64,000 nucleotides of DNA, from positions 5,089,491-5,153,490 of the forward strand of contig JARUPZ010000016.1 in the NCBI GenBank assembly GCA_031213475.1, read 5' to 3'. Below, one piece after another: positions 1-64,000 of this stretch (position 1 is the stretch's first letter; each line of letters starts with the position of its first letter). A program made the translations under genes and the position numbers. The DNA comes from Nereocystis luetkeana. Its lineage: Eukaryota > Sar > Phaeophyceae > Laminariales > Laminariaceae. The notes beneath the pieces are model-generated. The model did not search any database. It was given only the letters and a program-made list of their open reading frames with translations, and was not told the origin of the DNA.

Positions 1-210
1 ACAATTTTGGGCGGGTACCCGGGCACCCGTTTACCGGCGGCTACCCGTCTAACACCCGGATGCCCGTCTAACAGCCAGGTACCCGGGTGTCCGAGGCCCA
101 AATATCCGGCGAGTATCAAGTGTCACCCGTGCTCGTGACGGGTATTAGCAAGCAGGGTAATACTCGCGAGTACCCGGGTAATTTGCAAAAGGGCAACACC
201 TCTAGTGTGG
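1..210. repeat. TACCCGGG-type repeat, copy 1
   Basis: GC-rich repeat rich in the palindrome TACCCGGGTA and its variants. It ends with TAATACTCGCGAGTACCCGG, an AAAGGG block and AACACCTCTA. A second copy follows at about 320-620 and a third, partial one lies at 53810-53945. All three share the order CCCGTTTA-CGGCGGCTACC, GCCCAAATAT-CGGCGAGTAT and TAATA. There is no coding potential. The left border lies at or beyond the window edge. Confidence 0.7.
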
Positions 211-319
211 TGTGAGATATGAGGCATGAAACAGCATTTCCACTCTTCGTATTTACCAAATACTATCCAGGGGACGTGATAAGGGGGATGATAAGTTGCC
301 ATCTCTGGGATTTCCGAGG

Positions 320-625
320 TAAATCAACGGGTAGCCGGGTACCCGGGTACTCGTTTAGACCGGGTATCCGAGTACCCGGGTACCCGGACCCCAAACACTC
401 GGTGAATATGACGTGGTACTCGTACCCGTGACCGGCATTCTTACGGGCGACCATAGTAATCAGGTCCCATCATACACAAAAAAACTATACTTCGTATATT
501 CCAGTAGTTTTACTATAATAAGCTAGAAGCTTATTTAGTCCTGATTACTATGCTCCCCCGGAGTAGCAGGCCGGGTAATACTCGCGGGTTCCCGGGTAAT
601 TGGCAAAAGGGTAACACCTCTAATA
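320..625. repeat. TACCCGGG-type repeat, copy 2, split by a MITE
   Basis: Second copy of the repeat at 1-210. It starts with the same TACCCGGGTA-rich block and ends with the same TAATACTCGCGGGT, AAAGGG and AACACCTCTA segments. The two halves are separated by the MITE-like insertion at 439-567. This explains why copy 2 is about 100 bp longer than copy 1. Confidence 0.65.
439..567. mobile_element. MITE family A, diverged copy inserted in a repeat
   Basis: Element with inverted ends: TTACGGGCGACCATAGTAAT on the left and ATTACTATGCTCCCCCGGAG on the right. These are diverged forms of the TATTACGGGGGACCATAG ends seen at 7741, 17454, 21245, 30140, 36318, 52794 and 56572. The middle is AT-rich. The uninterrupted sister repeat at 1-210 shows the empty site. 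No transposase is encoded, so it is non-autonomous. Confidence 0.6.
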
Positions 626-851
626 TGTATGTCTGGGTGTTGTCTATGTGAGTTTTACAGGTTCTTGAACATTATATATCACCTGTTTTCCTTTTTATGG
701 TGATGGAGGTGATAATCGGATCACGGACCTCACTTTTCAAAATCTCACACCCTGCCTGCGACGCCATTCATTGTTGGGACGGTCAAGGAAAATGTTGCAC
801 AAACAAACGCTACCAGGGTATGGGACTTACAAACTCGATTTCCACCACACG

Positions 852-1720
852 TGGGGTTGGGGTTTCCACCCCGTGCGGAGCGGCATCGACCCGGGGGACA
901 ACCGTTTTTGTCCCTGATGTGTTGTTTACATATTGTAGAAGTTATGATCGGGGGATGATACCAGATCATCCCTTGGTAGCGCTGGCTTCACAAAACCCAG
1001 TCTTTTGGCAATGATCCACTGGGGTTGGGGTTTCCACCACGTACGGGGCGATATCAACCCGGGGGACCGCCGCGTTCGTTCGTGTCGGAGTTTGATATGC
1101 GTGGAAGGATTTGTGCTCCGGGGTTGGGACCTTATCTTCCCCCGTTGGCGCTGGCTCTTCGAACTTCAACGATTCAGTGGTCAGTGGTTAGCCCGTGGAT
1201 TAGAGTTTCCACACCTTGCGCAGCGGTATCGACCTGGTGGATCACCATTTTCATCCCCAGTGTGTTGGATTTGTAGATGTATGGTAGGACTCATGATCCT
1301 TGGAGGGGATCTTATCCTTCCCGGGTGGCACTAGCCCCACGAACCCCAACCAATTAGCAATCAGCTCGTGTGAGGTAGGGGTTTCACATCGTGCGGGACG
1401 GTATCGACCCGGCTGGATGCCGCTTTCGTGCCCGGTGTATAGAGGTTGTACATGTAGGGATTTTCATCAGAGGATGGGACCTGATCTTCCCCGGGTTGCG
1501 CTGTTTCAACGAACCCCAGCCAATCAGCAATCAGTCCGCAGGTTTGGAGCGGTATCGACCCGGGGAACAACCGTTTTCGTCCCTGCTACCAGGTATGTTG
1601 GAGTTGAAGATGTAAGGAAGGGGTCATGACCCGGGGATGGGACCTTATCCTCTCCGAGTGGCGCTGGCTCCACCAACCCCACCACCTCGGGATTGTCGGC
1701 AATGCTCAGTACGGGACGGC
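852..1720 (+). repeat. Tandem array, five diverged units of about 170 bp
   Basis: Five successive units start near 852, 1019, 1195, 1372 and 1541. Each carries GGGGTTTCCACC, GGTATCGACCCGG, a CCGTTTTCGTCCC-like block, GGGACCTTATCTTCCC, GGCGCTGGCTC and GAACCCCA-CCAATCAGCAAT. Units differ by substitutions and small indels, so the array is old. Short ORFs cross it but none is shared between units, so I treat it as non-coding satellite-like DNA. Confidence 0.75.
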
Positions 1721-4419
1721 CACGACTCGGCGCGGCATGAGCCCCAGTGTTCAACTGGCTATGACACCCAGCCTCTCTACCCATGAGGCAAGGTGGGGCT
1801 GAAACTCTCTGGATCGCGAGACTGCGTTGACAGAAAGACAAACAGACCACTACCAGGTAGCATTTATTCACAAAGATGTTGGCAACTCGTTCTTTTTATG
1901 AAATGCGGCACGCGTTTTGGTGCTCCGGCGGTGTCTGGTGTTTATAGTTGTTTTTGTGCAGTTATAGTCACACGTATGTACGTCATCCGCAGTAGACCTA
2001 TTGATTGGCCCCCTCTTCATTATTTACGGAAGATACATCTGGTCAGCCCTTTTTAGGAAGCCCATCCATACATATATTTCTCAACATGATGGGAAGGTCA
2101 TCAACAAAGGAAATAGCTGGTACGCGTTTCGATTCAGCACTACGAGGTGCGCCCTTGAACTTTCTCCGAGGTATCACGTGTGGGCTACTATGAGTGTGGC
2201 ATTGTACCTGGCACAAGCGGCGTTGCGGCAAAACTCGAGAAACGCCTACGCATATCTCGGCAAGCGATGCGGGTTGACTCGTATGCATCCGCAGGCGAAA
2301 AACACCGCGCGCCGTGTCCTATAAACGTGGCGGTGATGGTGGTCGATCAGACGCAGCCCCCTCACATGTAATGAGCGTAAGGAGCATCATTACAGAACAG
2401 TTTTTTTCCTTCTTTGCGAAATTGCATGAGAAAGTTGTCCGCATATGGAGGCTTTATTGTCCATGAGTGTGCTTGTGGCGGCGAAATGTCTTATTTTAAT
2501 ATACATACGTAATGAGGAAAGTATCGAGATGTTATATACGAAGTGGCATCTACAGAATCTCAACATACAAACTAGATATTTTTACTTTTTACAAGCAACG
2601 TGGTGGCTGAGTCCATGTACGTAATACGTGTGTTGTTGACGTGCTGGTCCCTCGCAGTAAACAGTGGTCGTGTTGGCCGTTTTGTAGGCGAGGGCGAGGC
2701 TCATAACCTATTGGAATGATGCGTTTCGAGGCTCTACATCTCTTCTCGCAAAGGCAGGCTCGCCAGGAAACATCCCAACAAAGGCACCAGGAAAACCTTG
2801 AAACCGTTCACACCTCGGACAGATCATCGACTCCCACATGATGGTCTAGATCTTTCAGGTCAGATGTATTCCTGATATGTATTATGTGTATGATCAAGCT
2901 CATGTTGCCGAGTGAGAGCCGTATAGTCCGCATGATGTAGCTCATGTTTCCTGGTCGGATCTGCACTACGCAGATCCTGCACTACCTCCCACAATTGCAA
3001 GTGAGGAACAAGATGATCTACAGTGGATCATGATCGGTCTCAGGTGCTAAACCTTCGAAGTCAGCTATAACAGACGAACACGGAGTCATAAGTCCATTGC
3101 GCATTTTTTTTGTACGTGCAGTTCCTACGCAACTTGTTGGGCTGTTGCTTTGAGCGTTTTGTTGACCAGGGCGAGGCTCGTAACATGCTGGAATAATGCG
3201 TGCAGGTATTCTGCTCATCTTCCCCACAGAGACAGCCTCGACGCACATCGTCCCATCGAAAATCAAGAACAGCCATGAAGGCCTTCGGATGCAGGGTATT
3301 GCGGACATATGTATAGCGCGCCGGGGAAGGGTAGCAGGCACAGCTCTAGACCTCTTTGTGTCGCCCTAGCCGCTGTACGGCACGAACAGCGAAAATGCCG
3401 CCACAGCTACATGCAAGACAATATGTTTATGTACAGGCAGCAGTGAGAGGCTTTCTTCATCGTCCGCAGTGCGATACTTTGGCGCCAAGCCAACTACTGT
3501 AGGGCGCAATTATATCAATTGGACACCCTATCCTGTGTTCTCCTGTTCATCCCGCGTTACGTGCATCCCGAGAAGTCGCCTGCTTCTATGGGCATCTGGT
3601 GGGATTCTAGTGGGCGAGCGGCTGAAAAACCCTTGAGTTGCCTCACTGTGTTTGCGTCGGCGGCTAAAGATGTGGTGTACTTTTAAGCACATGCCACGTG
3701 CTAACTATCCAAGCCCGCCCTTTATCCCGGGTCAATTCCCTCCCGTCGCTAGGTTACACCCCTCCCCCCCCTCTAATCGCTATCGTTACTGAGACCGAAA
3801 ACATGAGAAGAAGACGCGGATTTAATCCACACGTTGGCGCGGGCGTACCCCGTTGACCTAGCGTTTTTCAAACTCGCCACACTCTGCGGTCGTCTTCGTA
3901 TTCCAGGCGCGCCGGTTGGAACCGGAGAGGCGCGCCGTTCTCCCAAAGTGAGAGGATTCTACCAAAAGCAACGAAAACTAGAAGCATCGTCGCTGGGACG
4001 CATGTCTTTCTCGTTAGTGACGAGCCACCTGACAATATTACTAGACCTCACAATGTGAGCGCTACCCCACTGCTTCAATTTGTCGCTCGTACAAACGATG
4101 ATCCCATTTCACGAAAATAAACGATCACACTATGGCGTTTATAGAGCAAGCAAACGCAACCGTCTAAAACGGTTATACGAAGTACCGGTGAAAACTTAAT
4201 ACTCGGCCATACTTCGTGAGCGCTATTTGCGAACAGTAAATGCCTATATAGCCTCATCACGACACAACTACGAGTACGTAGTGCTGATACGTCAGCAGCT
4301 CTGACATTCTACACCCGCTTTCTTCAATGTTCAAACGCTTATGGTCTCGTGTACGTAACACTCCGGAGTACAAAACGCGCGCCCCCGGCTTGTTTGTTTT
4401 TCTTCGGTTCTCTTCACGG
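1721..4419. other. Non-coding stretch left of the first gene
   Basis: No exon with convincing splice sites or codon bias was found here. The stretch contains a diverged AGATC-family element at 2810-3046 and a weak direct duplication (about 2669-2815 against 3148-3290). The short ORFs are AT-rich with no recognisable domain. Confidence 0.5.
2810..3046 (+). mobile_element. AGATC-family element, copy 1 (diverged)
   Basis: Begins with CACCTCGGACAGATCAT and carries the family's ordered blocks: TCTAGATCTTTCAGG, GTGAGAGCCGTATAGTCCGC, GTAGCTCATGTTTCCTGG, GGATCTGCAC and GATCCTGCAC. The right end is decayed. See the better-preserved copies at 38743-39008 and 49990-50262. No protein is encoded. Confidence 0.6.
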
Positions 4420-5823
4420 TCAAACGACAGGCGGTATGCGGGCGCCCTGCCTTTTCGCTATCTCGAAGGCGTTGCAGACCGTGTATCGATGGCGGCTGGA
4501 TCCAGACCGAACCGCGAAAAGCCGCGGAAGTCGCTCCCTCTCAAACCGCCGCTGGAGATACGCCCTGAGGAAGCGATCGTCCAGATCGTAAGTCCTTGGG
4601 TTTTCTGGGGCGTTGTTGTCTCCTAGCCTGGTCGTCGCCACCACGGGTTTGATGGCCGCCCTGCGCTCAGCCGGCGAACACCGGGCTCTAGCGTTGGCGC
4701 CAACAGCCGAAGACGACGACAGCAGAGAAAAAAACGGAGTCTTGGCTACCCTCGCCCCCGGGGACAACGGCCTCCCGTGTCCCCGCCCCCGTCCCTGTCC
4801 CTGTCCCCGTCCCCGTCCCGCCACCACCGCCACCGCCGCCGCCGCCGGCATTAGCCTCCTCATTCTAACCGCCAACTTGGCGGCCTCCGCCGTCGCCGCG
4901 GTTATCGCGGCGGACCGCCTCCGGCCCTTCCTCTCGTGCACGCCTGTGCCTGCAAAAGTGGCAGACCCTCGAACTCCTCTGGAGGCCTTCAAGGTTCCCT
5001 TGGGCTTTCCGTCGCGGTTTTCGGTGTTGGCGTTGGTCCCGCGTGCCTCGTCCTGGTTCCCAACGTTCGCGCCCGTGTTCTCTCGGGCACTACCACCACC
5101 ATCCCCGCCCTTTGAAGGGTGTCGCTGACCTTCGCCGTTACTGCAAGCGGCGTCACCTGACTCGGAGATCGTGTTGCGGATACTGCTATGTGCGCTGCTC
5201 TCGCTTGACAAAGGGCCAAGCGCTGAAGGCGCAGTCCCCTCTGGGGCAAGCCCTTGCCCTTTTCCTCTTCCATCTTCCAGCATACCCTCCTCCACAATCG
5301 TTTCTACCTCGCCCCCACCAACGCTACCACCCCTGCGTTCAACCGCGCGCGCCGTCTGATTCTCTGCGTTTTCTTTTTGCCATCGTCCCGTTTCGTGCGA
5401 TGCTCTGTCTACTGCTGCATCTGAGTCTGCATCAGTACGAGAGTTTGCATCTGCTGCATCTGATATTGCTTCTGTTGCTGAGGTTGCTGCTGCTGCTGCT
5501 GCTGTTGCTGTTGCGGTCGCTTTCCATACGAACACGTGCTCCCTAAGCTGGCTGAGTTGGTCGTCCGCCACAAGACCGTTGTTTGTTTTTACCGTTGGAT
5601 ATGGGTTCAAGCGGTGGTCGTTGGTTCGACGGCGGCGTCGTTGAGAGGGAAACGGAGATCTGCTTCCCGCTGTGTCACTATCGCAGTCCTCTTCGTCGCC
5701 ATCATTGTCATCACCCGCGAAATCGCTTATTTTACGCACCATATCGTGCAAGACACTTTCCTCGGTGGCCTCTCTGGGGAAGAAATCCGGTTCCTGTGTT
5801 TTCGTTTTTCGTTTTTTTCCCAT
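4420..5823 (-). CDS. Basic low-complexity protein, probably nuclear, unknown function
   Basis: I do not recognise the family. An uninterrupted minus-strand frame runs from ATG at 5823 to TGA at 4420 and gives 467 residues. The frame stays open upstream of 5823, but this is its first ATG. The N-terminus is a Lys/Arg cluster (MGKKRKTKTQ) that could act as a nuclear localisation signal, followed by an acidic Asp/Glu stretch. Further on come an Ala/Thr-rich tract at about residues 107-120 and a long Gly/Ser/Asn/Glu-rich disordered middle. A Gly-Arg/Gly-Gln repeat (GRGRGQGQGRGRGHGR) lies at about residues 336-351. The C-terminus is rich in Arg and aromatic residues and looks folded (DLDDRFLRAYLQRRFERERL). 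GC-rich third positions support coding. A second exon beyond either end is possible. RG repeats often bind RNA, but that is only a family-level hint. Confidence 0.55.
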   Translation of the reverse strand: MGKKRKTKTQEPDFFPREATEESVLHDMVRKISDFAGDDNDGDEEDCDSDTAGSRSPFPSQRRRRRTNDHRLNPYPTVKTNNGLVADDQLSQLREHVFVWKATATATAAAAAATSATEAISDAADANSRTDADSDAAVDRASHETGRWQKENAENQTARAVERRGGSVGGGEVETIVEEGMLEDGRGKGQGLAPEGTAPSALGPLSSESSAHSSIRNTISESGDAACSNGEGQRHPSKGGDGGGSARENTGANVGNQDEARGTNANTENRDGKPKGTLKASRGVRGSATFAGTGVHERKGRRRSAAITAATAEAAKLAVRMRRLMPAAAAVAVVAGRGRGQGQGRGRGHGRPLSPGARVAKTPFFSLLSSSSAVGANARARCSPAERRAAIKPVVATTRLGDNNAPENPRTYDLDDRFLRAYLQRRFERERLPRLFAVRSGSSRHRYTVCNAFEIAKRQGARIPPVV

Positions 5824-6631
5824 TTTTTTCGTTATCGGAGGCCGTGGCGGTAGCAGTTGATCACCGCGTGAAATCACAAAGCAAGGATGGTTTTCGACGA
5901 GAGGGGAGCGAGAGGGTCGGAGGGGGCCATCGTTATGCAAGGGGCGGATAGTAAGAACCACTGTTTCACGAAGGGACTGTGATGCTTAGCACAGAAGGGC
6001 GACGCAAGGTGCTGCAGTTATGTTTACGGACACCCCTTGGATTGAGATCGGTGCATGTACCTCCTGGCCGATTCATCGACCCGTCTGCTCGACGCCGCGA
6101 CACAGAAAACAATGGAACATGCGAACTATACAAAAGGGACTGCCTGGTGCAATACGACTGCCTGCGCACTTTTACGTGCGGAGCGTAGCCGAATTGACAA
6201 GGCCGCACGCTTCCCTTCGAATACCATCGGCCTTACGGACCGCGACCGGTGCCCTTGTCAGGCACGAACCTACACCGTTCGAGGCAGGACGAAAACCTAT
6301 TCGTGGGTGCGCCGTCGCTGTATGCTTGCTAGGGCTGTAAGTTGGCTGACTAGTTGCTCTTACAGAACCAAAGGTGGCTTGTAAACATAGGGGAATATAT
6401 TTCACAGTGTGTGGCGTTCGGGTCCATCGTGGCTTCTGATTACTATGGCTCCTCGTAATACACAGTTGGCCAGGGGTTACAGCTGGTTCTTTGCGGTACT
6501 TTTGCGGAGTTCCGCGTATTTGTGTTTGCCTGGTGCGTTTATGGCCCGAAATGCGTTTTATGTCGAAACGTAAACCCAGTTGGTTGGCACACTTCCTTCA
6601 CCCCACGCCGATTACTGTATGTGAGTAGCCG

Positions 6632-9600
6632 TTAAGTCCGACCAAGGCATGCTTTTCTCGCAACCTTGCAGAATGCGGTGTGGCAGACCTTTTCCGGGCC
6701 TTCCTCCGGCGGGATTTCCAGCCTGGCCAAGTAGCTCGCGACTGTATCTCGCCTCCTCTCCCCCCTCTCCCGCTCAATCTTCCTGCGCTCGCGCAGAGCT
6801 TGTCGCCGCTCAATGATCCTTGCTCTGACACACGCCAACCACGGTTGTCGGATACGGAAAACCAAGGGGCGCGAGGGAGGGAGGGAGGGAGGGAGGGAGG
6901 GAGGGAGGGACGGAGGGAGCACGGGCTTGGTTGCAATTTCCCGTCGGTGCTCGAGTTTATCGATCTATAGTATTCCCGAGTCCTCGCGTCCGATGGTTTT
7001 TTGGGCGGTCTATGACACTCTTTCGTTCAACACCGACAAAATACAAAACTTTCACCCCTACGCCAACCTGTGTTACCGTCCAGAAACGCTACGTAGGGCG
7101 GCCGGCCTATTTCACAACGGCGAAACAATATCCCGAATGGTTCAATCACGTCACCATTCGCTGGTTCCGCGTTCGGGTCGAGATCAAAAGCGGCGACCTC
7201 GATGAGCTCTATGAAAGAGCGTTCTCGAGCCTAAACAAGATGGATGTGGAGCGACGGGAAAAATCACGAGTCGCAAAATGCGGGCTTGTCTTGGCCGGAA
7301 ACCTTCGAAACTGGGCTCAACCGCTTGGCAGCCGAGCATGTTTGAGCTACCACTGCTACACCACCTCGCACACACATCATGTCATGCCGTACCTGTCGTG
7401 TCCGGACAGCATGCGCAACCCTTCCCTCAGCTCTTCGCGCGACAGCGTCCCATTGCCATCGGCGTCCTGCGGGGTACGGTGTGTTTCCGACATCCCACGC
7501 GGGAAAAGAGGCGCTATTGGAAGGGCCGCACAGTTTGCGCTACGAAAAAGGCGCTTCGACAGCGCTCGGGAAAGAGCATGCTCCTCGAACTATACATACA
7601 GTGCAAACACTGCATAAAACGGAGCAAGTAGGTAGTAGAAGTATGCAGTGGTCTATTCTTTCCGGAACAATCAGAGAGGACAACCGTGAAAGAAAAACGT
7701 GGCGCAATGAAATACCAGTTGCAGTAGTAACATTAAGTATTATTACGGGGGACTATAGTAAATAGAACCAAATAGTGCTAGTAAAAATAGCGACATATAT
7801 AGGTTTGGTGTGTACCGTCGGTCCTATTTAATATGGTCCCCCGAAATAGTAGTACCGGCCACACGAAGCAGCCCGGGCCCCGGGGTAGTGGAATGGCATA
7901 TTTTGCACCAGAACCACAGACGGCATGAAAGTGTTTTTAGACTCGTCATGGCAGGAGTTGTTCGTTGCACTTCTTGTCTCAATATGTTCCTACCGGTTTC
8001 TGTAGTACGATACCTTTACAAGTAATAGTATGTTTTCTTTGGGGACTAGGGCATAGAGGTGTTGGCCGGGTTGGGCGAACTATCTTCTTACGAAGTAAAG
8101 GTTTGAGTTCAGACATTGAGCTCCTCGTGTGCGAAGCCCAGAAAATAAGGCACTACTCCTACCGCGGCATTTGCTCTTGCGACAAGCGCGCAAGCATGAT
8201 ACAGCTCGTACTGCGCACTCAAGGTGCAGTATCGGCCATCTCGCAAGAAACTTGAAATCAGATGTTAGGCTGTCATCCTTTTCCAGGGGGGGCGAAAAGG
8301 GGGTGGATCTCTTACAACTTCCTTTATACGGCGAGCGCCTAGGCTACACACTTTCTTTTTTCTTTCCTTTTTCCTTTTTTTGTTCAATTCTAGGCGATTA
8401 CGATAGTTTACCCCAAGTATGGACGGTTGCTATGACCGCACTTCTCCGTGTCAGATAGTGTTTTGACCGTTATGCCTGTGTCCCCCAAAAGAAACCGTTC
8501 CATTGTACTCACCAACATCTCGAACACGTCTCGGACCCTAAGATGCCGTAGACGCAGCATGTCATCTGCTTTCAGCACGCGGCCGGCCAGCCTGGTATCA
8601 GATATATTGCCCCGTTTAGCGGCGCTGATAGCCAACTGAAGCCCCTGCAGAGGTATCCACGTTACGCGATCGCACGATCACGGCAAGAAAGAGTTGCTCA
8701 AGGTAACCGGGACGAGTCTTGGGGGTGGGGGTGAACTCATGTCATGCATGGTCGTAGTCGTATGACCATAGACCCTTGCATCCCTAGGATGCCGGGACGA
8801 AGCACGTCGGGGGGGCGGGCGTAGTCATCTGTAGTTTGCCTCAGTCTTTCGACCATAGAGACGCCTTCAACGTGTGGGCGCTCATTATGCTTTTTCCATA
8901 TATAACATAAAAACCTTTTGCTTGTCTAACATATCCCCTTCCTGTTTCGTTCATCTATGTTAGTCTTGGGGGGGTGCGTTGCCCAGATTTTTTACCCAGC
9001 AATCGCGTAAGATACGTAACGTGCTGTTCGTCTAACACTGTTCACAGACGGGAGCTTCATGGGGCAGGCACGGCCTGCCGGCGGGGCCAAACGACGCTGC
9101 TGCCACCTACTCGAACAAACGTACAGTCTACTGGTACCGCGCGCGGTCGTCCACGAGCGCTCTCCTTCGAAAATACATGAGCGCCCTTCCATGTAGATCG
9201 CTACGCACAAGACCGACGGACGGAAACCGGCCAGAGGAGCCGTGCCACGGGTATGGGAGTAGGGAGGGTACGCTTTTAGGTCCAAATTGTCTTACTAACG
9301 GGCCTTCTCAACTGAAAAACTATCCAACATAGTCGCAATCCATTTTTGAGTTATGACAAATATTCCAGAGTCGGCTGTTTAGGACCAGTTATAGAGCTCC
9401 TCGCCAGAGGAACTTGAGAAGCGATACGTAGGCACCCCTACATGTCGTGGTATGACTCAGAGAGCGCAGGGAAGTGCAACACGCGCGTGTTGTTGTTGAT
9501 GCTGCGTCTCCGCAGCTTGGTCTCCACCCCCCGGTCGGCACGCCCAAGACCCTCCGTTCTCTTGGCTTTCTCCGGTCCACCACCCTTCCTCGTTCGTGAA

Positions 9601-11029
9601 AGCGTAGGGTGCCGAAAACCGGACTTGCTTGGCTTACACCAGGTAGATTTGTTTCAGAACATTCGACAGCCGATTGACGAAGCTAGTGCGAACTTCTACC
9701 GCGAGCGACGTTTACTTACCATGTCGACCACATGCTCTCCATCCCGAAAATACCGTGGGCGTTTCGAGAACCACCCACCTGTGCGTCGACCTCGGTGGAT
9801 TGGTCGTTGTTCACGTGCGCGATGATCGATCCCACCTCGGCGTCTGTCAGCTCTACGCCTTTATATCTCCTGTCACCCCCGCTCCCACAGCCCCTGCTAC
9901 CGCTGCCGCTGCCGCTGCCGCCACGGCTGCTCCCAGCCCGACTGCCGCTGTTTCTCACGCCGAATTTCCCGCCGCTGCTGCCGTTGCCACCGCCGCCGCC
10001 GCTGCCGCCTTCTCTTGAACCCTTCACCTGCAAGCCCTCTTTGATTAGTGCGACGATGATGGCATCGATGTGCGCCGTGGCCACCCTGCCGCGGTTGCGG
10101 TCTCGGCTTCGTCGCGGAAGCGATAGTGTTTCCCTCTCTCGCAAAACTTCTCGCAAAATCACATTTTCGGCGTTGGTGTGGAATTTCGAGCGGGGTGGAG
10201 TTCCCAAGGGAGGCGCTGCGTCAGAGACGATGCGATGGACGGAAATAGCATATCGTGGGGCACTGCAGGAAGAACAGTCAATGGTGATGATGTCGCGTAT
10301 TTGTTCGTATTCAAGTCACGACTGCTACGCATAGTAGTGGTGGTGTATGCTTGTGACGTCGCCGTACCTGCTAAAGACTGTCGAATCTTCCGTACTTCAG
10401 ATAGGCTTATGACGCCCACGCTATCGGCACTTCGGGTGGCGGCGCATGCCCGACGAGAAAACAGTGCACACGGGGTGGGGTGGGGTGGGGTGGGGCGGGA
10501 TTGGGTTGTCGTCAGAGGTGTCCCCATGCGTCAAAGCATTTCAGCTCACGATGGAAGCTGACGCTGCGGTATCCCTTGGATCACAGAGGCCTAATCTGTG
10601 TGTGTAAGATGTAATCAGGCAAGGCGCACGGACAGCGCAGACACCTTGCGTCCTTAACGCGTCCTTCTCCCGCCACGCTAGCACTGTTCCGGCCACCGCG
10701 TTCACGGCCAACCCAACCGAGCGCCCCCGTTGTCCTCTCCTCTTTGTCTCCTTCTCCTCGTCCTTCCTCTTCTCCTCCTCCTCCTCCTCTTCCTTTGCCG
10801 CCGCTACCGCTGCCGCTGCTTCCCCGCCGCTATTCCCACGACCTTTATCGGTAGTGCTACGCCCACTACCACGGCTCCCCGCGAAACGCGCTCGGTCGGA
10901 GTCTTCCTTCGTAGTCACTACTGTCGTACCCTCAGCGGTCAGGGAGGATAGGACTCTCGCGCTCTTGTCGGTGCTATTGGTGGCATCGTTGCTGTCGTCG
11001 TTGCTGTTCCTGTACCTGTTTTTCCGCTG
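6632..11029 (-). CDS. EF-hand calcium-binding protein, multi-exon, 5' end unresolved
   Basis: Exons in transcript order: 11029-10645 (least certain), 10215-9779, 8644-8513, 7466-7393 and 6824-6632 (TAA stop). Every junction is phase-consistent with GT/AG sites; GTGAGT follows the 8513 exon. Exon 10215-9779 has a Gly/Ser-rich spacer and then a degenerate EF-hand loop (NNDQSTEVDAQG) completed by the next exon. The junction of exons 8513 and 7466 rebuilds a canonical EF-hand: entering helix RDVFEML, loop DADGNGTLSREE, exiting helix LREGLRML. The last exon is a highly charged helix (ARIIERRQALRERRKIERE) followed by SYLARLEIPPEEG, which resembles an IQ or coiled-coil tail. The 11029-10645 exon has a poly-Glu/Lys tract and lacks a start codon, so a 5' exon is missing from the model. 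The likely role is Ca2+ sensing; the partner is unknown. Confidence 0.6.
6868..6917. repeat. (GGGA)n simple repeat
   Basis: About a dozen GGGA/GGAG units lie just upstream, in transcript sense, of the last EF-hand exon. On the minus strand they form a CCCT tract that may serve as part of the intron's polypyrimidine tract. Confidence 0.8.
7741..7848. mobile_element. MITE family A, copy 2
   Basis: About 108 bp with inverted ends TATTACGGGGGACTATAG and ATATGGTCCCCCGAAATA, plus subterminal AATAGAACC / GGTCCTATT. It carries the family's internal GTGTACC word. It lies in an intron of the EF-hand gene. No ORF. Confidence 0.8.
8735..8960 (+). repeat. CATGCATGG-CCGTAGTCG family repeat
   Basis: Contains ATGCATGGTCGTAGTCGTAT, GACCATAGACCC, GCATCCCTA, ATGCCGGGACG-AGCACGTCGG, a G-run, TCAGTCTTTCGACCATAGAG, GGGCGCTCATTATG and TTCCATATATA. 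The same ordered words occur near 18400, 19530, 20120, 20830, 28400, 44610, 58270 and 63690. No ORF. Borders are approximate. Confidence 0.6.
9880..10015. repeat. (CCGCTG)n-like low-complexity coding repeat
   Basis: GC-rich CCGCTGCCGCTG runs encode the Gly/Ser-rich spacer (GGSGGGGGNGSSGG and similar) of the minus-strand EF-hand protein. Likely to be length-variable. Confidence 0.6.
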
Positions 11030-11049
11030 CTGTTGTTACTGTTGTAATC

Positions 11050-12645
11050 CCTGCCGGCATTATTGTTATTGTTGTTGTTGTTGTTGCTGTTGCTGTCGTC
11101 GTTACCGCCCACAATATCCTCACACGCACTATTAATAGGTGATTCCAGCGGGCAGGCTTGCTGCCAATACATCGAGTTTTCAGTATGTGTGCCACTATTG
11201 GTAGCGGCAGGAGGTGGTGCAATGTCCCTGCAAACACCAGCCGGTGCGGGGCTGCTCGTTTTTTTGTTTTCTCTACCCAGATATGTCGAACAAACGGACT
11301 GCTGCCGAGTTCAAGAAGATGCAGAGGGAAGGCTGACGGCAGATAAAGAGAATTGGCCATGTTCAGAAGGATAGGTGTTGTTGCATGTTTGTGTATGATG
11401 GTGGTCTACTGCAGGTTGGCTATTGCCGTTGCTTATTTCCCTTGCTTACAAGGAAGACCCCCTCTTACTGCTACCTCTCATATGCCAAGTACCTGGTAGA
11501 CTATCGCTCTAATGATATGTAGGTGTTCTCTATTAATAGAACACTACCTGTTGTTGTCAGGCGTGTTTTCCGTAGCGTGCCACCAAGAGGCGGGTGTAGT
11601 GAAGCGGATTGAAATACACAGGTGATTTTCCTGGGGCTGACGTACTTCGGTTCCCGCCCCGAGACTGCTACGAGTAATAGCTTCGTTCGTGGCGACGGAA
11701 ACAAACGCGCGCCGTGTGCATCGAATTCGACTGCGAGTAGGAGTACGATAATGGGTTTCTTCGCTCCTGCGATTTTTCCAAGATTTTTAGCAAGGCCAAG
11801 TAGGACAGATGGATGTACCAACCCGAGCTACGCACGAGTACAACTACGAGTACTGCAGTACAGCAGTACTGTAGTACACGCAGGTGTATGATCAAAGCCC
11901 GCGAGAAGTAGCGTGAATCACTCCGGACACTTTGGGTACCACCTTGAAGACCGCACGTGCAACACGGCTACAAGCAATGATACGGATTTCAACGGATTTT
12001 GTTCCTCGCACCCTTTGTGACGATCCATAAACTTCTGCGGGCACGTGGTGTCTTTCCCCGTTGCTGAGCGCACAGCTGCATCAGCCTCAGGGTGCAGCGA
12101 TAGCAGTGCGTCGAGGTTGCCCTTTTTCGCAGTTCGAGTATCGTGTGGAAGCGCAGCCGTCGCTTGTTCAGTGCGGCTTGTTGCCTATCAAGGAAGATAT
12201 CGGGGTGTATCGCGCAGCCCGGGTCGCCATAGGGCACAGTTAGACGGCTACGCAGGAGTACGTATGACACACATACGAGCAGTTCAATTGGATTGCCACT
12301 TCAAACGCTTGTGGGTCGTGCAAGGCACTCGTTCGCGCAGCAGCGGCGTGTTGAAGTCGCGGATACATTGGACACTTCACAAGCGCTGATTGGAGAGACA
12401 TCTCCCCACCAACCGCGTTCAGTGTCGAGGTGTGCTCTGTTGCTAGTATTTTATCCTAAATTCGCTGTGGTTGTTTTGTTTCTTGTACTTACTGTAGATA
12501 GACATACAGCGCATACCGTACATGTAGCCACAGATTACAGCAGCAGTAATAGAGCCTATGTCAGCAAATAGTGTAGTATCTGATACGCCCCAGGTACGCA
12601 CCAGGACTGGAACGTCCTGATTGTAATCGGTAAGAAGGCGCATAC
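11050..12645. other. Stretch without a confident gene
   Basis: Contains a GTTGTT microsatellite near 11065-11095 and a splice-acceptor-like polypyrimidine tract with CAG at about 11255-11280. After it come two competing short frames. It also has a cluster of palindromic CAGTACTG words near 11848-11876. Nothing here is strong enough to annotate as a gene. Confidence 0.4.
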
Positions 12646-12836
12646 CTGTGACAGAGAGTGCTCGGCGTCTTCGAGGGAGCTCTTCTCGAGCTTGTGGTAT
12701 AGTGATACGGAGGAGAAGGAGGAGGAGGGATCGACGGCTCGCTCTCCGTAGTCTCGAGATGACCCACGTGCGCTTCCGGCGCGCCGTCGGCAATGACAGG
12801 CAGGACCACCGTGACCACGACGACGATGACCACCAC
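12646..12836 (-). CDS. Candidate exon with a hydrophobic, membrane-type segment
   Basis: Minus-strand exon candidate between an acceptor (TAG at 12839-12837) and a donor (CAG/GTATGC at 12646). It encodes a Val-rich hydrophobic run (VVVIVVVVTVVLPVIA) followed by an acidic and then a Pro/Ser-rich stretch (IPPPPSPP). The strong G/C bias at third positions in the first half supports this frame. Two other frames are also open across the region, and no flanking exon was identified. It could be a single-pass membrane protein fragment. Confidence 0.25.
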
Positions 12837-13595
12837 CTACACTGTGGTGCCCAGCTACTGCAGGAACTTGAACCATTTTCCTGCTCCAGCTTTCTTGGAC
12901 TACAGTTGTACTGACCGCTACTACTGCTGCTCGCAGTGGCTGGCTCTCCTTTCAAGCACGGAACTCAATTGAATGTCCATGTCTATGGTGCCTTCAGTGG
13001 ACTCTGATTAATCGCTTATTTTAAAGTGTGTCCCGTTCGTTGTCGTTATGCCACAGTTGGAAGCCTGTTTACGCATGGCGTTGACTAGGGGAAAGCTGCA
13101 GAGAGCGACCGGCACACCAAGGGAGCAGAGAGGCAAGTATCCGATGCAAGATTTCATGAACCGACAACAAATAATTCGGTGCGGTGAAATAGTAAGTCGA
13201 AAGCAACAGCAAGCGACGAAGTAGACGATTGTTGTCGTCCGCCGATCCCCCCCTCCCCCCATCAATCTAACCGTCAAAGGTTCAAAACGGTCGAGCCGGC
13301 TGCAAGTGCTGTGTTACAGTACCCGTTTGTCTCGTACGGTCTACGAGTCTACGAATAGACCAGCATAATTCAATTTTTCGGTTACAATAAACGCGGCGGG
13401 ATCCGACACGAAACCTGACAGTGCCGCGACGCTGACGAGGCAGGAGGCAGGTGAGGTGGTCACCGTCAGAGCACTCAAAAGCGTCAGACGAGCAAACCAA
13501 GCTCACGGCTTAGAACATCACATACCCAAGAGCTCATCCCGCACTTCGACTGTAGAGCTGCTCCTGTATTGAAAGCTAGAGAACCAGAGGAGGCA

Positions 13596-14441
13596 ATGGC
13601 AACCACCCACTTGGCCGCGCTATTCGCCCTGCTGATGGCGATTGTCTCTGTAGAAGGTGAGAACAAGCTAGGATGTGTGCTGTCGTAGATCCTCGGGTGG
13701 AGCCCATACACATATAAGAGCAAAATTCAAAGTCGGTACGTATCCGTGTCCCGTGTGTGTGTTCTTTCTACCCAGATCGACATCCAGCACTTCCCTGCGT
13801 CCGTGCCGTTTCTTCAGCTTATAGACAAACAAGCTCATGCATCGTTTTTTCCAGCCATCACAGACGCGCCTACAGCATGGCGTGCTAAACTGGTACCAGG
13901 TATTGCTGTAGATGGCTTGCTGATCGCTGCTGTGCCGCTGAGCTGTCGTACTGAGTTGCGCGGCCGCTGGTTTACGGCGCGACCGCACAACGGAGCCAGA
14001 GCAGATACGCGCACAGCGCACGCGCTCCCCTGTTCTGGTGGGTCCATGCTGCGTGTTTGTCCATACTCCTCTGCATGGATACGTGTATAGTGATCTGCAT
14101 CCTCTCGAGTCTCTAATGCTCCCTGTGTATAGCCCTTGTACACCAGGTAGTAGGTACAACTCAACCCCTTTGGAACCGCAGTCCCGTTTCGGGGACAGAC
14201 TACTCGGAATTTGATTGGTTTCTCCCCAAAACGGGACTGCGGTTTTAAAAGGGTGTACGAGCTTTCAGGGTACGATGTACCTGTACCTGATACTCGAACG
14301 GGTCGTTTCGAGCCAATCTCTGCAGCACAGCCGTACAGCAGTCCCAAGCTCCGCGTGCTTGTGCTACCCGTGCCCGTAGGCCTGAAGATTCGGGGAGAGC
14401 GCTCTCTTGCTATGCATTCTAAGCAACCACGACTCCCTCAG
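13596..14441 (+). CDS. Short secreted protein, three candidate exons, 3' end unresolved
   Basis: Exon 1 (13596-13656) encodes a textbook signal peptide, MATTHLAALFALLMAIVSVE, ending at a GTGAG donor in phase 1. Exon 2 (13855-13899) follows a TTTTTTCCAG acceptor and reads AITDAPTAWRAKLVP in matching phase. Exon 3 (14380-14441) reads GLKIRGERSLAMHSKQPRLP and ends before GTTTGG in phase 0. Phases agree at both joins. No domain is recognisable and no stop codon was reached. A further 15-bp exon near 14553 is possible but speculative. The second intron carries a family C hairpin element. Exon 1 is the best supported part. Confidence 0.4.
14162..14255. mobile_element. Hairpin MITE family C, copy 1
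   Basis: Inverted arms: GAACCGCAGTCCCGTTTCGG on the left, and AAAACGGGACTGCGGTTTT on the right. Flanking AACCCCTTT and AAAAGGGT form the outer ends. The loop contains ACTCGGAATTTGATTGG, shared with the copies at 35168 and 37176. No ORF. Confidence 0.75.
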
Positions 14442-14799
14442 GTTTGGCTGTCGTCATGTCCAGTACTTTTACACGTCCGAGCTGCTGTTCTATCTGTTCA
14501 TCGTTACGTACGTCTACGTAATGGTCACTTGTTTTTACGACTCTTGACACAGCCTTCCACTACCAAGGTAAACGACAGTCACAGGACACAGTACAAGGAA
14601 TCTCAGTGTCTAGTCCAATCTTGCTATTGCTTGAAAGTTCCTTGTATATTTGCATCCGGAGCGGTATGTGAGTTGTCTCGGTTGTATCATGGTATTCATA
14701 GCACTGCTGTTTGCGAATTCTGTGTTTCTGTGCTGTAGATGATACCGTCCTTTGCTGCACGTTGTATGTATCGTGCATGTACCAGGTATCATGCTTGAA

Positions 14800-15172
14800 T
14801 CGAGGCGCGCGAGCGCGACGAGGCGGGCCTTTTTTTCTTGGTTTTCCAAGGGAAAAAAGCCAAAGTTGCACAACAATTTGTACGAGATTAGGATGCCTTG
14901 TTTCAAGTTTCTCTGTATGTGTGTGTTTCGACATTTTGTTCGGCCACGTTTGTCCACCGCGCTCAACGCGCACGGCACCAATGCCAGTCCCGGCGGGCTC
15001 TGGGCACACACACTAACGAAACCTTCTCGTGCTGATGCGGTTGTAAGTCGTTCGGAGTTGGTCGAGCTATTAATAGGTGCGGCAACGTGTGTAGGCACAT
15101 GGCTGGGCCATGGTTCGAAAAAAAATAGAACCGTGTAATATCATATCGGGTTTCGTTTTTTAGTTCCACTGT
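14800..15172 (-). repeat. SINE-like repeat, copy 1
   Basis: About 370 bp matched in the opposite orientation at 53310-53725. Shared words are GGCGCGCGAGCGCGA, TTCCAAGGGAAAAA, CATTTTGTTCGGCCACG, GGCACCAATGCCAGTCCC, GAAACCTTCTCGTGCTGATG and ACATGGCTGGGC. No ORF is conserved between copies. A dispersed non-coding element such as a SINE is likely, but I could not identify convincing A/B boxes. Confidence 0.6.
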
Positions 15173-15539
15173 ACCTAACGAAAGTCAACTCTACGAGTAC
15201 TCGTGGGCAAAATGTGCCTGTTCACAGCAACGTTCGGGCCCTGTCCCTCAGACATGCTGCAGGTGGTATTATCAGGCCCGCCCTCCTACTGATGAGGGGG
15301 AGGAAAGCAGGAGAAGCTCTGCTGTAGATGTCGCACAGCACTGGTGGCACCTGCTACGAGAAGCTCTCTCTTTCGAACACATTTTCTGTAGGTCGGTGCA
15401 GATTTTTCGTGCTCAAATTATGCCGAATCTCGGGTTGGGGAACCAACACACACAAAAAAAAATCGAGTACGTGTACGAAGGGTTCAAGGGTACGGACACG
15501 CCGAGCGTACAGCGACGCTGACCCTGGCCTCGTGTGCCC

Positions 15540-15549
15540 CACTGCTGCT

Positions 15550-15586
<37 letters not shown>

Positions 15587-15615
15587 TGCCGCCGCCACGT
15601 CTGCTGCTGCTGACG
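15540..15615. repeat. (CTG)n microsatellite
   Basis: More than a dozen CTG units with a few interruptions (TTG, CCG). The stretch is upstream of the SANT-like gene and probably non-coding. Confidence 0.8.
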
Positions 15616-15992
15616 ATTGTTTTTGTCTTGAAAGAATGAACCCGAACGCCACGGCACAAAGACCGCGTACGTAAATGTTCGTTCGTGTTGGTTCAGCACA
15701 ACAATCCGTATTCGCCCAGCATGATGCATCGCAAATTTGACTACTGCTGGTGCTGAGGTCACGCCTCATTCCCACCAGTTACCACTGTTGTACGAGTACG
15801 TCACCATTGTTTTGTTTTTAAAGACGAGCATACCTCGGCCACACAACCCTGCCGCGCCGAACCCTCTGTTTACTCTCAGGCTTCGGCTTGAGCGCACCAC
15901 GACCGACCGCCCATATCCGGCGGACATTCGCCGAAACTTCAGCATCGTCGTCGTCAGGGATTCGACGACGAAATTCGGCTACCTCGACCGCG

Positions 15993-18304
15993 ATGTTTTT
16001 CGACTTCGGGAAGAAAAAGACGAGCGACGTGAACGCAAGGCCCGTCGCCGGGGGGACTGTGAAGGGAGGCAAGAAGGTGAGCGTGTAGCATTTCGACGTT
16101 TGATATTTCGTTTTGGACGCTCTCTTTTTATGTTCAAACATTACAAACGTCGGACAGATAGATCATCTACAGGTAATTCCCACTTTATGATCTAGATCAT
16201 TGAGGGAGATAGATCCCTGATCTGTATGATCTATTAGTAGTTCACATCGCCGGGTGGGAGACAGATAATCTGCATGACCTACAGCAGTACATATTTCCTG
16301 GGGTGGGCCTGTACTGTATAGATCCTGCAAAGCATCTCACAACGGCAGGTTAGGATCTAGATGAGATATCTGTAGATGATCTATCTGATCTGCAGATGGT
16401 CTGTTCGACGTGTCAAAAGTTAACGTTGTGTACCGGCCCCACTCTCACGGCGTCCCAACCTCAGCTATGGTTGTCCCCAAACAAAGTGTGTCACCTGGTG
16501 TTCGTCTGCTCGACGTCACCCGCGTGCGCCCTGCTAGCACCTACTACAAGAGCTATTTATGCCTCTCAGCTCTCAACCGCAGATAAAAAAGCCCACCACA
16601 GCAAAGAGCAAGTATGTGTGTAGATTACGTACGAATTACCTTCCCGTCCTTCCTGTCTTCGCCCGCCTGCGCCGCTCGCTGCACCGCACCTGAACCACGG
16701 GATAAAAACGAAGGTTTGTACTCGTCCGAGTGTTTCGAAATAGTAGTCTACCCTTGGCCCGAAACTGCGCGACACTACAGTGACCTCGCCAGTTGACTAT
16801 CTGGTTGAAAATGATACGATGTGTCCTAGCTAACCGAATCGCAGGTACGTCTCCTTTATCGCTATGGGCTCCGTGCTACACTCTTCCCGAACAATGCCTG
16901 AGCGTGTTCAATACGTACGCGGGTCACGCCCGTCCCACCAGGTGCTTGACTCACACCACTCGAACCTCCCTCACGACAAACCCCGAATCTCTTTCCTTTT
17001 CGATTCAGTCGTTTTACCCAATCCTCTCCTTTCATTCCGAAATGTTCTTACCCCGACCCCCGGATTTCCACTTATTTTCCCGGCCTCTGCCTCCTCCCTC
17101 GGCGTGTCGACTGATTTCCAGACCAAAATAGTTCAGGAGGTTAGCCCCGCGTTGCAGCGACAGCGAGAAGCCGCACAGAAGAAGGTCGTGGCTCGAAAGG
17201 CTACCAGGAAGACTGAGGGTGTCTTCACTCCGCCGCAGGTTAGTCCGCGTCGGAAAATAACCGACGCTTTTCAGCCGAACTGTGGCATCAGGTTGCACGA
17301 GCAGCATAGCAGCAGCGGAAGGAGGAGTTGAAGTGGCAGTAGTGGTCGAAGTAATACTTATGGAAGCAGTGGGGTTGGCAGTAGTAGTAATGGTAGTCAT
17401 AGTAGTAGCGGTAGTGGCATTATTAGCAGTAGCAGCAGCAGTAGTATTAGTAGTATTACGGGGGGCCATAGTTAACAACACCAAATATTGTTGGTAAAAA
17501 TTGTTAGACATAAAGGTTTTTATGTATGCCATGGGTCCTGTTAACTATGGCCCCCCAGTAATAGCAGTAGTAGCGGTAGTTTAGAAGCAATACCAGTATA
17601 ATAGTTGTAGTAGTAGCAACAATAGTAGCACCGGGAATACAGGACATGTGTTCTGAAAACGAGCGACATGATGATCACAACTGACATGCCAATACTTGCG
17701 AGAAAACCGGAACAAGTAAGGGAAGTGACCCAAGTGCTCTCCCTGTCATGTTGAGCAGAAGCTACGAGTACCTCTATTTAAGGCATTGAAAAATGGGAAA
17801 TCAACCGAGATTCGTTCCGCGGATGTGGTTTTCTTTTGTTCGTTTCTTGTCCTTCCGTTTTCCGTTTCGTTTTTCGTGCTTCATCTTTCACCATTCTTCG
17901 CACGCTACAGTAGCAGTGCGTACACCAATATATGTGGCGTGTGATCTGAGCCCTCCCCCGACCCCTCGCCCGCCCAACCCTCTCCTCCTCCCCTCAACGA
18001 CGACGATGGACGGGCATGCACCCAAGAACAGTTCGAAGCCTTCAAGAAAGCGCGAAAAGAGGTCCCCTCCGGCAGCGGCGACGCGTACTGGCAAAAGATA
18101 GCCGCCAAGGTGCCGGGACAGAACGCGGCGGCCTGCAAGAGAGTGGCGGAGTCGATGCTGTTCGAGGCCGCGGTGGGCTCGAAGAGCAACTATTTCGGCG
18201 GTTACATCGAAGTCAACGAGACCCCGGACTATGTCGACCCGGAGGCGGACATCATGTTCAAGATCAACAAATTGTTTGGCCGGACAAAGAAAGGCGCGGA
18301 ATAA
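15993..18304 (+). CDS. Small SANT/Myb-like domain protein
   Basis: Three exons, 184 residues: 15993-16076, 17122-17238 and 17951-18304 (TAA). All joins are phase 0, with GTGAGC and GTTAGT donors and TTTCCAG and CTGAG acceptors. An in-frame TGA just upstream fixes how far exon 3 can extend. The N-terminus is short and basic (MFFDFGKKK). Exon 2 is a Lys/Arg/Gln-rich helix. Exon 3 carries a SANT/Myb-like helical domain: TQEQFEAFKKARKEVPSGSG, then AYWQKIAAKVPGQNAAACK. This matches the E-Q-F and W-x-x-I-A-x-x-V-P-G pattern of SANT domains; the usual first Trp is Cys here. A conserved-looking C-terminal tail follows. SANT domains bind histone tails or DNA, so a chromatin or chaperone role is inferred; the ortholog is unknown. 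Intron 1 holds an AGATC-family element and intron 2 a family A MITE. Confidence 0.65.
16146..16414 (+). mobile_element. AGATC-family element, copy 2
   Basis: Inverted ends AACGTCGGACAGATAGATC and GGTCTGTTCGACGTGT bracket the ordered family blocks: ATTCCCAC, TGATCTAGATC, CTGATCTGTATGATCT, a GGTGGGAG block, CTGCATGA-CTACAG, TTTCCTGGG and GATCCTGCA. The well-matched ends make this a good reference for the terminal inverted repeats. Confidence 0.75.
17454..17562. mobile_element. MITE family A, copy 3
   Basis: Ends TATTACGGGGGGCCATAG and CTATGGCCCCCCAGTAATA form an inverted repeat. The compensating GGCC/GGCC change in both arms suggests the arms evolve together. It lies in intron 2 of the SANT-like gene. 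Confidence 0.85.
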
Positions 18305-19439
18305 TAGTGGAACACCAGTTTTTTTTTTTTCCATTTTCCAATGTTTTCAGCTGGTTCTGTTTTTACGTTATCCTCATTCGGGGGCGGGGGGGGGGCGTAC
18401 TCATTGGTTGCTTGCATCAGCCATTTCACCTTAGACCCCCCCCCCGGCGGGGGCGGGGTGGGGCGTACTCGTTTGTTGCTTGCATCAGTCGTGTCACCTT
18501 AGACCACAAATTATTTCGCGACCGCGGGGGTGGGGAGGTGTACTGCATGGCCGTAGTCGTATGGGCGGGGGGGCGGGGTTGTAAGATGTTGTTTTCCCTT
18601 TAAACTGTGATGGCGTTATGAGACTGCTGAAGTTGAAGCGGGACAATTACTGCATTCGTAGAGGAGTTTAATGTCCCCCCCCCCCCCCCCTCCCCCAGGG
18701 GCCTTCTTGGTTTCCGGCCTTGAAGCTAAAAGTGCGCACTTTTGACATTATTTTCGCTGTCAAGTGTGTGCAATGTTTTGTTTTTTTCACATATTGATAA
18801 CCTTAACGCAAGCAATTTCTGTCGAGCGCGACGCGGTCTTGCTGGCGTTAACGGATTATTCCCCGGAACGTTCCCCGCGATCCGGACGGACGGACGGACG
18901 GACGATACTGAACGATCGGTCCCACGATATGTTTCATTATAGATGATGCAGATCGGCATCGTCGCTGGTTGCGAGGTTGATTTTGGAGAGGTTTTGTTTA
19001 TTTGAAGCGGCTTTTTCCGCGGAGACCGGGTATCGTTCTACTGCACGTGGGATTATTTGGACGCTTTTGGAGGGGGGAGGGCTCTGGTATTTGGTTATTT
19101 GTCTTGCGCATTGCGCTGTGAGGCACAACGGGGAAGGACGGTTATCTACGGCCTAAAAACGAACATGTATTGAGTCACAGTATTTTGTTACAGCACGAAT
19201 GCCACACAAAATCATTTACATGACGAGCACCGATCATGTGAACACTATTTTACTACGGATATGCCCTCGGATTATTTACTTCTTTGTGTGAGGTCTTCCG
19301 TATCTCGAAGTGCAAAAGCCCCCGTTTCGTGAAAAACAAAATGTCATAAAATGGTGTATGGGTGAGTTTTACGTCTGTTTACGGTATTGCCACGAACCAC
19401 CACGGTCAGAATACATCCCACCATTCGGGCGCTCATTGT

Positions 19440-19695
19440 GTATTATCGGGGGGTCAATAATTAAGGCGTTCAAAAAAAGGAAAAGAGCGAGCTACCGCTA
19501 TATCTTCCCCAACGAGGGGTGTATACTCGATCTCATGCATGGCCGTAGTCGCATGACAAAAAACCCTCGCATCCCTACAATGCCGGGACGGAGCATGTCG
19601 GGTTTTCACCGACCAGGCAGACACTGCTTGCACCAAGCGCGAAGCGCCGTGAGGTGTATGGCGAGCCGCATGACGGGTGAGCTGCATCCTACTAA
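19440..19695 (+). repeat. CATGCATGG-CCGTAGTCG family repeat, long copy
   Basis: Carries GAGCGAGCTACCGCTATATC, CCCCAACGAGGGG, CATGCATGGCCGTAGTCGCA, CCCTCGCATCCCTACAATGC, CGGGACGGAGCATGTCGGGT, TTTTCACCGACCAGGCAGA and CACCAAGCGCGAAGCGCCGT. The same words in reverse orientation occur at 28386-28560, and in forward orientation at 20060-20300. This copy best shows the full word order. Confidence 0.65.
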
Positions 19696-20024
19696 GAACC
19701 GCTTGTGAGGCGGGCTTGCACACGGATGACGGCTTCAAAGATGTGATTTAATTTCCGGTATGGTCACTTTCAGAGACAGCAATAGGAGTACCATGTAACT
19801 GCCTCTTTGGGTGCCTTGCCATATAAACACTACGTGATGCGGTCAATTCCCTTGCGCGGAGTAAAGGCTATTTACATCGCACAAATGATCTAACTCGACG
19901 ACTAGCTGTGGGCTACCGCCAAGAAAAAAAAACACAAAGGGTACCGTGGTTGTCAAGCTCTCACGTAGTGAGCGGCATGTTTTACAGTGTCGTTGTCAAC
20001 CGACGCCAACCCAACCTATATAAT

Positions 20025-20300
20025 AGGGGGGGGGGGGGATCGAAACTGCATTCGGAACGTGGAAAGCGAGCTATAATACCGCTACATCCCCAGCGAGGGA
20101 GGGGGAGGGTTGATTGTGCTCGGTATAAGTATCGTGCATGGCTGTGGTCGTGTGACCGTAGACCCTCGCATCCATACAATGCCGGGACGGAGCGCGTCGG
20201 GTTTTCACCGACCAGGCAGATACTCATTATTATGCATGGCCGCAGTCGTAGTAGGACCATAGACCCTCGCGGCATCGTTGAAAAGACAAAACACGAAATC
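20025..20300 (+). repeat. CATGCATGG-CCGTAGTCG family repeat, tandem copy
   Basis: Starts with a G13-type run and the GAGCTATAATACCGCTACAT block, then GTGCATGGCTGTGGTCGTGT, CAATGCCGGGACGGAGCGCG and TTTTCACCGACCAGGCAGA. A second shortened ATGCATGGCCGCAGTCGTAG unit follows at 20233. No ORF. Confidence 0.6.
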
Positions 20301-20769
20301 TCCCGGGCTTTGCCGCGGAACAGGCGGCCATATTGTCGCCCGAACTAATTCCAGCGATGCACGGGAAGGGGGTTCGGGTTGGACGAATTAAATGAGGCAA
20401 CAAATGACGGGTGCGACGAACGGCAAGTGAGGCACAAAACATGGCTAATTGAATTGAAACCCGGCCACAAATCCCGGAGCAGTCGTCGCGAGAGACGACC
20501 GGCGCACTGCAACAATATACAGCTCATATTATGTGTAGGGAATTCGGCGCCCGAATCGGAGTGGACATCGTTCGTAGCCCTGTGCGGAAAGGACGTCAAA
20601 CCGAGTCGGGAAAACGGGTGACAACCGAATGCAGCGATCGGTGGGGGGGTGAAAATCAAGGTATTCACATCTGTCTTTCTGCGCCTCGAGATTCGTGTTC
20701 GGTCCGTTGCGTTGGATCTCCCGTACACACGTGCTATATAGTACAATTCGACGCCAATCAATAAGAGAA

Positions 20770-21180
20770 AAGCTGAAGTCTTCTCGCGATCAAAAGGCCT
20801 TGCACGAACCGTGGTGAGGAGGGGGGGGGGGGGGGGGAAGGTACTCATTCGTTGCTCGCCTTAGTCTTTGATCATTGTCCACGCATCCCTTTCGAGACGG
20901 AGCAGCACCGTTCCTACTCCTAATAATGGAGACACCCTCCAACACCTGGGCGTTAGAACGTTGTTTCCATATACTAGTAGTGCATACCAAGGTACGAACT
21001 CTTTGCTAATCCTATCCCTTCCTGCTTCGCCGCCTGTGTCCACCATCTATCTCCTAGGTTAGGACGGGGAGCCTGCTTCGTGACCCCGGATCTGAGTTAC
21101 CACCGGGAGGGAGAGAACAAAGAAGGACGAACTTAGTGAATGCGATAAGAAACGAAGAAAATAAAACCCAATAGAAATAG
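20770..21180 (+). repeat. Composite repeat with TCTTCTCGCGAT start and CCGGATCTGAGTTAC end
   Basis: Begins with GTCTTCTCGCGATCAAAAGG and contains a G20-like run, GGTACTCATTCGTTGCTCGC and TTCCATATACTA. It ends with TGACCCCGGATCTGAGTTAC and a purine-rich GAGAGAA tail. Related ends occur at 30410-30600, 31555-31690 (reverse) and 57850-57990. Non-coding. Confidence 0.55.
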
Positions 21181-21244
21181 ATTTGCAAACACCAATAACG
21201 ACGAACAGCCCCCGTAGAAAAAACGTCTCGTTGTCACGAGTTAT

Positions 21245-21352
21245 TATTACGGGGGACCATAGTTAATAGGACCTATGGTACACATAAACACCTATATATT
21301 TGGCCATTTTTACTAACAATATTTGGTCCTATTAACTATGGTCCCCCGTGAT
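21245..21352. mobile_element. MITE family A, copy 4 (near-perfect inverted repeat)
   Basis: Ends TATTACGGGGGACCATAGTT and AACTATGGTCCCCCGTGATA are almost perfectly complementary. Subterminal AATAGGACC pairs with GGTCCTATT. The middle carries TGTACC / TATATATTTGG and TTTTTACTAACAATATTTGG. This copy and the one at 56572 are the least diverged in the window. Confidence 0.9.
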
Positions 21353-21447
21353 AGGCGGGTGCGAAAAAGCTTATTTTGTCTCCGGGTCGCCCAGCAAAAC
21401 GCACCAAATAAACTCCCCATCGATTGTCGTACGCGCCATGGTTTTCT

Positions 21448-21656
21448 CTATAGCCGCCACCACACGGTAAAACCGTCGTCTCCGCCTTTGTATCCGAAGT
21501 TTGGCGTCTTCGTCGGGAAAGGCACCGCACAGCAGCAGTGCTGCAGCGACGAAGAAGCCAATCCGCGCGCAGCCGGGATCGGGTGCGAGAAAACGTCCAC
21601 CCTTACCTCGTCGAGAAACTTCCCGCTTTGTAGCGTCACAGCCAACTCGGCCTCTC
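21448..21656 (-). CDS. Orphan 3' exon of an unrecognised gene
   Basis: A minus-strand frame with strong G/C third-position bias runs from an acceptor-like CCGCCAG (before 21656) to TAG at 21448. It includes REAELAVTLQSGKFLDE and ends in PNFGYKGGDDGFTVWWRL. A GTAAGG donor after LDE and a CTGCAG acceptor 66 nt later could remove an in-frame intron, so the exact product is uncertain. No upstream exon was found. A family A MITE lies about 100 bp past the stop. It may be a broken gene or the tail of one I could not assemble. Confidence 0.35.
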
Positions 21657-22122
21657 TGGCGGGGTTCAGGCAGGCAGGCAGGCAGACAGGCGGGTAGTTT
21701 GTCGGTGTGGTTGTTCGTAGAGCTGGCCCCTACCGTCGGTAGCACACAAGACAACACACCCACTGCTGTAGCGATCTTCCGAGCCGAGGTTCCCTGAAGA
21801 GGCGTGGTACAACAACGGCTTTCGGTTTTTGATTCTCAACACTGATTACGTTTGAACAACTGTTAACGTTTGAAGATCATTATTAGTGTTTTACTATGTT
21901 TATGCTTTTTAGTGATAAAGTTAGCGAGGCTTAGGGATTTTGTTGATCGAGTTGCACTGTTAGTTTTTCTACAAATCGCGTTTTTGACGACTTATTACTA
22001 CATGACTTACTGATAAATATAGAGCTCTGAAGTGAGGAGCCTCAGAAACATCAGAGCGCCATGCTCCTCGCGAAAGCTGTCGCGGTACGAACGTTGTTGG
22101 TCATTCGCCAGGTCGAAATATG

Positions 22123-23060
22123 AGGGCTTTTCGCGGTTCAGGCCCAACCTCACGGGTCGGGCCGGGTCGGGCCGGGTCGGGTCGGGCCGGGTTGGGTCGG
22201 GTCAGCTGACCCGACCTGACCCGCGAATTTTTTGAGGCGTGTGGGCTTGACCCAACCCGACCCGCAAAAATTTGAAACCCTCTTGACCCGACCCGACCCG
22301 CGAGATTAAAAAAAATGCTGACCCGATCCGACCCGACCCGTGAGATTGATAATCTCCTGACCTGACCCGACCAGATCAGACCCGCGAGATTTCACAACCT
22401 GCTGACCCGAACCGACCCGCCACCTTCCGATTGACCCGTGAGACACGGGTTTTTACGGGTCGGGTCACCTTGACCCGCGTGATCATTCATCTTGACCCAC
22501 GGGTTCAACCCGGGGATCCGGCACGTGGGCCGGCACTTCAAAATCAACTTTTAATGAACGCTCGTTTTTGTGACCCGCAGCGATATGTGCCCTGGTTGTA
22601 GTGGGTATGGATGGATGCGGGCATGCGTATATGGATTTGGCGATGTTTCAATGTTTGAACATTATACCAAAGGATTAGTATTGAGTAATAGCACGAGATA
22701 AGCCTGTCGGTATGAGAGCGGGAAGTATTTTAAGTGTCGGATCCGCGAGCCGGATGCGCGGACCCGACCCGCGGGTCAGCGAAAAACAACTCGCGGGTCA
22801 TGCTTGCCCGACCCGCGAGTCACCCGTTTTTGGCGGGTCATGACCCGACCCGACCCGTGAGCTTTTCATCACCTCTTGACCCGACCCGTGAGCTTTGATT
22901 TTTTTTTGACCCGACCTGACCCGACCCGCGAGATTTGAAAACTTCTTGACCCGATCCGACCCGTGACATTTTGAACACTTCCTGACCCGACCCGACCCGT
23001 GAAATATATGACACCCCGTGACCCGACCGGCGGGTCGGGTCATGGCCCGCGAAAAGCCCT
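22123..23060. mobile_element. Non-autonomous element with GACCCG subterminal repeats
   Basis: The ends are inverted: AGGGCTTTTCGCGG on the left and CCGCGAAAAGCCCT on the right. Inside them lie two blocks (about 22150-22520 and 22740-23040) of diverged 30-45 bp units built from GACCCGACCCG, a variable AT-rich spacer and the word CGCGAGATT. A unique 200-bp centre contains no long ORF. Inverted ends plus subterminal repeat arrays are typical of non-autonomous DNA transposons (hAT- or MULE-like); I cannot assign the superfamily. Confidence 0.6.
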
Positions 23061-24278
23061 GGGAACTTGCAAGCTGATGGAGCGAGAGACTGTGAGGCAA
23101 ACTCTGGTATCCGGCGACATCATTGACGCGTTCAAAAGCCGCGAGAGGGAAGCGCGGAAGCCCATCTGATCTATTAATAGATCCCATCCATATTGCAACA
23201 CACACGAAAAAAAATCCCTCCCCATGCACATTTTTAATATTTTTATTAATGCGTAGGACATGGTGGTTACGTATAGATAGATCCCAGACCTCGGAATCAC
23301 GTACGCACCGACGGGATGCTTGAACGCCAGGCCTAAAAAGAGCGTGCCGAGTCATCGATCAAAGGTCGCAAGCGGTCCCTTCGTAACGATTACCACCGGC
23401 AAGGTCGACCGTCTCCTTGGGAGGACTGACGGGGTCATCTCTTGTGGAACCGGTTTCACCGGATCCACGATTTAACCCATCTACCACCGCACTCCTACAT
23501 GTGGGGACAAAGCAGTAAAATTAAAAGCAGTTTGCCCCCAAAGCGGAACTGGGGTCGAAAAACGATTAACGCCGGGAGGAAGGTCAGGCTGCCTCAGGCA
23601 ACCCGCCCCCCCCCCCCTGGGCTCAGTTCGAGACATACACTCCTGGCATCTCCCTGCTGCTGCATGACGCGAGAGGAAAGTAAGTGCTCGCCACGGTCGG
23701 CCGTTATCGGCTGCTGCGGGCATCAGGGATTGGGAGTTTTTTTTTCAGCGGGACATGAATGAGCATGTACTACATACAGCAGCAGTAGTTTCACATCAAG
23801 TATTTATATACCAGGTAGTATTTAGGCTTCTTGAGCTATACGTACGTACGGCAGCACAAAATCGCGTTTCTTCGCCCCCGTCCGCCACTCACGGCCGAGC
23901 GACGCAGCAGCGCCCCGATCACAACTGAACACGACCTTTGGCCACCCAGATTGCTGACGACGATCCGACCTCTAATTCACTTTTTCGCGCGCCACAACAT
24001 CGACGCCGTCGACAAACAAAACAACGCCAGATCGAAAAAGAAAGAGAGGGGAAAAAAAACATGATACGCGTAAAACCGAGCGCCCAATATAACAAGGAAA
24101 AACACAGTTCGGCTAATATACGTACGAGTACATTATATCAATTGCTGCGTTTCGTCGTATACACCCAATCCGCCCGCCCCCAACCCCGACTCCCCTCATC
24201 CTAAACACAGCCCAGTTAAAAGAGTGAACCAAATTGAAAGCAAACTAACAGAACCAAAGGCCCAACGGGGTGAGAGAT

Positions 24279-24310
<32 letters not shown>

Positions 24311-25722
24311 AGCACGCGCACAAAATACAGAAAAAACACGCCTCCAACAGCCAGAACCCCCCCCCCCCCGTGAAGTACCCGCACCCGCACTCATCTTTTT
24401 CGAAAAAAAAAGACAAGGACAAAGAAGAAAATATCACGTACCACGTGTATAATCTTCGCGCTGTACCATGGCATCTACCATACCCGAATGTAACAAATGC
24501 ACCGCGCGCACCCCCCCCCCCACCCCACCCCCTCCCTCCCTTCCACGCGAACTCTCCAATCCCTTTCTAATCGCGTGCAAACTTCGCCCAATACAAAGAC
24601 GTAGCACAATGGGTTTCAACACCACTCGCGAAACGACGCGAGGCCGAGAACCCCACACGCCGAGAACCCCACACGATTCCTCAAACATGCCCGAAACACA
24701 ATCCAAACTACATGCCCCCTCCCCTCCCTCCCTCCCTCCCTTCCTCCCTCCCCCTCTCGTCGGCATTCGATGTACGAGCTCTTGTGATCACCAAGGTAAA
24801 GTACGGCCCCACTCCCTCGAAGCTAACCGTGCGAGTAGAGCACGCAGAGGCAGGCAGGCAGGCAGGCAGGCAGGCGCGCGACCTGGGAAGCACGGATTAC
24901 GTCCTACGCCGAAAACGCCCAATCTAACCAGCCAACCAACGAACCAAACACGGTTTGGCAGGAGGCGTCCTCTACCCCTCCGTCCACTCCTGCATCTCAC
25001 ACACCATCTATACCCCCCCCCCGTTGGTCAATGGTCAAATGACTAAGGCAAGCAACAAATGAGTACGCCCCCCCCCCCCCCCCCCCCCCACCCCCCCCTA
25101 CCCCAGGCCAGTCAGAGAAACGCCGCAGCCAGACCCATCCCCCCTTCAACGGATACCGACGGCGCGAGCAACCGACAGCATCTGGCTGCGACAAAACCTG
25201 TCCCCGCTTTCTTTCTCCCGAGATGGCGTGCACATTGCCCCCTTCCCCTTCCACCATCGACGCAGCAAACTTCCGCCCTTCCCCTCTGACCCCCCTGCCC
25301 CTCCCCTGGTCCAGCCACCCCTGGCCCCCCGACCCTCCCCCCCCCCCCATTATCCATCTACGCAACCTAGGAGCGCATCGAAACCTTTTACGATATCGTC
25401 GGGGTTGTTATAATTCTTACATCATTAGTCTACGTATGTTATTAGAACCCTTCCATTCCGACCAAACCACCAGCTCCTTTCCCCAACCGCCCCCCCCGAC
25501 CCCTCCCCCAGCCCCCCGTACACCCCGACCCCGTCACGAAGCAGCGCACAAACAGCGCTGCGCCACACCCCACCATACTGCCGTTTAATACCTTCTGGCA
25601 CCGGAGTCGGGTAACACCCCTGGCGTGAACATACCCGGCTCCCAGCCTCCCTCTCTCTCAAGCTCTCTCTCTCTCCTCCCCGCACTGCGCCACGCCCCCA
25701 CTACAGAGGGCCCTTCTCCTCA
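23061..25722. other. Non-coding stretch before the UBE2S 3' end
   Basis: No convincing exon. It contains a G30-type homopolymer (24280-24310), a GGCA run near 24850-24875, a C-rich homopolymer (25068-25100) next to reverse CATGCATGG-family words, and low-complexity C/T-rich DNA towards the UBE2S stop codon. A possible half copy of hairpin family C lies near 23525-23575. Confidence 0.5.
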
Positions 25723-28700
25723 CTACAACCTCTTAAGCCCCTTCTTTTTAGCCTCCTTTTGACGGTCCTTCACCGTTTTCCTCGGCGCATCGTCTCGACG
25801 CTTACCACCGCCACCGCCGCCGGTAGTCGAAGCCCCCGACACTCCTCCTCCTCCTCCCCCGCCGGCACCAACGCCAACACCCTTGTTTCCGCCCGCCCCC
25901 GCCCTGGCCGACCCTTTAACCGGGGTCGACGCCTTCTTCTTTGGCCCGTCGGTCGCTGCGCCCGCCACCACCACCACCGCCACGCCGCTCGTTCCCACCG
26001 ATGCCTCGCCCGTCCCGCTCCCCTTTATGGTACCCCCCCCCTTCACCGTGACTCCCCCTCCGTTGCTGCTGCTGCTGCTGCTGCTAATGTTGCTGCTGTT
26101 GCTGCTGCCGCTGCTGCTGCTGCTGCTGCTGCCGCTGCTACTGCTGCTGCTGCCGCTGCTGCCGCTGCTGCTGCTGACGCACGTCGGTTCTTCCGCCGAC
26201 AGCGACTTGGACGCGTGGATCGTCACCCACACCTTCACTCGCCGCTCGTACTCCGTGTAGCTCTCCATGAACATCCGCCCGGCCTCATCGTTCAGGCTCG
26301 ACTCCGGGAACGGGACGATGAGCAAGCATCGAATTACCTTCAGGCGTGCGATTGGGTGAGCGGTCGGGCGGGGGCGGGGGTTTGGATGGGCCCGGAGGAA
26401 GGATGGATGAGGTAGGGGCAACACCCACAGCAACACCAACAACGACAACCACACGACCACCCCCAACAACCAACAATAACAGCAGCAGCAGCAGCACCAA
26501 CAACACCAACAACCTCAACAACACCAACAATACTACCACCACAAACACACCACGTACCTGCAAAACATGTGTGAGCGTTACTTCCGAGGTCCAATCTCTC
26601 TTGAGGGTGTTCACACAGATGTCACCGTTGGGGGCCACGTTGGGGTGGTAGATCTTCGTCAAGAAGAACCCTCGGGGGGGCGAGTGCGGGAAGTCGTTGC
26701 TCAAAACGAGCTTGATGTGAAACGACCCTCCATCGTAGGGCGTTCCAACTGCTCAAAAAAGCATGCGCGCGGATGGGGGGCGGGGATCGGGGGGCAAAAA
26801 AAGACGTGCGCAACGAAAAATGAGAGGGAACCCAAATCAAAATCACATTCAACATGAAAAATGTGCCGTTACATACTCCTAAAAAACTGTTACTAACGAA
26901 GAACGGTCACAATTTCGATGGGCGCCTCACGCGGGGGAAGTCTATCGCAGATATCGAGAGAGACGCCGGGTCAAGGTGGTGGAGGGGACGGTAGTTGAGA
27001 CGGACGACGATCTGGCTCAACCCGACGACCTCGACGTTACGTCGGGGTGGATCTGGACGCGTTCTTGATGAGAGTGAGTACATAGATAACACAGGCGAGA
27101 TAGCGGAGATCCGGCACGTGCGCAAGGCAACGTCAATCAACAGAACGCCCACAAGATCGGTTCTGGACCGAGAGACAGAGATAGCATCACCGTGTGCCTT
27201 CCTTCCTTCGATCGAGCGAAGTAGGGTCGTCCATAGGCGATGAACAGTTTTCACAAATACGTTCTCGGCAATTGGTCATGTTGCCTGCGGCAGCGGAGCG
27301 TCTACTCACATGACACGCCCTCTGCAGACAGCGTGGACAATTGTGCAGCATGTAATTCGGAAACTGCTTGCGTCGACGGCGCCACTTTCGCTAGATCGAA
27401 GGACACGGTGATACGAGCCTTGTATATCGGTCCGGAAACGATCTGATGGGCATTCTGTTGACTGACGTTCAACGTGCCGAATCTCCGCTGTTACCTCCGT
27501 TTCCCCAGGTACTTTTTCGTCAAGCCGGGTCACAGCTTCGATGGCCCTTCATTCTTCTCCCACATTATCCAAGTAAAGAAGAACCAGCCCAAAGCTACAT
27601 CCGTACCGTATCATTCAGGGTCGGGATTAGAAGAGGGACAAAACGATACCCTATCTCCGACACAATGAAGAGGCGTGATCCATAGCGGGGACAGGCCCTC
27701 ATCCTTTCAGTTCCTAAGAACCCTCGGGGGTCAATGCTAGACTACGTCATAACGCTCGATCATACGAGCATATACAACGCATGTCCCGTGAGTGGGGGGA
27801 CCCTGTTCAGCGTTTGCGGCTACAGGGCCGATGGGAGTAGGGAGAACCTTTGCTTCGACTACATAACCACCCCGGGGCAACCAACCAACCCGCCCAACAA
27901 AGCCTGCCACATACATAAACGGCACCCAATGCGCTGCTGGACACTCTCACGAGTTTTTTTCCCGAAAGAAGCGCGGCGGACGTCCCCTCGGCGCTAGCAG
28001 GGACATCCGATAGCGACCCAAGCACAGCACCATCTCCCGACACCGACCAAGGGCACACGGGCGAGCACCCCCCCCCCCCCGGCCGTTCTGCTGTGGAGGG
28101 CAGCGCACGAGCTCAGCGGCTATGTGCTGGGGACAGCTCCCGGCGACGGTAAGGTGCCGGCCCCGGGGTCAAAAGTCGATGCCTGGAGGGTACAACAGCC
28201 AACCTGCTACATATTGTACCGGTAAAGGCGTGGCTCCGGGATCGAGGAGGCCATCATTGCTGCAGCCCACGAATAGACCATGTCCGGTGGTGACGCGACG
28301 CGTGCATCGGACCGTGAGGGACGTTCGCGATAAAAAAATACCAGGTATATATATAGATATGGAAGCAACGGTAGATTTGGGCTTCCCTACCCTTCACGCG
28401 GCTCGACGAACATCTTACGGCGCTTCGCGCTTGGTGCAGGCAATTTCTGCCTGGTCCGCGAAAACCGGACGCACTCCGTCCTGGCATCGTAGGGATACGA
28501 GAGTCTATGGTCATACGACTACGGCCGTGCATGACACGAGTACCCCCCGCCCCCCCGCCGCCTGCCGCGACATCGGCCCCACCAGTGTGCGCAGACGCGC
28601 AGTCATGTGCATGATGGCTCGAGGAGAGATCGAAAATCCAGGTAAAAATACATCATAAGTTGAGCATGCTCTAGTATAAAGGAACCCTTCGGGACCCAGG

Positions 28701-31464
28701 TACGGCGATCAAATCATCCAATCACACGTCGGATCGATAATTTAGATCCTAAGGCGCCATTGATATATATCGTGCAAGATATGTACGGTACAGATCCAAC
28801 CCAGGAGTATGCAGGTTGTACGGCTCCCACCCGGCTACATGAGTTACTGCTGTAGGTCATAGATATCAGGGTATGTCTGCCCTGAACGATCTAGATCACC
28901 AAGAAATGGGAATGATCTGTAGATTATCTGTCCGCGAAACCAATGACGAGTTCGTCCATATCAGCCCTACTAATAGTGTAAGCGCGGAACAGTACATCGC
29001 GAGTATTATGTTGCTTCGCTTGTGACATGCCGCTCCTTGCCTTGCAGTACTTGCAGTCGGAACGATCCGCGAGACACAGCAGTAGCCCGGGGCTGCTTCG
29101 TGTGGCTTGACAGTCCCCCGAAAGGTAAATACTGATGACGTTGGATATCGTACCGATGAATTTTCCATACATAAAAATATCGAATCATAAACTTGTTTGC
29201 TCTGCACCCCCTGGTGCCCCCGTGCTTTCAACGCTGAAACTGAATGAAAGCTTCCACGTGGTACCTGGTATCACTAATCGCAGTCGTATCGATTACGTCG
29301 CACATTGTAGTCTTGTATATTAGAATCGTATCGAAATCCACTTTCTTTTTCGATATCCAACACTATTATTAGTTAATACTTTGGGTTCTGTCGTTCGCAT
29401 CCACAGCAGCATTGAAAAATGTAGGCTCTACTGCTATAAATATATTATAATACAAACATACATACATACATACATACAAGTCCCAGGGGTTGAATCAACT
29501 TGAACAACGGAAACACAGGCGTAACACATGCTGGTAAAAAAACAAAGGAAGAGCACCGTGTTTCTCGCAAAAGGAAGCAACTACAATATAGTAGCACACA
29601 GAAGCGCGACTGACTGCATTTACGCGCAAGGAGAGTCAGAAACGCTCGCTGTTCTTACGCCGGGCTAGTTGGCCAGGCGAGGCGTGAGGTGTGTTAGAGC
29701 AGCAGCAGCAGCAACAGAGGGAAAATCCTTGTCGTGAAAGGATCTCCTGATGATCACTGCTTTCTTTTCCCTTCAATACCAGAGACATACCAGTACATGC
29801 CTTCTGTCTATTCCACGAGCGCAGTGCCACGTCGCCTGTTCCACGTTGCTCCTCGTGTGCTTTATGTGATGTCAGACGTGTGCTTGTCGCGTTGCTCCGT
29901 TTGTGTGCGAGTGTCAGCGAAACAACTAAACCAACGATGACCCCCTTCCCACCCCCCCGCCCAACACTACCAACCATTTCATCACCCCGAGCCCGGGAAG
30001 AGGCGTTCCTGCAAGAAAAAAAAAAAATCGGTCGGAGGTCTACTAATAGTTTGGGCCCGCCAAAGGCCTCTAAATCTTTGGACACTATAGTTGTATTTAG
30101 GAGCCGGACCGGTGGCTCAGTGGTACCCTCCAATGCTACTATTACGGGGGGCCGTAGTAAATAGGACCAAATATTGTTAGTAGAAATCGGTAAATATAGG
30201 TGTTTGTGTGTACCGTAGGTCTTGTTTACTTACTATGGTCCCCCGTAATATTGATAAGAGTTGATTCCGTGAGTTCAATCAAATCCCACCAAAGTGAGAA
30301 TTTCTTTATTTTCGAAGAAAAAAAGAACAAGGAATCAACTGCTGAGAGCGCGTATTCGTAGCGTGGGTAGGCGAAAATCGACGCGGGTCGTCGAGGGCAA
30401 AAATGGCTGACAAGTCTTCTCGCGATAAAAACGAAAGCACGAACTATGCGTAGGGAGGGAGGGGAGAGCCTGCGATGTCTACGTATGTAACCCCGGATCT
30501 GAGTTACGAACATTACTATTAATAATAGGAAGGAGAGAGAGGGAAGAATAAAAGGGCGGAGATGATAAATGGGAAAAAGAAGAAAGAAAGAAAAACTACG
30601 TATTCGTACTGCTGTAATTTTAGTGAGGAGTGCCGTCACCCAATACTTTTGCTTTTCAAGATTACTTACCCCCTTTCGGATACCCCGATATACATTTATA
30701 TCATAAACGTAGCGATCAAAACAATGACACAGCAGGGCTACTATAATATCAACATTACCGTTTCAGATCTGCAGTCCCGTTTTGGGGACAAACTTGACTG
30801 GTTTGTTCCCAAAACAGGACTGCAGTCCTGAAAGGGTTAATAACTGCTGTGTGTGGTGTTATCAATCGTCTACGAGCGGCGTGAGCACCCAGCAGTACAG
30901 GTATAGGGTATGCTGCGCCCGTGCCGGGCGACTCCTTGCATGGCAACTCGTGTTATCAATAGCATCATCCCACCAAGAGAGAAGTTGCCGTCGCTGCGAT
31001 CGTCAATCTCTATCGTCAAATCTCCCCCTCTAGTCCCAAGGCACATTTCCCACGGCAGCATACCCTCTCGTGCAACACCGGTGCTAGTACCGCTATTGTC
31101 GTGTTACACTCTGTTGGCCGAATCGCAATGCAAGTCAGGGAGTGGGGGTCACGCCCCACGACTCACGACCTTCGCAAGCATTTCTTCACACCAGCAGCAA
31201 TCTTCTATTAATATTAATAGTAGCGTTCGGAAGGCTTGTCAACGTATAAATGGCGTATTGATCGAAGTTGCTGAGAATACGATTTACGTATTGTCTGTTT
31301 TCTGTCATCGGTATATTGCACTCGACGGCACGACTATTAATACTATTAATAATAGAATACCACAGCAACAACATACTGCCGTACCGATCACTGCCCTGGT
31401 ATGTACCTGGTATAAGACACTGCTGCCGCAAGGCTGCTGCTGCCTCAAGGAAGGCTGCCTTAAG

Positions 31465-31533
<69 letters not shown>

Positions 31534-32954
31534 GTTTTTTTTTTGTCTCATCCCATTCATCATCTTCGCACATCTTCTTCTCTCTCTCCTTCCAACTCGT
31601 AACTCAGATCCGGGGTCACATAGCAGGCTCTTCTCCCCCCTTCCCGCTACGGTACGTGCCTTCATTTTTTATCGCGAGAAGATTTCAGCCTTTTCTTCCC
31701 TCGTCGACTCGCATCGAAATGAATATACACAGCAAAAGCTGTTACCAGAGTTCCAGGTATCTAATACTCGTACAAGGCACTGCTGCATTGACATGTATGT
31801 ACAGCGATAGCACTTGTACCAAAAACAGCAGTACGTAGAGCGGTATATATCCTGCTGCGCCGTCACCCCCCCAAGCCGGCCATGAAAAGATTTACCAGGT
31901 ACCTGGTACGTACCTACCGCAGGTAAGGCGTACCTCAGGTACAAAACGACGCAGCAGCAGTAATGGGAGCGACGGGACTGGTAGATACGTGACCCTCGTG
32001 ATTCCATAACTGACGTGCACGCAAGAAAGTACCACTCGTATACAGCCAGGTATACGCTGTTGCAGTTTTCACATTGCTTTGACGCAGCAGTAGCGCTCGT
32101 GCCCCTACCTGGACCCTTGATCTCCGCGTGGATTTCCGCGATGGTGTCCTCCTCCTGGGGTAAGAAGCGGATGCCGTCAGGCGGACTGTTGTTATCGCCA
32201 GAAATATACCAGGGTCGGCGACGGCGACGGCGACCGACGGCGGCGGTCACGGGGAGGGGGGGCAGTAGGGGGCAGGCAGGGGGGTGAAGGGGTTCGCCGT
32301 GTTGGGCAGGGGTCCGGAAAGGCAAAAAAAAAGGTATCAGGTAAGGCCGACGTGGAAGTCTGCTGCTGTGAGTCCGCCAGTAAAGTGGCACAAGGACGCT
32401 TGCTGGAGATTTTATCAAGACGGCAGCAGCAGCAGCAGCAGCAGTGGTGCGCAGAGTTCGTCAGTTGGGGTTGGGAGTGCAGCTCCAGAGCAGCAGTTGG
32501 GGTTTTTCATTTGATCACCCCGCACCCCGCCCATCCAGCCACGCCCGAGCAACATTATTTCTGTGTTGTTTTTTTACACTACCCGTTGGGTGAGAAGAGA
32601 GCACACGGCCCCGTCATCGCCGTAGAGCAGGTTCGAGGACGTGCACAGCGAGGAAGATTGTCGAACGCAAGTGACGTCCAAGCGTAGACAAACCCCCTCC
32701 GCCGTCACCGAGGCTGATGCCTTCGGCCATGCCACCGCGCCCCACCCCCGACCCAGAGTCAATGGAAGCGAACCTCTGCGCTCTGTCCCTATACGAGTAC
32801 TCGTGTGGACATACATACCAAAACATATTTATTTGCGCTTGATCGACTCGACTCACTCGCGCTGCAGGTCTTGTATCTCCCGGCCCACCCGGCTGATGAC
32901 CTGGGGTGATATGTTCTCGAACGACGAAAGAAGCGACATTTTCCTCTTGCTCAT
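25723..32954 (-). CDS. UBE2S: Ubiquitin-conjugating enzyme E2 S
   Basis: Four exons: 32954-32857, 32185-32109, 26748-26558 and 26337-25723 (TAG). All GT/AG sites are phase-matched; the product is 326 residues. E2 enzymes carry ubiquitin as a thioester; UBE2S extends K11-linked chains with the anaphase-promoting complex in animals. The N-terminal helix reads [19 protein letters not shown]. Exon 2 supplies [16 protein letters not shown]. Exon 3 holds the core: [32 protein letters not shown] (HPN at 93-95) and [11 protein letters not shown] with catalytic Cys103. Exon 4 continues VIRCLLI, then [12 protein letters not shown] Ser-rich linker (coded by a CTG-type repeat) and Gly-rich stretches lead to a Lys-rich tail ending KKKGLKRL, like the animal LRRL end that docks on the APC/C. 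It is about 100 residues longer than human UBE2S because of the linker. The first in-frame ATG is at 32954 with a TGA 30 nt upstream; an ATG at 32939 is also possible. Intron 2 is 5.4 kb and full of repeats. Confidence 0.93.
26050..26175. repeat. CTG-type trinucleotide repeat inside the UBE2S coding region
   Basis: Runs of CTGCTGCTG with CCG, TTG and CTA interruptions encode the poly-Ser linker on the minus strand. Because it is a coding microsatellite, linker length may vary between individuals. Confidence 0.8.
26890..27690. other. Unassigned ORF cluster inside UBE2S intron 2
   Basis: Several overlapping plus-strand frames read like decayed protein, for example [19 protein letters not shown] near 27540 and YIGPETI near 27425. 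A minus-strand frame ends near 26907. None has good flanking splice sites or an identifiable domain. A remnant of a transposon-encoded protein is the simplest reading, unproven. Confidence 0.2.
28386..28560 (-). repeat. CATGCATGG-CCGTAGTCG family repeat, reverse copy
   Basis: Reverse-oriented copy with CGGCGCTTCGCGCTTGGTGC, CCGCGAAAACCGGACGCACT, TCGTAGGGATACGAG, CTATGGTCATACGACTACGG and CCGTGCATGACACGAGTAC, followed by a C-run. It lies in UBE2S intron 2. Confidence 0.6.
28722..28936 (-). mobile_element. AGATC-family element, copy 3
   Basis: Reverse-oriented copy: ACACGTCGGAT at the left, TTAGATCCTAA, TACAGATCCAACCCAGGA, CGGCTCCCACCCGGCTACAT, CCCTGAACGATCTAGATCA and ATCTGTCCGCG at the right. 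It lies in UBE2S intron 2. Confidence 0.65.
30140..30250. mobile_element. MITE family A, copy 5
   Basis: Ends TATTACGGGGGGCCGTAG and ACTATGGTCCCCCGTAATA with subterminal AATAGGACC and internal TGTGTACCG. UBE2S intron 2. Confidence 0.85.
30410..30600 (+). repeat. TCTTCTCGCGAT...CCGGATCTGAGTTAC repeat
   Basis: Has GTCTTCTCGCGATAAAAACG, GGGAGAGCCTGC, TAACCCCGGATCTGAGTTAC and a GAGAGAGGGAAGA tail, matching the words at 20770-21180 and 57850-57990. A reverse copy lies about 1 kb to the right (31555-31690). Confidence 0.55.
30761..30840. mobile_element. Hairpin MITE family C, copy 2 (short)
   Basis: CTGCAGTCCCGTTTTGGGG is followed by a short spacer and CCCAAAACAGGACTGCAG, then GAAAGGGTTAA. It lacks the TACTTGGAATTTGA loop segment of the longer copies. 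Confidence 0.8.
31463..31532. repeat. (TTG)n microsatellite, about 22 units
   Basis: Perfect or near-perfect GTT units followed by a T-run, in UBE2S intron 2. On the minus strand it would read poly-Gln, but the flanks have stop codons and no splice sites, so I call it non-coding. Confidence 0.9.
31555..31690 (-). repeat. CCGGATCTGAGTTAC family, reverse copy
   Basis: Reverse words AACTCAGATCCGGGGTCA, AGCAGGCTCTTCTCCCC and TTTATCGCGAGAAGA match the family at 30410-30600 and 57850-57990. Confidence 0.55.
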
Positions 32955-33607
32955 GACCGGGAAAGATACGCGGGCTCCCTGTCACACCTCAGTCTTCTGG
33001 GCACACCCCACCCCTGCTCCAAGAACAGCAAAGCCGCGACTCGCTCGTAATATTCGTCGTTGGGTTTTGATGATGTGAAGAAGAGCAACGAGAATTCCCG
33101 CGACCCGCGCGCCGAACACAGGCGTGTCGGGAAGCAAAGCAGTACTGCTCACCCACTCCCCTTTCCTACTGCGAGATCCCAGACGAACGCCTACTCGTGC
33201 CCCAACAGCCGGGCAAGGAGACTACTTTGGCGCAAAGCAAAGCTGATCGTAGGAAGGGAGCGTGCGAGCGTTCGCCTGGTAGGGGGCGTTTGGCGGCAAA
33301 AACATGCACCAAGTTGTAGAAACCCGTGGATGCTTCCCTAAACCCCCCGCGGACGTTCTCTCTCCACGCTCGTGCTTCAAAGTGCGAAGGTCATTCCTCA
33401 TTTCTCCCCTCTTGTGAGTTTAGAGCGCTCTGCGCTGGCCGTTCTGCTGCTGTGGCCTGTGCTGGCGTGCTTCCTGAAGTTACTGCCCTGCGTACATAGG
33501 GGCGGGGTCGTGCCGTCTTGGCGCGTATTCTCTCGGTGCACGAACAAACGAGACACAGCTTTCTTCTTTGAAGCATCAAGCCGGAAGGCGTCGTTCTTCA
33601 GCCCAAC
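32955..33607. promoter_or_regulatory. Putative bidirectional promoter, UBE2S / RTF1
   Basis: 653 bp separate the divergent start codons of UBE2S (minus) and RTF1 (plus). It holds no exon and no recognised repeat family, unlike the surrounding DNA. I see no clear TATA box. In-frame stop codons lie 30-40 nt upstream of both start codons. A shared control region is inferred from geometry only. Confidence 0.5.
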
Positions 33608-36600
33608 ATGTCGAGCCTGCGGCTTGCACTCAAGAGGTCCATGTCGGGACAGGGGGGCTCCTCGGATGAAGGCGGCGCCGTTAGTTCACCCGTTGCGCCG
33701 CCGGTTGCGAAGAAGAAGAAATCCACCCCGTCCAAGTGAGTCGGTGGTATGGCCGTGGGGAGCAGTTTTTGTTTCGAAATCGATTTCACCGTTTTGACCG
33801 CCCACGCGTGCTCAAACTGTTTGAGGCCTTCCATCTCGAAGATTTCACGACGTGGCCTGGCCGTGCCTCTCCCTAGGCCACCTATTTTACTCATGGGGTG
33901 TCGCCCAACGTGACCCTGCCTTGGACGTCTCCCTCTTTTCGCAGGCGTTCACGACACACGCCGGTTTTGTTGTGCGACCACAAACCATTGCCTCGATCGA
34001 TCGTTCTCGAGGACACGAAACAACCCAGCCCCGGTGTGGTCATTGTATTATACAGCAGTACTGCTGTAGTTCGCGGGATCGCTCCCATTTCCCATCGTTG
34101 TGTCTGCTACTGGTATACCTGGTATACGAGTACAGAGCTACAGATGGATGTATATCTCGGTCTGAAGGCACGACCCCCCCCTCCCCCCATCCCCTACCAC
34201 CACCTAGAGGTCAGTAGCCGGGGGATCATTGGGCCGGGCACCTCTTCGTTCCATGCAGCCCTGTTAAGGTGGACAGTTCTTGTGTCCTTGTACCACGCCA
34301 GGACAAGTGCATCACATACCAGGTGGTACCAGGTACCATAGATGAAGCACGATACCAGGTACTTGGGCTGCCCACTTGGGCATGATGCCAGATGTACCAC
34401 GTATCCTGGCTGGTAAATATTAATAGCAGCACTTTAGACTTCTGCAAGCCAAAGATTGAAGCCTGAAACAGGAAAACCGACAGAAGACTAGCTGTCAGCC
34501 AACAGCAATCACCCAACCAAAGGAGTGGGTGGCCTCGAGGCCATGCATAACAGCAACTTGAGGCGAGTTGAGGCGAGAGGGCATCGTCAGTCTCGTCCTT
34601 GTGGCTCCACCACCCCGCCCCTCAATAGTAATAGTCGCTCGTGCTTGGAAATGTGGTCTCCTTTTCTTGCCCTCCCGCTGTGTCGCATGGACGACGTAAT
34701 GCCCCCCCCCCCCCCTTCACTGCGCTCAGAACAAGCTAAAAGGCACCGCGCATATCGTACAAAGCACCCCCACGTGCGGCAGTGTGCGCTACCCCCCAGG
34801 AGGCTCGTCTGCCGCGTACTAACTTGTATTGTATACTATCAATATCAAGAGCAAATGGTGTTCGTACCATACGATATTGGGTGCATTTTCCGCTGTCCAA
34901 ATGGCTGTGTACGTACCAGTATACCAGGTATACCAGGTATGCACAATTCGCGGGGGTAGTAAAGGTAAGAGCACCCCCCCTCGGATTCTCCTTGCGTCGC
35001 CATGTGATCGTTTTCGCAACCACCGCAGGATAAATCTTGATCGATGTCCATCCAGGTATATACCCTCGCATTAATAGTACTCGTACCTGGTAGGTATTTT
35101 CGTGCTTTCGTGTATCGTTCGAGGTTGCAAGTAGCCGCGGAACACGCAAAATAACTCACTGCTTAATTCACCCTTCGAGGACTGCAGTGCCGTTTGGGGG
35201 GCAGTCGGACTACTTGGAATTTGAGTGGTTTGTCCCAATGAACGGGACTGCAATCCTATACGCAGGGGTCAACAAACACCCCCGGACGAATTTCCAAGCT
35301 GGTTATCTCGTCAAAGTTGAGAATGCAAGCGTCAAGCAATCGCCTGCCTCGTAAATACTAAAAATATCTCGACGGTATCTCCTTTAAAAAGGCACAATTT
35401 TCGGCGTCGCGCGTGCTCCCCTTTGTGTGGAATCAATCGGTGTCATGCGATAAAAAGCCCCAGGGGGTGTGTTTCCTTGCGTGATACTGGTAACCTGGTA
35501 AGGTACTGCTGTAAGTCAGTACGTAGCGCAGGCCTGACGTTTGCTTGTTTTGTTTGCACACAACTCCAAGAGAGAGCTGTGATCATGTCACAGATCGATA
35601 CGACTGGTATTGTACAACGATAGTATGATACCAAAAACGATTACTTGACGAGTGGATCACGAAACGGTTATGGAGCCCTGGTAGTTACTATTAGTTACTA
35701 TCAATAGTCGCAAGACCGAAAACACGAGAGAGAGTTGTGTCCACAAGTCGGACATATCATCTACAGATCAGATAGATCATCTACAAAAATATCAGATAGA
35801 TCCTAGCCAGCCTGCTGTTCTGAGGTGCGGTGCGGGATCTGAGTACGGTACAGATCCAGCCCAGGAATATGTCCTGCTGTAAGGTCATGCAGATCATCTG
35901 GCTCCCACCCGGCAACGTGAGCTAGATCATACAGATCAGGGATCTATATTCCCTGAAATATCTAGATCGTGGAGCGGGAATCGATGATGTGACCGTCTAA
36001 GGAAGAGCTTGCGGCAGTACAGACAGGAATCTTCATGCTGCGCGCATGTTGTACGCTAACCTTGTACCATTTCTGGGTGTAAATATAAGGACCGATTGGT
36101 ATTTACATTAGTTTCTAAACGGTCCTTACATTGCCGCCCAGGTTGGTACCTCCTACCTGGTACCTCCCTACCTGGTACGTTAAACGTCGGACACTGTCTC
36201 CTATTACCTGGTGTATGTCTACGCCCCAGCAGCTACCACGTAGAGCAGTAGGGCTGCTTGCTTCGCGTGGCCGATGCTGTGATAGTGGAATTATGTAGTG
36301 ATGTACTAATATTAATATTATTACCATAGTTAATAGGACCAGCTATTGTTTGTAAAAATACCGAAATATATGGGGTTTTGTGTTTACCATAGGTCCTATT
36401 CAATATGGTCCCCCGTAATAGTACCAGGTATTCGTCAGGGCTGTGAGTTGGCTGGACCTCTCATTTTGGCTGGCGATTTTAGCCAATTATTAATAACTAC
36501 CTGGTACCTTGTATCCTACTACCGCGGAAGTATGCGGGCCGTTTAGACACTAATATGAAGACCAAGCGGTCGTTATATTAACGCTCGGAGGTGTTTATAG

Positions 36601-39600
36601 TTGCGTATTTGTCAGAAACTCAGACACGTCGAGCCAAAAACACGCCAGTCAGATAGATGCAAAAGACGCAGAACTTCGCAAACCACCGCTCGCAACTGAC
36701 TGTTTAGTTACATTGCCAGCTATTATAGGTGATGCCAACTATTAATATTAACCATGACCAAGGTCAGTTTGCGGCTTTTAGTCAGCCACAACCCGCAGCT
36801 GTACTAAACTGCTTGTAGTGTTCGTCCTTTATTAATAGTATTGACACTTTCCCCCCCTGAGATAAAGTCTCAAGCAGGCTATAAAATATTTTGGAGTCAG
36901 GCATGGCGACCTGAAATTCGACAAGCGCGGTCTCACCAACCTTGTAGGAAATGAGCGTGCTAGAGTACAAGCATTTCTTGGAATATTTCGCGCGTTCCGT
37001 ACATCTTCTGTGGCACTTTGGAGACATGCCACCCTATATACTAAACCAGGTGTACCCCAGCACGTAGTCCGGACATGCTGCTGTTGCCGATGCTGACTGC
37101 GGTCGTCGCTTTTTTCCTCCTCTACCCATGAAACTGTTTTCCAAAAATATGAGCGTATGATCAAACAGAGGACTGTTAACCCTTTTAGTACTGCAGTCCC
37201 GTTTTGGGGGCAAAGTACTTGGAATTTGAGTGGTTTGTCCTCAAGTCGGGACTGCAGTAGTAAAGGGGTCAACACCGCATTAATGTTTCACTGGTTATCG
37301 GGATGTTTTTCACCACCACCCCCACCCGAAAACATACGGGACGCACTATCACGCATGAAGCCCCAAACGAGGCAAAAATTAAGCACTGCTGGTGCGTTGA
37401 TTTGGTTGTTTTTTTCAAGCCAGCAGCCATTAACAGCCGGTGGCGACGAAGCGGGCGCAGGAAGAAACCAGTTTTACCTCTTCTCCAACTTCGCATCTAC
37501 TAACTGTATACTTCGAAGTATATGATATGATACAATCGGACAATAGGCGGATCGGATCGTCCGCAAGAGAAACGTCTGCGCAAACAAACGTTTTCGTAAC
37601 GATTTACGCACGCGTGTGTATGTTCTCCACATTAAACCGCTCTGTGTACTCGTCGACATCCAGCACATGCAGTGCAGGTGCTGATTCTCTATATTAGCTA
37701 GAAACATGTCACACAAACTCAGAGGTCACGATCTACGAGACAAAAGATAATACGTCGTAAAAGCCCTGTCATAAAGAGACACCTGGGAAATACTACAGGA
37801 GTATTGCAGTATACTGCTGTCGCAGCAAAATTTCGTTGCTGACAGATTGATGCACCCGGCCGCCCGGCGATACTAATGTCCGCGTAACTTTTCCTGGGTG
37901 ACTCCTGGGGCACTCCTGGGGTTAATAGCGCCGGCATGGTTTTTGTATTGCTGTGCGGGTGCCGCTGTCTCGCGAGCGGGTTGCCGCCGTCTTGCGAGCG
38001 GATTGCCGCACCGACCCGAGAACCCAGCCAACTGCAGCAGCCGCAGAGCAGCAGCACGTGCAACGACAGGTTCATATGAGTGTTCGCACGTAGCGCTGCT
38101 GTTTGTCCTAACAATACCAGAGTCCAGAGTTCATGAGACAGTTGGTATACGCGGCCTTTTCTGGTCCAGCGAACGCTATTAATAGTATCGATCCCGAAGT
38201 GACAAGGCATCATGTGATTGCGGTAGCCATCCTCTTTTCTAACCTATTGGCGTCCAGCAGTTGACTGCTGATAGTTACAGCGACTTTAGGCCCCCTGACG
38301 TCTTCGTGTAGGGCGCATTGGGCACAACACTATCGATAGAAGGTTTTTACCGGTATACCGGTGTGATACTCGTAAAATGTTTCCCTCCTTGACTTGCGTC
38401 GGTACGTATTTATTGGGGAAGTCAGATGACATGCAGTTACTGGTGGTGGTCGAAGTGAACGAGCGCTGCGACTTATATCCCCCCTGTTGCTTTTCTCGCT
38501 CAGTCACTGGTGGTGGGAAGTGAATGAGCGCTACGGCTTATCCCCCCCCCACTGCTACATTCCTCGCTCTACTGGCACAGCTTGGCCTTGGTCGTCGCGG
38601 TATCCGCCCCCTCCCGAAGGATGGAGGCCCCCGCCCGCAAGCCCCACTGCTGTAATGCAATCAACCAACCAACCATTGTGCTTACTACCAGTATTACTAG
38701 GGTATGCCTATGCTCTGGGGTACCTGGGCACGAAAAATTGCATGCCTAGGACAGATCAGATAGATTATTCCCACAGTTCATGATCTAGATCTTGCGGGGA
38801 AGACATATTACTGAGCTGTATGATCTATGGCGCATGTTGCCCGCCTGGGAGGCTGTATACTCAGCATGATCTACTACTGTAGGACAGGTTTCCTGAGTTG
38901 GTTGTGAACTGAAAAGATCCTGCACAACATCTCATAGCGGCAGGTTAGTATCGACACGATATATCTGTGGATGATCTATATGTAGATGATCTATCTGTCC
39001 GATGTGTAAAGCCTCGTTTCGGTCGTACTCGGGTACGTACCCTGGTCCCCTCAGAGTATATATACGAGTTTCACTTGACCACATTTTTGTAAACCAACCC
39101 ATTCAATCAAGCCATTCAATCCACCCAACCAACCGCCCTGGTCATTGAAAACCCGTTTACATGAGCATGATAGCTCCCCCGCGCTCCCCCGCGCCTCCTT
39201 TGAGCGAAAAAAACAAGCCAATACACGAACCCGATCCCCCCCCCCCCCCCCCCTTTCCTTCCCTCGGCCCTGAAACAATCAAAACATTGCAAAACAAACG
39301 AAATACGCACACCGGTCCGGCATTACACACAAGACCCGCCAAAGCCAAAACACCTTCCAAGCCTAGGGCCAAGACCTCCCCTGCCGCCCGCAAGAAAAAA
39401 GGCTCTTCTGGGGCCGGGGGCAAGGGGGCGACGCCGAAACGCCGCAAAAATACCGCGGATGTTGACGGCGGCGGCGGTGACGGATTCGGTGCCGGAGTGG
39501 AGGATGCGGTAATGGAATCGGCGGACGGGAGCGGGGGGGATTCGGATGATGATGAGCCGCCGGCGGCGGCCGCGGCGAGGAAGGCGGCTCGGGGTAAACA

Positions 39601-42107
39601 ACAGCAACAACGTCGCGCCTCCTCCGCGGCCGTTGAGGTGCGTCGTGTCGAAAGATCGCTAGGAATAGAAAAGGGCGCTTCCTTCGGGTGGGTGATTTGT
39701 TTTATATACTCGACATCGTTTGTTATTCACATGTTGATAGGTGCAAACATGTCAGGTAGTATCTGTTGAGTGGAATTATATCTGTTACACAGCGGGGTGC
39801 AATTATGTCAAGGTGATGTCTGTTAGGTGCGATTATGTCAGGTTTTGTATGTTAGGTACAAGTCTCTCAGCAGACGGCGGTTTTGGGCGTCGTTCGTCAG
39901 TGACACCTCTTGGAGCTCCCACACTATTAATACGATATAACTACAGCAGTAGTACGAGTATACGTTTCAAGTCTAGACCGCCGTCTGTCTCAGAGCTGAA
40001 CCTCCGTCTCCTGACATATAAACAGATGTGACAGGGGTGGCATGGGATCGCTCCTTTCCCTGTTTCGAATAACTTAGCAATATTGTCCTTGTGCCTGTTC
40101 TTCCGGCACAGGTGTGGGCAGTATTGTGGACCGAAAAGTTGTTAACCAAAACTTGTTTTTTCGGTCGGTTTTTGCTGACCGAAACCGACCGTTTTTTAAG
40201 TCGGTTTTTCGGTTGCCGAAAACCGACCGAGACCGGAAACGGACTCGTTTTTTTTCCTTGATTGTATATTCACCTGGCCCCTACGCCGATAACGCCTACA
40301 CAATTGTGTGGAAACCCCGAAAAACGACCGAAACCGACCAACAGTCTCGAGTGTGGGTTCAAACCACGCACTGGCTTCTTCCTCCGCAGCCGGTGGTGAC
40401 TACACGCCCATTTGTCTCAATACGTTCTTCTACCGTTGAGATTAGTTGTTTTGAACTCATGATGCGTTCTGGGGGACAAATACGCCTCTAAAGTGGACAC
40501 CTTGCAGCTCTTAACTGTTAGATTGTTGCCATGTGAACAGCCACTACGTCGACCACTAATCCAGTGTTTCTCCAACCCCTGCTCGGCTGCAGCTACGTTT
40601 CGGGGATCAACCACTTGGATTTAGAGTTGCGTTCGTTCGTTTTCTCTCAGTAAATAAGGTCGGGGAGGAAAGTATGACGCGCTATGTGAGGGGCGGGGGC
40701 TGGAGATGGTGTTTTTTTTTTGTCGATGTTGCGCATTTGGGAATCGTTCGACGACTTTCCGTCCGACCTACGTGTGGTCTGGTGGATGCCGTCGGCTGTA
40801 CTTTTACCGCCTTTTTATTGCTTGTGAGCGATTTCCACACCATGCAGCAGTGTGCAGCAGTGTGGTGTGGTGTGACGAGGCTGCCGTTGTCGATGCCGAG
40901 CGGTGATTTAGTTGGGTCGCGGTTCGGTGAGGGTCAGAGTGCGGTTGCGGTGTGATGAGGTGCGGTGTGTTCCGTCCCTCGGCTTTTTTCTTGGCAACTG
41001 AGGACAGCGGCCGTGTTTGTTTGGAACGGCCTCCTGCAGTGCTATATATCGGTGATGTCTTTATTAAACGTATCGACTACCGGTAGAAGCAATGTTGGTA
41101 CCTGAATGTATTGCCGCCGTTCTGCGATTCGTAGCAGGAAACGCCGCCCAAACGGCCCGGTGATGTAGTAAGTTTGTCCCCGGAAACTTCTCCAAGCGCT
41201 TCGCACACGAACACATGGGCAGAAGTATATCCATACCGGTATGTATAGTATGTCCTTCAATCGGGTACACCAGTTGTAGTGGGTTTCCCGCGTATGCCAG
41301 GTATAGTATAAACCACTCCGGACGGAAATGTAAGAAACGTTGGGTCTTCATATTAATGTATAAACGCTCTTCATATTTCCGTCCAATAAGTGGTATAACT
41401 TCGTACTGGGTCCGTCCATTTTCCTCGCACACATATGGGCGCGTTTTTTTATTTCTCTGCCTGCGATGACATTGACTGCGGCGGTGATGGCGCGCGGCGC
41501 GCGCGTGCAAAAAAACAGGAGGATGAAGACGACTCGGACTCGGACGAGGAGATGCAAGACTACGATGACGGCTACGGGTCTGACCTCCTGGGCCAGGGAG
41601 AGGAGCGACGCAGCATCCAAGCCCTCCCCGAGGTGGAGCGAGAACGCATCGTGTTTGAGCGGTTCCAGAGACGGCAGGACCGGGAGGAGCAGGTGGCACT
41701 GAGGAAGCGCGTCGAGAAGAGCAAGGCGCGCAGCGGCAGCCTCGGTGGCGGTCACGGTGTGGGCGGGGGTGCGGACTCGGCGTCGGCGGCCGCGGTTGCC
41801 GCCAACAAGGAGGCGGAGGCGGCGCAGGCGGCGCGCGTGGCCGAGGCGACAGCCACGGCAGCCGCGCTTGAGAACGACAGCAGCAGCGGTAGCGTTAGCG
41901 GCGACGGCGACGGCGACGGCAGCGGCCGTGGCGGCGGTGGCGGTGGTGTTGGCGGCGGCGGCGGCATCGGTGGTGGTGGTGAGTCTGGTGACTCTGATGA
42001 GGAGGAAGACGGAGCGGTGGGACAGCCGGAGCATGACGACGATGATGATGATGATGATGATGATTCTGACGAGCCTCCGCAGCAGCAGCGGCGGCGGCTG
42101 GATGCCG

Positions 42108-42138
<31 letters not shown>

Positions 42139-45100
42139 GGTGGCTGCACCAGATGCTGCGGGTGATTCCGCTGTTGCTGCTGAGGCGACGGCGGTGGGGA
42201 AGGGAGCGTCGACGAAGTCAGCGGCGGTTGAGGAGGATGAGGAGGGTGACGAGGCGGAGGAGGGGAGGGAGAAGGAAATGGAGGAGGACGAGGAGGAAGA
42301 CGATGACGCGGCCCCGGTGCGCGGCGGGGCGCGGGTGAAGCCGCGCAAGAGATCCGCCGTAAGGGAGGAGAGCGACGAGAGCGACGACGATGGAGCGCAC
42401 CAGCGGGCGCGAGGGGCACCGCAGGTGGGCTCGGGCAAGGCCGGCTCCGGGAAGAGATATGACAGGTGCGGTGGAGGCGGCGGCACCGGCAGTCGTCAGA
42501 GGTGGTTGTGGGAGGGCTGTAGAGACCTTGGCCCAGTTTCAGCAACAAATGGTTGAAGTGTACGTTACTTTTATGCACTAACCCAAATGCCGACCGGCTG
42601 GAAAATTTCTCGGATTTTTTTCATGTGATTCAAGGGTTAGTGTGGATTATCAACCATTTTGTGGGAGCGGAGCTGGGCAGTACTCGTTTACGGAGTATAC
42701 TGCGGGGGCTGATGTGTTTTGGTTTTGACCGTTATGGTGCCGTTTGCTTTGTGGCGGGTATTTTGTGTGTAAAATATGGTTTTGGCTGGCGGCGGCGGGG
42801 CTGGCGGCGGGGTAGGCAGAATGAAGAATGCTGCGCGTTGTGTAAGTAGTGGCCACCGAGTCGAGCGGAAGTTCGCTGCGTTTAGGTGGCATTCGCGGCC
42901 CGCGGCATAATCGGCGATTCGCGCCACAGTACGACAATTCGCGTTCGTCTGGCGAGCTCTTTATTGATACCCTGGTACGTAGCCTTCTCTTTCTCTGCCC
43001 GCCCGCCCACTTCGTTCTTCTTCCCCTTCTCCCTCTCGTTCTCCTTTCCCCTCCTCCCCACCTTATCTCCGTTCGCCTTTGTCTCGTTGTCTCTTGTTAT
43101 CGTTCATGTCCTCGCCTCTGGCCTTTTTTTTCTTTCTCCTCCGCCTACCCTCTCGCCTACTTCTCATTCCCCGATGCTGGTGTCGGATTTAATCCGGTTA
43201 TGATGATGCCGTGCGTACGTTCTCATCCAACACGCGCTCGTTTGGATTTTTTTTTCTCGTTTTTTTTTTTTTTTTGGTTTTTGGTTTTTGGTTTTCCGCC
43301 GTGGAGCAGCGACGACGATGATGACGACGACGACTATGACAACGGCGGCGGCGGGAGTGGAAACAGGGGCAAGAACAAGGCGAAGGGCAAGGACGGCCGT
43401 GGGTCATCCTCCCGCTACTCCCGCGGTAGGTCTCGGTCGGCCACCTCGAGCGACTCGGACGACGACTCGGACGACTCGTACGAGAGCCGCCGGCGATCCC
43501 GCCGCGACGACGACAACGCCGGGGGCCGTAACAACAAGAGCGGCGGCAGCCGCAACAAGGGTGGCAGCAGCAGCAACCGTGACCGTGAGCGCTACAGGCG
43601 CTCCAGCCGCTCCCGCTCCCCCCCCAACGCGGGGTCCAGCAGCAGACGCAGCCGGAGCAGGGACCGGGATCGCCGACGAGGGGGAAGGGGCTCCTCCAGG
43701 TCGAGATCGCGGTCGAGGTCGCGATCAAGGTCGCGATCAAGGTCAAGGTCGCAGGGTGGCAGAGGGCGTGACGGCAGCGGCCGTGGCGGGAGCCGAGGGG
43801 AAGGTGGGCGGGGCAGAGAGCAAGACTGGCAGTCGCCGGTGCGCGCGCCCGAGCCGGAACCGGTGCTGGAGGACATCAACCGCTGCAGGGTGCCGCGGGA
43901 CTACCTGGAGCGCTGGGCGAACGAGCCGTACTTCGAAAAGGCGGTCCAGGGATGCTTCGTGAGGGTGGCGAGGGGCGTCGGCCGGACGGGGGAGAGGCTG
44001 TACGTGATGGCCGAAATTGTCGGCGTGGCGCCGTACAAGAGGAGATACAAGATTGTGAGTTTTGCGGGTTGGTTAGGTGGTTGATTGGTTGGTTGTTTGG
44101 TTGGTTGGTTGGCGCGCCTGGGAGGGAGTGGAGGGGGGGCGGAGAAAGAAGGGATGGGGGGGTCGGGGGGGGGGCAGAGGGGGACGAGGGATGGGGGGGG
44201 GTTGGTTGGTCTCGAGGGCTGATTTGCCTTTTTTGTGATCGTTGCTGTTCTTGCTCGCTTTCCGCCTTGCTTGTTCAACCTTTGTCTTTCGAAGGGTTTC
44301 TATTGCATCCCCGGCGGGGAGGGGGGTGTCCATTCCCAATAGTTGTTGTGTGCGGAGGGGGGGAGGGAGGTAAGCGTGCGCATAGCCTCACTCAGCCTTT
44401 AGGACCTGGTTGTAGTGGGGCCGACCCTCGCGTGCTACTCGCTCACTCACTGCCTGAAGTGATGTGGTTGTGTGCCCGTTTCGGACTGCCGCCGTTGCCT
44501 GCAACCCCTTTCGTGCTGTCCCGCTCATCCGTGTTGCTTCAATAATCGTTGGGCTCCCCCGCCGCTCGTCTCGCCCTCCTTCCCTTTCTCCTTAACCCCT
44601 CCCCTTCTCTTCGCGAGGGTTTATGGTCATATGACTACGGCCTTGCATGGTATCGAGTACCCCCCCCCCCCCCCTCCCCCCACGAGTACGGCCATGCATC
44701 ACATGAGTACACCCCCCGCCGCTGTTGTATCCCCCCCCGCTCCATTGACCCCTACACCGCTTTCGCAGTTATTTGTTACTCGTTGAAGACACGTCTATTG
44801 CTGCGTCCTGATTGGCTTAGTTTTGTTTCCGCTTTATCTCTCTTCTCTTTTTATCTCCCGCTTGCTGTTGATAGTTGATAGCACGCCATTACTTTGTTTT
44901 TCTTCCCCGGAGGTGCCTTGCATGTGCGTGTGTGTGTGTGTGTTTTTTTTTGTTCTTGTACGAGTATTATTACTCTCAGGTACTGTATTTGGTTTAATTT
45001 ATTCCTTTTCCTTCTTGTTCTTCTGTACAAAACAAAAGGGAAACTCGTACACGGCCAAATGCCTCAAGATCTCGTCGAGCACGGCCCAGGAGAGGGACCA

Positions 45101-45704
45101 GTGCATGGACATCGTCTCCAACTCGCGCATCGCGGAGAGCGAGTACACGCGGTGGAAGGACGGGCGGAGGGGGGTCAGGGCTCCCACCCTAACTGTCTCG
45201 GAGTGCACCGCGCGCCGCTTGCGCATGAACAAGATCGTCCAGGGGCACAAGGTGACCCCTAATTTTTTTTGTGGTGGTGGGGGGGGGGACCGGTAGCGTG
45301 AAGTCGGGCAAGGAGAGGGCTTGAGGGGGGGGGTGGGATAAGCGGGTAGGTAGTTGGGGTAGTCGTGGGGGAGGGGGGCGGTGTCGGTGTTAGTGGTCGT
45401 AGTTGTGATTGTTGTGATTGTTGTCTACAGTGGCGGTGGTTGTAGTCGTGATGGTGATGGTGATGATGGTGGTGAAATGTTGTGGTGCTTATAGTGGCAG
45501 GTGGTCGCGGTTGCGGTGGCGGCATCAGCAGCGGTAACCGCAGCCAATATCCGCAGCGGTAACCGTACAGTACAAGCGGTCGCAGCGGTAACCGTACAGT
45601 ACGAGCGGTCGCAGCGGTGGCAGCAGCGGCGGTAGCAGCAGCGGTAGCAGTAGCAGTAGCGGTGGCAGTAGCAGTAGTAGTGCAGTAGCAGTAGTAGTAG
45701 GTAT

Positions 45705-45770
<66 letters not shown>

Positions 45771-48700
45771 CGGTAACAGCAGTTGCGTTAGAGATAGGGA
45801 GAGGCTGATAGTCGGGCTGTACGTGTTGATGAATTACCTTATGCCGTTTACCGCGTCGCATCTCTCTGCGAGGTGGGCATAATTATATTTTATGTTGTGA
45901 GCTGCCACTCGCTAACCCTGGAGTCCGTGGATTTATCTCGTCTTGTCTTGTGTTCGTATTGTCTTTGTAGTGTCTTGTCGCCCGTGTGCTGTATTTCGCC
46001 CGTGGGCCTGTTTTCGTAATTGCGCATTTTTTTAGGTTATTGTTTCTCACAAATGGAGCACCAGGTAGACATGTTTTACCGTCGCTCTCTAATGGGCGGG
46101 GACCCCCGGAACATAAAAGCCTACTTACCAAGTATCTACCCATTGTATTGGGTAGTGGGTTAACCGCTCGCTTCGATGATGGACGGGAGACTACGTACTT
46201 CCATCATTTTTTTTTGCGACGTACATGTGTTCCGGTTGTTGCCTGAAAGCATGGAGGTTAACTAAGCTTCGAGATTTCATACTTCCCTCAAATGTCATTT
46301 TCGCAAGCTTGGCGCCATAGTTACGATGATATCAAAGCTCGCTACGGGGGGTGCAGGAGTGGTCTCCATATTCCAGACGACCAATTCACATGTACACTGT
46401 GGTTTTCGTAGCCTCAATGCGAAAAACGACCCTCGTTTCATACTACTATCAATACCTTCCACCTAATATTGAGCATGATTGGCATTATTGAAAATCGTTT
46501 TTTGCGCTAGCAGGCTGTTTCTTACGGTAGCGATTTTTTGTTTTCGGCCGACTTTGGTGTTTGCTCCCTATATATTCCAGGTGTTTGGTTGTTTTAGATC
46601 GCTCACCCGAATCGGTTTCGGCGCAACCCCCCCCCCCTCCCCCACAGGAAATTTAGTAGTCGTGTGACTATTACAGTGTGCGCTTTTCAATCTTGTTCTG
46701 CACTTCAATCTTGTTCTACAGTACGTATATATACAAATCGGTGTCACAATTGCGTTTTTCTTTTTTGTCGTTCGATTGTTAGTTTGCATTTTTGCGATTT
46801 TGTTTTACGTATGTATTGGTATACGATAATGAGCGTTCATCATATTGACAGTAACGTTTTTTTATTTGTGATTTTGTGTACTTGGCTTTTTTTCTTTGTT
46901 TTGTTTCGAATTGTCCCAGTATTCGGCAGAGGAGGTAGCCCGCATGGTGAAGCAGCGGCAGGGCGAGGGGGTGGCGTACAAGAACGCCGCCCTATCTCGC
47001 ATTAAACTCTCCAACTCTCTGGAAGCGGCGATCGTGGAGGGGAGGGAGGAAGAGGCCGACTTCTGCAGGGAGCAGCTCGCCAAGGTGAGAGATCGCGGTT
47101 TCCCACAAGGATTTCGGAGGCCGGGAGGAGGGGGGGGTGGTGTAAGAGATTTTCCACAAGAGTCTCATCAGTGCGGGAAACTGGTTTGTTACGGGGGGGG
47201 AGGGAAGGGCGAGCGGGAGGGATTAGAGGAGGGGGTGGTGGTGGGGGGGGGGGGGGGGGGGGGAGGGGGCGTACTCATTTGTTGCTTGCTTAGTTAGAGG
47301 GACGCTAAGTTGAGAAGTTTTCCACAACGATCATATCAGGCCCGGAGAGTGGTTGGGGAAGGGAGGAAGGGAGGGGTGGGGGAAAGGGGAGGGGGAGGGG
47401 AGTGTAAGGAAGGGAGAGAGAAATCGACATTCGGTATATTTGTCATCATGGAAGTGGATGCTCGCAAGCAAGTACACGCATGTTTTTGTCATGAAAGGCA
47501 CTTTCAAGATGTGGGGTGGGACGGCCACCTTGTGGTGACGATGGTGATCTTGGTATTGTTATGGGGGTTCTAATACATACCACTATGCCCCTATATAGAG
47601 GGACCGTGTTTCATTGAATGGAAGTATACAAACGGTGCATATGTTTGGGGACATAGTGGTAGTGATATGCAGAGCGTTCAGTGTCACACGGGGGTAGCTG
47701 CAGCCGGCAAGAGCCGAACGGAAGGAACTGTCACCGCTTCGATGATAACTGTTGACAGGGGGGCGTTTTGATGGCCGACGATCAAACGGACCGAACATTA
47801 TTGCTATATGTGTCGCTGAGCTTGTTGCCTCCCCTGACACCTCGTCGCGTTCCCTGGAGCGGGGCAAGGAGATGGAAAAAGTGCCCTTCGCGTTCCTGCT
47901 AATCGCTTTTGCGTTGGTTCTTTGGTGGTTCGTCTTTTTTTGTCGATCGCTGCTCTGCTGTTCGTTGTCGTTGCCTTTGTTTTCTCGGTTTGTTGTTGTC
48001 GCTGTTGTCGTCGTTGACGTCGTTGTTATCGTTCCCGCCGCCGCTGCCGCCGCCATCCCTCTGATGAAACAACATCGTGCGCTGGAAACAAATGCGTTTC
48101 TTTTTTTTTTCATCATTCCTCGACCGGTCGGCCGATGGCTTTTGATTTCGACTCACTTGCTCTCAACCGCGGCGGGCCGGGGGGGGGGGTCGGGTCTCGG
48201 TGGGTTTTGGGGCGGCGGCGGCGGCGACGCAGCTTGACGAGCGAGTGGCGCAGACGAAGAAGAGCCTCGACTCCGGGGCTGCAGGAATGCGAGCTCTGAA
48301 CGAACGCAACAAGTCGTTCAATGTCCACACCGACACGCACATCGGCCGCAAAAAGCGCTTGGAAGAAGCCAAGCGCAGGTATGGGCGTTTGTGTGCGTGC
48401 GTCCGTTCATGTGGAAGAGGGGTGGGGGGCGTTGGGAGGGGGGGGGGGTGGGTTTGGCAGAAAGTTCGTCAAGCTTTTTTAGGGAAAACAACATCCCCGT
48501 TTTTGGGCACAAACCACTCAAATGCTAAACACCTTGTCCCCAAAACGGGACCGCAAGCCTAAAGGGAAGGGTTTAGGGCCCTTACTACATTTCTGGGCAG
48601 AGTTGTCATATTTTTGTTGTAACTACGTATGTCGACATTTTTTTATTTTTCCTGGGCGTCCATTGGTTCTGAGTCCATGGTGATGGTGGTGGTGGTGGCG

Positions 48701-51700
48701 ACCGTCGACACAAGTGAGAGGCCGCAGCTTCCGACATTTCTCCGGCGACGTGTGTTACGCTAATGGGGGCAACTTGAGCATTTTTTTTCCTCCTGACGCT
48801 CCCCGCTTGAGAAGATCTACATCATTTTCAGGATGTCTCATAACCCCACAAGAGCGATCTTCGACGGAAATCCGCGATGTATTGCCAACCAAGCGGCAGA
48901 ATTTTGCTCGCGCTTTGAAAGGGATTGTGGGGGTGGCGGAGACGTTTGCGCAGGCAGTGCTCTTCGCTATCGAAGCATATTCGATTCCAAGCGATGTTTC
49001 TGTTTCTTTTACCGCCCATTCCGCCAGTAGTTGCACGCGTCGGACAGCTCATGTACAGATCATATAAGTCATCTGCGGATAGATGATCTGCAGTTCATCT
49101 AGATCCTAACCTGCCGTCAATCTATATTGCGCGGAATCTGTAGAGTACAGATCTACTGTAACCCGGGAGACGTGTTCTAGATCATGCAGGTTATACGGCT
49201 CCCACCCGGCAACATGAGCTGTAGATCATGCAGATCAGGAATCTAGCTGACAGATCATAAAATCTAGCTGAACTGAAAGATCTATAGATCATGGAAGCAG
49301 TAACCGATGGTCTGTCTGAGGTGTTGGTAAGCATCTGCCGTGGCTGGAAACCTGACCAGCGTCGACAACCGCTCCTACCAATAACTTGACCCCTGTTCTC
49401 GGTGGCGAACGTCATGCACGCCGCCCCAAGCACATCCAAAGCGGCGGGTTCTGGAGTCGGTAGAAATATTCCACACCTCAGATATATCATGATCTATCTG
49501 CAGATAGATAATCTAGTTCCTCACCTGTCGTTGCGAGAGGTTTGTGCAGGATCTGCATACGTAGTACAGATCCAACCTACCACGTAGGAAACATTTGCTG
49601 TAGAGTGGATCATGCGGGTTCTACCACTCCCACTCGGCAGCATGAGCTAGATCGTACAAAAATCGGGAATAAGATATTCTGCCTTGGAATATCCACGAAG
49701 TAGATCATGAGGTGGGAATCGATGGTCTATTGTCCGAGGTGTGGGAGGTGTTATTGGGGGCAGCGGTAGTCGGATCTCTGCGGCCCCCGGGTGCGGAAAG
49801 TACTTGCACCGCCTCCGGAAGCGAGGGTGCGAATGCTTCGACAGCGTGCACCATCACCGTGTGAGTTACGTTGTTGACGCTTGTTGATGCATTCGAACTG
49901 GCGGATTTGGATGACGGTGGAATGAAAGTGTTCTCCGCATCTGTGGCTCTGCGCAGCTTCGACCCCGATTCCGCCAAAAAATACTTTCATATCTCGGGGA
50001 CAGCTCATTCACAGATCATTCCCACGTGATGAATCTAGATGTTTCAGGGCAGATATACTCCTGATCTGTATGATCTGTATGCTCTGTAGCTCATTTTGAC
50101 GGGTGGGAGCCGTGCAATCTGCATGATCTCCTGTAGGACGTGTTTCCTGGGTTGGATCTGTACTTGATCCTGCACAGCGGCGTACCATATCAGCAGATTA
50201 GGATCTAGATGGTCTATCTGTAGATGATCTATCTGTGGATCATCTATCTGTTCGATGTGATAGTTTCATCTATCGGTAGATGACCTATCTGCAGATCACC
50301 CATCTGTTCGATGTGATCTACATGATGTATCTGTAGATTGTTTATGTGTATGCGTGAAGACTTTTCGTCGTCTAGTGGGGGCAGACGTTGTGCACTCTGC
50401 CGAATCATACGAGCAGGTGGCTTTAGAGGCGGTGGGAGTATCGGTGGCAGCAGTGGTGTATCATCAGTACTGTAGTATGTCCGACGTATTGAGTCCGTGG
50501 CCACAGACAGGACAGGCTCCAAAGATTGGAGCGGAAGAATACGCCAGGGACAAAATCTAGCCAAGTCAAATTGTACAAGAACAGCCAGATACACATGCAT
50601 GATTGAAACACATCGTACCACCTCACACAGGAGAAAATCTCAGAAGCATGCAAATGTCCTAAGAAAGATTACAGTTCAATTTATAGATCCCGCCTGTTTT
50701 TAAAGGAGTTGAAGCGCGTTTAACGTTTTTGGTATTTATCTCTATATATACTCACATGGCGTATATACGTCGGGTTATGGTGTGCCGCTTTCCGTTTTCA
50801 TGTGGTCACCCTTTTTACAACCCGGCGGGTATCCGTCGCGACTACAGCAACCAAAATATCGACGAATGGGATGTTTTCAAGCGTCTGGGAAGAGCGTGCC
50901 GCAGGACTACTGGTTTTACAGACTGCTTGGGACTTCGGAGAGGAAAAGTTGACCAAAAAAGAAGTGGCAATTTCAGCAAAAAACGGTCACTGCGTGGTTT
51001 GGGGAGTGATACAAATCTGGCGCCCGAGTTACGGTGCACGGAGTCGTGCGGCACGGACACAGCATGACCCCACGCCTGCTTCTGGGCGCTCACGGTGCTG
51101 CTCGTGGACGGTTCAATGGTTGACAACACCAAAGCTATTAACCGTTGATTTGGTCCTTGTGTCGGAGCCTCCCAAGGGAGTGTTGGCAGCAACGCCATGC
51201 TGCGCGAAGTGCTGTACCACTCCTTATATACCAGGTATACACCAGATGCATTGCAAGTTCGCCCACTACAAATACGCCTGCCACCCGGGCATCTATCACA
51301 CATGCAACTCAAAAACGCGCGCGAAAACGGCTTCTTCTTTTTTTTTTCTCTTCTTTTCTTTTTTTTTGTATCTCGACCCTCCTCTCCTCTTCTGCCCGCC
51401 CCCCCTGTGTACTATGCTTGCGGTACACCAGAGAGGCATCGGCCGCCGGAGACGAGGGCGACTTCGACCCCTTCAAGCGTCGCTCCTGCCGCCCCAAGAT
51501 CCTCTGGTCCGTTGGCCAAAACAGCCCCTCGCGACAACAGCCCGCCGCCGGCGGCGCTGCAGGCGAAGGCGTGGAGGAGGATAAGTCGTCAGACAATAAC
51601 CCACTAGCGCCTGGGACAAGCGCTAATGGCGACGATGGGGCGGCGGCGGCGGCTGCCGATGCGGCGGGGGCTTCCGGCCCAGGAGGGCTCCAGAAGATGC

Positions 51701-51846
51701 ACAGCTTTGGAGGCATGGACGTGCTCGAGGCGGGGAGGGTAGCGCTGGAGAAGCGCATGGGCGCGGTGAAGCCGACCTCGGCCCCGCGGCAGGGGGGCAA
51801 GCTAACGCTAGGGAAGTACCTCGAGAAGGCTCGCGTGGACGCGTGA
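33608..51846 (+). CDS. RTF1: RNA polymerase-associated protein RTF1 (Paf1 complex, Plus3 domain)
   Basis: Eight exons, 1,020 residues: 33608-33735, 39334-39637, 41519-42465, 43310-44054, 45039-45251, 46920-47084, 48233-48378 and 51432-51846 (TGA). All introns are GT/AG with matching phases. RTF1 links the Paf1 complex to elongating RNA polymerase II through SPT5 and stimulates histone H2B ubiquitylation. Exons 1-2 encode a basic and acidic disordered start. Exon 3 begins with the HMD-like block DGYGSDLLGQGEERRSIQAL...ERFQRRQDREEQ, then poly-Gly, poly-Asp and poly-Ala tracts. Exon 4 carries an Arg-Ser repeat and the start of Plus3 (DINRCRVPRDYLERW, GCFVRVARG, EIVGVAPYKRRY). Exon 5 continues Plus3 (VSNSRIAESEYTRWK). 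Exons 6-7 are the helical region after it. Exon 8 has FDPFKRRSCRPKIL, matching the DPFTRRQCKP motif of animal RTF1, and ends LTLGKYLEKARVDA. An in-frame TGA 36 nt upstream supports the start. Introns 1 and 7 (5.6 and 3.1 kb) carry many transposon-like repeats. Confidence 0.93.
34100..35110. other. Intron segment dense in TACCAGGTA words
   Basis: Within RTF1 intron 1, TACCAGGTA/TACCTGGTA and its halves recur many times, including two adjacent copies at about 34923-34940, together with ACGAGTAC and CAGTACTGCTG words. There is no coding signal and no obvious single repeat unit. Confidence 0.55.
35168..35271. mobile_element. Hairpin MITE family C, copy 3
   Basis: GACTGCAGTGCCGTTTGGGG, the loop TACTTGGAATTTGAGTGG and CAATGAACGGGACTGCAATC form an imperfect hairpin. 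RTF1 intron 1. Confidence 0.75.
35743..35998 (-). mobile_element. AGATC-family element, copy 4
   Basis: Reverse copy: AAGTCGGACATATCATCTAC, TACAGATCCAGCCCAGGAAT, TGGCTCCCACCCGGCAACGT, CCTGAAATATCTAGATCG and GGGAATCGATGATGTGACCG. RTF1 intron 1. Confidence 0.7.
36318..36420. mobile_element. MITE family A, copy 6 (left end trimmed)
   Basis: The left end reads TATTACCATAGTTAATAGG, lacking the CGGGGGA part. The right end is intact (AATATGGTCCCCCGTAATA). Internal TGTTTACCATAGG is present. RTF1 intron 1. Confidence 0.85.
37176..37272. mobile_element. Hairpin MITE family C, copy 4
   Basis: TAACCCTTTTAGTACTGCAG and CTGCAGTAGTAAAGGGGT are the outer inverted ends; CCCGTTTTGGGGGCAAAGTA and the TACTTGGAATTTGAGTGG loop lie inside. 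Best reference copy for the family's full ends. Confidence 0.8.
38743..39008 (+). mobile_element. AGATC-family element, copy 5
   Basis: CCTAGGACAGATCAGATAGA at the left, ATGATCTAGATCTTGCGGGG, GAGCTGTATGATCTATGG, GTTTCCTGAG, AAGATCCTGCAC and GATCTATCTGTCCGATGTGT at the right. It ends about 325 bp before RTF1 exon 2. Confidence 0.75.
39735..39995. repeat. Short tandem units next to an inverted pair
   Basis: Three to four units of about 30 bp (AGGTGCAATTATGTCAGGT, then TGTCTGTT) run from 39735 to 39860. Beyond them, CAGCAGACGGCGGT at about 39869 and ACCGCCGTCTGTCTCAG at about 39976 form an inverted pair roughly 110 bp apart. RTF1 intron 2. Confidence 0.5.
40124..40350. repeat. AACCGACC / GGTCGGTT inverted-repeat cluster
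   Basis: Dense alternation of GGTCGGTTTTT and AACCGACC words in both orientations (for example TTTTTCGGTCGGTTTTTGC and CCGAAAACCGACCGAGACC). It ends with CGACCGAAACCGACC near 40340. It can fold extensively. It could be a terminal region of a transposon or a decayed foldback element. RTF1 intron 2. Confidence 0.5.
43690..43755 (+). repeat. Coding hexamer/dodecamer repeat giving Arg-Ser dipeptides
   Basis: Units of AGGTCGAGATCG / AGGTCGCGATCA encode alternating Arg-Ser in RTF1 exon 4. Codon-level periodicity shows recent expansion of the RS tract. Confidence 0.85.
44608..44720 (-). repeat. CATGCATGG-CCGTAGTCG family repeat, reverse partial copy
   Basis: GAGGGTTTATGGTCATATGA, CTACGGCCTTGCATGG, a C16-like run, and a second ACGGCCATGCATCACATGAG unit. 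RTF1 intron 4. Confidence 0.6.
45600..45775. repeat. (GTA)n microsatellite with GGTAGCAGCA start
   Basis: An AGCGGTAACCGTACAGTAC duplication precedes an AGTAGCAGTAGCGG stretch and then a nearly pure GTA run of about 20 units (45705-45768). RTF1 intron 5; on the other strand it would read poly-Thr/Tyr/Leu-type repeats without splice support. Confidence 0.85.
48470..48573. mobile_element. Hairpin MITE family C, copy 5 (reverse)
   Basis: Reverse orientation: CCCCGTTTTTGGGCACAAAC, CACTCAAATGCTAAACACC and TTGTCCCCAAAACGGGACCG, then CCTAAAGGG. RTF1 intron 7. Confidence 0.7.
49034..49325 (-). mobile_element. AGATC-family element, copy 6
   Basis: Starts ACGCGTCGGACAG and ends GATGGTCTGTCTGAGGTGT. 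Contains CATCTAGATCCTAACCTGCC, GGCTCCCACCCGGCAACATG, AGATCAGGAATCTAGCTG and a local duplication of the ATCTAGCTGA word. RTF1 intron 7. Confidence 0.75.
49471..49744 (-). mobile_element. AGATC-family element, copy 7
   Basis: Starts CACACCTCAGATATATC and ends GGTCTATTGTCCGAGGTGTG, so the two ends match as an inverted CACCTCGGACA-type repeat. RTF1 intron 7, about 150 bp after copy 6 in the same orientation. Confidence 0.75.
49990..50345 (+). mobile_element. AGATC-family element, copy 8, with duplicated 3' end
   Basis: Opposite orientation to copies 6 and 7. The full element runs to CATCTATCTGTTCGATGTGA at about 50262. The terminal module (ATCTGTTCGATGTGATCTA and relatives) is repeated once more to 50345. 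RTF1 intron 7. Confidence 0.7.
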
Positions 51847-52616
51847 GGGGAGGGTGGGGGGAGGAGGAGGAGGCAGTGGTTGGTAGGTGGTAGGTGTTGG
51901 TGTCGTTATACTGTTTCATGTTGGGCGGCGGTAGGGGCAGGGGGAGAGGGGGATAGGGAGGGAGAGGTGAAGATCACGGGCATGGGTCGTTGTGGTCGGG
52001 CGGTGGAGTCGGGGTGGGAGCAGGCGGGGGGGGGGGGGTAGGGGGGGGTAGGGGGGGGGTGACAGCGTTAAAAGGTAGAGGGCGCCTTTTTTTTTTTCAA
52101 GAACGAGGCCGTTGTTGAAAAGAAGCGGCGGCGCTTGCGGGGGGGGAGAGGGTCGGCGTGATAAGAGAGAGGGGCGATCCCAGAAAAAATAGTGCCTTGC
52201 TTTGGGCAGATGAAGCGATCGGGGGTGGAAACGAAAAACGGGCCAAGCTACGTAGGGTAGCCGCGGTTGTTTTTGCACCCTTTGACTTTTTACCATTTGT
52301 AGCGTGGGGCTCATGTGTCGGTTTAGGCGGACAATATGGCGAGAGAGGGATGGGACGCGTTCCAGGCTAGCGGCGGGGAACAAGAGGGTGGCCCTTTCGA
52401 TATAATGTGGAGGGGTGTGGAGTGGGTTGTGGGTAGTGGCTGCTAGGCACCACGTGGGGACAGTGCGGCGGACGAACGCCCCCCCCCCCCCTTCCTCCCC
52501 CCCCCCCCCCGCCCTGTGGTTTTTGTCCGCGCGCTAGGAGGTATGATACGGGTTATTTTCAGCCACGACGTGTACTACTGTACGTGCGTCTACTACTGCT
52601 TTTACTATTAATACTG

Positions 52617-53070
52617 CACCTACGACGAGTGCTACTGCTTCTACTTTTTATGCTAAGCCGAGCGAGCCTTTTTTTCCTGTGCAGAAGTGGTGGTCCATCT
52701 AAAGAGCCGGTTGAGTTGTGCACTGCACGTACAACTAGTGCTACTGCTTCTAGTTTTTATGATCAGCCGCGCGAGCCTTTGCTGCTTGTACAGTATTACG
52801 GGGGACCATAGTAAATAGGACCAAAAATTGTTAGTAAAAATGGGAAAAACATACTGGTATAGTTTTTTGTGTATAACATAGGTCCTATTTAATATGGTCC
52901 CCCGTAGTAGTGGTCCCTCTTTAGTGCCGGTATTGTTGGCTGGCCTGCTGCCCGCTATTGTGCCTGCGAAATCGCTCGGCGCAGATTGGGATTAACCAGT
53001 GTAGCAGTGTGCGGAGTATATAGTGCCGGTCGCCGCTATAATAGTACCGATATTGTTGGCTGGCGCATAT
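52617..53070. repeat. Two pairs of local direct repeats
   Basis: GAGTGCTACTGCTTCTACTT at 52629 is echoed by AGTGCTACTGCTTCTAGTTT at 52738 with continuing similarity (CAGCCGCGCGAGCCTTT). TAGTGCCGGTATTGTTGGCT at about 52922 is echoed by TAGTACCGATATTGTTGGCT at about 53041. The spacing is about 110-120 bp in both pairs. A family A MITE sits between the two pairs. Confidence 0.55.
52794..52908. mobile_element. MITE family A, copy 7
   Basis: TATTACGGGGGACCATAGTA and AATATGGTCCCCCGTAGTA ends, AATAGGACC / GGTCCTATT subterminal pair, and the GTGTATAACATAGG centre. Confidence 0.88.
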
Positions 53071-53309
53071 ATTCAGGCACTATAGGGGGGCCATTACTTA
53101 CTGTACCTGGTCATCCTCGGTTCAGTGGTCAAAGAAGACCCGACATCACGCGTAGTATTCTAAGTGGTTTCGGGCGACGATTGACGCTGCTATCGCAAAC
53201 CGTTCCCTCCGGCGGCCCGGCCTTACGCGCGGTGCGGGCCTAAGAGGTATCAGGTACCCGAAAAAAAAGTATCCGACACCACCCACTAGCATCCCTTTGG
53301 GTTTCGTCC

Positions 53310-53725
53310 GGTAGAACTAAAAAACCAAAACCCGTTACGACCAGGTTTGATATTTATATTTGCGGTTATGTATTTTTTAAACCCTTGCCCAGCCATGTGC
53401 CTACACAACGTTGCCGCACCTATTGTAGCTCGACCAACTAACTCTGAACGACTCACAACCGCATCAGCACGAGAAGGTTTCGTTAGCAGTGTGTTTGCGT
53501 GCACAGCGCCCGCCGGGACTGGCATTGGTGCCGTGTGTGTTGAGCGCGGTGGACAAACGTGGCCGAAATAAATGTTGAATCACACACCCACACACGCACT
53601 TACAGAGGAACTCCAGTAGCAACAAGACACCCTACTCAAGACCCGTTATGCAGAGGCTATTTTTCCTTGGGAGAAACCAAGAAAAAGAGGCTCGCGCTTC
53701 GTGCTCGCGCGCCTCATTATATAAT
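53310..53725 (+). repeat. SINE-like repeat, copy 2
   Basis: Matches 14800-15172 in the opposite orientation: CAGCCATGTGCCTACAC, GCATCAGCACGAGAAGGTTT, GGGACTGGCATTGGTGCCGT, GGACAAACGTGGCCGAA and TTTTCCTTGGGAGAAACCAA. It ends near GCTCGCGCGCCTCA. Confidence 0.6.
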
Positions 53726-53809
53726 ATTATGTTGCCAGAGACCGCTGTGAGACAGAGAAAACGAAACAAAACGAAAATAATCGCAAATTAATGGGTAGAG
53801 TAAGTGAAA

Positions 53810-53945
53810 CGGATCCCCGTTTAACGGCGGCTACCAGCAGAACACCCGAGTACGCGTGAAACAGCCGGGTACCCGAGTGCCCGGGGCCCAAATATTCGGC
53901 GAGTATGAAGGCGTATTTGACGGATAATAGCAAAACCGGGAGATA
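53810..53945. repeat. TACCCGGG-type repeat, copy 3 (partial)
   Basis: CCCGTTTAACGGCGGCTACC, AGAACACCCGAGTACGCG, GCCGGGTACCCGAGTGCCCG and GGGCCCAAATATTCGGCGAG match the left half of the repeat at 1-210. Confidence 0.7.
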
Positions 53946-55409
53946 CGTCTATGTCAGTATCTAGTTTACGGGGTACACACTCATCTCCTATGGACATACA
54001 TGGTGAGGTCAAGCGACTCAGAAGGCATACACCTTCTATCGTCGCCCCTCACGCTACCCAACTCTACAGCTTTCGACGTACTATCGGACAACTAACTGCT
54101 GTACGGGTATCTTACTCGACTTCCCAATTGTGTGAGGGACATTTCCCCAACAAAACGGTGCGGCGGGTAAGCCTCGCATGAAGGACTATTTTTTTTCAAG
54201 GCGGGAGGCCGGAAAGGGAGATGAACGCTAGCAGCGGCCGTCATGCATCATATATATATACAGCACCAACCGGCAGCCACTACCAAGGTCTTGGGTTCAT
54301 CTCCATGAGCGGGCGGCGTCACCAGCAGATTTTGGTTTCAGAGACCCCAGCAGACTTGGAATCACCAGGTATTCATTGGAGAAAACTGAAAGTGCATCAA
54401 TGCTCTGATCACGTCGTCGCGCTGTTGTGGGGGCGGACGGAGGAGTCTTAGGGTTTATCCGCTTCTAGGCTACAACATATTTTTGAGCCTTCCTGTGACC
54501 ACGGGTCATCCGTACTTGTCACGTGCCCGTTTTGACGAGGAGGCTGGTATTACACAGGACAGGTATTGCTCAAGCTGGAAATATGTGCGGAGCACAGGAC
54601 AACACAGGCCAGGGCAGGGCACGACGGCAGAGCACCGGACAGATGATAGACACGGACAGGAAATCACACGAGAAGGAGCGCAGCGGTGGAGCAAGTAAAG
54701 ACGACAGAAAACAACCGCTGCTGCTGCTGCCGCCGCCGCCGCTGCCGCCTTTGCCTCTACCTACGGAGCCACCGCGAAAGAAAGCTGGTTTGAGTTGATT
54801 CGGTTCGATAAAAGACAAAAAAAAAAAAGAAAAAAAAACAGAAACGAGTTGAGAACGTGGCGTGCGCTCCTCACGAACGCGTGAGAGGGAGAAATCAGCA
54901 GCGTTTTCGACCGGCCCCCTCGCGCGGCCAGAAAAAAGCAACCCCTTACCCCATCCTACGTCGTGTATGGCACACAACGACAAAATAAACACGTGTACCT
55001 CCCACCCCGTCCCAATCTCGCGATTCACCCACCCACCCACTCCCCCCCCTCCCACTCCCATCTGTCACAAGCGATTCAACACAATCTGACGAACCTAGCT
55101 TTCCCAGCATCCCCTCCCCCCCGGTCCCTAAACACCCCCTCTCCCAACAACATCATCACCACCGAACAACTCTTTTCATCATTCCTATTCAATCCATTTC
55201 TCAGCGCTTGTTCTCGCTATCCCCTGCTTGCCGTGGCGATACAACCACGGCAAAGCGACCGACTCGATCCCCCCCCCCCCTCTCTACCTCCACCTCTCTC
55301 ATTCTCGAAGCTATGATAAAAAATAATCCTTCCACCTACCCCCCCGCCCCCCCCTCCTTCGCCTCACCCCCCCCTTCGCCGAGCGGCTCAAACAACAAGC
55401 ACAAACGAA

Positions 55410-58400
55410 TCAAGTACTCAGCCGGAGGCGTTTTGGATCCGGTTCTCCCCCAGACGTGGGTGCCTGCTGGTCCGCAGTCGCGGCAGCATCGGCGCCCCCC
55501 CCCCCCCCCCCCTCCTCCTCCCCCCCCTCTCCCCCCCCTGCCACTGCTCGGTCCGCCTCGTTTCCGTTGGAGGGCGGACTGCCGGCACTTTCTACCCCTT
55601 CCCCACCCCCACCCTCATCCACCGCCGCACGTCTACCCTCCGTAGTCGGGCTGGCTCCGTTGGCTATCGAACCGATACCGCCGGCACCACCACCACCGCC
55701 GTCGCTGTCACCGACGCCTCCCTCCCCCCCTCCCTCCCGCCTACCGCGATCGCTACAACTCCTACTGTTACTGTTACCGCCGCTAGCCAGGGCCTCCGCA
55801 TCATCTCCTGCTCCCACCCCCGCCTCCGTTGTACCCGCCCCTGCTTTTGCTTCTGCTCCTGTTTCTGCTCCTGCAGCAGGCGGCATGCCTTCGGGCCGCG
55901 TGGAGGAGGTGGAACCTTCCAAGGGCATCTCTTCACTCCGCCGGCCATCATCCGCGTCGCTGTTCCCCCCCGCGACCACGACCAACATCGGTGTGGGTGG
56001 CGCGGTGGGGGTCAGGCCGCCGCCGCCGCCATCACCACCACCATCACCACCATTACCACCAAGCCCACTGCCGCCGCTTTCACCGCCGCCGGTGGTTTCC
56101 TCCTCCACTGCCTTCATAGGCAAAGGACCGACGTCGTCATCGCTGTCATCTTCGTCACCGTAAGCAACAAGACTTAAGCCTGATGGGAGTTGTAAAACAG
56201 CGGCAGGTGGCACCCGGGGGGAAATGGAGGGAGTTGAAGAGAGAAGTGAGGGAGGGAGGGAGGGAGGGAGGGAGGGAGGCCACAAAAAAATGACTAAGAG
56301 TACGTGGCATGGTACCATATGATACTGAAGGCGAACTTCTCGAAAACGCCGTAACGACTCGCCCCTCCTCAACAGGGCCTTCCTCCAGCAACAGCAGCAG
56401 CAGTAGAGCAAACCCTTGAGCGGCCGCCGACGGCCGCTTCTGGACCCCCCGTGCCCCTCCCCGCTTCCGTTCCCTTCACCCCTGTCCGCAACGCCAACAA
56501 AAAACTCCGAAAGCATCTCTGGCTTTCAACAAGCGCAGCCCCTCCAACCCCCATTCTCCCCTTGGTGGTATTATTACGGGGGACCACAGTTAATAGGACC
56601 AAAAATTGTCAGTAAAAATGGTTGAATATATAGGTCTTCATGTATACCATAGGTCCTATTAACTATGGTCCCCCGTAAGAGTATCAATAGCCAATTCATA
56701 CCTGGTAGCCGTCTTCTGCATGAAGTTACAGTAACTGATATGATACATACACATACTTACAATTATCCTTTTCCTAAAATCACTTGATTATAAGCACCTG
56801 CCTCACGCTCAGCGAGTCTCCCACGATTTTTTGTCGCTTCTATATACGATCTTTGCTTTCTTCGCGTTAATTGCTTTCTTTGCGTGCTTGCTTCTCGTGC
56901 CACATTTGTTTCCCCGGAACAATAGAAACAAAATCTCGGAAAAAGAAAAAGTCGATTTTGTTTTTTCAGCGGTTTGGGAGGTTCTCTTTTGCTTTTTTTC
57001 ACCGGCTGGTTGAAGTTTCTTTTGCACTTCCAGTTATTTTTTTCCTTTTTTTCTTCTTCCGTTTCGTGTGCGAAGTGTGTAGTCGGAGCACGGCGACGCG
57101 GGGGAGCCCGGCGCCGTCGCGGGTGTCGGCGGATGCTGGCGGGTAGAGGGGGGGTTGCAAGGAGCGCGGTCGCGGTTTTCGTGGCTAGGCGTCGTGTGTG
57201 CCTCGAGACACAAGGAAAGCATGAATGGGCTCTGTTTTGCCTCCATCTGAAAACTTAGACTGAGCATGTACGAGACCATAAGGGTCATTCGGGATTGCAA
57301 GCTAACATTCAAGCGGTGCAAATTTTTGCGACCACGCTGAATGAACTATACAGAGACGTATGCCGTCTGACCATCGACATCGTCGAGCTGGCGAACGAGG
57401 GTCACGGTGAGCACCGGGCTTCACGCGGGGCGGGCGACGGGGATCACTGTGACAGAGAGGGAGGAAAGCTTTACCCGGACCGAATCGGTGGCGAGGTAGT
57501 CGAGAGAGGGGCGGGCGGCGTGCGAGGCTGAGAGAGAAGCTCTGCTGTTTTTTTTGTTTTTTTTTACTGGTGCAAGGCGTTCCAGGGGCAGGCAATTATT
57601 ACATGAGAGGGGACGTGGATTTTTTTTCCTCTTCCCGAATCTTTCGGTTTCATTTTCATTGTTTTTGCGGTGCTGCTGCTGTGCCATGTTGTGCTTTCTC
57701 GTTCGTACATACCAGGTACATACAGCATATCAAAAGAAGAAAATCAGTACCGTACCTGCGGTATGTATGTACATACGTACGTACGTACGTACGTACGGCA
57801 TGTGACTCTTGGCCTTATCAAGTCACCAATTTGAAACTACAGTAGCGGGAAGGGGGTAGAAGAGCCTGCTATGTGACCCCGGATCTGAGTCACGAGTTGG
57901 TAGGAGAGAGAAAAGAAGATGTGCGAAGATAATAAACGAGATGAGCGAAACAAAAAAAACAAAACAAAAAAAAACTACAACAATCATAAATATATATATT
58001 CAATCATCGACCTCCTGTCCGCTTCGCGTAATTCGATGTACTTTTTCTTCCTGAACGAGAGTAGCGGGCGGCGTAGGCCGCCCGCGGAGCGAAGCGCCTT
58101 GTACCACTTACTATTTGTTTTTTCTAGGTGACGAACCAACAGAGGCTTGTCAACCTCTGTTAACAGCCTGCCAGGTGTACATAACAGCCTCCCTCCCCCC
58201 CTACCTCCAAAATCCTACCCCCATCCCTATCCTACAAACCTCTTCCTTCGCACCTCCCCTGCCCCCCCCCCAAACCGCCTGATATCGAGTACACCCCCCC
58301 TGACGTGCTCCGTCCCGGCATTGTAGCGATGCGAGGGTCTATCGTCATACGAATACGGCCATGCATGATAATGAGTACACCCCCCCCACACACACAGCTT

Positions 58401-61400
58401 GCACTCCCACCTCCTCCTGCTGCTGCTCCTCCGTTGGCTCGGTGCGGCCCTATTCCCGCCGCTCCGTCGCCGCTACCGCCACCGCCGGCGCCGCCGTCTG
58501 AACCCATCCCGGACCAGCGGCCGTCTCCCGCAATCCCCACCCCCGCCCCCGCTTCATCGTCGTCCTCGTCCGACTCGTTAAAGTACGCCTCGTCGCCGTC
58601 CTCCTCGGCCATCTTGCGCCGGTTTTGCGCCGCCCGGTTACCTCTGCTCGCGATTCCACCGTGCCCCCCCAATAGACCAACACCAACAAAGATGTTCAAA
58701 ACACGTACACATACACACGAGCCGGAGGTGCGTCATGGAGGGAAAGGGGGGGGGGGGGGGGGGGGAGGGGGTTGGTCAGTAGACAGAAAGCTTGGCTTCA
58801 TGATGAATGATATCATACGTACAAGGTACGAAGCATTCGGTAACCTACGGTGGAGTGTGCGGGCCTTCCGATGACATAAGCGCAAAGGCTAGTTGCTGGT
58901 CTCATTATGAATATGAAAAAAGCACAGTCCTTCGTACATCATACCTGGTGTATATCAAGTACTGCATATCCCTCTGTCAATCTTTACGGTCTCGGTTCCT
59001 ATTTGTAGGGAGCAAAATGCAAAAAAATAAATCTACTGGTGAAGGAGGTCAGAAAGGGGCTCTTGGCCGAAGGCTCTGGTCGCGGCAAACTTGTCGATGG
59101 GTAGGTGGGCGGGTGAGGTTTTCTATACCGCTTCGTAACCCTGGCGATGCCTTCTTCCCTATACGGCGAGGTGAAACCGAGGTGGCTCTCGAAAGCCCTT
59201 CGGAAGCCCACCGCGAGCGAGCGCTTTGTATCTATCTGGCAGTGGTAGCAGCAAACCGGTTGATGTGAAATACCGCAACGATACTCGTATTTGCTGAAGC
59301 GCCACGAAGGTGTGGTGAAACACGAAACAGAAAAAAAAGGCGCAAACAAAGAGACAGGGCACCCTCCCTCCCCTTTACCCCCCCCCCCCCTCCCCCCTCA
59401 ACCAGCCCCTCCGTCCCTCCCCACAAACGCAAAAACTCAAGCTCACCTGCCCCCGCCCCCGCCACCACCCCCGCCAGCCCCAAGACCGCCGCCACCACCA
59501 CCGTCCACGCCGAAGTCTCGATCGCGGTTCTCTCGAAGGTCCACGTTCTGCTCGTGCTTGAGCTTGATGCCCTCGAGGGTGGCCGAGTGCAAAACTTCGA
59601 GGAAGGAAGCCGAGAATCGCTCCACCACGTGTTCCACAAGACTCTTCACGTTTTCTGCGCGGATGAACTGTTCAATTTATGAGGATATGTTTTGAAAAAA
59701 AAAAAAAAAATGGGAAAGGAAAGGAAAGGAAGGAGAAAAAGAGGGAAGGGGGGTGGGGGGGGAGGGTGGTATAGGTGATAGGGGTTGTGAGTGGAGGGAG
59801 AAGACGATGATCCGTGTCATAGATGATGTATGTGTCACACTCAGAAAAAGAAGGAAGTTTTTCTTTCAGTTGAAGGAGGCATATCTAGCAATGGACAATG
59901 GCGTAGTACCGCTTTTGTTCCGGTTCGCGTGAAACGACTACGTACACATGCATGTTTTTACACCTTATCTGTTGTACGTTTTCACGTACGGTACCACCGT
60001 ACCTACGACTAAAAAAGAGTACCAGGTAGTTACCAATTCATGCCGTTTCCAGAAATATGATACGGAAGCTTTACTCGGGAGGGGTCAGAGGGTGGGTGGG
60101 GTCACCGAATCGACAAAACGGGTGGCGTGACCCCCGTCAGGTAGTGCCCGCAGTGACCCGCGCCCCGTCACTCCCCATCTTTGGTACCTACGAGGTATGG
60201 TATGGGCAGCTCTAAAAGGCTAATATGTCCTCAATACTTTTTACCGGGTATATATTGTACATCTATACGAGCATATGCTTTGAACTAGCGTGCCGATGCA
60301 TTACTGCTACGACCAGCTCCAAAACACTTGGGGGGGAAACACACACTTTGAACATCTCTCTCACCCTCACAAGCGCGATTCCCCCAGACCGCACAGATAG
60401 TGCATACATCAGGGGTACCTCGCAGACAAAAATACAAATCAAGCGTTCCATCGGCCCCGACAGAACTACTGTAGGTCACCAAAAGAGGATCTGATCTGAT
60501 CTGATCTGATCTGTTCCGAGTATGGAAAAATGATGAAACCCTCTCTCACCTCTACGAGCTCGATGACGGCAGAGTTGATCAGGTTGTCACGACCGCGGTT
60601 CTCGCGGAACAGAGCAAATACAGGCGCCAAGAGGTTGTTTTTCACCAGATACCTGTCACCACAATCACAACAACGACAAAAAGAAGAAAAAAAAAAAAAG
60701 AGTGACGAACAGAAACGGGCAAGGTCGAGAAACAAAACCAGGCCAAAATTGTGAGTGAAAATACGAACGCATATTTTTCCGGATACAAAACTAAACCGCC
60801 ACAAAAAAAAGAGGTTAAAACGTGCCGGCGTTGCTTCTGTTACGAACAGTATCAATAATTTCTATTAATATTATTTGTAAGTACCTGGTGTTATTAATAG
60901 TTTCTTAATAGTTATTAATATCAACATCAATTATCGTACATCGATATCGATACAAATATCAGTATACACATCGCACTATTGCCGCAGCGGAATGCTTCGA
61001 GTATATACCCAGATACCAGGTACGGACGGAGCACTCACAAGTTAGCGTCAGCAAAGGATACGTGGTGCAAAATATTCTTGTTCGGGCTCAAGGTTGACAT
61101 TTTGAAACTCTACAAGAAGAAGAAAAAACACCCAGCGAAAAAAAAAAAGAAGCGACAGCACTCAAAAAACACCCAGCGAAAAAAATAAATAAACACCTAG
61201 CTCTTATCGCACCTGTTATAAAACTCGTCCTTGATGCCGACGCAGCTGCGGAGGAAGCGGATGGCCGCGAGTTGGAGGTACCGATCCTTACAAGACAGCA
61301 GTCTCAGCACCCGCGACACCTGCGCGCACCCACCCAGCCCCACCCGCCCGCCACCCATCGCCGCCGACGCGAGAGAAAGTTCGACGACGACATCGCCATA

Positions 61401-63668
61401 ACCGAGAATACATCATCCATAGTTTTATCATCCATAGCCCGAACGAAGCCCATCATCCATTGCGCATCATTCCATCGTCCATCATCACCCATAGTTCCAT
61501 CATTGCACCATCCATGGTCAGTGGTAGCATCACCCATCGCCCATCACATTTCCATCGTTGGTCACCCATCGGGCATTGACCGAAAGAAGATAGATGTACC
61601 GGAGGAAGCCGATAGATAATATTCGAGCCGGTTCGTTCGTTCAGATCGTCGCGGCGGAGCGGAGGTGAAAAAGTTTGCCGGCCGAGATGAAAAAAGAGAA
61701 CAAGAGAAACGGGGGCAAACAAAAAAGGGAACACAACAAGACGAGAGTGTCAAGAGACAGGTTTGCAAAAACAAAGATGAAGCAAAGACGACACGTATAA
61801 TATCGATATACTGTGATAGAGGGAGAGAGTCAAAGCCAGGTTTAGAGATAAGAATACAACACGCCAACAAGAAGACAGCACGAAATGATGGTGATGAAAA
61901 AGGAATAGGCAGAGGCTTGAAAAAGAGGGTAAGAAGGATAAGGCACAAAAGAGACAGTCGAAACAGTAGTAGAGACGGCGATACAGAGGTAGACCATAGT
62001 CATATATGGGAACCGAGAAAAAGCGGGCCAGATTACGCGACAGGTACCGCTAGTGATAGTGGCGGCGGAGGAAAAACAGCTGTGTCCGAACCTGTCTTCC
62101 TCGCACACATACCAAGCGCAGTGCATACAACAAAACAGCACATAGAACACATACGGCACAGAATGCGGACTAAACTCCCCAACCAAGCACAACCGCTCCG
62201 GCCGGTAACCGCCCCAACCAAGCACAAACGTTTGCACCTATTGTAGAACCTATCGCCATTTCCCTCCACCCTCACCCCCAGCCACCCCCCCTCCCACCCA
62301 ATCACCCTCCCCCCCCCCCCCCCCTCCCGCACCAACCCACCCACCCGTGCCTTGCTCTTTACCACATCCACCCCCTACCCCACCCCCCTCCGAATACCCA
62401 CCACGTTATTCCGCAGCACGAAGTACTTCATGCGGAAGGTGTGGCTCCTCACGCAAAACGAGAGCAGGTCGCAGATGTGCCCTCGCGACACCTGGACCAT
62501 GTCCGATCTCGCCTCCACCCCCCCTCCCGCCCCCGCCACCCCCGACCCGTCCCCCGTCCCCGGCCCACGTAATAACGCCTCTCCGTTGCTTCCCGCTGGG
62601 GCGGCTTCCCCTGTAGTGGATGGTGGTTGGTGGGAGGTTTCATGGTGAGGAAAGGGCGTGATTCTGCGAGATGCCCCTCTCTTTGTTTCATCTCTTTTAT
62701 CAGAGTCGTTCGTTGAGAGCTGCATAGACCATGGACCAGCTTTGAAGCAATGGTTGAAACATGTGGAGGCTTAGACCCTAACCCCGACCGCTTGATAATT
62801 TTCTCGGAATAAAACTCAATGAGGAGGCAGAACAGTGTGGACCATCAACATTTTCATCAAAACCGGACCAAGCCGTAAACACAAATGCCAACACTACAGC
62901 TGTATAGACAGGGGCACTACGAACTATACACCACTCTTGTCGTCCACTGCAAGGAAAGTTCGGATACAATATTAACGTACAAATGGTCTTTGCATCTCGG
63001 TACAGAGTATCACGCTGGACGGAAATGCAAGGACCGCTTAGTCTATACCTGGTATACCAGGTACCAATTTTTAAACTTTCCTCACATTTCCTCTCAGAGC
63101 GATGGTATAGTACAACTACTAACGTGCCGTGTAAAGGCCAACACACTGCGTCTATACATATACGTATCATAATCAAGCGTCAGCAGTACATACAGCACGT
63201 TCCGCCCCCTGTCGCCGTTGACACGAAAAACGCCTCTTCCACAGACCATGAACAAACAAAAATGTACAAAAAAAGCACGAGGGAAGACACCAAAAAACCA
63301 AACCAAACAGCGAGAGAGCTATTAACAGCTACGTACCGATATCGGTATGCGTAACCGATATATGGCAGCTACCGGTACCTTCCAAGCCTAAGCCTACCCC
63401 CTTGATACGTCACCATCACGTCGTACAAACTCCTCCGTGTCGTGACTTTTTCTCCAAACCTGGCTTAGCGACTCTCTCGATACCGCTACGCCTACCGCTG
63501 CCGTTACGGCTGCGGGTACCGTTGTACACGCGTACCTTCTGCCGAAAGGTCTCCGAGCCAGAAGGGTTCGACAAGCCAGTGCACGTAGTGGTCATAAAAT
63601 ATGCCAAGAAAGGTGTCCCGGTCGGGCTGCCCCTCCATCGTCTCCGTATCCAAAGCCATCCGACAGAT
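55410..63668 (-). CDS. PPP4R3: Protein phosphatase 4 regulatory subunit 3 (SMEK/falafel family), 5' truncated by the window edge
   Basis: Seven 3' exons: 63668-63536, 62610-62402, 61319-61213, 60652-60550, 59667-59447, 58643-58411 and 56179-55410 (TGA). They give 591 residues with phase-matched GT/AG sites. The subunit targets PP4 to substrates in DNA repair, cell division and transcription. The armadillo-like region is clear: TFLGIFYDHYVHWLVEPF; LLSFCVRSHTFRMKYFVL; LQLAAIRFLRSCVGIKDEFY; NRYLVKNNLLAPVFALF then RDNLINSAVIELVEFIRAEN; VKSLVEHVVERF then GIKLKHEQN. The acidic EDGDEAYFNESDEDDDE corresponds to the DEEEMWFNTDEDD block of animal proteins. The last exon opens LSLVAYGDEDDSDDD, like the animal GLVGLVDYPDD motif. 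It then runs through Gly/Ala/Glu-rich low complexity to a basic end, DPKRLRLST. The N-terminal domain and start lie beyond 64000. Confidence 0.9.
56240..56282. repeat. (GGGA)n simple repeat
   Basis: GGGAGGGAGGGA run about 60 bp upstream, in transcript sense, of the last PPP4R3 exon. On the minus strand it is a CCCT pyrimidine tract near the splice acceptor, like the tract beside the last EF-hand exon at 6868. Confidence 0.8.
56572..56679. mobile_element. MITE family A, copy 8
   Basis: TATTACGGGGGACCACAGTT and AACTATGGTCCCCCGTAAG ends, AATAGGACC / GGTCCTATT, and the TATATAGGTCTTCATGTATACC centre close to the copy at 21245. Last PPP4R3 intron. Confidence 0.88.
57257..57406 (+). CDS. Candidate exon on the opposite strand inside a PPP4R3 intron
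   Basis: Between ACTTAG and a GTGAGC donor the plus strand reads a helical-looking stretch (IQAVQIFATTLNELYRDVCR, then IDIVELANEGH) with G/C third positions in its second half. A competing frame starts at ATG 57266 and reads MYETIRVIRDCKLTFKRCK. The minus strand has stops. No partner exon was found, so it may be a decayed insertion or an unrecognised nested gene. Confidence 0.2.
57740..57800. repeat. (GTAC)n microsatellite
   Basis: GTATGTATGTACATACGTAC leads into a self-complementary run of GTAC units, so it can form cruciforms. PPP4R3 intron. Confidence 0.85.
57850..57990 (+). repeat. CCGGATCTGAGTTAC family copy
   Basis: AGAAGAGCCTGCTATGTGAC, CCCCGGATCTGAGTCACGAG and the GAGAGAGAAAAGAAG tail match 30410-30600. 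PPP4R3 intron. Confidence 0.55.
58260..58400 (-). repeat. CATGCATGG-CCGTAGTCG family repeat, reverse copy
   Basis: ACGTGCTCCGTCCCGGCATT, GTAGCGATGCGAGGGTCTAT, CGTCATACGAATACGGCC and ATGCATGATAATGAGTAC, flanked on both sides by C-runs. It ends about 10 bp from PPP4R3 exon 58411-58643, so the insertion abuts the splice donor region. Confidence 0.6.
60488..60517. repeat. (CTGAT)n pentamer repeat
   Basis: Five ATCTG units in a row in a PPP4R3 intron, 35 bp from an exon end. Confidence 0.8.
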
Positions 63669-63689
63669 CTGCAGTGAGCGGCGGGGGGA

Positions 63690-63905
63690 AGGGGGTGGGG
63701 TACTCATTCGCTGCTTGCCTTCAAGTCCTTTCACAAATTTGACCACGAATCCATTTTGAGACGGAGCACCGTTCTTGCTCCTACAGTAGTAGTGGAGACA
63801 CCGACATTTTGGTCGCTCCTCGCGTTTTTTCCCCCATATATTACCTACGAGACTCTTCGCTTATCTTATGCCCTTTTTTCCTGTGGAAGGGGAGCGTGCG
63901 ACAAC
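63690..63905 (+). repeat. GTACTCATTCGTTGC repeat, related to the CATGCATGG family
   Basis: GGGGTACTCATTCGCTGCTT, TGACCACGAATCCATTTTGA, GACGGAGCACCGTTCTTGCT, GGAGACACCGACATTTTGG and CCCCCATATATTACC parallel 20830-21050 and the right half of 8735-8960. No PPP4R3 exon was seen between here and 64000. Confidence 0.55.
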
Positions 63906-64000
63906 GACGTCGACGGAAAAAGACGGCGGCAGCAACGGCTCAGGGTGGGCATGACGCCATCGACCGACGTCCAGCGTCAACCAACACCCACAGTAGTAAG

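Follow-up and report, generated by a model that had tools for sequence, protein, structure and literature searches.

The RTF1 locus

The window, a stretch of 64,000 nucleotides, carries on its + strand a gene whose seven coding exons (39161-51846) join in frame across GT-AG introns into a 1,035-residue model of the elongation factor RTF1. Coding exon 1 (39161..39637) opens on an in-frame ATG, the choice of start codon being a guess, and closes at the donor GTTGAG/gtgcgt; exon 2 (41519..42465) contains the HMD region (~41528-41731), for which phmmer returned an RTF1 homolog chain (E 3.5e-7) and the HMD structure 5e8b (E 0.0065). Exon 3 (43310..44054), delimited by its splice sites and frame, passes from an acidic beginning through an RS linker into the initial part of the Plus-3 domain (residues 663-723, 43872..44054; Pfam PF03126), the remainder of which lies in exon 4 (45039..45251; frame, Pfam and RTF1 alignment). 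Frame and RTF1 alignment likewise place exon 5 (46920..47084), exon 6 (48233..48378) and exon 7 (51432..51846), the last with the DPFKRRSCRPKIL motif and the stop codon.

Plus-3 as a whole occupies residues 663-764 (E 1.3e-25, profile positions 1-106 of 109), and no other Pfam family, RRM included, is found in the 1,035 residues at E<=0.001. From the end of the linker through DPFKRRSCRPKIL the model aligns over 267 aa (E 1.3e-28) with full-length RTF1 homolog chains, which we take to be human; the C-terminal region that follows Plus-3, itself a feature of RTF1, is thus present as well. Human R366 and R388, presumably the phospho-Spt5 contacts, are both aligned with Arg in this protein (numbering from the homolog-chain alignment). 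Together with the HMD match, these results bear out the initial annotation of the gene as RTF1. In an exon-by-exon search of the genome (465 Mb, 1,987 contigs), Plus-3 had one match among the best candidates scored (3/3), and the gene is apparently a single-copy RTF1 orthologue. Orthologue searches in viral and prokaryotic contigs gave zero relatives (2 and 19 pattern-matched stretches), a result with no bearing on algal relatives.

The initial annotation gave the coordinates of the exon at 43310-44054 correctly but counted it as the fourth, whereas it is the third coding exon of our model; the discrepancy could be due to an untranslated 5' exon. The six introns measure 844-3,053 bp (mean 1,596), for which the description "very long" was an overstatement.

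An Arg-Ser tract ahead of Plus-3

Exon 3 encodes RRSSRSRSPPNAGSSSRRSRSRDRDRRRGGRGSS(RS)9 upstream of Plus-3, in keeping with the roughly nine Arg-Ser pairs first reported there, and the presence of an RS tract ahead of the Plus-3 domain of this RTF1 is confirmed. The RS core, RDRERYRRSSRSRSPPNAGSSSRRSRSRDRDRRRGGRGSS followed by (RS)9, spans 58 residues (565-622; 43578..43751, + strand), of which 25 are Arg and 20 Ser (45/58, 78%), with 28 RS/SR pairs and a net charge of +21 when unphosphorylated. Its end is a pure (SR)9S run (residues 604-622; 43695..43751, + strand) of nine R-S units, the array as defined on the DNA being 43698-43751, and a gap of 40 residues separates the core from the Pfam start of Plus-3. 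The linker to which the core belongs has 186 residues (475-660) and changes in charge along its length, the first 60 residues being net -7 and the rest net +28.

SR and SR-related proteins are recognised by an RS region that is 50 aa or longer, has more than 40% R+S and contains consecutive RS/SR dipeptides, and the RS core is a region of this kind. The protein is not a canonical SR protein, because the model is without an RRM (Pfam at E<=0.001: Plus-3 alone). At the level of sequence the tract also has the marks of an SRPK substrate, namely nine consecutive RS units and an SRPK-type exon in the same genome.

Composition does not account for the length of the run, whose 19 residues compare with a maximum of 10 for any alternating R/S run when the 186-aa linker was shuffled 20,000 times; the linker has 38 RS/SR dipeptides, where the shuffles gave 20.8 +/- 3.6. 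With the pure run removed the excess is marginal (20 RS/SR against 14.2 expected, P = 0.048). A six-frame reading of 264 kb, made up of the 64 kb window and 20 further 10-kb stretches of this genome (with L001 and L002 excluded as lying inside the window), gave 94 RS runs, that of RTF1 among them, with a length of 4 residues or more. After that of RTF1 the next longest is 6; the longest other alternating dipeptide run of any kind is 12. A further 15.6 kb, from six loci fetched for other reasons (L023-L028), has a longest RS run of 7, so that in the 279.6 kb examined no RS run other than that of RTF1 exceeds 7 residues. The RS core as a query against its own genome matched only itself, which is no evidence of rarity, since an existing SRDR array in a U1-70K-like gene went unlisted in the same search. 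Against the PDB, the core alone matched 0 sequences at E<=1.

Repeat DNA or retained protein sequence

The DNA beneath the run was initially described as a 6/12-bp repeat, and it does consist of an array of degenerate 6-bp units, for which TRF reports period 12 (3.8 copies, 91% matches) and period 18 (3.0 copies, 77%). The further step taken at that point, that the array is for this reason expanding, finds no support. The nine hexamers at 43698-43751 have the consensus AGGTCG and depart from it at nine sites, and all nine departures are synonymous; an active, pure microsatellite is rejected on these differences among the units. As 28-30% of random changes would be synonymous, the chance of nine out of nine is ~1e-5 if all arose independently, and ~0.001-0.002 (once in 400-800) if there were five events only, the second CGATCA unit perhaps being a copy. 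These figures are for a tract that was noticed for being RS, a bias that array bounds set by TRF lessen and do not remove. Furthermore, only the coding frame (1/6) yields a single dipeptide unit, the other five yielding 2-5. Because every change is synonymous and the array is pure in the coding frame alone, an old, protein-constrained array is favoured over a fresh expansion, and the pattern suggests an array kept for the sequence of its protein.

Upstream of the array lie two RS clusters with TCC and AGC as serine codons, whereas the array uses TCG and TCA except at its first serine, TCC. The case for the clusters having arisen separately depends on these serine codons, because the arginine codons overlap partly with those of the array, those of one cluster among them.

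Splicing-related genes in the same genome

An SRPK-type exon found in this genome is 59% identical over 68 aa to a stretch of human SRPK1, and its PDB matches at E<=0.001, 13 sequences in all, are without exception SRPK1, SRPK2 or Sky1. By sequence, this kinase would be the expected writer of phosphorylation on the RS tract of RTF1. A U1-70K-like gene (L027, C4:9885701-9891700, minus strand) has a borderline Pfam match (E 9.1e-4, above the family cut-off) and N-terminal and RRM pieces recognised by eye, and its downstream open frames encode five SRDR units, in a 12-bp array, together with SRRRRSRSRDRRR. Three of the five twelve-base units are identical and the remaining two differ at 4 sites, all of them synonymous; the SRDR array behaves like the array of RTF1.

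Leo1, with 2 Pfam matches, has no RS run of at least 4 residues in the 3.2 kb examined, which is part of the gene. The genome has 78 RRM matches, and three of these loci, at most 2 kb each, were examined for classical SR genes. None of the three has a long RS run in its RRM frame: two are without an RS run above 4, and the third (L023) has runs of 7 and 6 outside the RRM frame. Two of the three are, we presume, CELF-like and DAZAP/Musashi-like. As the sample consists of one other PAF1C subunit, in part, and 3/78 RRM matches, we make no claim that long RS tracts are specific to RTF1. A gene with two RRM matches recurs with identical scores on four contigs (C27:3166179, C244:32211, C538:28059, C1332:18361), perhaps as uncollapsed haplotype or duplicate contigs.

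Discussion

The RTF1 described here shares with the human PAF1 complex subunit (PDB 6ted) the HMD, Plus-3, the C-terminal DPFxRRxCxP region and long charged linkers, and differs from it in the linker ahead of Plus-3. In human RTF1 this segment is acidic and Lys/Glu-rich, with 3 RS/SR in ~90 residues, against 38 in 186 here as well as a 19-residue pure run; the initial statement that animal RTF1 has no long RS domain holds for human, the sole animal compared. RS segments of this size are familiar from other proteins. The RS1 segment of SRSF1, a substrate of SRPK1, has about eight consecutive RS dipeptides, similar in length to the RTF1 run, although SRSF1 has RRMs and the run here belongs to an elongation factor. 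SR-related proteins such as DHX8 and NKAP (the latter named in PMC4822317) are RS-rich and lack an RRM, as does RTF1 here, and they have no homology to the RTF1 exon beyond low complexity (whole-exon query: DHX8, E 0.1; SRSF1, E 0.34; chain NC, E 0.022).

We propose, tentatively and with a probability of about 0.4, that this RTF1 is an SR-related protein without an RRM, which acquired an RS domain within the disordered linker ahead of Plus-3 and which, once phosphorylated there by SRPK, interacts close to the RNA exit site with RNA or with splicing factors. The Plus-3 domain would dock on the phosphorylated tail of Spt5 close to the RNA exit channel, and the RS tract, 40 residues ahead of it, would for that reason sit beside the emerging pre-mRNA. 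Left unphosphorylated, the tract would be a polycation of +21 that may bind RNA or acidic partners; phosphorylation by SRPK may then release it or turn it into a binding site for other RS proteins, and the tract could thereby assist the recruitment of SR or U1/U2 factors at nascent introns. The proposed link of the RS tract to splicing is plausible.

Several published observations fit these steps. The tail of Spt5, when Plus3 of Rtf1 is bound to it, has been located in the vicinity of the RNA exit channel (PMC10659198). Yeast Rtf1 crosslinks to RNA and binds chromatin in a partly RNase-sensitive manner (PMC5457138), and cotranscriptional assembly of the spliceosome is aided by yeast Spt5 (PMC6800482). 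Among elongation factors of Pol II, CDK12 and CDK13 (CrkRS) bear an RS domain as RTF1 does here; unlike RTF1 they are kinases of unrelated fold, and they bear it at the N-terminus. In CDK12 this RS domain is required for localisation to speckles and for binding SRSF proteins (PMC7272620), and by analogy it is a precedent for an SR-protein-binding RS tract on an elongation factor. Ectocarpus has large introns and makes extensive use of exonic splice motifs (PMC4476162), which would fit a role in splicing if the host is a brown alga.

A stronger form of the proposal, in which RTF1 of this lineage is an SR-type elongation protein whose RS domain, held in place by Plus-3 on phospho-Spt5 and toggled by SRPK, passes SR and U1 factors to nascent introns and so ties elongation to splicing directly and physically, is in our view unlikely. 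Weighing against it, the effect of yeast Spt5 on U5 recruitment is reported not to depend on Paf1 (PMC6800482).

Other readings of the tract have to be set beside the SR-related one. One of them, to which we give a somewhat low probability, is a neutral expansion, in which a hexamer array slipped within a tolerant linker, in a genome rich in repeats, and happened to spell Arg-Ser with no specific role. The linker is probably disordered, judging by its composition, the window has 72 rows of tandem repeats, some overlapping, and the RTF1 model already has 8 homopeptide runs of at least 5 residues (P, A, G, D), so a further low-complexity stretch may be neutral; that RS dipeptides beyond the pure run are in marginal excess points the same way. 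Neutral slippage is harder to reconcile with hexamer differences that are synonymous in 9/9 cases, with an array that is pure in no frame but the coding one, with upstream RS clusters written in other serine codons, and with the finding that no other RS run in the 279.6 kb is longer than 7. Very improbable is the case in which the RS segment is absent from mature RTF1 altogether, through internal splicing or a wrong exon model: GT and AG dinucleotides do occur inside exon 43310-44054, but the exon joins both neighbours in frame, its acceptor (gagcag/CGACGA) follows a long T-rich tract, its donor reads AAGATT/gtgagt, and the conserved Plus-3 domain starts within it.

The tract could also be functional without being a tether to the splicing machinery, as a general phospho-switchable element for RNA, chromatin or import: the basic RS tract would bind nascent RNA or nucleosomes, or its phosphorylated form would act as a signal for nuclear import. 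Phosphorylated RS segments serve as import signals in the lamin B receptor, protamine and SRSF1-TNPO3, and the SRPK-type kinase of this genome would suit such a switch as well. RS repeats show little sequence specificity in binding RNA, and they also bind other proteins (PMC4822317); the RNA and chromatin contacts of yeast Rtf1 (PMC5457138) agree with a general role. The present observations do not discriminate between such an element and a splicing tether. The motifs RSRSPP and RSRDRDRRR resemble the RS/RD tails of splicing proteins, such as that of the U1-70K-like gene of this genome, and we consider the general element doubtful.

Judged by titles and the beginnings of abstracts, the open-access literature yielded no paper on an RS domain in RTF1, which is not proof of absence; in the main text of a 2026 survey of elongation-factor domains (PMC13289920) the terms "arginine", "serine-rich" and "SR protein" do not occur. 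Within that open-access literature, a link from elongation to splicing through an RS-bearing RTF1 was found for no other RTF1. The physical coupling of elongation to splicing is, in our judgement, still an open matter, especially beyond animals and yeast, and if the SR-related reading is true, an RS domain next to the Spt5-binding domain of a core elongation factor would make a simple bridge from transcription to splicing.

Other features of the window

A Pfam scan of 20 of the 45 listed ORFs gave no match, and further searches returned no Rfam family at gathering score and no tRNA. Short tandem repeats based on GATCT lie along the window at 38958-38998 and 50206-50251 (both of the GATCTATCTGTA type) and at 60488-60513. 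MITE-like elements of ~100 bp with inverted ends, ACGGGGGACCA...TGGTCCCCCGT, are found at 21249-21349, 52798-52905 and 56576-56676; the same ends occur as a pair in 3/20 random 10-kb stretches (L010, L015, L016) and as a single end in three more (L004, L006, L012).
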